Program-made: the position numbers and the translations under genes
Shown: one piece after another, positions 1 to 37,457 of the stretch
Layout: each line of letters starts with the position of its first letter
Position numbering within the stretch: position 1 is the stretch's first letter
Notes under the pieces: generated by a model
The model's input: only the letters and a program-made list of their open reading frames with translations
What the model was told of the DNA's origin: nothing
The model's database searches: none
NCBI RefSeq assembly: GCF_944384735.1
Contig: NZ_CALWUN010000021.1
Span: 1-37,457, forward strand
Direction: 5' to 3'
Origin: an uncultured Agathobaculum sp.
GTDB lineage: Bacteria; Bacillota; Clostridia; Oscillospirales; Butyricicoccaceae
Length of the DNA stretch: 37,457 bases

Positions 1-1293
1 ACGTTCGACCACCTGATGCACCACCTCGGCAAGCAGGGGATTGGCAAAACGCCCGCCAAGGAAGAACTGATCTCCGGCCTGGGCACCATCTATCCCATGC
101 CCGGCGGCCTGAAGGAAAACGTCCGCTGGTTCTGCGGCGAGCAGGTGTTCGTCCAGCAGAGTGAGGGCGAAAAAAAGGTCTATGAAACGCTGCGAAAATA
201 CGCCAAGCGCGTGAAGGGCGGCCGGTCGCTGCCGTTTCTTGTCGATGTGCTCAATTGTGAAAACGGCTGCATCGACGGCCCGGCGATCGAAGAGTCCAAG
301 CGCGGCGATGACTCCATGCTATACGCGATCAACCAGTACAAGGCCGAGCATCAGACCAAGGGCAAGGGTCTGTGGAGCAGCAAAAAAAGCTGTGCCGCGC
401 GGCTGCGCATGCTCAACCGCGCCTTCTCCAAGCTCAAGCTGGAAGATTTCATCCGGCACTACACCGACCGCTCGCAGGAAAACCAGTTCCTCGTCCCGCA
501 GGATACGCAGGTACAGCAAATTTTCCGCATGATGGAAAAACACACGCGGGAAGATCAAACGATCAACTGCGGCGCCTGCGGCTACGCGACCTGCCGCGAA
601 ATGGCACAAGCGATTTTCAACCACTGCAACATCCCACAGGGCTGCATCCACTATATCAAGCATATGGTGGAAGCAGACAAGGAAGAGATGCAGCGCATTT
701 CGGATGACATTCAGGCCAAGAACCGGCTCATCCACGGCATGGTGCAGGATGCCAACGGCCAATTTGATATGCTGATGGGCTCCATTGCGAGCATGGCTGA
801 GCAGAACGCCAACACGGCAGATGAAAGCGTCGGCATCAACGAATCCATGCATCAGGTCGTCGAGTGCACCACGCAGATGACCGATGTGCTCGACCAGATC
901 CACAACCTGTTGTATGCGCTGGAACAGAATAACAACGGCATTGAGCGGGTCGCCAGCAACACGCACCTGCTTGCGCTCAACGCCTCGGTCGAGGCCGCGC
1001 GTGCCGGGGCGGCCGGCAAGGGCTTTGCGGTCGTAGCGAACGAGGTGCGCTCGCTCAGCCAGTCCACACAGGAAACCGCACGGGAGAGCAACCGGAACAA
1101 GGATCAGATCAGCGCTGTGCTCAACCTGATCACGCAAGACGTGGAACAGCTGCGTGAGATCGCGCTGAACGTCAACGAACGGCTGGGCAACCTCGCGGCC
1201 AGCAATGAGGAAATCGCGGCTGCGGCGCAGCAGATCAAGGGCGCGACCGACCATCTGCACGCGCACTTCCAAAAGCTCAACCAGATGGAGTGA
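1..1293 (+). CDS. Hydrogenase-like / methyl-accepting sensor protein (5' truncated by window)
   Basis: The frame is open from base 1 and ends with TGA at 1291-1293, so the true start lies upstream. Three modules are visible in the 430 residues present. The first ~140 residues match the C-terminal part of [FeFe]-hydrogenase-like sensory proteins, with PMPGGLKEN and the H-cluster-type cysteine pair VLNCENGC. Next comes a small Fe-S domain with CGACGYATC and a further Cys about 11 residues on. The last ~200 residues are a methyl-accepting chemotaxis signalling domain with the hairpin-tip region [10 protein letters not shown]...[10 protein letters not shown]. There is no membrane segment in the part seen, so it probably acts in the cytoplasm. 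Known hydrogenases of this sensory class are thought to sense H2 or redox state rather than turn over substrate. The inferred role is relaying redox or H2 status to CheA/CheW. The N-terminal ferredoxin or remaining H-cluster motifs cannot be checked here. Confidence 0.85.
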
Positions 1294-1332
1294 GCATCCG
1301 CCGGTACCGCTGTGCCATCCCTCCCAACAGAA

Positions 1333-1377
1333 AAATCCCCGCTGCCCACACGCCATGCGTGCGGGCAGTGGGGATTT
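1333..1377 (-). terminator. Stem-loop terminator between convergent genes
   Basis: A nearly perfect inverted repeat of about 20 bp (arms AAATCCCC... and ...GGGGATTT) lies between the convergent sensor gene and GGDEF gene. Read leftward it is followed by TTTTTCTGTT, a good uridine tract, so it mainly ends the GGDEF transcript. Read rightward the tract is only TTT. Confidence 0.75.
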
Positions 1378-1447
1378 CACATCGGTGACCTTCACAGTGA
1401 CCACAGACAACGACCGTATCTCTGCGGCATACTGCCTCCATTTGTTT

Positions 1448-2638
1448 TCATACCAAGCCTTCCTCGCACTGCCTCTGCCCCGCGGGTACCAGCTGCCGGA
1501 CGCAGCACCGTCCCCTGCCGGTTTCCTTGGCCCGGTACAGCATCTGGTCTGTTTCCGTATACAGCTGCTGATAAGAATAGTTGGGCCGTGTGCAGATACA
1601 CACGCCCACGCTGCATCGGACACCCAGCGGCTGTCCCTGCCACGCGACCGTCCCCAGCTGTTCCACCAGCCGCTGCCCTAAGGCGACCGCCTGTGCCACC
1701 GTCATCGGGCGGTCATACAGCACCGCAAATTCGTCCCCGCCGATCCGTCCCAGACCTGCCGCGTCCGGAAAAACGCAGCGCATCGCTTCCGCCGTCTCCA
1801 CCAGCACATGATCCCCGCAGGGGTGTCCATAACGGTCGTTGACCTGCTTGAATTTATCCAGATCCACCAGGAACAAGGCCAACCCGCCGATCCGCCCCGT
1901 TTGCCCCAGTCCTTGCAGCACCTGATCGGCCCAGCATTCCACCGTCGTCTTGTTGAGTAGCCCGGTCAGCGGGTCGCGTTGCACCAGCTCCTGCAATTTG
2001 GTGTTGATCTCCATGATCTGCTTGTTCTGCCGGAGCGCAACCGTGGTATGATATGCGAGGGCAAGGGATACCGTCAGGGATACCACAAAGGTGATCGTCA
2101 GGTTGAGCCTGCTTCCCGCATCCAGCAGCGGCGCCATCACCGCGCGGAACAGCAGATAGCTTGCCGCGAACTGCACCACGCTGCACCAAGGCGGCAACTG
2201 GATGAACATCGCCAGGGCAAGCAGCGCGGTCGTCAGCACTGTCGTCCCCGCAGCCGGGTCGCGGTACAAATCGTAGGCGTTCAGCCCGATATGCCATACC
2301 AAAATCAGCACGGTCACAGTATATTGCGCACCCCACTGGACGCATACCGGGGCGCGCTGCAGCGTACGGCGCAGCGCCAGCCATACTGCCGCCACGCCGA
2401 GCAGCACACAGTACATGGCAAAGTAAAAGCGGTTGTTCCATGTCCCAAGGCCGGACCGCGATAGGAACACGACCCGTACCAGATTAAAAATCTCCACTGC
2501 GAAAATGATCGCGCAGATGATCCGCATGGAAAAGTCGTTTTTGCGCACCGATTCCTGCAGGAACTCCTGCCGGATATCCGCAGGAAGCCGCAGACCGAGG
2601 CGCAATTGATGACGGAACAGGCTGCCAAGTTGATGCAT
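1448..2638 (-). CDS. Membrane diguanylate cyclase (GGDEF domain)
   Basis: This 396-residue protein probably makes cyclic di-GMP from two GTP. About six hydrophobic segments fill residues ~35-200 and form an integral-membrane input domain of unrecognised type. The GGDEF domain starts near residue 220 with DPLTGLLNK, has the metal-site stretch FLVDLDKFK, and carries an intact RIGGDEF near residue 300, so catalysis is expected. The product-inhibition I-site (RxxD, whose Arg lies nine residues before GGDEF) is absent: the positions read PDAA. Feedback inhibition may therefore be missing. The start at 2638 is chosen because AAAGGGGGA lies about 8 bases upstream; the frame is open for 16 more codons but without such a site. 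No EAL or HD-GYP domain is in the window. Confidence 0.88.
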   Translation of the reverse strand: MHQLGSLFRHQLRLGLRLPADIRQEFLQESVRKNDFSMRIICAIIFAVEIFNLVRVVFLSRSGLGTWNNRFYFAMYCVLLGVAAVWLALRRTLQRAPVCVQWGAQYTVTVLILVWHIGLNAYDLYRDPAAGTTVLTTALLALAMFIQLPPWCSVVQFAASYLLFRAVMAPLLDAGSRLNLTITFVVSLTVSLALAYHTTVALRQNKQIMEINTKLQELVQRDPLTGLLNKTTVECWADQVLQGLGQTGRIGGLALFLVDLDKFKQVNDRYGHPCGDHVLVETAEAMRCVFPDAAGLGRIGGDEFAVLYDRPMTVAQAVALGQRLVEQLGTVAWQGQPLGVRCSVGVCICTRPNYSYQQLYTETDQMLYRAKETGRGRCCVRQLVPAGQRQCEEGLV

Positions 2639-2735
2639 CGTGAAAATCCCCCTTTGGAAATGGTTCGTCGCGCAGCAAAGCCGCATACCCGCGCGTTTTG
2701 GGTCGCGCTGCGGGCACCATAGCGCGTTCTGGTCC

Positions 2736-2966
2736 TCATCCGATCTGGATATCCGGCCAACAGCAGATCCCCACCTCCAGTGACACGGGACAGGTCAGGT
2801 GAAAATCCGCATAACGGCAGAACCAGCATTGCTTGCCCTCTGTCGGCAGATGCCCCTTCCGCGGGGTAAAGGCCGGACAGCTTTGACGCGGCCACACGCT
2901 GCCGCCCGGCTTTGGGGCAGGCAGAATCTCCTGCCGGTCATAATATCCCTTCTGGTCGTACCGCAT
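2736..2966 (-). CDS. Small Cys-rich protein of unknown function (76 aa)
   Basis: A 76-residue protein with a Cys/aromatic-rich C-terminal half: CWFCRYADFHLTCPV followed by GICCWP. The spacing (CxxC, then Cys, then CC) suggests a bound metal such as zinc or a mononuclear iron site, but I do not recognise a named family. The start at 2966 has GAAGGGGG seven bases upstream, better than the ATG at 2990. It lies 97 bases upstream of the GGDEF gene on the same strand and may be cotranscribed with it. No signal peptide or membrane segment is visible. Confidence 0.6.
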   Translation of the reverse strand: MRYDQKGYYDRQEILPAPKPGGSVWPRQSCPAFTPRKGHLPTEGKQCWFCRYADFHLTCPVSLEVGICCWPDIQIG

Positions 2967-3009
2967 GGTCAGACCCCCTTCAGCAAGCATTGGATTTCAT
3001 GCTGCTTCC

Positions 3010-3040
3010 ATTGTACAAATTAGCGCGCAATTAAAAAGCG
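3010..3040 (-). promoter_or_regulatory. Possible promoter for the small Cys-rich gene
   Basis: Read leftward, TACAAT (complement of 3010-3015) makes a good -10 hexamer about 45 bases before the start codon at 2966. The matching -35 region is poor (TTTTTA-like), so this is a weak call. Confidence 0.3.
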
Positions 3041-3090
3041 GTTGTTCAGAATCTGCTGTAATCTGTGCAAAGTTTGCGCCCTGTTTGGAA

Positions 3091-3163
3091 TGCCGGCACA
3101 GCAATATCGTGCCGGCAAAAAAGCGCCTGCCGCAACGCAAAACACTGCGGCAGGCGCCTTTTT
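3091..3163 (-). terminator. Terminator of the GHKL kinase gene, with a second hairpin beyond it
   Basis: A 12-bp perfect stem (GCGCCTGCCGCA at 3123-3134 with TGCGGCAGGCGC at 3146-3157) is flanked by A/T runs on both sides, so it can terminate in either direction. It lies just past the kinase stop at 3175. Read leftward it ends in TTTTTT. Directly after it is a second 9-bp perfect hairpin (TGCCGGCAC at 3091-3099 with GTGCCGGCA at 3109-3117). Confidence 0.85.
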
Positions 3164-3174
3164 GAACCGTTACT

Positions 3175-4452
3175 TCACAGGATCAGCTTTAACTGGAACC
3201 AGCCGTCTGTCAGCGCAAACTGGCACACAGCATCGTTTCTCTGGCAGAAAGCTGAAATGGACTGCACGCCCAGCCCATGCCCCTTTGCCTCTGCCACGGG
3301 CAGACCCCGCACATCAAAGGTCACCTTCTTGTCGCAGGGGTTGGCGATTTCCAGCATGATGCCCGGATTGCCCACCATTTTGCAGCGGATCTCCCGCTTG
3401 GCCGGGGGCAGTCCCGCGTTTGCATGGATGGCGTTTTCCAGCGCGTTGGCCAGCACGATCGCCAGTTCCCCCTCGTCCACCGGCAGTTCATCCGGCAAGG
3501 CGATCTTGGCCGTCACCCGGATGCCCTGCTGCTTGGCCTGCTTGAAATAGGAGGAAAACACCGCGTCCAGCACCGGCGGGCGGCACCACCGGATCGGCTG
3601 CTGGTCGTCCAGCCGCTGCTGGGCGGTGTCGAGAAAGGCCAGCGCCGTTTCCCTGTCCCCCCGCGCGACCAGTTCGGTGACTGTGTGCAGCTGGTGGCGC
3701 AAATCATGACGCAGGATGCGGATGCCGTTTTCGACCTCCTGCACCTTCTGCATTTTCTCTTGCAGCGCAGCGATCTGCACCATCAGCAGCGCATCGCTTT
3801 GCCGCTCCATCTGCACGCGGTACTGGATGAGCAGCCCCTTGAATACCGCCCAGTATACAATCAGCATCGGGATAAGCCCCGTGTAGATATAAACCCGCTG
3901 CGGCAGGTTGTCAAGATAGTTGTCCGGCCAGGCCGCCATGAAGATCAGATAGGCGCAGAACGCACAGGGGATCAGGGTCAGCACACCCCAGCGGGCCGGC
4001 ACCAGCTTGATCAGCGCCCGGAGGGGCTGTCGCAGGAACCGCCATTCCAGATAGATGACCGTGCAATAGAACGCGCACAGCAGCAGCATGTGCAGCCATC
4101 TGTTCAAACCGAGATGCCCGGCCAGCACGCGGATCATGGACGCGGCCAGCAGGGACAACAAAATCTGCGTGACATAGTTAAATACCGCCTGCGCGGGCGT
4201 ATCGTTAGCCGCCCAATAGGTAATCAATATCGCGGGCACCGAAATGGTAAAGTAGAACAGCCGCAAAAGCAGCAGCTCCCCACCGAGCCACAGCAGCGTG
4301 GCGCTGACCGCAATCGACCACACACTGTAAACCGCCAGAATGCCCAGCAGCTTTTTGTGCCCAAACCGGAATTCCGTCAGGCTTGCCATCATGCCCAATG
4401 TCATGATCGTCAGGACAAATGCGCGGAAAGTAAAAAACGATACATCTGTCAC
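3175..4452 (-). CDS. Sensor histidine kinase, AgrC-like GHKL family (orphan)
   Basis: A 425-residue membrane kinase. Roughly the first 205 residues are six or seven hydrophobic helices, as in peptide-sensing AgrC/ComD-type kinases. A helical linker follows, then the phosphoacceptor region RHDLRHQL near residue 249. The ATP-binding N-box ANALENAIHAN is near residue 337 and the G-box GHGLGVQSI is near the C-terminus. The family autophosphorylates on His and passes the phosphate to a LytTR-type regulator. The start is GTG at 4452, with GAAGGGGGGAG just upstream; the longer frame to 4575 has an Arg-rich, non-conserved leader. No response regulator, signal peptide gene or AgrB-like protease is beside it. 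It is transcribed alone, from a strong promoter at 4638-4666 to the terminator at 3117-3163, with a leader of about 180 bases. Confidence 0.88.
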   Translation of the reverse strand: MTDVSFFTFRAFVLTIMTLGMMASLTEFRFGHKKLLGILAVYSVWSIAVSATLLWLGGELLLLRLFYFTISVPAILITYWAANDTPAQAVFNYVTQILLSLLAASMIRVLAGHLGLNRWLHMLLLCAFYCTVIYLEWRFLRQPLRALIKLVPARWGVLTLIPCAFCAYLIFMAAWPDNYLDNLPQRVYIYTGLIPMLIVYWAVFKGLLIQYRVQMERQSDALLMVQIAALQEKMQKVQEVENGIRILRHDLRHQLHTVTELVARGDRETALAFLDTAQQRLDDQQPIRWCRPPVLDAVFSSYFKQAKQQGIRVTAKIALPDELPVDEGELAIVLANALENAIHANAGLPPAKREIRCKMVGNPGIMLEIANPCDKKVTFDVRGLPVAEAKGHGLGVQSISAFCQRNDAVCQFALTDGWFQLKLIL

Positions 4453-4570
4453 GGTGCTCCCCCCTTCCTGCTCATGCCGTCCCGGCTGTCTCCGCCGCTG
4501 CCAGCCACCCAAGCCGCAGCGCGCCCCTGTTCCGGCTGCATGCAGCGATACGGCTGTCTCGCGCAGCGAG

Positions 4571-4611
4571 CGCAAATTATGCGCAAATCGCTACAAATCA
4601 TGCGCAACATG
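4571..4611. repeat. Four direct repeats phased at 10-11 bp
   Basis: Four copies of a (G)CAAAT-like element start at 4573, 4584, 4594 and 4605 (the last reads CAACAT), giving steps of 11, 10 and 11 bp. Copies 1/3 and 2/4 are each 21 bp apart, the spacing of the paired direct repeats bound by LytTR regulators. They lie about 20-60 bases downstream of the predicted kinase transcription start, inside its leader. Operator or RNA element cannot be told apart from sequence. Confidence 0.45.
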
Positions 4612-4637
4612 CGCGTTTTGCAGCCGTTTACATAATG

Positions 4638-4666
4638 AACATAGCATGAAACGGGAAGCATGTCAA
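4638..4666 (-). promoter_or_regulatory. Strong promoter for the GHKL kinase gene
   Basis: Read leftward: TTGACA (complement of 4661-4666), a 17-base spacer, then TATGTT (complement of 4638-4643) preceded by TGC, an extended -10. Transcription would begin near 4631, leaving a leader of about 180 bases. Confidence 0.75.
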
Positions 4667-4888
4667 GCTAAGGTCTTGCGCCGGCCCATCCGCGCCGATT
4701 GACACCGCAAGCAGCCGGACACGGGATGGCAAAAGGACCGACCGGTCCACGCTTTGCCATCAGCAAAACAGGCCACCGTGCGGATACCAGAGGGCCGTCC
4801 GCACCTTGTCCGATACGAAGGACACTGTGCTGATTTGGATGGGGTGGGCGCACTGCCTAACGCGAAGCACGAACCCTACCGGCACACA
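4667..4888. other. Gene-free stretch with two stable hairpins
   Basis: No convincing coding frame. It holds a 7-bp perfect stem (GTGCGGA at 4778-4784 with TCCGCAC at 4798-4804) and a longer hairpin at 4725-4761 (GATGGCAAA paired with TTTGCCATC, enclosing GGACCG-AC-CGGTCC). Read leftward, the inner hairpin is followed by TTTT, so a short leftward RNA could end here. No clear promoter for such an RNA is visible. Confidence 0.3.
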
Positions 4889-4918
4889 AAAGCGGCGCGG
4901 CATATGCCGCGCCGCTTT
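4885..4918 (-). terminator. Terminator of the algI-DHHW operon
   Basis: A 30-bp perfect palindrome (AAAGCGGCGCGGCAT and its complement, 4889-4918). Read leftward it ends in TTTTGTGT. It lies 50 bases past the stop of the DHHW gene. Confidence 0.8.
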
Positions 4919-4967
4919 GTTGAGCCGATTTTACCCCATGCGGGTCAAACGCCCTGCATGGCGGCTA

Positions 4968-6119
4968 TTATCGCACCGCGCTGCCGTCCAGATCGCCGTT
5001 GCCGTCCGTCTCCAGATAGGAGAGGTCGTCGCGCACATACAGCAGCACATCCGGCTGGTAGCTTTCTAGATACTCATAGATGGATTTCTCCGTATAATAC
5101 CGGAAATCCAGACTGCGCATTTCGTCGAACGAGGTATACAGGATGGTTTCCAGCGCGTTGGTGAACGAGTCGCCCACCACCAGCACATCGGGCAGCGCCG
5201 GACGATCGGTGCGGATGGTGGTTTCCGCGATGTCGCCGCCCATGTAGTAGGCATATACCTCCCGGTCGGCCTCGCTGTACACCGTTGGCTCCACCGGCAC
5301 GCCGTTATCCTCGCGCGTGAACGGGATTGGCTCGGCCAGCACGGCGGTATAGAGCGGGTCGTCCGTTTGGAACAAGCCGTACAGCTGGCGGTTGCGCGAA
5401 CCGAGGAACGCGGTATCGACCGGGGTGATCGTCAGGTCCTCCGTAACAGACGCGGTGCAGCCATGCGCGTTGACCGCTTCCATCACGCGCAGATAGGTCT
5501 CATACGCGCCGTACAGATTGTAATGGTGGTCGGTCGTGCTGTAAAACCGCGCGCGGTCTGCCAGCAGGTACGGCGCCATATCGAGGAAGTCGATGCCGCG
5601 CGCGGCCAGGCTGTCGCCAAACCGGTCGGTCAGCGCCGTATCCCGGAAGCCGGAGTCCTTGAGATACGGCGGGTACTGGTCGCGGAACGCGCTGCTCTGC
5701 TCCGGCAGCCCAACATACAGGAACAGAATCCCCCGCTCCTGACAGCAGCGGTTGAGCCGGTCGAGCATGTCCAGCTCGCACGCCATTGCGTCCGCATCCT
5801 GATCGACCTGCGACCCGTAATAGGGCAGCAGCACCCCTTCGGTGACCACCGTTTCCCCGACCACCGGGCTGTGCAGCGCCAAATCCTTGCGGATGTTCCA
5901 CCGGATCAGCCGGGTGCGCTGGGGAAAGTGGTCGCTGATATAGGCCTCTACCTGCGGGAAATAGCTGCCGTCCAACACCTGCCCCATATCAAAGGCCGGG
6001 AACTCCGCCAGCGTGCGGTTTTCATAGTAGGAATACGCCTGCGGCTTTTGCACCAGCATCGCAGCCGGCAGCAGCAGGAGCGCGCCGCAGAAAAGCAGGA
6101 TTTTGATTGCATGCTTCAT
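4968..6119 (-). CDS. DHHW / AlgX-like polymer O-acetylation protein
   Basis: A 383-residue protein with one N-terminal membrane anchor or uncleaved signal (residues ~5-25) and an extracytoplasmic SGNH-like domain. The family motif appears as STTDHHYNLYG near residue 196 (DHHY in place of DHHW) and the Ser-nucleophile motif as VVGDSFTNA near residue 316. Proteins of this kind accept acyl groups delivered by an MBOAT partner and acetylate exopolysaccharides. The gene lies 17 bases after such a partner, which supports the role. The ATG at 6119 has GGGGGCGG about 8-10 bases upstream; the GTG at 6125 is too close to it. The substrate polymer is unknown. Because the MBOAT gene is frameshifted, this pathway may be inactive if the lesion is real. 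Confidence 0.85.
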   Translation of the reverse strand: MKHAIKILLFCGALLLLPAAMLVQKPQAYSYYENRTLAEFPAFDMGQVLDGSYFPQVEAYISDHFPQRTRLIRWNIRKDLALHSPVVGETVVTEGVLLPYYGSQVDQDADAMACELDMLDRLNRCCQERGILFLYVGLPEQSSAFRDQYPPYLKDSGFRDTALTDRFGDSLAARGIDFLDMAPYLLADRARFYSTTDHHYNLYGAYETYLRVMEAVNAHGCTASVTEDLTITPVDTAFLGSRNRQLYGLFQTDDPLYTAVLAEPIPFTREDNGVPVEPTVYSEADREVYAYYMGGDIAETTIRTDRPALPDVLVVGDSFTNALETILYTSFDEMRSLDFRYYTEKSIYEYLESYQPDVLLYVRDDLSYLETDGNGDLDGSAVR

Positions 6120-6136
6120 TGCCACACCGCCCCCTG

Positions 6137-6907
6137 TCAGAACCGGAAATAGATAAACGGGTTATAGCTGCTGCCCAGCAGCGACATCACACACAGGATA
6201 AACAGCACGCCCAGCAGCGGATTGCTGAGCAGGGCAAACACCCTGCCCTTTGCCAGCCGCGGATAGAGGGGCGCGGACAGCACCACGCCGCACAGCAGGT
6301 ACGGCCAGAAGCGCATCAGATACTCCACGATGAGCGGGTCGACTGTCCGGCTCGGGGTGAACATGACGCGCAGATAGCCGAGCGCATAGGACAGCGAATC
6401 ACTGCGGAACAGCACCCAGCCAATCACGATGAAAAACAGCGCGTACAAGTGGGTGAGCGCGCGCGGCATACGGTCGAGGTATTGGGCGACCGCGTATTTC
6501 TCTATAATCAGCAGCACACCGAAATACAGCCCCCACGCCAAAAACGTGAAGTTCGCACCATGCCAGAACCCGGTCAGCCCCCAGATGACCAGCAGGTTGC
6601 AGATATGCCGTCCGGCTGAGCAGCGGTTGCCGCCCAGCGGGATATACACATAGTCCCGGAACCAGCTGGACAGCGAGATATGCCAGCGGCGCCAGAATTC
6701 GGTCACCGAGCGGCTGATGTAGGGATAGTTGAAATTCTCCAGAAACCGGAAGCCGAACATTTTACCCAGCCCGATGGCCATATCCGAATAACCGGAAAAG
6801 TCATAGTAAATTTGCAGCGTATAGGCCACCGCGCCAAACCATGACAGCAGAAACGTCAGTTCCCCGGTCGGAAGAAGGAATATCCCGTCCGCAATCTGTG
6901 CAAACAC
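6137..6907 (-). pseudogene. MBOAT acyltransferase (AlgI-like), C-terminal part of a frameshifted gene
   Basis: This frame carries the catalytic half of an AlgI-type membrane-bound O-acyltransferase: IYYDFSGYSDMAIG, FWRRWHISLSSWFRDY, and the key His in GFWHGANFTF, followed by several membrane helices. It continues directly from the fragment at 6856-7512, but one base is missing around 6907-6915 (leftward CTTTCAATGTG would need one more base to read SNVFAQ). With that base restored the gene would encode about 458 residues, the usual AlgI length. A GTG at 6907 could allow re-initiation, but there is no clear ribosome site. The family moves acyl groups from the cytoplasm across the membrane to a DHHW partner. 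Either a real inactivating mutation or an assembly indel is possible. Confidence 0.8.
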
Positions 6908-7512
6908 ATTGAAAGCAAAACCTTTTTGGAAAGGCCGTACACAAACCGGTCGATGCCCTCGGAAAAGGCCGCGGCCTGATGCGTGCGCCCGGCAAGCTGC
7001 TGGTCGACGTCGTGATAGCGCACGATCGGCCCGGCGATCAGCTGCGGGAACATCGCCACATACAGCGCCAGGGAAAACGGGTTTTTCTGCGGCCAGACAT
7101 CCCTGCGGTACACGTCAATGACATAGCTGAGCGTCTGGAACGTGTAAAACGAAATGCCGATCGGCATGACGATATCGGCCGACGGCAGCGCCGTATGCAG
7201 CAGGCTGTTTGCCGTTGTGATAAAGAAATTGAGATACTTGAACACACCGAGCATCGCGACGTTGAACAGCACGCATAGCGCAAGCCACGCTTTTTTATAC
7301 GGGCTGCGCATCAGCAGGCCGAACAGGTAGTTGACCAGGATAGACAGGAGCAGCAACACGATCAGCCGCGGCTCACCGTAAAAATAGAAAAACAGGCTGA
7401 ACGCCAGCAGCACGCCGTTGCGCGCTGCCAGAAAGCGCTGCGGCACAATATAATAGCAAAGCAGCACTGCCGGCAGGAAAAAGAAAAGAAAAATCAAACT
7501 GCTGAATACCAT
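6856..7512 (-). pseudogene. MBOAT acyltransferase (AlgI-like), N-terminal part of a frameshifted gene
   Basis: The N-terminal half of the same gene: MVFSSLIFLFFFLP, then further helices with FKYLNFF, PIGISFYTFQTLSYVIDVYR and FPQLIAGPIVRY, all typical of AlgI. After GLSKKVLLS the frame runs into about 17 unrelated residues and stops at 6856, whereas the next frame continues the family sequence. The start is taken at the ATG at 7512, where family similarity begins; the GTG at 7524 is in frame but has no well-placed ribosome site. Transcription probably starts at the promoter at 7631-7659. As read, this fragment lacks the catalytic His. Confidence 0.8.
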
Positions 7513-7630
7513 ACCGTCTTTCACGCCCCTGTCCCTATTTTACCATCCTCAACCGGCCGTTTTTCCGCAAAATCACCCGCACCTTGCCGCAACGCCGGCG
7601 CCGGGTGGCCAGTTGTTCCCCATTGTCCGC

Positions 7631-7659
7631 AATATGTAAAGCGTACAATAATTTGTCAA
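7631..7659 (-). promoter_or_regulatory. Promoter of the algI-DHHW operon
   Basis: Read leftward: TTGACA (complement of 7654-7659), a 17-base spacer, and CATATT (complement of 7631-7636). It lies about 120 bases before the MBOAT start. No other strong signal is seen in the 7525-7725 gap. Confidence 0.6.
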
Positions 7660-7725
7660 TAGATACAATATCGGTTTGCCACAAATCGCCGGCGGATTCC
7701 GCCGGGTCTGTCGGACAAATTGCGC

Positions 7726-7777
7726 AAAAAAAACATCCTTCCCGCCGCTGCACAGCTGCAGCGCACGGGAAGGATGT
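7726..7777 (-). terminator. Terminator of the galKETM operon
   Basis: A 12-bp stem (ACATCCTTCCCG at 7733-7744 with its complement ending at 7777). Read leftward it is followed by eight T residues (7726-7733). It lies about 45 bases past the galM stop, a textbook intrinsic terminator. Confidence 0.9.
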
Positions 7778-7819
7778 CCCCCATTCGTTATGATTCTATT
7801 TTGGGTGGTATTGCGCCGG

Positions 7820-8860
7820 TCATTCGGCCGCACTCACATGGTAAGCCGTGATGTGGTGATAGGGCTCGCCCGCGCGCAGCACGACGGACGGGAAATCCGC
7901 GTGATGGATGGCATCCGGCCATGCCTGCGTTTCCAGACAGAACGCCGAGCGCGGGCCGTAGCTTGCGCCGCCCTTGCCGGGATAGCCGTCCAGATAGTTG
8001 GCGGTATACAGCTGCAGGCCGGGCTGGGTGGTGTAGCATTCCAATGCCAGCCCGCCGCCGACCGCCTTGGCCACCAGCCCCAGCGGGGATACTGGCTCAT
8101 GCCGCAGCACAAAGTTGTGGTCATAGCCGTTGCCCAGCGTCAGCTGCGGATGCCCCATTGCGATGCCTTGCAGCAGGTCGCGCGACGCGCGCAAGTCGAA
8201 CGCCGTGCCCTCGACCGGGATGAGCGTGCCGGTCGGCGTGCTGTCCGCGTCGGTCTCGGTGATCGCGTCGGCAAAAACCTGCACCTGCTGCCCCTCGAGT
8301 GAACCGGCCGCATGGCCGCACAGGTTGAAATAGCTGTGGTTGGTCAGGTTGCACAGCGTATCGGCGTCGCTCTCGGCCTGATAGTCGATCGCCAGCGTGC
8401 CGTCCTCAATCAGCGAGTAGGTCACCTGTACGCGCAACGTACCGGGGAAGCCCTCCTCCCCGTCCGGGCTGACATGGGTCAGCACCAGCGTGCCGTCCTG
8501 CTCCTGCGCCTGCCAGACCGCGCGGTCGAAGCCGCGCAGGCCGCCGTGCAGGCAGTTCGGGCCATTGTTGGCCGCCAGCGGATAATGCACGCCGTTCAGG
8601 TCGAACGCCGCGCCGCCAATGCGGTTGGCCACGCGCCCGACCAGCGCGCCCAGATACTTGTCCTGCGACTGGTAGGACGCCAGATCGTCGTACCCGAGCA
8701 CGATATCGCGGCTGCCGTCCGGCGCGGGGACGACAAAGCTGCGCAGCACGCCGCCGTAGGTCAGCACCTGTGCGCTGTACGCGCCGGCGCGCAGCGTCCA
8801 CTGGTCGACGGCTATGCCGTCGTCCGTTACGCCAAAGGGCTGTTTCGTCAATTCTGCCAT
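7820..8860 (-). CDS. galM: Aldose 1-epimerase (mutarotase)
   Basis: A 346-residue cytoplasmic enzyme that interconverts alpha and beta anomers of galactose so that galactokinase gets its alpha substrate. Family landmarks are all present: GRVANRI near residue 75, the substrate His in NCLHGG, NLTNHSYFNL with the catalytic His, and the catalytic Glu in FCLETQAWPD near the C-terminus. The length is normal for GalM. It is the last gene of the Leloir operon; its ATG is 3 bases past the galT stop, so translational coupling is likely. Confidence 0.95.
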   Translation of the reverse strand: MAELTKQPFGVTDDGIAVDQWTLRAGAYSAQVLTYGGVLRSFVVPAPDGSRDIVLGYDDLASYQSQDKYLGALVGRVANRIGGAAFDLNGVHYPLAANNGPNCLHGGLRGFDRAVWQAQEQDGTLVLTHVSPDGEEGFPGTLRVQVTYSLIEDGTLAIDYQAESDADTLCNLTNHSYFNLCGHAAGSLEGQQVQVFADAITETDADSTPTGTLIPVEGTAFDLRASRDLLQGIAMGHPQLTLGNGYDHNFVLRHEPVSPLGLVAKAVGGGLALECYTTQPGLQLYTANYLDGYPGKGGASYGPRSAFCLETQAWPDAIHHADFPSVVLRAGEPYHHITAYHVSAAE

Positions 8861-8863
8861 TGC

Positions 8864-10360
8864 TTACACCTGCCTTAAGAACCGGAGGAACGCTTCCTTG
8901 CCCTCGTCGGTGCGCGCGTACACGCCCGCGTGCTCGAGCACCTTGGCAAAGACCAGCCCGGTCTCCTTATACACGATATCGAGCGCGTTGTCCGCAGTGA
9001 TGTCGTACTTGCCGCGGAAATCCTCCGCCCATGCCGCGTGCGACGCGGTCAGCGGGTCAGCGGTCAGGTCGCCGCCCGCGGCCAGCTTTTCCGCGACCGC
9101 TGCCAGCTCAGCCTTCAGACGGGCAGGCAGCACGGCCAGACCCATGACCTCGATCAGGCCGATATTCTCCTTCTTGATGTGGTGCAGCTCGGCGTGCGGG
9201 TGGTACAGGCCGAGCGGATGCTCCTCGGTCGTCAGGTTGTTGCGCAGCACGAGATCCAGTTCAAAGTCGTCGCCGCGGCGGCGCGCGATCGGCGTGATCG
9301 TGTTGTGCGGCTCGCCGTTGGTCTCGGCGAGGATGACGGCCGCCTCATCGGTGTAGCCGCGCCAGCTGGTCAGGATTTTGTCCGCCAGCTCGATCAGGCG
9401 CTGCGGGTCGGCAGCGGTCAGGCGCACGACCGACATCGGCCATTTGACGATGCCTGCCTGCACGTCCTCAAAGCCCGGGAAGGTGAACGGTGTCTCGACC
9501 GGCGCCTTTTCCATTGCGAACGTATAGCGTCCGCCCTGGAAATGGTCGTGCGCGAGGATGGAGCCGCCCACGATGGGCAAATCGGCGTTCGAGCCGACGA
9601 AATAGTGCGGGAACTGGCCGACGAAGTCGAGCAGCTTGCCGAAGCACGCCTTGTCGATCTTCATCGGGGTATGTACGGCGTTGAAGCAGATACAGTGCTC
9701 GTTATAGTACACATAGGGCGAATACTGCAGGAACCACTGCGAGCCGTTGATCGTGATGGGCACGACGCGGTGGTTCTGGCGGGCGGGGTGGTTGACCCGG
9801 CCGGCGTAACCCTCATTCTCCGCGCACAGCAGGCAGCGCGGGTAGGCCGAGGCAGGCAGGTTGCGCGCCGCCGCAATGGCCTTGGGGTCCTTCTCCGGCT
9901 TGGACAGGTTGATCGTGATGTCCAGCTCGCCGTACTCGGTCGGCGCCTTCCACTGCACATCCTTGGCGATGCGGTCGCGGCGGATGTAGTTGGTATCCTG
10001 ACTGAACTTGTAGTACCAGTCGGTCGCCTTTTCCGGGCTTTCCGAACGCAGGCTCTGGAAGGTGTCGATCACCTGTGCCGGACGGGGCGTCAGGGCGCCC
10101 ATCAGCGCGGTATCGAACAGGTCGCGGTAGACGACCGAGTCTTCCTCCAACACGCCGCGCTCGTGCGCGTCGTCCATCAACACGCCTAATACGGCGGGCA
10201 GGTCAATCTCGCCGGACACGTCCACCTCCGGCTGGGTATAGCTGTCCAATTTGAGCACGGCCAGAATGGCGTTTACCGCCCACGTCTGCTCACAAGGCTC
10301 GATCAGCCCTTTTTGCAGCGCATATTCCACCAGTTGGGTAATTGCCAGATCGCGTTCCAT
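8864..10360 (-). CDS. galT: UDP-glucose--hexose-1-phosphate uridylyltransferase (Firmicutes long form)
   Basis: A 498-residue enzyme that swaps UMP between UDP-glucose and galactose-1-phosphate, giving glucose-1-phosphate and UDP-galactose. The length and the SILAHDHFQGG active-site region identify the second GalT class found in Firmicutes, not the ~350-residue E. coli type. Its N-terminal ~200 residues include PEKATDWYYKFSQDTNYIRRD, also typical of that class. The ATG at 10360 is 2 bases past the galE stop and galM follows 3 bases later, so galE, galT and galM are one transcription unit. Confidence 0.95.
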   Translation of the reverse strand: MERDLAITQLVEYALQKGLIEPCEQTWAVNAILAVLKLDSYTQPEVDVSGEIDLPAVLGVLMDDAHERGVLEEDSVVYRDLFDTALMGALTPRPAQVIDTFQSLRSESPEKATDWYYKFSQDTNYIRRDRIAKDVQWKAPTEYGELDITINLSKPEKDPKAIAAARNLPASAYPRCLLCAENEGYAGRVNHPARQNHRVVPITINGSQWFLQYSPYVYYNEHCICFNAVHTPMKIDKACFGKLLDFVGQFPHYFVGSNADLPIVGGSILAHDHFQGGRYTFAMEKAPVETPFTFPGFEDVQAGIVKWPMSVVRLTAADPQRLIELADKILTSWRGYTDEAAVILAETNGEPHNTITPIARRRGDDFELDLVLRNNLTTEEHPLGLYHPHAELHHIKKENIGLIEVMGLAVLPARLKAELAAVAEKLAAGGDLTADPLTASHAAWAEDFRGKYDITADNALDIVYKETGLVFAKVLEHAGVYARTDEGKEAFLRFLRQV

Positions 10361-10362
10361 GC

Positions 10363-11355
10363 TCAGCCCTCCGTATAGCCGTTGGGATGGTCCTTATGCC
10401 ATGCCCATGCAGACGCCACAATGGTGGACAGGTCGTTATACTGCGGCTTCCAGCCGAGCACCTTGACCGCCTTGTCCGACGACGCGATCAGCTGTGCCGG
10501 GTCGCCCGCGCGGCGCTCCGCCATCTTCGCCGGGATCGGGTGGCCGGTGACCTCGCGCGCCACGTCGATGACCTCCTTGACCGTGAAGCCCACGCCGTTG
10601 CCGAGGTTAAAGACGTTGTTTTCGCCGCCGTCCATCAGGTAGTCGAGCGCGAGGATGTGCGCCTGCGCCAGATCGGTGACGTGGATATAATCGCGGATGC
10701 AGGTGCCGTCCTTGGTCGGGTAATCGTCGCCGAACACGCTGACCTGCTCGCGCTGGCCGAGCGGCACCTGCAGGATGATCGGGATGAGGTGGGTCTCCGG
10801 GTTATGCGCCTCGCCGATCTTGCCCGACGCGTGCGCGCCGCAGGCATTGAAGTAACGCAGCGCAACGTAGTGCAGGCCGTGCGCACGGGATACCCAGCCC
10901 ATCATGTGCTCCATGTCGAGCTTGGTCTGGCCGTAGCAGTTGGTCGGCTCGGTCTTGTCGTCCTCGAGAATCGGCACGCGCTCGGGCTCGCCGTAGGTCG
11001 CGGCGGTCGAGGAAAAGACGATCTTATCCACGCCGTGGTCGACCATCGAGCGCAGCAGCACCATCGTGCCGTGCAGGTTGTTGTCGTAATACTTGAGCGG
11101 GTCGGACATGGACTCGCCGACCTGCGAGGAAGCCGCGAAATGGATAACGCCGTCGATCTTCTCCGCCTCGAACAGCGCGTCCATCCCCGCCTTGTCGCGG
11201 ATGTCCACCTCATAGAACTTTGCCTTGGGGTGCACCGCCGCGCGGAAGCCGGTTTGCAGGTTATCCGCCACAACGACCTCACGCCCCGCGTCGATCAGTT
11301 CATACACCGTATGCGAGCCGATGTAACCGGCGCCGCCCAATACCAAAATAGCCAT
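10363..11355 (-). CDS. galE: UDP-glucose 4-epimerase
   Basis: A 330-residue short-chain dehydrogenase-fold enzyme that uses bound NAD to interconvert UDP-galactose and UDP-glucose. The NAD motif GGAGYIGSH is at residues 7-15, DNLQTG follows the second strand, the conserved SSTAATYG carries catalytic Ser/Thr residues, and the catalytic pair is Y...K in NCYGQTKLDMEH. The length is standard. It lies 41 bases after galK with AAAGGGG upstream of its ATG. Besides Leloir catabolism it can supply UDP-galactose for surface sugars. Confidence 0.96.
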   Translation of the reverse strand: MAILVLGGAGYIGSHTVYELIDAGREVVVADNLQTGFRAAVHPKAKFYEVDIRDKAGMDALFEAEKIDGVIHFAASSQVGESMSDPLKYYDNNLHGTMVLLRSMVDHGVDKIVFSSTAATYGEPERVPILEDDKTEPTNCYGQTKLDMEHMMGWVSRAHGLHYVALRYFNACGAHASGKIGEAHNPETHLIPIILQVPLGQREQVSVFGDDYPTKDGTCIRDYIHVTDLAQAHILALDYLMDGGENNVFNLGNGVGFTVKEVIDVAREVTGHPIPAKMAERRAGDPAQLIASSDKAVKVLGWKPQYNDLSTIVASAWAWHKDHPNGYTEG

Positions 11356-11396
11356 CGTTCAATATGCCCCTTTCTAAAAACGCGATTGCTTGCAGG

Positions 11397-12683
11397 TTAC
11401 GACCAGAGCACCGTACCGCCGACCGGACGGATGCGCAGCACATGGCAGCAGCCCGCGCCCAGCGCGCCCTCGACCTCACTGCGGAACGCCGACAGGATAT
11501 CCAGCGGCACAAACGCCTGAATGGTGCCTGCAAAGCCGCCGCCATGCACGCGGCAGGCGCCGCGGCCGCCCAGCGCGCGCTGCGCAACGGTCAGCGCGAC
11601 GGCCATGTCCTGATGCTGCACCGCGCCCGCGGGCGTGATGTTCTGCAGCAGCTCCCACGAGGAGCGTCCGGACTCGTTGACCAGTGCAAGGAAGGTATCC
11701 ATATTGCCGGCAGCCAGCGCGTCAGCCTGCTTGACCACGCGCTCATTGTCCGCGAGGAAGTGGAACGCGCGCAGCACCGCGCGGTCGCCCACCGCCTTGC
11801 GCAGTGCGGGCAGGTCGCGCAGCAGGTCAGCTTCGCTGACCTCGCGCAGCACTTCCTTGCCGAAGTGCGCCGCGACAGCCCGCATCTCCTGCGGTACCGC
11901 GGCGTATTCATCGGTCAGGTCGGCGTGGTCTGCGCCCGAGTCGATGATGCACAGCGCATAGCCGAGGCTGTCCAGATCGACCTGCAGGGCGCGCACGACG
12001 GGCGCCGCCGGGTCGGCAAAATCGATCGTCACCGCGCCGCCGACCGACGATGCCGTCTGGTCCATCAGGCCGCAGGGCTTGCCGAAGTGGATGTTTTCCG
12101 CCTTCTGACCCATCTGCGCGATGGTGACCGGGTCGATCGCGTCGCTGCAGAACAGGTGGTTCTCGATCACGCCGAGCAGCACCTCGCACGCCGCCGAGGA
12201 CGACAGGCCCGAGCCGGGCAGCACGCTCGAAGTGGCGTACACGTCAAAGCCCCGGACGGTGTAGCCGCGCTCGGCCGCCTGTGCCGCCATGCCGCGCACC
12301 AGCGCCGCCGTGCTTTCCTTTTCCTCCTCCTTGGGGTCGAGCGTATCCAGCTCGACCTCGACCATCGGCCAGCCCTCCGACTGGAAGCGGATGGTGCCGG
12401 TGCCGTTGACCGCCACGCAGGCGATAAAGTCCAGGTCGACCGCGCCCGCCAGCACGCGGCCGTGCTGATGGTCGGTGTGGTTGCCGCCGATCTCGGTGCG
12501 GCCGGGCGCCGAGCACAGCACCACGGGGATCTCCTCATCCACACCAAAGCTCTGCTGGAACCCATCCAGCAGCTTGGCGATACGCTGCTTTGCCGCGTCC
12601 AGATCGTCATACAGCAGATGGGACAGCGCTTCGTTCATCTCGCCGCCGGCCAGCGCGCGGCGGACATCACCCAGTTTTTGCAT
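11397..12683 (-). CDS. galK: Galactokinase
   Basis: A 428-residue GHMP-family kinase that phosphorylates alpha-D-galactose at C1 using ATP. All three family motifs are visible: the galactokinase signature GRTEIGGNHTDHQ near residue 60, the ATP loop LPGSGLSSSAA, and the C-terminal GACRVHGGGFAGT. The catalytic Asp follows in the GLMDQ region. The start at 12683 has AAGGAGTGAGGGA upstream; the frame is open for 31 more codons, but those are Arg-rich and run back toward the upstream terminator. It opens the galKETM unit, just downstream of the transporter genes and separated from them by a stem-loop. Confidence 0.96.
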   Translation of the reverse strand: MQKLGDVRRALAGGEMNEALSHLLYDDLDAAKQRIAKLLDGFQQSFGVDEEIPVVLCSAPGRTEIGGNHTDHQHGRVLAGAVDLDFIACVAVNGTGTIRFQSEGWPMVEVELDTLDPKEEEKESTAALVRGMAAQAAERGYTVRGFDVYATSSVLPGSGLSSSAACEVLLGVIENHLFCSDAIDPVTIAQMGQKAENIHFGKPCGLMDQTASSVGGAVTIDFADPAAPVVRALQVDLDSLGYALCIIDSGADHADLTDEYAAVPQEMRAVAAHFGKEVLREVSEADLLRDLPALRKAVGDRAVLRAFHFLADNERVVKQADALAAGNMDTFLALVNESGRSSWELLQNITPAGAVQHQDMAVALTVAQRALGGRGACRVHGGGFAGTIQAFVPLDILSAFRSEVEGALGAGCCHVLRIRPVGGTVLWS

Positions 12684-12762
12684 AATTCCCTCACTCCTTC
12701 TTCCCCGTCCAGCCGGGGCACTCCGTTTGCATACTCTGACACTTCTTTGGGGACGACGTTGC

Positions 12763-12816
12763 AAAAGCCGCTGCAAAGCAGGCTGGAGGCCTCCATATTT
12801 GCCTTGCAGCGGCTTT
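12763..12816 (-). terminator. Stem-loop between mglC and galK
   Basis: A 13-bp perfect stem (AAAGCCGCTGCAA and its complement) encloses about 28 bases that contain GGAGGCCTCC. Read leftward it ends in TTTTGCAACG. It would end most mglBAC transcripts, leaving galKETM to read-through or to a weaker promoter in 12684-12762, where I see no good one. Confidence 0.75.
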
Positions 12817-12837
12817 CCGCATTATAAAAGTTTAGGT

Positions 12838-14493
12838 TTACTTCTTCTGCACATACTTCAGGCAGTCCAGCATAACGGCTACCAGAATGATGATACCGGA
12901 GAATACAAACTGCAGGTTGGTGTCGATACCGAGGGTGGTCAGCGAGTACGTCAGCGCGGTGAAGATGAATACACCGACAACGACGCCCGAAATCTTACCG
13001 ATACCGCCGGTAAACGAGATACCGCCGACGACGCACGCCGCGATGGCATCCATTTCCCAGCCCTGGCCGTAAGCCGCCGAACCGGAGCCGACCATGCGGA
13101 TGCACTCCAGCCAGGCGCCGAAGCCGTACAGGATGCCGGCCAGGATGAAGGCGCCGACCGTGACCCAGAATACCGAGATACCGGAAACGGCTGCGGACTC
13201 CGGGTTGCCGCCTACGGCGTACAGGTTCTTACCGAATGTGGTCTTGTTCCAGATGAACCAGACGATGACCACCACGGCAACCGCCCACAGGATGATCGTG
13301 GGGAAGTTGTTGATGCGCGGGATGATCATGCTCGGGATGTTGGGGTCGATCGCACCGAAGGACACGCCCTTGGTGGAATAGGTGACCAGACCGAAGATGA
13401 CCAGCATGTTAGCCATGGTCGAAATGAAGGGGTGCATCTTGAATTTCGCGGTGAAGAAGCCGGCGATCGTGGTGAACACGGTGCACAGCACGATGCACAC
13501 GATCAGCGCCAGCAGCACGCGCGCGAGTGCGGGCAGGCTGGTGAAATCAAAGATATGACCAAACACCGAACCGGTGTTGATGCCCTGATGCATGACGATG
13601 GTGGCCGCCGTCATGCCCATGCCGACCATACGGCCGATGGACAGGTCGGTACCGGCCAGCAGGATCAGGCCCGCAACGCCGAGTGCAAGGAACATACGCG
13701 GCGAAGCCTGCTGCAGAATGTTCAGCACGTTGTTGACCGTCAGCAGCTGGACGTTCTTGACCAGCGGCGTGATGATGCACAGCGCGATGAAGATGATGAT
13801 AATGGCGATGTACAGGCCGTTCTTCAGCAGGAAGTCACGGCGGTTGAAGGTGTACTTATAGTTCTCCCACTTCTGCGCCATGGTCTCGCCAAAGGTGAAC
13901 TTGGACATGCGCAGCAGGTCGATCAGGTGGTACTTGTGGTCGAACGCGGCATGCTGCCGGTCCTTGACCTGCTGCAAATCCTTTTCCCGGCGCATCTTCG
14001 CGTCGAACAGGCGGTTTTTATGGACGTACTTTTCGTCCTTGATCTCCTGCGCGTCGCTCAGCTTGGAAAGCGTGGTCTGATGCTCCTGATTGAGCTTGGC
14101 GACCGCCGAGCGGTAGTTTTCTTCCGCCAGCACCTTTTCCTGACGGCAGCTTGCCACGACCGTCTGAAAATACTCTGTGTCGTAATGCGCCTTGAGGTAG
14201 CGCTCCGCGTCCGCGATCAGCTTGGCGACCTCGTCCTTGTTGCGCGCCTCGACCGCCTTGGCCTGCTCCAGCGCCGTCTGCAGTTCCTGCATCCGGACGG
14301 TCTTTTCCTGCGCGGTGTAGATCTTGTCGCGCTTGAGGCTGTCGATGGCGCTCTGGATCTCGATCACCTTGTCGGTGCCGTCCGCACGCAGGGCGTTGAT
14401 CTTATCCTGAATATTGCCGACGTAATCGTCGATCGGCCGGCGAAGCTGCACTTCCTGCTCGGCCGTGAGGATTTTTGTACTTGTTGATGCCAT
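12838..14493 (-). CDS. mglC: Galactose/methyl-galactoside ABC transporter permease with long N-terminal coiled-coil extension
   Basis: A 551-residue protein. Residues ~215-551 are a normal MglC/RbsC-type permease with 8-10 membrane helices, ILLAGTDLSIGRMVG near the third helix and AVGGNPESAAVSGI in the cytoplasmic loop that contacts the ATPase. Before it lie about 205 hydrophilic, highly charged residues with heptad-like Leu/Ala/Glu/Lys patterning (for example VRMQELQTALEQAKAVEA), predicted to be a cytoplasmic coiled coil. E. coli MglC is about 336 residues and lacks this. The permease forms a dimer that passes galactose or glucose from the binding protein into the cell, driven by MglA. The ATG at 14493 has AGGAG eight bases upstream and starts 15 bases after the mglA stop. 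Confidence 0.92.
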   Translation of the reverse strand: MASTSTKILTAEQEVQLRRPIDDYVGNIQDKINALRADGTDKVIEIQSAIDSLKRDKIYTAQEKTVRMQELQTALEQAKAVEARNKDEVAKLIADAERYLKAHYDTEYFQTVVASCRQEKVLAEENYRSAVAKLNQEHQTTLSKLSDAQEIKDEKYVHKNRLFDAKMRREKDLQQVKDRQHAAFDHKYHLIDLLRMSKFTFGETMAQKWENYKYTFNRRDFLLKNGLYIAIIIIFIALCIITPLVKNVQLLTVNNVLNILQQASPRMFLALGVAGLILLAGTDLSIGRMVGMGMTAATIVMHQGINTGSVFGHIFDFTSLPALARVLLALIVCIVLCTVFTTIAGFFTAKFKMHPFISTMANMLVIFGLVTYSTKGVSFGAIDPNIPSMIIPRINNFPTIILWAVAVVVIVWFIWNKTTFGKNLYAVGGNPESAAVSGISVFWVTVGAFILAGILYGFGAWLECIRMVGSGSAAYGQGWEMDAIAACVVGGISFTGGIGKISGVVVGVFIFTALTYSLTTLGIDTNLQFVFSGIIILVAVMLDCLKYVQKK

Positions 14494-14508
14494 AAGCAAT
14501 TCTCCTAC

Positions 14509-16017
14509 TTACAGGTATTTTGCGCTCAGGCGCAAAAGCTCTTCCTGATCGGTCTCTTTGGTGTTGACAATGCCGGAGAGATGCCCGTTGGACATAACGC
14601 CGATACGGTTGGTGATGCCGAGGATCTCGGGCATTTCGGAAGAGACGACGATGATGGTTTTGCCCTGCTTGGCCATTTTGATGATGAGGTCGTAGATCTC
14701 ATACTTTGCGCCGACGTCGATGCCGCGCGTGGGTTCGTCCATCATAAAAATCTGGGGCTCGCGCTCGAGCCACTTGCCGAAGATGACCTTCTGCTGGTTG
14801 CCGCCCGACAGGCTGGAGATCATATCGTCCGGACCCATGCACTTGGTGTGCATGATTTTGATTTCCTTGTTGGTCGCCTTGACCATCTTGGTATCGGACA
14901 GGGCAATGCCGGACTTATACTGCTCCAGATTGGCGATCGTCGTATTGAAGGTCAGGTCGCACTTGAGGAACAGGCCGTTCGCCTTGCGCTCCTCGGTGAT
15001 CAGCGCGAAGCCATGTTCAATCGCCTCGCGGGCGCTGCCAAAGTTCATCAGGCGGTTTTTGAAGTAGACGCGCCCCGCCGCGCGCGTGCGCACGCCGAAA
15101 ATCGTTTCGAGCAGCTCGGTACGCCCGGCGCCCACCAGGCCGTACAGGCCGAAGATCTCGCCCTCCCTGACGTCGAAGGTGACGTCCTGCAGGTAAGGCG
15201 CGTACTTGGTGGACAGGTGCTGCACCGACAGGATCGGGTCGCCCGGCGTGTTGTCCACCGGCGGGAAACGGCTTTCGAGCGAACGGCCGACCATCGCGGC
15301 GATCAGCTCGTTCATGTTGGTTTCCGTCGACGGCTTGGTCATGACCAGATTGCCGTCGCGAAGCACCGAGATCTCATCGCAGATCTCGAAAATCTCATCC
15401 ATCTTATGCGAGATGTAGATCAGGGCGATACCCTGCGCCTTGAGCATCCGCATCATTTCAAAGAGCTTGTCGACCTCCTGCACCGTCAGCGAGGAGGTGG
15501 GCTCATCCAGCACGATTACCTGCGAGTTGTAGGAAATCGCCTTGGCGATCTCACACATCTGCCGCTGGGAAACGGACATGTTCCGCATGGGCTGGGTCAG
15601 GTTGACCGTCATGCCCAGCTTGCGGAACAGTTCCGAAGCTTTCTTTTTCATCCTGCCTTCGTCGACCATACCCACGGAATTGGTGGGATAGCGGCCAAGG
15701 AACAGGTTATCAATCACATTGCGCTCCAGACACTGGTTCAGTTCCTGATGCACCATGGCGATCCCGTTCTCCAAAGCGTCCTTCGGGCCGGAAAAGCTGA
15801 TTTCCTTGCCATTGAGGAAGATCTTGCCTTCGTCCTTCTGATAGGTGCCGAACAGGCACTTCATCATCGTCGATTTACCGGCGCCGTTTTCGCCCATCAG
15901 CCCCATGACCGTGCCGCGCTTGACATCCAAGTTGATGTGGTCGAGCACGCGGTTACGGCCGAAGGACTTGCTCATGCCGCGGATTGACAGGACAATATCG
16001 TTTTTTGCATCTGCCAT
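14509..16017 (-). CDS. mglA: Galactose/methyl-galactoside ABC transporter ATPase
   Basis: A 502-residue tandem ATPase of the sugar-importer (MglA/RbsA) type. The first nucleotide-binding domain has Walker A GENGAGKST near residue 41 and Walker B IVLDEPTSSL; its signature is changed to MSVSQRQM. The second domain has the usual degenerate Walker A (GLVGAGRTE), a full signature LSGGNQQK and Walker B FMMDEPTRGID. This asymmetry is normal for the family. It powers import through MglC. The ATG at 16017 has GGGAG seven bases upstream. It lies 194 bases after mglB, a gap containing stem-loops that could set the binding-protein to ATPase ratio. Confidence 0.95.
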   Translation of the reverse strand: MADAKNDIVLSIRGMSKSFGRNRVLDHINLDVKRGTVMGLMGENGAGKSTMMKCLFGTYQKDEGKIFLNGKEISFSGPKDALENGIAMVHQELNQCLERNVIDNLFLGRYPTNSVGMVDEGRMKKKASELFRKLGMTVNLTQPMRNMSVSQRQMCEIAKAISYNSQVIVLDEPTSSLTVQEVDKLFEMMRMLKAQGIALIYISHKMDEIFEICDEISVLRDGNLVMTKPSTETNMNELIAAMVGRSLESRFPPVDNTPGDPILSVQHLSTKYAPYLQDVTFDVREGEIFGLYGLVGAGRTELLETIFGVRTRAAGRVYFKNRLMNFGSAREAIEHGFALITEERKANGLFLKCDLTFNTTIANLEQYKSGIALSDTKMVKATNKEIKIMHTKCMGPDDMISSLSGGNQQKVIFGKWLEREPQIFMMDEPTRGIDVGAKYEIYDLIIKMAKQGKTIIVVSSEMPEILGITNRIGVMSNGHLSGIVNTKETDQEELLRLSAKYL

Positions 16018-16071
16018 TCTCGTTACTCCCGTTTATGCAATATTGACCGGTTTGGACGGGCCGCGCCGGCC

Positions 16072-16162
16072 CATCCCTGCTTGCTGAAAACGCAACAGGG
16101 AGAAGTCCTTCTTCCGCATGGAGAATCGCTTCCCCTAAGACGGAGAATTCCTCCTCCCTGAT
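16072..16162 (-). promoter_or_regulatory. Intercistronic stem-loops between mglB and mglA
   Basis: Read leftward, CAGGGAG...CTCCCTG arms about 50 bases apart enclose a smaller GGAGGAATTCTCC hairpin. No long T-run follows. Such structures between a binding-protein gene and its transporter genes usually protect the upstream message from 3' decay or cause partial termination. The rest of the 16018-16211 gap shows nothing else. Confidence 0.35.
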
Positions 16163-16211
16163 GGCATTCGCTATGACTTATTGTTCGGCTGATACACAGC
16201 CTGCGTCCGGA

Positions 16212-17498
16212 TTACTGGTTGAGCAGGGCGGTGTAGGAAGCAGCGTTGTCGGTCTTCACCATGTTGATGGCGAAAGCGTCGTATGCGCTCGGATTGCTCA
16301 GGCGGTTGGTGATGTTGGCCTCGGTCTGGCCGTCGCCGCCGATGTACTCGACCTTCAGGTTGAGCAGGTCGTCGTAGTTCTGGAGCAGCGGCTGGTAAGT
16401 AGCGCTCAGGAAGTTATCCGCCGCGTTGTAGATGTTCAGCCATACGCTCTTCTCCGGGTGCGCGGAAGCATCCAGCTGGTTGCCGACAGGCCCGTAAACC
16501 TTGGTGGAGTCGGTGAACTCGGTGTAGTTGTCCGCCGTAACCGCTACGTTCAGGGCGTAGTAGGAGCGGGCCGCCTCGTCGTAGTAGTAAACGTCGTCGG
16601 TCAGCACGTTGCCGGCGTCATCCTCGGTGCCGATGCCGGTGTCGATGTCCACGCCGTCCAGCGCGTTGCGCAGTACGCGCAGGGTCAGGTAAGCCTGTAC
16701 GTCAGCGTGCTGGCTGATGGTGCCACCGTAGCCCTCTGCGATCGCCGCAACCGCGTCAGCGTTTGCGTCGTAGCCGAAGGTCGGGACCTTGTTGGACTTG
16801 GACCATGCGTTGAACATGGACATGCCCATGCCGTCGTTGTTGGAGGCAACGATGTCGATCTGGTCGCCGAAGGAGGAAGCCCAAGTGCCGATCGCGTTAC
16901 CCGCGGTAGCAGCGTCCCAGGTCGCGCCGGCGGAGTTCTTCATCTCCTGCGAAGCGAGCTCGCGGACGATGTAGGTCTTGCCGTTGACTTCCAGGTTGCC
17001 GTCCTGTACAGCGGTCGCCGAGCCGTCAGCGTTGCTGCCGACCGGATCGCTGATGATCGCGCCGTCCTTCTCGACCGCCGTGCCGAGCGCAGCGCGGACG
17101 CCGCGGGTACGGGCGATGGAGTCGTTATGGCCGATATCGCCGATGGCGAGGACGTAGCCGATGATGCCGTCGCCGTTGCGGTCGATGGTGTCAATATTCG
17201 CCTTGACATAGTCGAGGATCATGGTACCCTGCAGCTCAGCGCCCTGATTGGCGTCGAAGCCGACATAGTAGGTATTGTCGTTAAACTGCAGCGCAGACAT
17301 ATCCAGCTCGCCGGTAGAGCTGTTGGACGGCTGACGGTTGAACCAAACCAGCGGCTTATCCTTGTTGGCGACCTCTGCGGTCTCGGAGGTGCCGCCCTGA
17401 TCGTCCGTCGCCGGCGCATCGTTGCCACCCGAAGAGCAGGCTGCGAGGCTGAATACCATAGCACCTGCCAGTGCCAGAGCGAGTAATCTTTTCTTCAT
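16212..17498 (-). CDS. mglB: Galactose/glucose-binding lipoprotein of the ABC transporter
   Basis: A 428-residue extracellular sugar-binding lipoprotein. Residues 1-21 are a lipoprotein signal (MKKRLLALALAG...FSLAAC) with the lipidated Cys at 21, then a Gly/Ser/Asp-rich linker. The mature part is a Peripla_BP_4 fold with an EF-hand-like calcium loop DRNGDGIIGY, as in E. coli MglB, and NNDGMGMSMFNAW in the hinge and sugar site. It is longer than E. coli MglB (332 residues) because of the linker and an acidic insertion (GTEDDAGNVLTDD). AAGGAGAAAAGGAGAA precedes the ATG, a very strong ribosome site suited to a highly expressed binding protein. Its own promoter is at 17570-17598. Confidence 0.93.
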   Translation of the reverse strand: MKKRLLALALAGAMVFSLAACSSGGNDAPATDDQGGTSETAEVANKDKPLVWFNRQPSNSSTGELDMSALQFNDNTYYVGFDANQGAELQGTMILDYVKANIDTIDRNGDGIIGYVLAIGDIGHNDSIARTRGVRAALGTAVEKDGAIISDPVGSNADGSATAVQDGNLEVNGKTYIVRELASQEMKNSAGATWDAATAGNAIGTWASSFGDQIDIVASNNDGMGMSMFNAWSKSNKVPTFGYDANADAVAAIAEGYGGTISQHADVQAYLTLRVLRNALDGVDIDTGIGTEDDAGNVLTDDVYYYDEAARSYYALNVAVTADNYTEFTDSTKVYGPVGNQLDASAHPEKSVWLNIYNAADNFLSATYQPLLQNYDDLLNLKVEYIGGDGQTEANITNRLSNPSAYDAFAINMVKTDNAASYTALLNQ

Positions 17499-17569
17499 AG
17501 TGATTCTCCTTTTCTCCTTTTTCTCTCAGAAGGGAGGGACTCTCCAGACCGCCCTTCCTCTTGTTTTTC

Positions 17570-17598
17570 ATTGTACAGGAAGCAGTTCGGAAAAACAA
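17570..17598 (-). promoter_or_regulatory. Promoter of mglBAC
   Basis: Read leftward: TTGTTT (complement of 17593-17598), a 17-base spacer, TACAAT (complement of 17570-17575). Transcription would start near 17563, about 65 bases before the mglB ATG. The weak -35 fits a promoter that needs an activator, such as the AraC-type regulator encoded upstream. Confidence 0.65.
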
Positions 17599-17599
17599 G

Positions 17600-17687
17600 G
17601 TGAAAAATCACTGTAGAGGGAGAAATTTTTATGGAAACCTGCGTGTGCCTCCAAATTTTCCAGCAGCTAAAATGTGCAGATTGCACA
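17600..17687. promoter_or_regulatory. Two small palindromes upstream of the mglB promoter
   Basis: GTGA-N4-TCAC (17600-17611) abuts the -35 element, and TGTGCA-N3-TGCACA (17673-17687) lies about 75 bases farther up, directly after the stop of the lipoprotein gene. Either may be an operator. The second could instead be a weak terminator hairpin, since leftward it is followed by TTTT. Confidence 0.3.
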
Positions 17688-17689
17688 AT

Positions 17690-18658
17690 TTAATCCAAGT
17701 CAAAGGCGAACAGCACCTTCTGGCTGTCCTCTTCGAACAGGTTCTCCCGGTCGACGATCTGCGTCGAGGTATCCACGATGCGCGCCAGCTCGCCGGTCTG
17801 CCCGCTCAGCAGCCGGTAGGCGCTCTCCACGCCGAGATAGCCCATGGCGTACGGGTTCTGCACGACCAGCGCGTCCACCGTGCCCTCCTGCAGGGCGTCC
17901 ACGGTGGCGACGTTGGAGTCGAACCCCACCAGGAACACGCTGTCCGCCAGCCCCAGCTGCTCGACCGCGCGGGCGGCGCCCACGCTGGTCGGCTCGTTGA
18001 AGGCGATGAGCACGTTGATTTCGGGGTGCTCCCGCAGCAGCGCCGCGGTGTCGGCCTTGGCGTACTCCGCCTCGGCCAGCGTGTTGATGACGCTGACAAT
18101 CTCGGCGCGGCCGCTTGCCGTCAGCACCTCGCGCGCGCCGCGCTCGCGCTCCTGCCCGTTGGCGCTGCTGATATCATAATTGACGACCCCTACCCGCAGC
18201 GTCCCGTCCACCCGGTCGAGCGCCGCCTGCGCCGCCATCTGGCCGGCGGCGTAGTTATCCGTGCCGATGTAGGTGCTGACCGCGTCGGACGCGACGTTGC
18301 TGTCAATGGCAACGATCTTGACCCCCGCCCTGGAGGCGGCGTCGATCGCGACGGCGTTGTTTTCGTAGTCGATGGCGGAAAACACGATCGCCTGCGCACC
18401 CGCGCGCACCGCCTCATCGACCATCTGGTTCTGCGCAGCGTAGTCCTCCTCGGCGTCCGGGCCGGTGATGGACAGCGTCAGGTTGTATTCGGTCGCGGCG
18501 GCCTCCGCCCCGGCAAACACCGACAGCCAGAACTCGGTCTCGGTCGATTTGACCACGAGCGCGACCGTATGCTGCTGGGCATAGTCCGTGCCGCCCGCGC
18601 AGCCGGACAGCAGGCAGAGCAGCGCCGCGCACGCGGCCGCTCCCCTATTTCGTCTCAT
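17690..18658 (-). CDS. Sugar-binding lipoprotein, likely sensing partner of the adjacent kinase
   Basis: A 322-residue protein with a short lipoprotein signal ending LLSGC and a Peripla_BP_4 ribose/galactose-type binding fold (VALVVKSTETEFW at the N-terminus, AIVFSAIDYENN, IDSNVASDAVSTYIGTDN, FNEPTSVGAARA, VGFDSN). Its ATG overlaps the end of the kinase gene by 14 bases and no permease or ATPase gene follows it directly, so it belongs with the two-component genes. In Clostridium beijerinckii a lipoprotein of this kind, XylFII, binds xylose and activates the LytS kinase. By analogy this one probably reports galactose or a related sugar to the kinase. The ligand itself is inferred from the neighbouring mgl and gal genes. 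Confidence 0.85.
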   Translation of the reverse strand: MRRNRGAAACAALLCLLSGCAGGTDYAQQHTVALVVKSTETEFWLSVFAGAEAAATEYNLTLSITGPDAEEDYAAQNQMVDEAVRAGAQAIVFSAIDYENNAVAIDAASRAGVKIVAIDSNVASDAVSTYIGTDNYAAGQMAAQAALDRVDGTLRVGVVNYDISSANGQERERGAREVLTASGRAEIVSVINTLAEAEYAKADTAALLREHPEINVLIAFNEPTSVGAARAVEQLGLADSVFLVGFDSNVATVDALQEGTVDALVVQNPYAMGYLGVESAYRLLSGQTGELARIVDTSTQIVDRENLFEEDSQKVLFAFDLD

Positions 18659-20363
18659 AGTCCCCCTCCTGTATCTTGGGCATGCGGATCTCGACGCAGG
18701 TGCCCTCGTCCGGTTCGCTGGTGATGTGCAGCCCGTACTGCCTGCCGAAGTAGATTTGCAGCCGGTCGTTGACGTTGCGGATGCCGATGCCCGTCCGGTC
18801 CTGCTGCCCCTGCTTGAGCACGGTGCGGATCATCTCCTCGCTCATGCCGACGCCATTGTCACGCACGGTGAACACAATGTCCTGCCCGTCCTGCCGCACC
18901 TGCACGGTGATGCAGCCCTCGTCGACCAACAAATCCAGGCCGTGGTTGATGGCGTTTTCGATGATCGGCTGCAGCGTGATCTTGTTGCAGTAGTATTCCA
19001 GACAGGCTGGGTCGACGTCAAACTGATAGGTGAACTGGTTCTTATAACGGTATTTCTGGATTTGCAGGTAGCTCTCCGCGTGCTCGATCTCCTTGGCGAT
19101 CGGGATCAGCTCATGCCCCTTGCTGATGCTGATGCGGAACAGCCGCGCCAGTGCATGGATCATTTTGACCGCGTCGGCGTTGCGCCCCTGCTCGCACATC
19201 CAAGCGATCGAATCCAGCGTGTTATAGAGGAAATGCGGGTTGATCTGCGCCTGCAGGGCCTTCAGCTCGGTCTTGCGCAGGTTGACCTCCTCCTCGCGCA
19301 CCGTGGTCATCAGCTGCTGGATACGCCCCACCATGTGCTCAAACGAGCCGGACAGCTCCTGCACCTCGCGCGTGCCGCCGACCGGGCGGTAGGTGAAGTG
19401 GTCGGCATCGCTCTCAAAGCGCTCCATCGCCCCGGCCAGCCCGCGCAGCGGACGCGCCAGCAGGCGGGACAGCAGCACGCTGATCAGCACCGCGGCCGCC
19501 AGCAGCACGGCAAACAGCGACAGCGACAGGCGGAGCATCTCCTGAAAGCTGCGGTTGACCAGCTCGTCGACATAGCTGACGCCCACGACGCGCCAATCGC
19601 TGCCCGCCACACTGGTGAGCGAGTAGATGACCGTATCGTCGGCGTAAGAGCCATCCTCCAGCGCGGCCAGCGCGGTCGTGTCCTCAGCCTTGAGCCCGGC
19701 GTATAGCAGCTGCTGCTGCGGATGGTAAATGATATTGCCCTGCTTGTCCATCAGGAAGCAGTAACCGCGCTGGCCGATACTCACCGTATTGATATGGTCG
19801 GAAATATTGGAAAAACTCAGGTCGAGCGACACCCATGCAGTCTGGTTACCCGATACCAGCGGGATGGTCATGGTGACCACCCATGGATAGTACCCCTCGA
19901 ACAGGCTTTCCACATGCGGCGCGGTCATATAAGCCCCGCCCGCGCTGCGCGCCCGCTCCAGATCGAACGACAGGTTCTGGTAGACCGGCTCGCGCGGCTC
20001 GTGGCCCAGGCACCAGCAGTCGAGCAGCTTGCCGGAGGGCGAGTAGCCTGTCACCGCCACCACATCCGGGCGGAAGGTCAGAAAGGCGTTGAGCAGCCGG
20101 TCGCGGTTTTCCGCGCTCTCCATCATGGACTGCTCCACCACCGTCATGGCCTGCCTCATGCCTTGCAGATAGGTGCCGACCGTGCTGGACACCTGCGAAA
20201 CCGCCTGCGCGCTGCTGGTCAGCGCGCCCTGCACCATGGCGCTGCGGTACCGGTTGAGGAAAAACAGCATGCAGCAGCACAGGATGACCGCCACCACGCC
20301 GACCACCATCGAGACAAGGATGGTGGTGATTCGCAGCCCTGTGCGGGATACGCCCGCCTTCAA
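18645..20363 (-). CDS. Sensor histidine kinase, YesM/LytS type
   Basis: A 572-residue membrane kinase. A first helix (residues ~13-36) and a second (~278-302) flank an extracytoplasmic Cache-like sensor domain. A HAMP linker (RPLRGLAGAMERFE) follows, then the His_kinase domain with phosphoacceptor QINPHFLYNTLDS. The ATPase has NAINHG, DNGVGM and GIGIRNVNDRL. It should phosphorylate the AraC-type regulator encoded immediately before it. The start is TTG at 20363, which overlaps the regulator's TGA, with GGTGAGGGCGC upstream; no ATG occurs before the first membrane helix. The 14-base overlap with the binding lipoprotein gene supports a three-part sensor. Confidence 0.92.
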   Translation of the reverse strand: MKAGVSRTGLRITTILVSMVVGVVAVILCCCMLFFLNRYRSAMVQGALTSSAQAVSQVSSTVGTYLQGMRQAMTVVEQSMMESAENRDRLLNAFLTFRPDVVAVTGYSPSGKLLDCWCLGHEPREPVYQNLSFDLERARSAGGAYMTAPHVESLFEGYYPWVVTMTIPLVSGNQTAWVSLDLSFSNISDHINTVSIGQRGYCFLMDKQGNIIYHPQQQLLYAGLKAEDTTALAALEDGSYADDTVIYSLTSVAGSDWRVVGVSYVDELVNRSFQEMLRLSLSLFAVLLAAAVLISVLLSRLLARPLRGLAGAMERFESDADHFTYRPVGGTREVQELSGSFEHMVGRIQQLMTTVREEEVNLRKTELKALQAQINPHFLYNTLDSIAWMCEQGRNADAVKMIHALARLFRISISKGHELIPIAKEIEHAESYLQIQKYRYKNQFTYQFDVDPACLEYYCNKITLQPIIENAINHGLDLLVDEGCITVQVRQDGQDIVFTVRDNGVGMSEEMIRTVLKQGQQDRTGIGIRNVNDRLQIYFGRQYGLHITSEPDEGTCVEIRMPKIQEGDYETK

Positions 20364-21643
20364 GCGCCCTCACCCGCCCTTTCGCGGTCCAGCCGGCGGC
20401 GCATCATGCTGGGCGACTCCCCGCAGTATTTCTTAAAGCAGTAGCTGAAATAATGCTGGTCGACATAGCCGCACCGCTGGGCGATCTCCTGTATCTTGAG
20501 CGGCGAGGACATCAGCAACTCGCGGGCAGCTTCCATCCGCTTGCGGATCAGGATGGTGATAAAGGTCTCGCCCGTGTACTTTTTGATACAGGTCGACAGA
20601 TGGTTGGGGCTGACCGTCAGCATGCCGCTGAGCGATACCAGCGACAGGTCGGCATCCATATAGTGCTGGTTGATCGCGTCCATCGCGCGCTTGCACAGCA
20701 GCTCGCCCCCTTTGACGGCGGGCGCCAGATCGCTGATGAACTGCACGCCGCCCTCGGCCCGGTCGCCCTGCCGCAGCGCCTCCATCGCCTCTCGGTAGGC
20801 GTCGTGCAGCGCGGTCAGCGCGCGCGTGGCGCGGCCGACCCCGATGCGGCAGCGGCGGCCAAGCACGCGCCCGGCCATCTGGACAATCTCGTCGGCCAGG
20901 ATATGCAGGTATTTCTCCAAATCCGCCGGGCTGCCCAACAGCACGGAAATGACCTTGCCCGAGGCAAAAAAATGCGCGCCGCGCAGGTATTTGGCCGCCA
21001 GCCGGTCGACCGACGCGACAAACGACGGCGCGGTGCAGTTGCCGCCGTCCGTCTCCAGCAATGTGGACACCATGACCACATAGTACGGCCGCTCGTCCAC
21101 ATCCCGCAGCAGACCGCACTGGCGCGCATAGGATTTCAGGCGCGGCTCGCTGTCCGGCTCGGTGTATTCGTCCAGCACCAGCGGCATGAGCATGGCCGTT
21201 TGCATGTCCAGCCCGCCCGGGCTGGACGACGCCTGCCGGAACATGGCAAACTGCGCGTCAATCTTCTGCCGGATGTTCTGCAGTTCCCGGCTCAGCCCCT
21301 CCATCGTCAGCGGCTTGAGCATATAGCTGATGATATTGTACTGGATCGCCTGTTTGGCGTATTCAAAATCATCATACCCGCTGAGGAAGGCGATATTGGT
21401 CGCCGGACGGATCTCCCGCACCTGCCGCGCCAGCTCGATGCCCGAAATAAACGGCATGCGGATGTCGGTCAGCAGCAGGTCGGGCTCGTACTCCTCAACC
21501 ATTTGCAATGCGTCCAGCCCGTTGCTGGCGCTGCCCACCAGACGGAAGCCATAATCCTCCCACGGGATCATGGTGCACATCGCTTCCCTCAATTCGTCCT
21601 CATCATCCGCGACGATCACGGAATATACTGTCTTTGCGGCCAT
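20360..21643 (-). CDS. Response regulator, YesN type (receiver plus AraC DNA-binding domain)
   Basis: A 427-residue regulator. Residues 1-~120 are a receiver with the acidic pair D13-D14, phospho-acceptor D60 in LLLTDIRMP and conserved Lys in MLKPL. A middle region of about 190 residues of uncertain fold follows. The last ~100 residues are an AraC/XylS helix-turn-helix pair (LVSLSGMLTVSPNHLST; IQEIAQRCGYVDQHYFSYCFKKY). Such proteins bind direct repeats next to transporter promoters and activate on phosphorylation. Likely targets are mglB and perhaps galK. It opens the operon from a good promoter at 21735-21763, with AAGGAAGGGG about 10 bases before its ATG. Confidence 0.93.
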   Translation of the reverse strand: MAAKTVYSVIVADDEDELREAMCTMIPWEDYGFRLVGSASNGLDALQMVEEYEPDLLLTDIRMPFISGIELARQVREIRPATNIAFLSGYDDFEYAKQAIQYNIISYMLKPLTMEGLSRELQNIRQKIDAQFAMFRQASSSPGGLDMQTAMLMPLVLDEYTEPDSEPRLKSYARQCGLLRDVDERPYYVVMVSTLLETDGGNCTAPSFVASVDRLAAKYLRGAHFFASGKVISVLLGSPADLEKYLHILADEIVQMAGRVLGRRCRIGVGRATRALTALHDAYREAMEALRQGDRAEGGVQFISDLAPAVKGGELLCKRAMDAINQHYMDADLSLVSLSGMLTVSPNHLSTCIKKYTGETFITILIRKRMEAARELLMSSPLKIQEIAQRCGYVDQHYFSYCFKKYCGESPSMMRRRLDRERAGEGA

Positions 21644-21734
21644 ACTGGTATCCGCCCCTTCCTTGCAAGGTGGTATGGCAGGTGCGCGCGGCGCACCGCC
21701 CGCGACGGCAGCCCGCCATCACGTTCCTGTGCAT

Positions 21735-21763
21735 ATTATACCGAATCACACCCGCCAGCGCAA
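21735..21763 (-). promoter_or_regulatory. Promoter of the sensor operon
   Basis: Read leftward: TTGCGC (complement of 21758-21763), a 17-base spacer, TATAAT (complement of 21735-21740). Transcription would begin near 21728, leaving a leader of about 85 bases. The rest of the 21644-21889 divergent gap shows no convincing rightward promoter for feoA. Confidence 0.7.
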
Positions 21764-21889
21764 AACATTTTCTGTGCGCGGCACGCGCGCCCGCTCTCAG
21801 GGCACCACGCACACCGCCCAGGCATAGCATGGAATGACCGCTTTCCCTGCCGGAAATGCGGCCAAATCCACCGATTCGGGACTGATCAA

Positions 21890-22135
21890 ATGGACTCACA
21901 ACCCTTTTTCACCCTATCCGCGCTGGACGAAGGCGCCGAGGCGCGCGTGCGCGCGCTGCACCTTTCGGGCGGCATGCGGCGACGGCTGCAGGATCTCGGG
22001 CTGGTCGCGGGCACGCGCGTCACATGCCTGCAGCGCGCCTGCTCGGGCGACCCGACCGCCTACCGCATCCGCGGCGCGGTGATCGCGCTGCGCACGGACG
22101 ATACGGCGCGCATTGAGATCGGGGGTGCGCCGTGA
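21890..22135 (+). CDS. feoA: Ferrous iron transport protein A
   Basis: An 81-residue SH3-like cytoplasmic protein that works with FeoB in ferrous iron uptake. It shows the FeoA pattern GGMRRRLQDLGLVAGTRV, then RGAVIALRTDDTARI, the small beta-barrel. The ATG at 21890 has only a weak ribosome site (GGGACTG). Its stop overlaps the feoB GTG start by 4 bases (GTGA), the usual coupling of these genes. Confidence 0.88.
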   Translation: MDSQPFFTLSALDEGAEARVRALHLSGGMRRRLQDLGLVAGTRVTCLQRACSGDPTAYRIRGAVIALRTDDTARIEIGGAP

Positions 22136-24072
22136 GCGCGCCCCGCACCCCGGTCGTGGCGCTGATGGGCAACCCCAACGTCGGCAAATCGACCGTGTTC
22201 AACGCGCTGACCGGCGCGCGCCAGCACACCGGCAACTGGAGCGGCAAGACCGTTTCCGGCGCGCGCGGCACCATGCGCTGCGACGGGCAGGCCGTCGCGC
22301 TGGTCGACCTGCCGGGCACCTACTCGCTGCGCCCCCGCTCGGAGGAGGAGCGCATTGCGCGCGCCTTCCTCGCCGCAGGCGAGGCGGACGCGGTCGTGCT
22401 CGTCGCGGACGCGACCTGTCTGGAACGCAACCTGATCCTGATTTTGCAGACGCTCGAGCTGCTGCCGCGCGCGGTCGTCTGCCTCAACCTGATGGATGAA
22501 GCGCGCAAAAAGCGCATCCGCATTGATACGGATGCGCTGGCAAAGGAGCTTGGCGTGCCGGTCGTGCCGTGCGTGGCGCGGCGCGGGCGCGGGCTTGCCC
22601 AGCTGACGCAGGCGGTCGCGCGCGTGCTGGACGGCCGCATCACCCCGCAGCCGGCCGTCATCCGCTATCCGGCTGAAATCGAGGCCGCGGTGCGGGCGGT
22701 TGGCCTGCCACGCGCCGCCGCGCTGGACGCGCTGGCGTCCTGCCCGCCGGCAGGCATGACTGCACAGCGCCTGGACGACCTGACCACAGCCGCCGCCGCG
22801 CTGCGCGCCGAGGAGGTTGCGCTCACCTGCGTGCGCGTCCCCGCCGACGCGGACGCGCGCGACCGCCGCATCGACCGGGTGGTGCTCAGCCGCCGGTTTG
22901 GGCTGCCGCTCATGCTGCTGCTGCTCGCGGCGGTGTTCTACATCACGCTGTCCGGCGCGAACGTACCCAGCGCGTGGCTGGGCGCGCACCTGCTCGGGCT
23001 GGCGGCACCCCTCGCCGCCGCACTGACCGCGCTCGGTCTGCCGCCCGCCGCCGTCGCGCTGCTGGTCGACGGCGTGTGGCAGGTGCTTGCCACCGTCGTG
23101 TCGGTCATGCTGCCGCCAATGGCGATCTTCTTCCCGCTGTTTACGCTTTTGGAGGACGCGGGCTACCTGCCGCGCGTCGCATTCCAGCTCGACCACGCGT
23201 TCCGCCGCGCCCACGCCTGCGGCAAGCAGAGCCTGACCATGTGCATGGGTCTTGGCTGCAACGCCTGCGGTGTGACCGGCTGCCGCATTATCGATTCGCC
23301 GCGCGAGCGGCTGATCGCCATGCTGACCAACGTATTCGCGCCCTGCAACGGGCGCTTCCCGCTGCTGATCTTCCTGTGCTCCGCGTTTTTCGCCGGCAGC
23401 GCGGCGGGCGGCGCATTGATGCTGACCGCCGTGATCGCGGGGTGCGTGCTGCTGACGCTCGGCGTCTCGCGGCTGCTGAGCGCGACCGTCCTGCGGGGCA
23501 TGCCGTCCTCCTTCACCCTTGAGCTGCCGCCCTACCGTGCGCCGCAGCTCGGGCAGGTCATTGTGCGCAGCGTGTTTGACCGGACGCTGTTCGTGCTTGG
23601 CCGCGCGGCGGCGGTCGCCGCGCCCGCGGGCGCGGTGATCTGGCTGCTGGCCAACATCCAGTTTGGCGGCGCGTCCCTGTTCACCCAGCTGACCCTGCTG
23701 CTCGACCCCATGGGCCGTCTGCTGGGCTTGGATGGCGTGATCCTGCTGGCCTTTGTCCTCGCCTTCCCGGCAAACGAGCTGGTGATGCCGCTGATCGTGA
23801 TGGGCTATCTCGCCACCGGCACGCTGACCGACATCAGCGACCTTGCCGCCTTCCATACCCTGCTGGCCGCCAACGGCTGGACGGCCTGCACCGCGCTGTG
23901 CACGCTGCTGTTCTCGGTGGCGCACTGGCCATGCTCGACCACCTGTCTGACCATCTGGAAGGAAACGCGCAGCGCGCGCTGGACGCTCGCCGCCCTTGCG
24001 CTGCCGACCGCCTGCGGCATCGTGCTCTGCCTTGCCGCGCACGGCGTTTGTGCACTGCTCGGCCTTGCCTGA
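22132..24072 (+). CDS. feoB: Ferrous iron transporter B
   Basis: A 646-residue inner-membrane Fe(II) transporter. The N-terminal GTPase has G1 GNPNVGKST (residues 13-21), G3 VDLPGTYSL and G4 NLMDEA, followed by a helical domain. About 8-10 membrane helices fill residues ~255-646. The two Gate cysteine motifs are present as GLGCNACGVTGCR and FAPCNGRFP. The start is GTG overlapping the feoA stop, with GGGGG upstream. No FeoC is visible. A very stable stem-loop follows at 24114-24165. Confidence 0.95.
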   Translation: MSAPRTPVVALMGNPNVGKSTVFNALTGARQHTGNWSGKTVSGARGTMRCDGQAVALVDLPGTYSLRPRSEEERIARAFLAAGEADAVVLVADATCLERNLILILQTLELLPRAVVCLNLMDEARKKRIRIDTDALAKELGVPVVPCVARRGRGLAQLTQAVARVLDGRITPQPAVIRYPAEIEAAVRAVGLPRAAALDALASCPPAGMTAQRLDDLTTAAAALRAEEVALTCVRVPADADARDRRIDRVVLSRRFGLPLMLLLLAAVFYITLSGANVPSAWLGAHLLGLAAPLAAALTALGLPPAAVALLVDGVWQVLATVVSVMLPPMAIFFPLFTLLEDAGYLPRVAFQLDHAFRRAHACGKQSLTMCMGLGCNACGVTGCRIIDSPRERLIAMLTNVFAPCNGRFPLLIFLCSAFFAGSAAGGALMLTAVIAGCVLLTLGVSRLLSATVLRGMPSSFTLELPPYRAPQLGQVIVRSVFDRTLFVLGRAAAVAAPAGAVIWLLANIQFGGASLFTQLTLLLDPMGRLLGLDGVILLAFVLAFPANELVMPLIVMGYLATGTLTDISDLAAFHTLLAANGWTACTALCTLLFSVAHWPCSTTCLTIWKETRSARWTLAALALPTACGIVLCLAAHGVCALLGLA

Positions 24073-24113
24073 GCGCGGCGGCAGGCTCAAAAAATCCGGG
24101 CACAAATGCTGCC

Positions 24114-24165
24114 ATGGGGCGGGTTCCGGGGCTATCGCATCGCGAAGCCCCGGAACCCGCCCCAT
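24114..24165 (+). terminator. Very stable stem-loop after feoB
   Basis: A 20-bp perfect stem (ATGGGGCGGGTTCCGGGGCT and its complement) with a 12-base loop. Only TTT follows, so termination may be partial or the stem may protect the message. The remaining part of the 24073-24320 gap holds the udp control region. Confidence 0.65.
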
Positions 24166-24231
24166 TTCCGCGCAAAGCGGCAAATCGCCCTTGATTCCCA
24201 TCTGCATCACCGGCTTGTCCCCTCCCTCACC

Positions 24232-24250
24232 GTGATATGACGTGTGTCAT
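24232..24250. promoter_or_regulatory. Crp/Fnr-type operator, site 1 (udp)
   Basis: ATGAC-GTGT-GTCAT (24237-24250), a perfect 5+5 palindrome preceded by GTGATAT. Its centre (24243.5) is 29.5 bases before the -10-like TACACT at 24273-24278, which puts it at about -41.5, the class II activator position. It shares the TGAC-N4-GTCA core, the GTGATAT lead and the same spacing with the site at 25943-25954. Confidence 0.6.
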
Positions 24251-24272
24251 TCCTCCTTGCGCCAAAACGCGG

Positions 24273-24283
24273 TACACTACAAT
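24273..24283 (+). promoter_or_regulatory. -10 region of the udp promoter
   Basis: TACACT (24273-24278) and an overlapping TACAAT (24278-24283) are both usable -10 hexamers. Neither has a good -35, as expected of an activator-dependent promoter. Confidence 0.5.
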
Positions 24284-24320
24284 CAAGTAGAGAGTAAAAA
24301 TTGAAAAGGAGGAAACCATC

Positions 24321-25097
24321 ATGTCATTGGTTTATTCAGACGGCAAGGAATTCCACATTGATCTGCAGAAGGGCGACGTCGGCCGCTACGCGATCCTGCC
24401 GGGCGACCCCGGCCGGTGCGAGAAAATCGCGCAGTATCTGGACAACCCGCGCAAGATCGCGGAAAAGCGCGAATACGTTACCTATGTCGGCGAGCTGTTG
24501 GGTGAAAAGGTCGCCGTCACCTCGACCGGCATCGGCGGCCCGTCCGCCTCGATCGCGATGGAGGAGCTGGTGCACTGCGGCGTGGATACCTTTATCCGTG
24601 TCGGCACGTCGGGCGGCATGCAGCCTGAGGTCTGCGGCGGCGACCTGATCATCGCCACGGGCGCCATCCGTGCCGAGGGCACGACATGCGAGTACGTCCC
24701 GATCGAGTATCCGGCGGTCGCAAACTACGAGGTCGTCAAGGCGCTCGAGGCCGCGGCCAACAAGATGCAGGCGAAGTATCATGTCGGCGTTGTGCAGAGC
24801 AAGGACAACTTCTACGGTCAGCACAGCCCGGAGAGCATGCCCTGCCATGCATGGCTGACCAAGCGCTGGGAGGCGTGGAAGGCCTGCGGCGCGCTCGCGT
24901 CCGAGATGGAGTCGGCCGCGCTGTTCATCACGGCCAGCGTGCGCCGTGTGCGCATGGGCACGGTACTGCTCGTGCTGGCCAACCAGACCCGCCGCGAGAT
25001 GGGCCTGCAGGACGTGGCGGTGTACGACACCGAGCTGGCGGTCAAGACCGCGGTCGCCGGTATCCGCGAACTGATCGAGAGCGACCGGAAGAAATAA
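24321..25097 (+). CDS. udp: Uridine phosphorylase
   Basis: A 258-residue nucleoside phosphorylase family I enzyme that splits uridine with phosphate into uracil and ribose-1-phosphate. Visible landmarks are LPGDPGRCEKIA (phosphate site), TSTGIGGPSASIAMEEL, RVGTSGGMQPEV and the ribose/base-site ASEMESAALF. The length is as for E. coli Udp (253). AAAGGAGGAAACC gives an excellent ribosome site eight bases before the ATG. It stands alone between the feoB stem-loop and its own terminator. The operator before it suggests control by the Crp/Fnr protein encoded opposite. Confidence 0.93.
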   Translation: MSLVYSDGKEFHIDLQKGDVGRYAILPGDPGRCEKIAQYLDNPRKIAEKREYVTYVGELLGEKVAVTSTGIGGPSASIAMEELVHCGVDTFIRVGTSGGMQPEVCGGDLIIATGAIRAEGTTCEYVPIEYPAVANYEVVKALEAAANKMQAKYHVGVVQSKDNFYGQHSPESMPCHAWLTKRWEAWKACGALASEMESAALFITASVRRVRMGTVLLVLANQTRREMGLQDVAVYDTELAVKTAVAGIRELIESDRKK

Positions 25098-25114
25098 TCC
25101 CCCCAAGGCAGCAG

Positions 25115-25153
25115 AAAGCCGCCGCAAACCTTTTGGTTTGCGGCGGCTTTTTT
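25115..25153. terminator. Bidirectional terminator between udp and the Crp/Fnr gene
   Basis: A 16-bp perfect stem (AAAGCCGCCGCAAACC and its complement) with a TTTT loop. Rightward it ends in T6 (25148-25153). Leftward the tract is only TTTC. It separates two convergent genes. Confidence 0.9.
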
Positions 25154-25159
25154 GTCACG

Positions 25160-25837
25160 TCATGGGTTGATCAGCATTTCGCCCGTCGCGATCTTGGCGA
25201 GCGCATCCCGGCTTTCGATGTAATAGCAGTTGGATCGCTTGGATAGGATGTTCAGTGCGCACATCTGCTTGATGATGCGCAGCAGGTGGCGGTAGCTGGT
25301 GTTGAGCGCGTCGGCGCAGTCGGTCATCTGCAGGGTGAACAGGTGGTCGGAGGCGTTGAGCAGGATGAACTGCGCCAGCCGTACCTCGAGCGGGTCGAGC
25401 AGCGTGGTCGAGTAACGCCCCTCGTTGTTCATCTTGCTGGCCAGCATCTCGCAGATGTTACGCACAAAGGTCAGGTCGCCCAGCGGGTCGTTCCGGTACC
25501 GGTTCAGGTTGATGGCGATGCACAGCACGTCCGACATCGCCTTGACGTTGAACTTGAGCGGCTTGCCGAACAGCGAAGACGTCTCGCCGACCAGCGTCTG
25601 GTGCTGGGTGAAGGAGACACAGTTGTTCTTCTCGCTCGAGGTATAGGAAAAGCAGATGGTCTTGCCGCTCATGACGAAAAACAGGTAGTCCGACGGCACG
25701 CCCGCCGTGACCAGATATTCATTGCGTTCAAAGGAGACAAGGTCGGAAATGGCATAGATGTCCAAGGTCATGTACTCCGTCAGCCGCTGCGCCTCGATCA
25801 GCTGCCGTTTCCGGACGAGATTATCCAGTATCTTCAA
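25160..25837 (-). CDS. Crp/Fnr-family transcription regulator (YeiL-like)
   Basis: A protein of about 225 residues with an N-terminal cyclic-nucleotide-binding-type beta-barrel (LVSFERNEYLVTAGVPSDYLFFVMSGK...VGETSSLFG) and a C-terminal winged helix-turn-helix with recognition region LNTSYRHLLRIIKQM. The CRP phosphate-cassette arginine is not apparent, and there is no Fnr-like N-terminal Cys cluster, so the signal is unknown. It resembles E. coli YeiL in this SYRHLLR region. The start is taken as TTG at 25837, seven bases after GGGAG. GTG at 25843 is possible. The frame remains open to 25888, but that codon lies inside the -10 element. It probably activates udp and the hexuronate operon through the two TGAC-N4-GTCA sites. 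Confidence 0.85.
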   Translation of the reverse strand: MKILDNLVRKRQLIEAQRLTEYMTLDIYAISDLVSFERNEYLVTAGVPSDYLFFVMSGKTICFSYTSSEKNNCVSFTQHQTLVGETSSLFGKPLKFNVKAMSDVLCIAINLNRYRNDPLGDLTFVRNICEMLASKMNNEGRYSTTLLDPLEVRLAQFILLNASDHLFTLQMTDCADALNTSYRHLLRIIKQMCALNILSKRSNCYYIESRDALAKIATGEMLINP

Positions 25838-25886
25838 GCCCACCGCTCCCTTTCCCCAAAAATGAAGCGCTTTTGATGATAGAGCC

Positions 25887-25916
25887 ACTATAGCATATTC
25901 ACTACAAAAAAATCAA
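25887..25916 (-). promoter_or_regulatory. Promoter of the Crp/Fnr gene
   Basis: Read leftward: TTGATT (complement of 25911-25916), an 18-base spacer, TATAGT (complement of 25887-25892) with the extended -10 TGC. The TGAC-N4-GTCA site is centred about 68 bases upstream, so autoregulation is possible. Confidence 0.6.
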
Positions 25917-25934
25917 TATATACCGCTTTCGTTT

Positions 25935-25954
25935 GTGATATGTGACACAGGTCA
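25935..25954. promoter_or_regulatory. Crp/Fnr-type operator, site 2 (hexuronate operon)
   Basis: TGAC-ACAG-GTCA at 25943-25954, preceded by GTGATAT as at site 1. Its centre (25948.5) lies 29.5 bases before the -10-like TACATT at 25978-25983, again about -41.5. It sits in the divergent gap between the regulator and the symporter. Confidence 0.6.
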
Positions 25955-25977
25955 TTTTGAGGACGTGTGCAAGATGT

Positions 25978-25983
25978 TACATT
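25978..25983 (+). promoter_or_regulatory. -10 region of the hexuronate operon promoter
   Basis: TACATT, spaced from operator site 2 exactly as TACACT is from site 1. There is no good -35, which fits activator dependence. Transcription would start near 25990, about 36 bases before the symporter ATG. Confidence 0.45.
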
Positions 25984-26025
25984 TAAGGCAGTTCAAGCGC
26001 AAACTTTTTGAAAGGAGCATACAAA

Positions 26026-26783
26026 ATGAGTGGACAAGAGAAAAAGAGAAAAAGAGAAAAGGATTGAGTAAAGCGCTTCGGATTTTTTATGGTGCGGGCG
26101 ACTGCGGCTACACACTTGCCTGTAATGTGGAGACCTACTTCTTCAGCTTCTTCCTGACGAACATGGCCCAGTATTCGATGGGCACGATCTCCGTGCTGAC
26201 AACGGTCATCAGCGTTGTATGCGCGGTGCTCGTCGGCGTTGCGGGCGGCATCATCAACAGCAGCAAGCCGATGAAATGGGGCCGCTACCGCTCGTGGCTG
26301 GTCGTCATCCCGTGGCTGATCCCGCTGATCTACCCGTTCCAGTTCGTCAAGATCGGCGACGGCGTGGTTTCCGGCCTGATCATCATGGCGGCCGCCATCA
26401 TCAGCCACACGCTGTGGCAGTTCCCCTATGGCGCGAGCATCTCGATGATCAGCGTCGCGGGCAAGACGCAGGAGGAGCGCGCGCAGCTGTCCTCGACCCG
26501 CGCGATGTGGAACAGCTTTTCCAAGGTCATCTTCTCGGTGGTCGGCGTGCCGCTGGCTGGCCTGTTCGCCGGCATCCTCGGCACCAAAAACCAGTATGCG
26601 GGCGTGGCGTTCTGCCTCGGCCTTGCCATGGTGATCGGCTACTACGCACATTTCCGCATGTTCGACGGCTATGAAGAAAAGGAGACCGCGAGCACCGCGC
26701 AGAAGGCGCAGTCCAAGGAAAAGACCAGCCTGAAGGACTTGGCCGTTTCCCTGATCCAGAACCCCCGCTGGTCGCGCTGCTGA
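26026..26783 (+). pseudogene. GPH-type sugar/hexuronide:cation symporter, N-terminal part (out of frame)
   Basis: AAAGGAG lies nine bases before the ATG at 26026, but that frame reads only 13 codons (MSGQEKK...) to TGA. From about 26061 the family sequence (GLSKALRIFYGAGDCGYTL, then membrane helices) runs in another frame to a stop at 26783. Between them lie three perfect copies of AGAGAAAA. With two copies the ATG frame would read straight into GLSKALRIF. Proteins of this family import glycosides, pentosides or hexuronides with Na+ or H+, and the operon implies uronates or their oligomers. A second lesion, a C5 run at 26762-26766 one C short, ends this fragment after IQNPRWSRC instead of IQNPPLVALL. 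Translation from another start cannot be excluded. Confidence 0.75.
26037..26060 (+). repeat. Three perfect tandem copies of an octamer in the symporter 5' coding region
   Basis: (AGAGAAAA)x3, beginning four codons after the ATG. Eight is not a multiple of three, so each gain or loss shifts the frame. As read (three copies) the gene is out of frame; with two or five copies it would be in frame. Confidence 0.85.
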
Positions 26784-27406
26784 TCGCCTGCATCGCGCCC
26801 TATGTTTACGTTTTCGTCACCTCCGGCATTGCGATCTACTACTTCGACTACGTCGTCAACCAGAGCGGCATGCTCTCCATTTACATCATGATCTCCAGCT
26901 TCGTCAGCATCCTCGGCTCGTACCTGTGCAAAAAGCTGGTGCGCGCGCTGACCGCCCGCAAGACCTTCCTGTTCGCGCTGCTGTTCATGGCGGCCTGCTC
27001 GGGCGCGGCCTTCCTGCGGTACGAGCACATGTATGAGGTCATCGTACTGATGAGCCTGGTGCAGCTGGGCTTTGGCATCATCATTGCCAGCCAGCCGATG
27101 CTGTACTCCGACGTCATCATCTTCAACGAATGGAAAACCGGCAAGAACGCCGCTGGCTGGATCACCGGCCTGCAGATGGTGCCGCTCAACGTCGGCATCG
27201 TCTCGCGCGGCATCATCATCTCCGCATGCCTGGCGCTGGCCAACTTCGACCCCAACAACGTGCTCGACGTTGTGCCGCCCGAGCTGAAAACCGGCATCTG
27301 CGTGGCCTTTATGATCATCCCCGGCATCGTGCTGCTGGCGGGCGCGCTGATCTTCGGCTTTGGCTTCCGTCTGACCAAGGACAAGGTCGAGCAGCATCTG
27401 CTATGA
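26784..27406 (+). pseudogene. GPH-type symporter, C-terminal part
   Basis: The frame restored by adding one C at 26762-26766 continues LVALLIACIAPYVYVFVTSG, followed by about five more membrane helices, and ends at 27406 (a possible internal start is the ATG at 26870). With the C restored and two octamers instead of three, the gene would encode about 457 residues, the normal length for the family. No ribosome site precedes 26870, so this part is unlikely to be made by itself. It lies upstream of the GH28 gene, with a hairpin between. Confidence 0.75.
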
Positions 27407-27421
27407 TACCATTCGCCATCT

Positions 27422-27450
27422 GAACCCGGCACGGCATCCCCGCCGGGTTC
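27422..27450 (+). terminator. Hairpin between symporter and GH28 genes
   Basis: A 9-bp perfect stem (GAACCCGGC with GCCGGGTTC) is followed only by CATTTG. More likely a message-stability or attenuating hairpin than a full terminator. Confidence 0.4.
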
Positions 27451-27471
27451 CATTTGAAAAGAGGGACGACC

Positions 27472-28827
27472 ATGCAATATTATGTGAAAGATTTCGGCGC
27501 GCAAGGCGACGGCACGGCCAACGACGCCGCTGCCATTCAGGCAGCCATTGACGCTTGCGCGGCGGCGGGCGGCGGACGTGTTGTGCTGGAGAGCGGCCAT
27601 ACCTATTACTCCAGTTCGATCATCCTCAAGCCGGGCGTCGACCTGCATCTGGAGCGCGGCAGCGTGCTCAAGGCGCACAGCGATCTAGAAACCTATTTCC
27701 ATCCAAACGGCGGCGCCAAGGACGACGGCGTCGACCGTGTCGGCACGCCGGTCACGCTCAAGCCGTCCTATGCGTTCATCTACGCCAAGGACGCAGACCA
27801 TATCGCCATCTCGGGTGCGGGCGCGATCGACGGCAACGCCTATGCGTTTGTCGGACGGGTCAGCCAGTATTACGTCACAGGCGACTTTTACCCCCGTCCG
27901 ACGCTGATCTATGTCGAGCACTGCAACCACATTTCCTTTACCGATGTGATCATGCGCAACGCACCGTTCTGGACGCTGCATCCGGCTGGCTGCGACGACG
28001 TGCTGATCTCGCAGATCCGCATCCTCAATGATCTTGATGTCGCCAATTCCGACGGCATCGACCCCGACCATTCCTCGAACGTGCGCATTCTGGGCTGCCA
28101 TATCACCTGCGCGGATGACTGCATCTGCCTGAAATCCTCGGCAGGCAACATGGAATACGGCCCGTGCCGCAATATTGTGATCGCCAACTGCACGCTGACC
28201 TCGACCTCGGCCGCCATCAAGATCGGCACCGAGGGCACGGGTGATTTCGAAAATGTCGTGGTGGATAACTGCGTGATTTCGGATTCCAACCGTGGCCTGT
28301 CCATTCAGATCCGCGACGGCGGTCATGTCAAAAACGTGTCGTTCTCCAACATTATCATCGGTACGCGCCGCTTTGCCGACTGCTGGTGGGGCTGCGCCGA
28401 GCCGATCACGATCACCACGCACAACCGCGATGACAACACCGCCTCCGGCCACATTTCGGGCATCCGTTTCCGCAACATCACCTGCGACAGCGAAAACGGC
28501 GTGCTGCTTTCCGGCCGGGACGACAACCACATCGAGGATGTGCTGTTCGACAATGTGCAGATCACGGTACGCGCCAAAAGCAAATGGGAGCGCGGTTTGT
28601 ACGACCTGCGCCCAGGCATCCGCCAGACCATCGAGCACATCCCGAGTGCGGGCTTCTATATGCGCCGCGCGGATGATGTGACGCTGCGCAACTGCCGTGT
28701 CCGCTTTGCCGGCGGGCAGCTGGACGATTTCGGCGAAGCGGTGCGCTGCGAAGATTGCCAGAATGTCAAGCTCGAGCAGTTTGACGGCAAAGCTGCGCGT
28801 CCCGGTCTGGAAGATATCATCCTCTGA
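27472..28827 (+). CDS. Glycoside hydrolase family 28 protein (cytoplasmic pectin-fragment hydrolase)
   Basis: A 451-residue right-handed parallel beta-helix protein. It opens with the pectinase-type YYVKDFGAQGDGTANDAAAIQ. Of the GH28 catalytic motifs it keeps NSDG (in VANSDGIDPDHS) and the acidic pair in CADDCICLKS. The usual GHG is replaced by SAA in STSAAIKIGTE, so its exact specificity is uncertain. There is no signal peptide, so it should act inside the cell on imported oligogalacturonides or related uronides. GAGGGA is eight bases before the ATG at 27472. Its place before uxaC fits release of free uronic acid for that enzyme. Confidence 0.85.
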   Translation: MQYYVKDFGAQGDGTANDAAAIQAAIDACAAAGGGRVVLESGHTYYSSSIILKPGVDLHLERGSVLKAHSDLETYFHPNGGAKDDGVDRVGTPVTLKPSYAFIYAKDADHIAISGAGAIDGNAYAFVGRVSQYYVTGDFYPRPTLIYVEHCNHISFTDVIMRNAPFWTLHPAGCDDVLISQIRILNDLDVANSDGIDPDHSSNVRILGCHITCADDCICLKSSAGNMEYGPCRNIVIANCTLTSTSAAIKIGTEGTGDFENVVVDNCVISDSNRGLSIQIRDGGHVKNVSFSNIIIGTRRFADCWWGCAEPITITTHNRDDNTASGHISGIRFRNITCDSENGVLLSGRDDNHIEDVLFDNVQITVRAKSKWERGLYDLRPGIRQTIEHIPSAGFYMRRADDVTLRNCRVRFAGGQLDDFGEAVRCEDCQNVKLEQFDGKAARPGLEDIIL

Positions 28828-28858
28828 CCCGCGCCGCACCTGCGAAGGAGAAAGTACG

Positions 28859-30265
28859 ATGAAAACTTTTATCAACGATGATTTTCTGCTGAAAAGCGAG
28901 GCGGCGCGCATCCTTTATCACGAGCATGCGGCCAAAATGCCGATCTTCGACTACCACTGCCACCTCAACCCGCAGGAGATCTATGAGAATGTGCGCTTTG
29001 ACGACATCGCGCACGCATGGCTGGGCGGCGACCACTACAAGTGGCGCGTCATGCGCGCCAACGCAGTGCCCGAGCGCTGCATCACAGGCGACGCGCCCGG
29101 CCGTGAGAAGTTCGGCCGCTTCGCCGAGGTCATGCCCCGCCTGGTCGGCAACCCGATCTACCACTGGTCGCACCTCGAGCTGCTGTGCTTCTTCGGCATC
29201 GACGACCTGCTCGACCCGACGACTGCGGACGCGATCTGGGACAAGGCCAATGCCAAGCTGCAAAGCCCGGCGGGGGCATCGCGTGCCCTCATTCAGCAGA
29301 GCAACGTGCGTGCGCTGTGCACGACCGACGACCCGGCGGACGATCTTCATTGGCACAAGGCGCTCGCGGCGGATGCTTCGTTCGATGTGCGCGTGCTGCC
29401 GACCTTCCGCCCGGAAAAGGCGCTCAACATCGTTGACCCCGGCTATCCCGCCTATCTGGAAAAGCTGGGCGCGGCAGCGGACGTGACCATCCGCACGACC
29501 GACGACCTCAAGCAGGCGCTGGTGCAGCGCATCGCGTTCTTCGCGGACGCGGGCTGCCGCCTGTCCGACCACTCGTTCGGCTCGCCCGACTTCACAGTCT
29601 GGGACGAGGCCGCGGCGGAAGAAGCCATGCGCAAGGCGCTGACGGGCGAGACGCCGACCGATCATGAGGCCGCGGCCTACCAGTCGCTGATGATGGACTT
29701 CCTCGGCGCGCAGTATGCCGACCGCGATTGGGCGATGCAGCTGCACATGGGCGCCATCCGCAACCTGAACACCAAGCTGTACCGCGCGCTCGGCGCGGAC
29801 GTCGGCGGTGACGCCATCGGCGACCCGATCGCGGCCGCGTCGCTGGCCGCCCTGCTCGACCGCATGGCCGCGCGCAACAAACTGCCCAAGACCATCCTGT
29901 ACACGCTCAACGCCGCCGATAACGACAAGCTGATCGCGACCGCAGGCTGTTTCCAGGACGAGACCGCCGCAGGCAAAATCCAGTTCGGCTCGGCCTGGTG
30001 GTTCAACGACCACTATGACGGCATGGTTGCCCAGCTTAAGAGCCTTGCCAACATCGGCGTGCTCAGCCGCTTTGTCGGCATGCTGACCGACTCGCGCTCG
30101 TTCCTGTCCTACCCGCGCCACGAGTACTTCCGCCGCATCCTGTGCAACCTGATCGGCGGCTGGGTCGAGGACGGCATGGCGCCGGCCGATTACGGCCTGC
30201 TCGGCAGCATGGTGGAGGATATCTGCTTCAATAATGTTTGGAAATATATCGGTTTGAATCGATAA
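28859..30265 (+). CDS. uxaC: Glucuronate (uronate) isomerase
   Basis: A 468-residue metal-dependent hydrolase-fold enzyme that converts D-glucuronate to D-fructuronate and D-galacturonate to D-tagaturonate in the cytoplasm. The N-terminal metal motif is FDYHCHLNPQEI. The conserved WRVMRANAVPE, MQLHMGAIRN, SAWWFNDHYDGM and GMLTDSRSFLSYPRHEYFRR are all present, and the length is as for E. coli UxaC (470). GGAG lies seven bases before the ATG. It follows the GH28 gene by 31 bases and precedes uxuA by 19, clearly one operon. Confidence 0.96.
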   Translation: MKTFINDDFLLKSEAARILYHEHAAKMPIFDYHCHLNPQEIYENVRFDDIAHAWLGGDHYKWRVMRANAVPERCITGDAPGREKFGRFAEVMPRLVGNPIYHWSHLELLCFFGIDDLLDPTTADAIWDKANAKLQSPAGASRALIQQSNVRALCTTDDPADDLHWHKALAADASFDVRVLPTFRPEKALNIVDPGYPAYLEKLGAAADVTIRTTDDLKQALVQRIAFFADAGCRLSDHSFGSPDFTVWDEAAAEEAMRKALTGETPTDHEAAAYQSLMMDFLGAQYADRDWAMQLHMGAIRNLNTKLYRALGADVGGDAIGDPIAAASLAALLDRMAARNKLPKTILYTLNAADNDKLIATAGCFQDETAAGKIQFGSAWWFNDHYDGMVAQLKSLANIGVLSRFVGMLTDSRSFLSYPRHEYFRRILCNLIGGWVEDGMAPADYGLLGSMVEDICFNNVWKYIGLNR

Positions 30266-30284
30266 CAAGGAGGAACCCCCCTGT

Positions 30285-31334
<1,050 letters not shown>

Positions 31335-31369
31335 CTTTGATTTTATCAGAACAGAGAGGAAGGATTTCT

Positions 31370-32986
31370 GTGAAACTTTGTCTGGAAGCGATGCAGGATA
31401 AGGCGGCGTGGGAGTCCGTCGGCGTCAAGCTGCCCCAGTTCGACGTAGCCAAGATGCGCGCGCAGACGGCGGAGACCCCGGTTTGGGTGCACTTCGGCGC
31501 GGGCAACATCTTCCGCGGCTTTGTCGCGATGCTGCAGCAGCGCCTGCTGAACGAGGGCGAGGCCACCTGCGGCATCATCGCGGGCGACACCTTCGACTAC
31601 GACATCATCAAGAAGATCTACAAGCCGCACGACGAGCTGACCATGATGGTCGGCCTCAAGCCGGACGGCTCGACCCAGCGCGAGATCGTTGCGTCCATCG
31701 CGGACAGTGTGTGCGCGGACAGCTCGGACGCCGCCGAGATGGAAAAGCTGCGTCAGATCTTCGTCAACCCCTCGCTGCAGATGGTCAGCTTCACGATCAC
31801 CGAAAAGGGCTACGCGCTGCGCAACATCCAGGGCGAGCTGATGCCGGTGGTCGTCGAGGATATGAAGGCCGGCCCGTCCGGCGCGCGCCACGCGATGAGC
31901 ATGGTCGCGGCGCTGATGTACGAGCGCTACAAGGCGGGTGCCTACCCGATCGCGCTGGCCAGCATGGACAACTGCTCGCACAACGGCGAAAAGCTGCGAG
32001 GCAGCGTGCTCGAGGTCGTTGAGGCGTGGCAGCAGAACGGTCTGGTCGACGACGGCTTTGTCGCCTATATGCAGGACGAGAAGCGCGTTGCCTTCCCGTG
32101 GAGCATGATCGACAAGATCACCCCGCGCCCGGCCAAGGAAGTGGAAAACGCGCTGCTGGCAGACGGCATCGAGGATATGGAACCGATCGTCACCAGCCGC
32201 AACACCTTCATCGCGCCGTTTGTCAACGCCGAGATCCCGCAGTATCTGGTCGTGGAGGACAACTTCCCGAACGGCCGTCCGGCGCTCGAAAAGGCGGGCG
32301 TCTATATGACCGACCGCGACACGGTCAACAAGACCGAGCGCATGAAAGTCACCACCTGCTTAAACCCGCTGCACACCGCGCTAGCGGTCTACGGCTGTCT
32401 GCTGGGCTACACCAGCATCGCCGCCGAGATGCAGGACGCCGAACTCAAGGGTCTCATTGAGCGCATCGGCTACGACGAGGGCATGCCGGTCGTGACCGAC
32501 CCGGGCATCATCAAGCCCGCGGACTTCATCGCCGAGGTCGTCGGCCAGCGTTTCCCGAACCCGTTTATCCCGGACACCCCGCAGCGCATCGCGACCGATA
32601 CCTCCCAAAAAATCCCGATCCGCTTTGGCGAGACGATCAAGAGCTACATCGCGTCCGATGAACTGGACGTCAAGAGCCTGACGTTCATCCCGCTCGCCAT
32701 CGCAGGCTGGCTGCGCTACCTGCTCGGCGTGGACGACAAGGGCGAAACGATGGAGGTCTCCTCCGACCCGATGCTCGAAACGCTGCAGCAGCAGCTGGCA
32801 GGCATCGAGTTGGGCAAGCCCGCATCCGTCGGCGACAAGCTGCGCCCGATTTTGTCCAATGAGGCGGTCTTTGCCGCCGATCTGGTCGCCTGCGGCCTTG
32901 CCGACAAGATCGAAGAGATGTTCGGCAAGCTGATCGCCGGCCCGGGCGCGGTGCGCGCCACGCTGCAGGAATACCTGCGCAGCTAA
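31370..32986 (+). CDS. uxuB: Fructuronate reductase / D-mannonate oxidoreductase (mannitol dehydrogenase family)
   Basis: A 538-residue polyol/uronate dehydrogenase of the long-chain mannitol dehydrogenase family. The NAD(H) loop is WVHFGAGNIFRGF near residue 45, and the catalytic region KTERMKVTTCLNPLHTALAVYG carries the conserved Lys, Asn and His. Beside uxuA the best call is reduction of D-fructuronate to D-mannonate. Activity on tagaturonate cannot be excluded by sequence. The start is GTG at 31370 with GAGAGGAAGG upstream; upstream in-frame codons overlap the ribosome site. It follows uxuA by 35 bases. Confidence 0.88.
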   Translation: MKLCLEAMQDKAAWESVGVKLPQFDVAKMRAQTAETPVWVHFGAGNIFRGFVAMLQQRLLNEGEATCGIIAGDTFDYDIIKKIYKPHDELTMMVGLKPDGSTQREIVASIADSVCADSSDAAEMEKLRQIFVNPSLQMVSFTITEKGYALRNIQGELMPVVVEDMKAGPSGARHAMSMVAALMYERYKAGAYPIALASMDNCSHNGEKLRGSVLEVVEAWQQNGLVDDGFVAYMQDEKRVAFPWSMIDKITPRPAKEVENALLADGIEDMEPIVTSRNTFIAPFVNAEIPQYLVVEDNFPNGRPALEKAGVYMTDRDTVNKTERMKVTTCLNPLHTALAVYGCLLGYTSIAAEMQDAELKGLIERIGYDEGMPVVTDPGIIKPADFIAEVVGQRFPNPFIPDTPQRIATDTSQKIPIRFGETIKSYIASDELDVKSLTFIPLAIAGWLRYLLGVDDKGETMEVSSDPMLETLQQQLAGIELGKPASVGDKLRPILSNEAVFAADLVACGLADKIEEMFGKLIAGPGAVRATLQEYLRS

Positions 32987-33166
32987 CTATGCCTCCCCCC
33001 TCCCCCGACCGCGGCCGCATAAGCAGGCCGGGATGAATGCTGTAAAGTGATTGTCCCCGCACGGCTGCAGCTTGCCTGCGGCCAAGGACATTGGCACGGT
33101 CGAACGCACCAGAACCCGTCGCGCAATGGCGCGTTATATTTGAAACACGAAACGGAGAATGCCAAA
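32987..33166. other. 180-base gap between uxuB and eda
   Basis: Begins with a C-rich stretch and a weak 5-bp hairpin (CGGCC...GGCCG near 33012-33030). No T-tract terminator, convincing promoter or coding frame is seen. Read-through from uxuB to eda is plausible. Confidence 0.4.
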
Positions 33167-33811
33167 ATGAATGCAATGGAAAAAAGGGTGCAGGAGATCG
33201 GCGTTGTGCCGGTCATCAAACTTAACCACCCGGAGCGGGACGCCGTCCCGCTGGCCAAGGCGCTGATCGCCGGCGGCGTGCCGATAGCGGAGGTCACGTT
33301 CCGTGCGGCAGGCGCCGCCACCGCCATCCAGCTGATGCGTGAAAATTTCCCGGAGATGCTCGTCGGCGCGGGCACGGTGCTCACCACCGCACAGGTCGAT
33401 GAGGCCGTTGCGGCGGGCGCACAGTTTATCGTCACCCCCGGTATGGATCCTGAAATCGTCGCTTACTGCCAGAAAATCGGCATCCAGATCTTCCCCGGCT
33501 GCACCACCCCGACCGATTATCATACCGCGTACGAGTTTGGCTTGGAAGTGCTCAAGTTCTTCCCCGCCGAGCAGTCCGGCGGCATCGCCAAAATCAAGGC
33601 GATGAGCGCCCCGTTCCCGATGTTCAAAATCATGCCGACCGGCGGCATTTCGCTGAAGAACCTCGCCGACTACGTCAAGAACCCGGTCATCGCGGCCTGC
33701 GGCGGCTCGTACATGGTCACCGCTGACCTGATCGACAACGGCAAGTGGGATGAGATCACCGACCTGTGCCGGCAGTCGGTCGAGATCGTAAAGGCGGCGC
33801 GCAATGGCTGA
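33167..33811 (+). CDS. eda: 2-keto-3-deoxy-6-phosphogluconate (KDPG) aldolase
   Basis: A 214-residue class I aldolase that splits KDPG into pyruvate and glyceraldehyde-3-phosphate. The catalytic Glu is in IAEVTFRAAGA, GAGTVLT follows, the Schiff-base Lys is in EVLKFFPAE, and PTGGIS binds phosphate. The length is standard. CGGAG lies nine bases before the ATG at 33167. It completes the uronate pathway. The next gene starts inside its last codons, so a close functional link with that protein is likely. Confidence 0.95.
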   Translation: MNAMEKRVQEIGVVPVIKLNHPERDAVPLAKALIAGGVPIAEVTFRAAGAATAIQLMRENFPEMLVGAGTVLTTAQVDEAVAAGAQFIVTPGMDPEIVAYCQKIGIQIFPGCTTPTDYHTAYEFGLEVLKFFPAEQSGGIAKIKAMSAPFPMFKIMPTGGISLKNLADYVKNPVIAACGGSYMVTADLIDNGKWDEITDLCRQSVEIVKAARNG

Positions 33812-34148
33812 GTACTCGCTCGCGCACATCGGCATCAACGCTGCCAACGCGGCAGAAGCGCAGCAAGCCGCCGAAATGTTCCAGACGCTGTTCGGCTTTG
33901 CCGTCAAGGAGGGCAGCAGCTCGTTCTTTGCGGGCGACATCGAACTGATGAAGCAGCCGTACATGGGTCGCAACGGCCATATTGCCATCGGCACGCCGGA
34001 TGTCCCGGCCGCCAAGGCCGAACTGGAAGCGCGCGGCTACACCTTCAACGACACCACCGCCAAATTCCGGGCGGATGGTACCCTGAACGCCATCTACCTG
34101 ACCGGTGAGATCTGCGGCTTCGCCATCCATCTGGTCGGCAAGCAGTGA
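33804..34148 (+). CDS. VOC-family (glyoxalase-fold) small protein in the uronate operon
   Basis: A 114-residue single-module vicinal-oxygen-chelate protein. LAHIGINAANAAEAQQAAEMFQ is the typical first beta-alpha unit with its His, then GHIAIGTPDVPAAKAELEARGY forms the second half. Possible metal ligands are the His residues in AHIGI and GHIAIG, plus an acidic residue near the C-terminus. Its ATG overlaps the end of eda by 8 bases and kdgK follows after 36 bases, so it is made with the KDG/KDPG enzymes. Its function is unknown. Possible roles are handling a keto-deoxy sugar acid isomer or detoxifying a reactive aldehyde; neither is shown by the sequence. Confidence 0.8.
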   Translation: MAEYSLAHIGINAANAAEAQQAAEMFQTLFGFAVKEGSSSFFAGDIELMKQPYMGRNGHIAIGTPDVPAAKAELEARGYTFNDTTAKFRADGTLNAIYLTGEICGFAIHLVGKQ

Positions 34149-34184
34149 CCTTCCACCAACCTACGGAACACGGAGGATTTGAAT

Positions 34185-35210
34185 ATGAAAATCGTAACCT
34201 TTGGCGAACTGATGGTCCGTCTCCAGCCGTACAACTATGAGCGCTTCGTGCAGGCTGACCATTTGGAATTTTCCTTTGGCGGCGGCGAAGCCAATGTCGC
34301 CGTCTCGCTGGCAAACTACGGTCTGGACGCGGCGTTTGTCACCAAGCTGCCTGCACATGCGATCGGTCAGGCGGCGGTCAACTCGCTGCGCCGCTACGGC
34401 GTCGACACCAGCATGATCACCCGCGGCGGCGACCGCATCGGCATCTATTACAACGAAAAGGGCGCGTCCCAGCGCGGCTCGGTCTGCATCTATGACCGCG
34501 CGCACTCTGCCATTCAGCAAGCGACCACCGCAGACTTCGACTGGAACAGGATTTTTGAAGGCGTCGACTGGTTCCACTTCACCGGCATCACGCCGGCGCT
34601 CGGCGCCAATGTGGTCGAGATCTGCCGCGAGGCGTGTCAGGCGGCCAAGGCGCATGGCGTTAAAATTTCCTGCGACCTGAACTACCGTGGCAAGCTGTGG
34701 ACGCGCGAACAGGCACGCGAGGCGATGACCGAGCTGTGCCAGTACGTCGACGTCTGCATCTCCAACGAGGAGGACGCCAAGGATGTATTCGGCATCGAGG
34801 CCGAAGCGACCGATATCTACGCAGGCGAGATCAACCGCGAAGGGTACAAGTCGGTTGCCAAACAGCTGGCGGACAAGTTCGGCTTTGAAAAGGTCGCTAT
34901 CACGCTGCGCGAGTCCCACTCTGCATTTGACAATGGCTGGAGCGCCATGCTGTACGACGTGGCTTCCGGCGAGTACTGCTTCTCCAAGAAGTACGACCTG
35001 CACATCATCGACCGCGTCGGCGGCGGCGACTCGTTCGGCGGCGGCCTGATCTACGCCCTGCTGACCGGCAAAAGCACGCAGCAGGCGGTCGAGTTCGCGG
35101 TCGCGGCTTCCGCGCTCAAGCACTCCATCGAGGGTGACTACAACATGGTCACCGTCGCGGAGGTCGAAAAGCTGGCCGGCGGCGACGGCTCGGGCCGTAT
35201 CCAGCGCTGA
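34185..35210 (+). CDS. kdgK: 2-keto-3-deoxygluconate (KDG) kinase
   Basis: A 341-residue PfkB/ribokinase-family sugar kinase that phosphorylates KDG to KDPG with ATP. Features: FGELMVRLQP at the start, FGGGEANVAVSLA near residue 30, the substrate-site SCDLNYRGKLW, and the C-terminal anion-hole/catalytic motif DRVGGGDSFGGG with the catalytic Asp. GGAGG lies eight bases before the ATG at 34185. With UxaC, UxuB, UxuA and Eda it gives a full route from glucuronate to central metabolism. It is the last gene of the operon. Confidence 0.94.
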   Translation: MKIVTFGELMVRLQPYNYERFVQADHLEFSFGGGEANVAVSLANYGLDAAFVTKLPAHAIGQAAVNSLRRYGVDTSMITRGGDRIGIYYNEKGASQRGSVCIYDRAHSAIQQATTADFDWNRIFEGVDWFHFTGITPALGANVVEICREACQAAKAHGVKISCDLNYRGKLWTREQAREAMTELCQYVDVCISNEEDAKDVFGIEAEATDIYAGEINREGYKSVAKQLADKFGFEKVAITLRESHSAFDNGWSAMLYDVASGEYCFSKKYDLHIIDRVGGGDSFGGGLIYALLTGKSTQQAVEFAVAASALKHSIEGDYNMVTVAEVEKLAGGDGSGRIQR

Positions 35211-35228
35211 TCACACGATCTGATTGCG

Positions 35229-35435
35229 GCTGGTATCCGCGCAGACCTGAACGCACCCGCAAACCCGATGGGGTAACGGGCTGCGCGGCTGCCCCGCGCC
35301 ACGCCCACGCTGCATATCCTTGTAGACAGCTAACGTGCGGAATAGGCATCCTTCCGCTGGGTCTGTTCCCCACGCCCACGCTGCCACCCATCCCGTCTTC
35401 ATCCAGCGAAAAGCCGCCCGTCGGGCGGCTTTTTT
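35229..35435 (+). ncRNA. Possible structured RNA ending in an intrinsic terminator (family unknown)
   Basis: The gap after kdgK folds well on paper. Hairpin 1: CCGCGCAG (35237-35244) pairs with CTGCGCGG (35281-35288), with CCCG/CGGG and ACCC/GGGT stacked inside and an 11-base bulge. Hairpin 2: AGAC (35324-35327) with GTCT (35361-35364), and GCGGAA (35337-35342) with TTCCGC (35352-35357). Each hairpin is followed by an identical 15-base segment, CCACGCCCACGCTGC (35299-35313 and 35370-35384). GCTGG (35229-35233) could close on CCAGC (35403-35407). No known family is recognised and no separate promoter is evident, so it may be a 3' UTR of the uronate operon. Confidence 0.35.
35409..35435 (+). 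terminator. Terminator of the hexuronate operon / candidate RNA
   Basis: AAAAGCCGCCCG paired with CGGGCGGCTTTT, a tight loop and a T6 run (35430-35435). Strong rightward intrinsic terminator. Confidence 0.92.
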
Positions 35436-35455
35436 GCGCAGTGCAAGCAGAACAT

Positions 35456-35484
35456 TTGTTTTCTCCGCCGGTTTATGCTATACT
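35456..35484 (+). promoter_or_regulatory. Promoter of the UvrD/PcrA helicase gene
   Basis: TTGTTT (35456-35461), a 17-base spacer, and TATACT (35479-35484) preceded by TGC (extended -10). Transcription would start near 35491, about 28 bases before the ATG. Confidence 0.75.
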
Positions 35485-35518
35485 GATGTTGACTTTGAAA
35501 AACGAAACGAGGTACCCC

Positions 35519-37457
35519 ATGGAACCGACCAAATTCGACCTGAAATACGCCGCCGTGCGGCGTGCGATCATTGAGCAGCGCTTCTCGCGCCTCAACGACC
35601 GCCAGCGCGAAGCGGTGTTCGCCACCGAAGGCCCGCTGCTCATCCTCGCGGGCGCGGGCAGCGGCAAGACGACCGTACTCATCGACCGCATCGTCAACAT
35701 CCTGCGCTTTGGGCAGGGGCTGACGAGCGACTTTGCGCCCGAGGGCGCGACCGAGGCCGACCTGCTCTTTCTGACCGAATACCTGACCGACCCCAAGCCG
35801 GAAAACCGCGACCATGCCGAGCGCCTGTGCGCGGTCGACCCGGCGCGCCCGTGGCAGGTCATCGCCATCACCTTTACCAACAAGGCCGCGCGCGAGCTGC
35901 GCGAGCGCCTGCACGCCGCGCTGGGCGACCCGGAGGCTGCAGGTGAGGTCTGGGCATATACCTTCCATACCGCCTGCCTGCGTATTTTGCGGCGGTACAA
36001 CGATCTGCTGGGCTTTGACACCCCATTCACCATCTACGACGAGGACGACAAAAAGCGCGTCATCACCAACGTGCTCAAGCAGCTGAACCTCGATCCCAAG
36101 ACCTTCGACCCGCGCACAGTCATCAGCATGATCTCGCGCGCCAAGGACAAGCTGATGACGCCGCGCCAGTTTGCCGCCGACGCCCGCGGCGATTACTTCC
36201 GCGAAAAGGTTGCCGAGGTGTATAAGCTGTACGAAAAGGAGATGCGCCGGGCTTCGGCGCTCGACTTTGACGACATCATCCTGAAAACCGTGCAGCTGCT
36301 GCAAAGCAATCCGGATGTGCTCGAGCTGTACCAGCGGCAGTTCCGCTATGTGCTGGTCGACGAGTATCAGGACACCAACTACGCCCAGTATGTGCTGACC
36401 AGCCTGCTGGCCGGGCATTATCAGAACATCTGCGTGGTCGGCGACGACGACCAAAGCATCTACAAGTTCCGCGGCGCAACGATCACCAACATCCTCGAAT
36501 TTGAGAAGCAGTTCAAAAACGCCAAAACCATCCGGCTCGAGCAGAACTACCGCTCGACCGGCAACATCCTGAGCGCCGCCAACGAGGTCATCCGCAACAA
36601 CGTCGGCCGCAAGGGAAAGGAGCTTTGGACAGACCACGGCGGCGGCTCCAAGATCCACCTGCACCGCTCGGACAGCCAGGAGGGTGAGGCCGCCTATATC
36701 GCGGACACCATCCGCGCGGGCGTCGAACAGGGGCGCCGCTGGGGCGACTTTGCCGTGCTGTACCGCAACAACGTGCTCTCGGACAACATCGCCGCGGCAT
36801 TCATCCGCGCAGGCGTGCCCTACCGCGTGTACAAGGGGCGCGACTTCTTCTCGCGCGCCGAGGTGCGCGACATGTTCGCCTACCTGTGGGTGCTCGAGAA
36901 CCCGGCGGACGAGCTGCGGCTCCGCCGCATCATCAACGTGCCCGCGCGCAAGATCGGCGACAAGTCGGTCGAGACCGCGGCGCAGGCCGCATTGGAAAAC
37001 GGCATGCTGCTCTACGACGTCGTACGCAACGCCTCGCAATTCCCCGCGCTGTCGCGCGGCGCGGCCGCGATGGAAAAGTTCGGCACGATGATGGAAAACC
37101 TGCGGCAGCAGCGTGAGTTCCTGTCGCTGTCCGAGCTGTACGACGAGCTGCTGGGCCAGTCCGGCTACCTGCGCGCGCTGATGGAAAAGGGCGGCGCAGA
37201 GGAGCAGGGGCGCATCGAGCACATCGAGGAACTCAAGTCCTACCTCGTCGACTACGAGGAAAAGGAAGCCATGCCCACGCTGGCCGGCTTTCTGGAAAGC
37301 ATGGCGCTCTACACCGACGCCGACCAGACCACCGAGGACGAGGACGCGGTACTGATGATGACCATGCACGCGGCCAAGGGGCTGGAATTTCCGGTCGTGT
37401 TCCTCGCGGGCATGGAGGACGGGCTGTTCCCCGGCTTCCGCGCGATGGAACGCGAGG
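35519..37457 (+). CDS. pcrA: ATP-dependent DNA helicase UvrD/PcrA (3' end beyond window)
   Basis: The frame is open from the ATG at 35519 to the window edge (646 residues present; the family is about 720-800). Superfamily 1A helicase motifs in order: Q-motif LNDRQREAVFATEGP, Walker A LAGAGSGKTT (near residue 45), Ia TFTNKAARELRERL, II VDEYQDTNYAQY, III VGDDDQSIYKFRGA, IV EQNYRST, and V MTMHAAKGLEFPVVF near the end. About 55 residues lie between Walker A and motif Ia, longer than in E. coli UvrD. It unwinds DNA 3'-5' in repair and in clearing stalled forks. CGAGG lies upstream of the ATG. Missing: motif VI and the C-terminal RNA-polymerase-binding tail. Confidence 0.95.
   Translation, partial: MEPTKFDLKYAAVRRAIIEQRFSRLNDRQREAVFATEGPLLILAGAGSGKTTVLIDRIVNILRFGQGLTSDFAPEGATEADLLFLTEYLTDPKPENRDHAERLCAVDPARPWQVIAITFTNKAARELRERLHAALGDPEAAGEVWAYTFHTACLRILRRYNDLLGFDTPFTIYDEDDKKRVITNVLKQLNLDPKTFDPRTVISMISRAKDKLMTPRQFAADARGDYFREKVAEVYKLYEKEMRRASALDFDDIILKTVQLLQSNPDVLELYQRQFRYVLVDEYQDTNYAQYVLTSLLAGHYQNICVVGDDDQSIYKFRGATITNILEFEKQFKNAKTIRLEQNYRSTGNILSAANEVIRNNVGRKGKELWTDHGGGSKIHLHRSDSQEGEAAYIADTIRAGVEQGRRWGDFAVLYRNNVLSDNIAAAFIRAGVPYRVYKGRDFFSRAEVRDMFAYLWVLENPADELRLRRIINVPARKIGDKSVETAAQAALENGMLLYDVVRNASQFPALSRGAAAMEKFGTMMENLRQQREFLSLSELYDELLGQSGYLRALMEKGGAEEQGRIEHIEELKSYLVDYEEKEAMPTLAGFLESMALYTDADQTTEDEDAVLMMTMHAAKGLEFPVVFLAGMEDGLFPGFRAMERE

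Follow-up and report, generated by a model that had tools for sequence, protein, structure and literature searches.

The window analyzed here, namely the whole 37,457-nucleotide stretch of DNA from an uncultured Agathobaculum sp., carries, from left to right, a FeoB-like gene, udp, a Crp/Fnr gene, a GPH-type symporter gene, and a run of uronate genes; the first of these, at the left of the window, was named by eye. The udp gene (24321..25097, + strand) encodes a uridine phosphorylase (TIGR01718, 342.3 bits vs. a cutoff of 280.3) and is the second copy in this genome, the other copy lying at G000:C3:18104. The product of the symporter gene (26027..27406, + strand) is of the GPH type (MFS_2) and matches PF13347 in two pieces, and an open homologue of 461 aa is found at L244:10832-12217. 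Its translations show a reading frame broken at two points in this assembly (83% complete, in 94 contigs), and these two breaks may represent either decay or an assembly error. The uronate genes (27472..35210, + strand) encode a GH28 protein, UxaC, UxuA, an oxidoreductase, a KDPG aldolase, and a kinase-like protein; the oxidoreductase belongs to the mannitol dehydrogenase family and is fructuronate/tagaturonate reductase-like, and the kinase is 2-keto-3-deoxygluconate kinase-like.

The regulator gene (25160..25837, − strand) encodes a protein with (i) a cNMP-binding domain (PF00027, 41.6 bits vs. a cutoff of 27.5) and (ii) a putative Crp-type helix-turn-helix, which at 26.8 bits stays just short of the PF13545 cutoff of 27 and whose recognition helix, SYRHLLR, aligns with the helices of CRP and FNR. 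Its sole NCBIfam match is NF007707 (YeiL), at 136.4 bits against a cutoff of 180, and these matches and alignments classify it, at the sequence level, as a YeiL-like relative that falls below YeiL's own curated cutoff. In CRP, Arg82 and Ser83 contact the cAMP phosphate, and FNR has a cysteine cluster; in our alignments, the residues of the regulator at the Arg82/Ser83 positions are not Arg-Ser, and the cysteine cluster is not kept. A search of solved structures with the regulator matched CRP and other Crp/Fnr proteins, and none of the best 60 of the 115 matches was named YeiL. Among 149 relatives, the regulator was found in 1, the genome of the window itself; with that genome counted, it was found in 21 of the 391 genomes of the class and in 5 of the 394 genomes of the order. 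While a scan of genome contigs with the single regulator protein found no relatives, a search with a 24-member alignment matched 310 stretches, 284 of which encode relatives, and the family counts given below rest on the best 80 of these 284 homologue loci. Tyr182, Arg183, and His184 are invariant across the 24 aligned family members, and the helix residue that varies aligns with Arg185 of CRP.

Two TGAC-N4-GTCA palindromes flank the regulator gene where the earlier note had placed them, with cores at 24238-24249 and 25943-25954. Putative operator 1, TATGACGTGTGTCATT (24236..24251, + strand), lies upstream of udp, and putative operator 2, TGTGACACAGGTCATT (25941..25956, + strand), lies upstream of the symporter gene. 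The earlier note had also described a spacing of 29.5 bp from the palindrome center to a −10-like hexamer without a good −35, and both points hold: the udp hexamer TACACT (24273..24278, + strand) and the symporter hexamer TACATT (25978-25983) each begin 29 bases past the center, and our consensus scan returned no two-hexamer promoter at either −10. The symporter hexamer is part of an extended −10 with TGT, TGTTACATT (25975..25983, + strand). Taking each hexamer to span −12 to −7 would place the palindrome centers at −41.5, and transcription is predicted to start near 24285 for udp and near 25990 for the symporter gene. Both promoters accordingly show the class II feature of a center 29-30 bp before the −10 in the absence of a consensus −35. 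The regulator has its own −10, TATAGT (25887..25892, − strand), with TTGATT 18 bp upstream and a consensus match of 9/12, and site 2 lies, as proposed, about 68 bp from the likely start given by this −10 (25892-25887 on the minus strand). The GTGATAT lead said to be shared by the two sites is present at both, but its distance from the core is 2 bp shorter in site 1; upstream of udp in the closest relative, G758, AAG stands in place of its GTG, and the lead is largely an AT-rich flank common to the regulator family.

An exact TGACN4GTCA occurs four times in the window, compared with 0.47 expected, a count reached in 0 of 100 shuffles; the remaining two cores are in coding sequence, at 8470 and at 26197, the latter within the symporter gene. 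By order-1 resampling, an exact core in both intergenic regions arises by chance at a rate of ∼0.12%. The whole genome contains 67 exact cores. We checked 33 distinct ones, made up of all 29 that have an A flank plus four more, and TAnnnT stood at 29 or 30 bp in none but the two operators of the window. Three others that a crude ORF pick places between genes (L066, L068, and L077) lie in DNA of 0.60-0.72 GC and have no TAnnnT at 29/30 bp; owing to an ORF started by GTG at 25935, the same pick labels operator 2 as coding. We also built a site matrix from 50 TGAC-type sites of relatives, chosen by core pattern and with the window sequence excluded. Across all window positions, the two operators ranked first and second, at 17.56 and 13.35, followed by a position overlapping site 2 at 4.4 and then by one at 0.24.

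The same module recurs in G758, a genome of the same order but of a different family, with the same udp-regulator-symporter arrangement and with identities to the window of 88% for udp, 78% for the regulator, and 89% for the symporter, which is encoded there by an open frame of 461 aa. G758 has TGACATAGGTCA upstream of udp and TGACACAGGTCA upstream of the symporter gene, the two genomes agree at every position of a 26-base block around site 2, and both −10s are kept at equal spacing, including GGTACACT at the udp −10 and the extended −10 of the symporter gene. Downstream of the symporter gene in G758 are genes for a metallophosphoesterase (PF00149) and for PHP-type and MgtC-like proteins (the latter two named by eye), followed further downstream by a PF01676 protein, which we take to be a phosphopentomutase, and then by a cytidine deaminase (PF00383). 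UxaC had no match in G758 in a search that was positive in 7 of 14 control genomes. Because the symporter is found with udp and the regulator in this genome, in which UxaC had no match, we assign it to the nucleoside side of the locus and not to the uronate side.

Across the family, a site of the form [GT]GAC-N4-GTC[AC] is present within 400 bp upstream of the regulator gene in 48 of the 80 best homologue loci, as against 0.6 expected from mononucleotide shuffles. These sites mostly read TGACATATGTCA, and all 48 loci encode an Arg-type regulator; the window regulator shares both features of this Arg-type clade, namely the YRHxxR helix and the upstream [GT]GAC-N4-GTC[AC] site. Among the other 32 loci, 25 have YRHLLY in place of YRHLLR. 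When every 4-base half-site within 300 bp was counted, with no preset motif, TGAC came top in the Arg-type loci (35 of 50, the next half-site reaching 9) and TGAG in the Tyr-type loci (23 of 25, the next reaching 4). Our tree has 82 rows, comprising 79 of the 80 loci (L120 was dropped), the window, G758, and E. coli YeiL, and a single branch, with support of 100/98, splits its Arg from its Tyr rows. The tallies on this tree are not independent, because they reflect a single evolutionary switch: the fourth base of the half-site is C in 50 of the 52 rows with Arg at CRP position 185 (no site in 2), and the site is TGAG-N4-CTCA, with G, in 24 of the 26 rows with Tyr, E. coli YeiL included (no site in 2). 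The rest are two His rows without a site, one Phe row with G, and one Phe row without a site. One of the Tyr rows that lack a site, L110, has just 90 upstream bases available.

The sites also share a spacing on the divergent side. TAnnnT follows at 29 or 30 bases from the center of 48 of the 50 TGAC-type sites, which come from the 48 loci (4.8 expected), and the extended form TGnTAnnnT follows 43 of the 50 (0.3 expected). For the 25 TGAG-type sites, drawn from 23 Tyr-type loci, one Phe-type locus, and one with an unread helix, the corresponding counts are 24 (1.4 expected) for TAnnnT and 10 for the extended form. Towards the regulator, TAnnnT is seen at 9 of the 50 TGAC-type sites (4.4 expected) and at 3 of the 25 TGAG-type sites (1.5 expected). 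This family-wide spacing to the divergent-side −10 supports a promoter of the type served by a class II activator. The earlier note had proposed a class II activator at −41.5 and had assigned both sites to the Crp/Fnr gene between them; these proposals are supported by the operator, spacing, and recognition helix that occur together in relatives, as well as by the retention of both sites and both −10s in G758.

The co-occurrence of motif and regulator, which the earlier note had suggested as a check, held near the regulator genes, as in the 48 loci above, whereas it was weak at the level of whole genomes, where an exact match to the 12-mer TGACATATGTCA was present in 10 of 20 other carriers and in 79 of 370 non-carriers. 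This weakness is partly explained by tandem TGACATATGTCA pairs that adjoin other genes without the regulator and that may belong to another system. The occurrence of TGACATATGTCA in non-carriers and within a CRP consensus, as printed in the consulted part of PMC4655474, indicates that the sequence is not exclusive to the YeiL-like regulator.

The neighbors of other family members are varied. The commonest divergent neighbor is not a nucleoside gene but a YdcZ-type DMT gene, found in 41 of the best 80 loci, all of them among the 50 of the Arg type. Another 18 loci have a methyltransferase cluster on the divergent side, and 17 of these are among the 25 of the Tyr type; one member of each cluster was checked by Pfam. 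E. coli yeiL has rihB and nupX beside it, and a Secundilactobacillus member has a nucleoside hydrolase gene (IU_nuc_hydro). In L133 and L172 (Blautia schinkii and a Eubacteriales MAG), an operon for an ADP-ribosylglycohydrolase and a PnrA-like protein is divergent, and a udp of ∼60% identity lies some 2 kb away, with no [GT]GAC-type site found directly upstream of it. Of the 46 other udp genes found in relatives, 29 were checked over upstream stretches of up to 400 bp, and 0 of these 29 had the exact core. Nucleoside genes thus adjoin some members of the regulator family only, and for those a nucleoside role is plausible.

Taken together, we think it likely, with good confidence, that a pyrimidine-nucleoside module run by a YeiL-like class II activator reached this locus by horizontal transfer. 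Such a module would consist of the uridine phosphorylase, the YeiL-like Crp/Fnr activator, and the GPH-type symporter, a putative importer of nucleosides whose substrate is suggested by its gene company alone. A dimer of the activator would occupy TGAC-N4-GTCA, centered at −41.5, at both outward promoters, where a −10 is present and a usable −35 is absent, and would there recruit RNA polymerase in the class II manner; the symporter-side site may serve the promoter of the regulator gene as well. The simplest reading of the sequence comparisons is that a uronate operon was already resident and that the module either was inserted immediately before it or replaced a transporter in front of it, so that the uronate genes (27472..35210) probably lie outside the module, although some read-through may reach them.

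The earlier note had instead read the symporter as a hexuronate transporter heading the uronate operon, with one regulator coupling uridine salvage to uronate catabolism, a reading that our comparisons do not support and that we regard as doubtful. In its favor, the GPH family covers hexuronide transporters, as its family name indicates, and the symporter and uronate genes stand in tandem, separated by a 65-bp gap that holds a hairpin without a T-run (27423-27449) and no terminator-like site. Transcripts begun at the symporter promoter could thus run on into the uronate genes; there is, however, a terminator-like site just inside the end of the symporter gene (27346-27358), and GH28 could be served by its own promoter-like match (27378-27407, 9/12), of a kind that occurs near chance level. 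Against this reading, G758 has the symporter and the rest of the module without a UxaC match, and the symporter frame is interrupted in the window genome itself. Moreover, a UxaC match was obtained for 38 of 80 genomes, among them that of the window, and in the 16 other genomes in which we compared the surroundings of uxaC (14 of the same genus and 2 of the family, over stretches of 3.6-8.5 kb each), none had relatives of udp, the regulator, or the symporter nearby. In these 16, uxaC is mostly accompanied by uxuA, and three have GH28 directly before uxaC, at 92-94% identity, preceded by the final part of a different gene, which by eye encodes an ABC permease, and by a GC-rich hairpin with T after it. 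One TGACGCTTGTCA core was present in 2 of the 16, but 1.3 kb before GH28 and thus not at its promoter. UxaC, UxuA, and GH28 likewise had no match among the ORFs of the best 80 homologue loci, where the sugar kinase had a single match, at 24%, in L114. No conserved association of the site or the regulator with uronate genes was therefore found in the 80 homologue loci, the 16 relatives, or G758, and the proposed connection with the breakdown of pectin sugars appears to be an accident of the module's landing site. The symporter is probably not a uronate transporter, which calls for caution over a likely misannotation next to uronate genes. Counting against its reading as a nucleoside importer, symporter homologues of 38-52% identity had no relatives of udp, deoB, or cdd beside them; this comparison covered 8 loci, from 6 of the 8 other genomes with a match.

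Other explanations of the two sites fare less well than an activated nucleoside module. A repressor that blocks both promoters from −41.5 until an inducer comes would suit a site overlapping the −35 region, as a protein bound there can also block polymerase; yet the consensus scan returned no promoter at either −10, the extended −10 is strongly conserved in relatives, and the annotation of E. coli YeiL describes an activator, all of which fits activator dependence and makes repression unlikely. It is decidedly improbable that a different Crp/Fnr protein of the window genome binds both sites, even though three further cNMP-binding proteins are encoded, two of them (C14 and C8) with a CRP-like helix by eye. 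The consulted parts of two papers lend this idea some weight, in that a CRP consensus contains TGACATATGTCA (PMC4655474), with half of site 2 reading TGTGAC, and TTGACnnnnGTCAA is a predicted HcpR-type motif (PMC1274295). However, the TGTGA box is missing in site 1 and in the right half of site 2, the sites flank the YeiL-like gene and co-occur with the same gene in G758, and the exact core is absent from the 29 relatives' udp upstream regions noted above. Finally, the abundance of exact cores in the genome, and the 29 of 34 examined locus rows that are coding by the crude ORF pick, might suggest palindromes arising by chance, but their conservation in G758, together with the spacing, renders this very unlikely indeed.

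A broader proposal, for which we consider the case evenly balanced, is that a single family unites the YeiL-type regulators of Clostridia through to E. coli, with a divergent class II promoter of fixed layout and an operator code of two letters, in which the fourth base of the half-site would be read as C by Arg at position 185 and as G by Tyr; nucleoside salvage would be controlled by several of its members, and an insertion in the window genome would have put a uronate operon under a nucleoside regulator. The mechanism itself would be of a known kind, that of a local Crp/Fnr class II activator; what is gained is an operator and a spacing shared across the family of YeiL-type regulators, with a residue-base pairing that is testable by one swap. 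Class II CRP/FNR promoters resemble those of the window in having a two-fold site near −41.5, the position deduced for the window's sites, without a consensus −35, and differ in that TGAC in the window is flanked by AT-rich sequence and is not part of TGTGA. HcpR1-type regulators have a similar predicted core, TTGACnnnnGTCAA, reported for delta-proteobacteria and two cyanobacteria, but their targets include hcp, norB, and others; of residues 180, 181, and 185, which contact DNA, the consulted part of that work correlates 180 and 181 with bases, whereas the variable position here is 185 (PMC1274295). The core of the printed CRP consensus, TGACATATGTCA, is likewise given in the consulted part of PMC4655474.

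The closest known system is that of E. coli YeiL, which was reportedly introduced, in a paper from 2000, as the third CRP-FNR member of that species. In the part of the open-access literature on YeiL that was consulted, no description of its operator sequence was found, and the corresponding part of PMC9308461 gives it one regulated gene in RegulonDB. YeiL shares with the window regulator the helix core SYRHLL and a palindrome between the regulator gene and a divergent nucleoside gene, and it differs in having Tyr for Arg at 185, a TGAG-N4-CTCA operator, and 27% identity. Between rihB and yeiL lies TGAGAAATCTCA, followed towards rihB by TGTTAAGAT, with TAAGAT 30 bp from the center. The comparison thus predicts a target, a site, and a direction for E. 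coli YeiL: if the family proposal is true, this orphan regulator would activate rihB through TGAGAAATCTCA.

The symporter gene of the window (26027-27406), when compared with an open homolog in another genome (L244:10832-12217), carries two frame interruptions, one of which, close to the gene start, coincides with a short repeat of 8 bp; these may reflect decay, slippage, or an assembly error. Between this gene and GH28, positions 27423-27449 form an inverted repeat that is GC-rich but lacks a T-run and could weaken read-through from the symporter gene into GH28. Elsewhere in the genome, a second udp (contig C3, 18104-18850) shares 58% identity with the window udp, and the udp genes of congeners lie at a comparable distance (57-60%).

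The operator core of the window also precedes a DMT-type gene in the upstream regions from Konateibacter and Candidatus Galacturonibacter (L138 and L168), and relatives of the window's uronate genes were not found among the open reading frames of the fetched flanks. In Blautia schinkii and a Eubacteriales MAG, GGACACATGTCC (L133:8474 and L172:8326, with a TAnnnT box 29 bp off) precedes another Crp/Fnr gene, distinct from the first and adjoining udp; this may be a regulator cascade. Four further loci (L180, L186, L188, and L192), in genomes without a regulator match, contain TGACATATGTCA palindromes in tandem, spaced 38-39 bp from one another. Three of the four have nearby genes that we take to be DUF134-like, one of these also having an Mrp-like neighbor; the same sequence may be used by a different regulator.

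In E. coli K-12, the rihB-yeiL intergenic region (L179:7188-7355) contains TGAGAAATCTCA, with TGTTAAGAT at 30 bp on the rihB side, and together these are predicted to form a YeiL-activated promoter.
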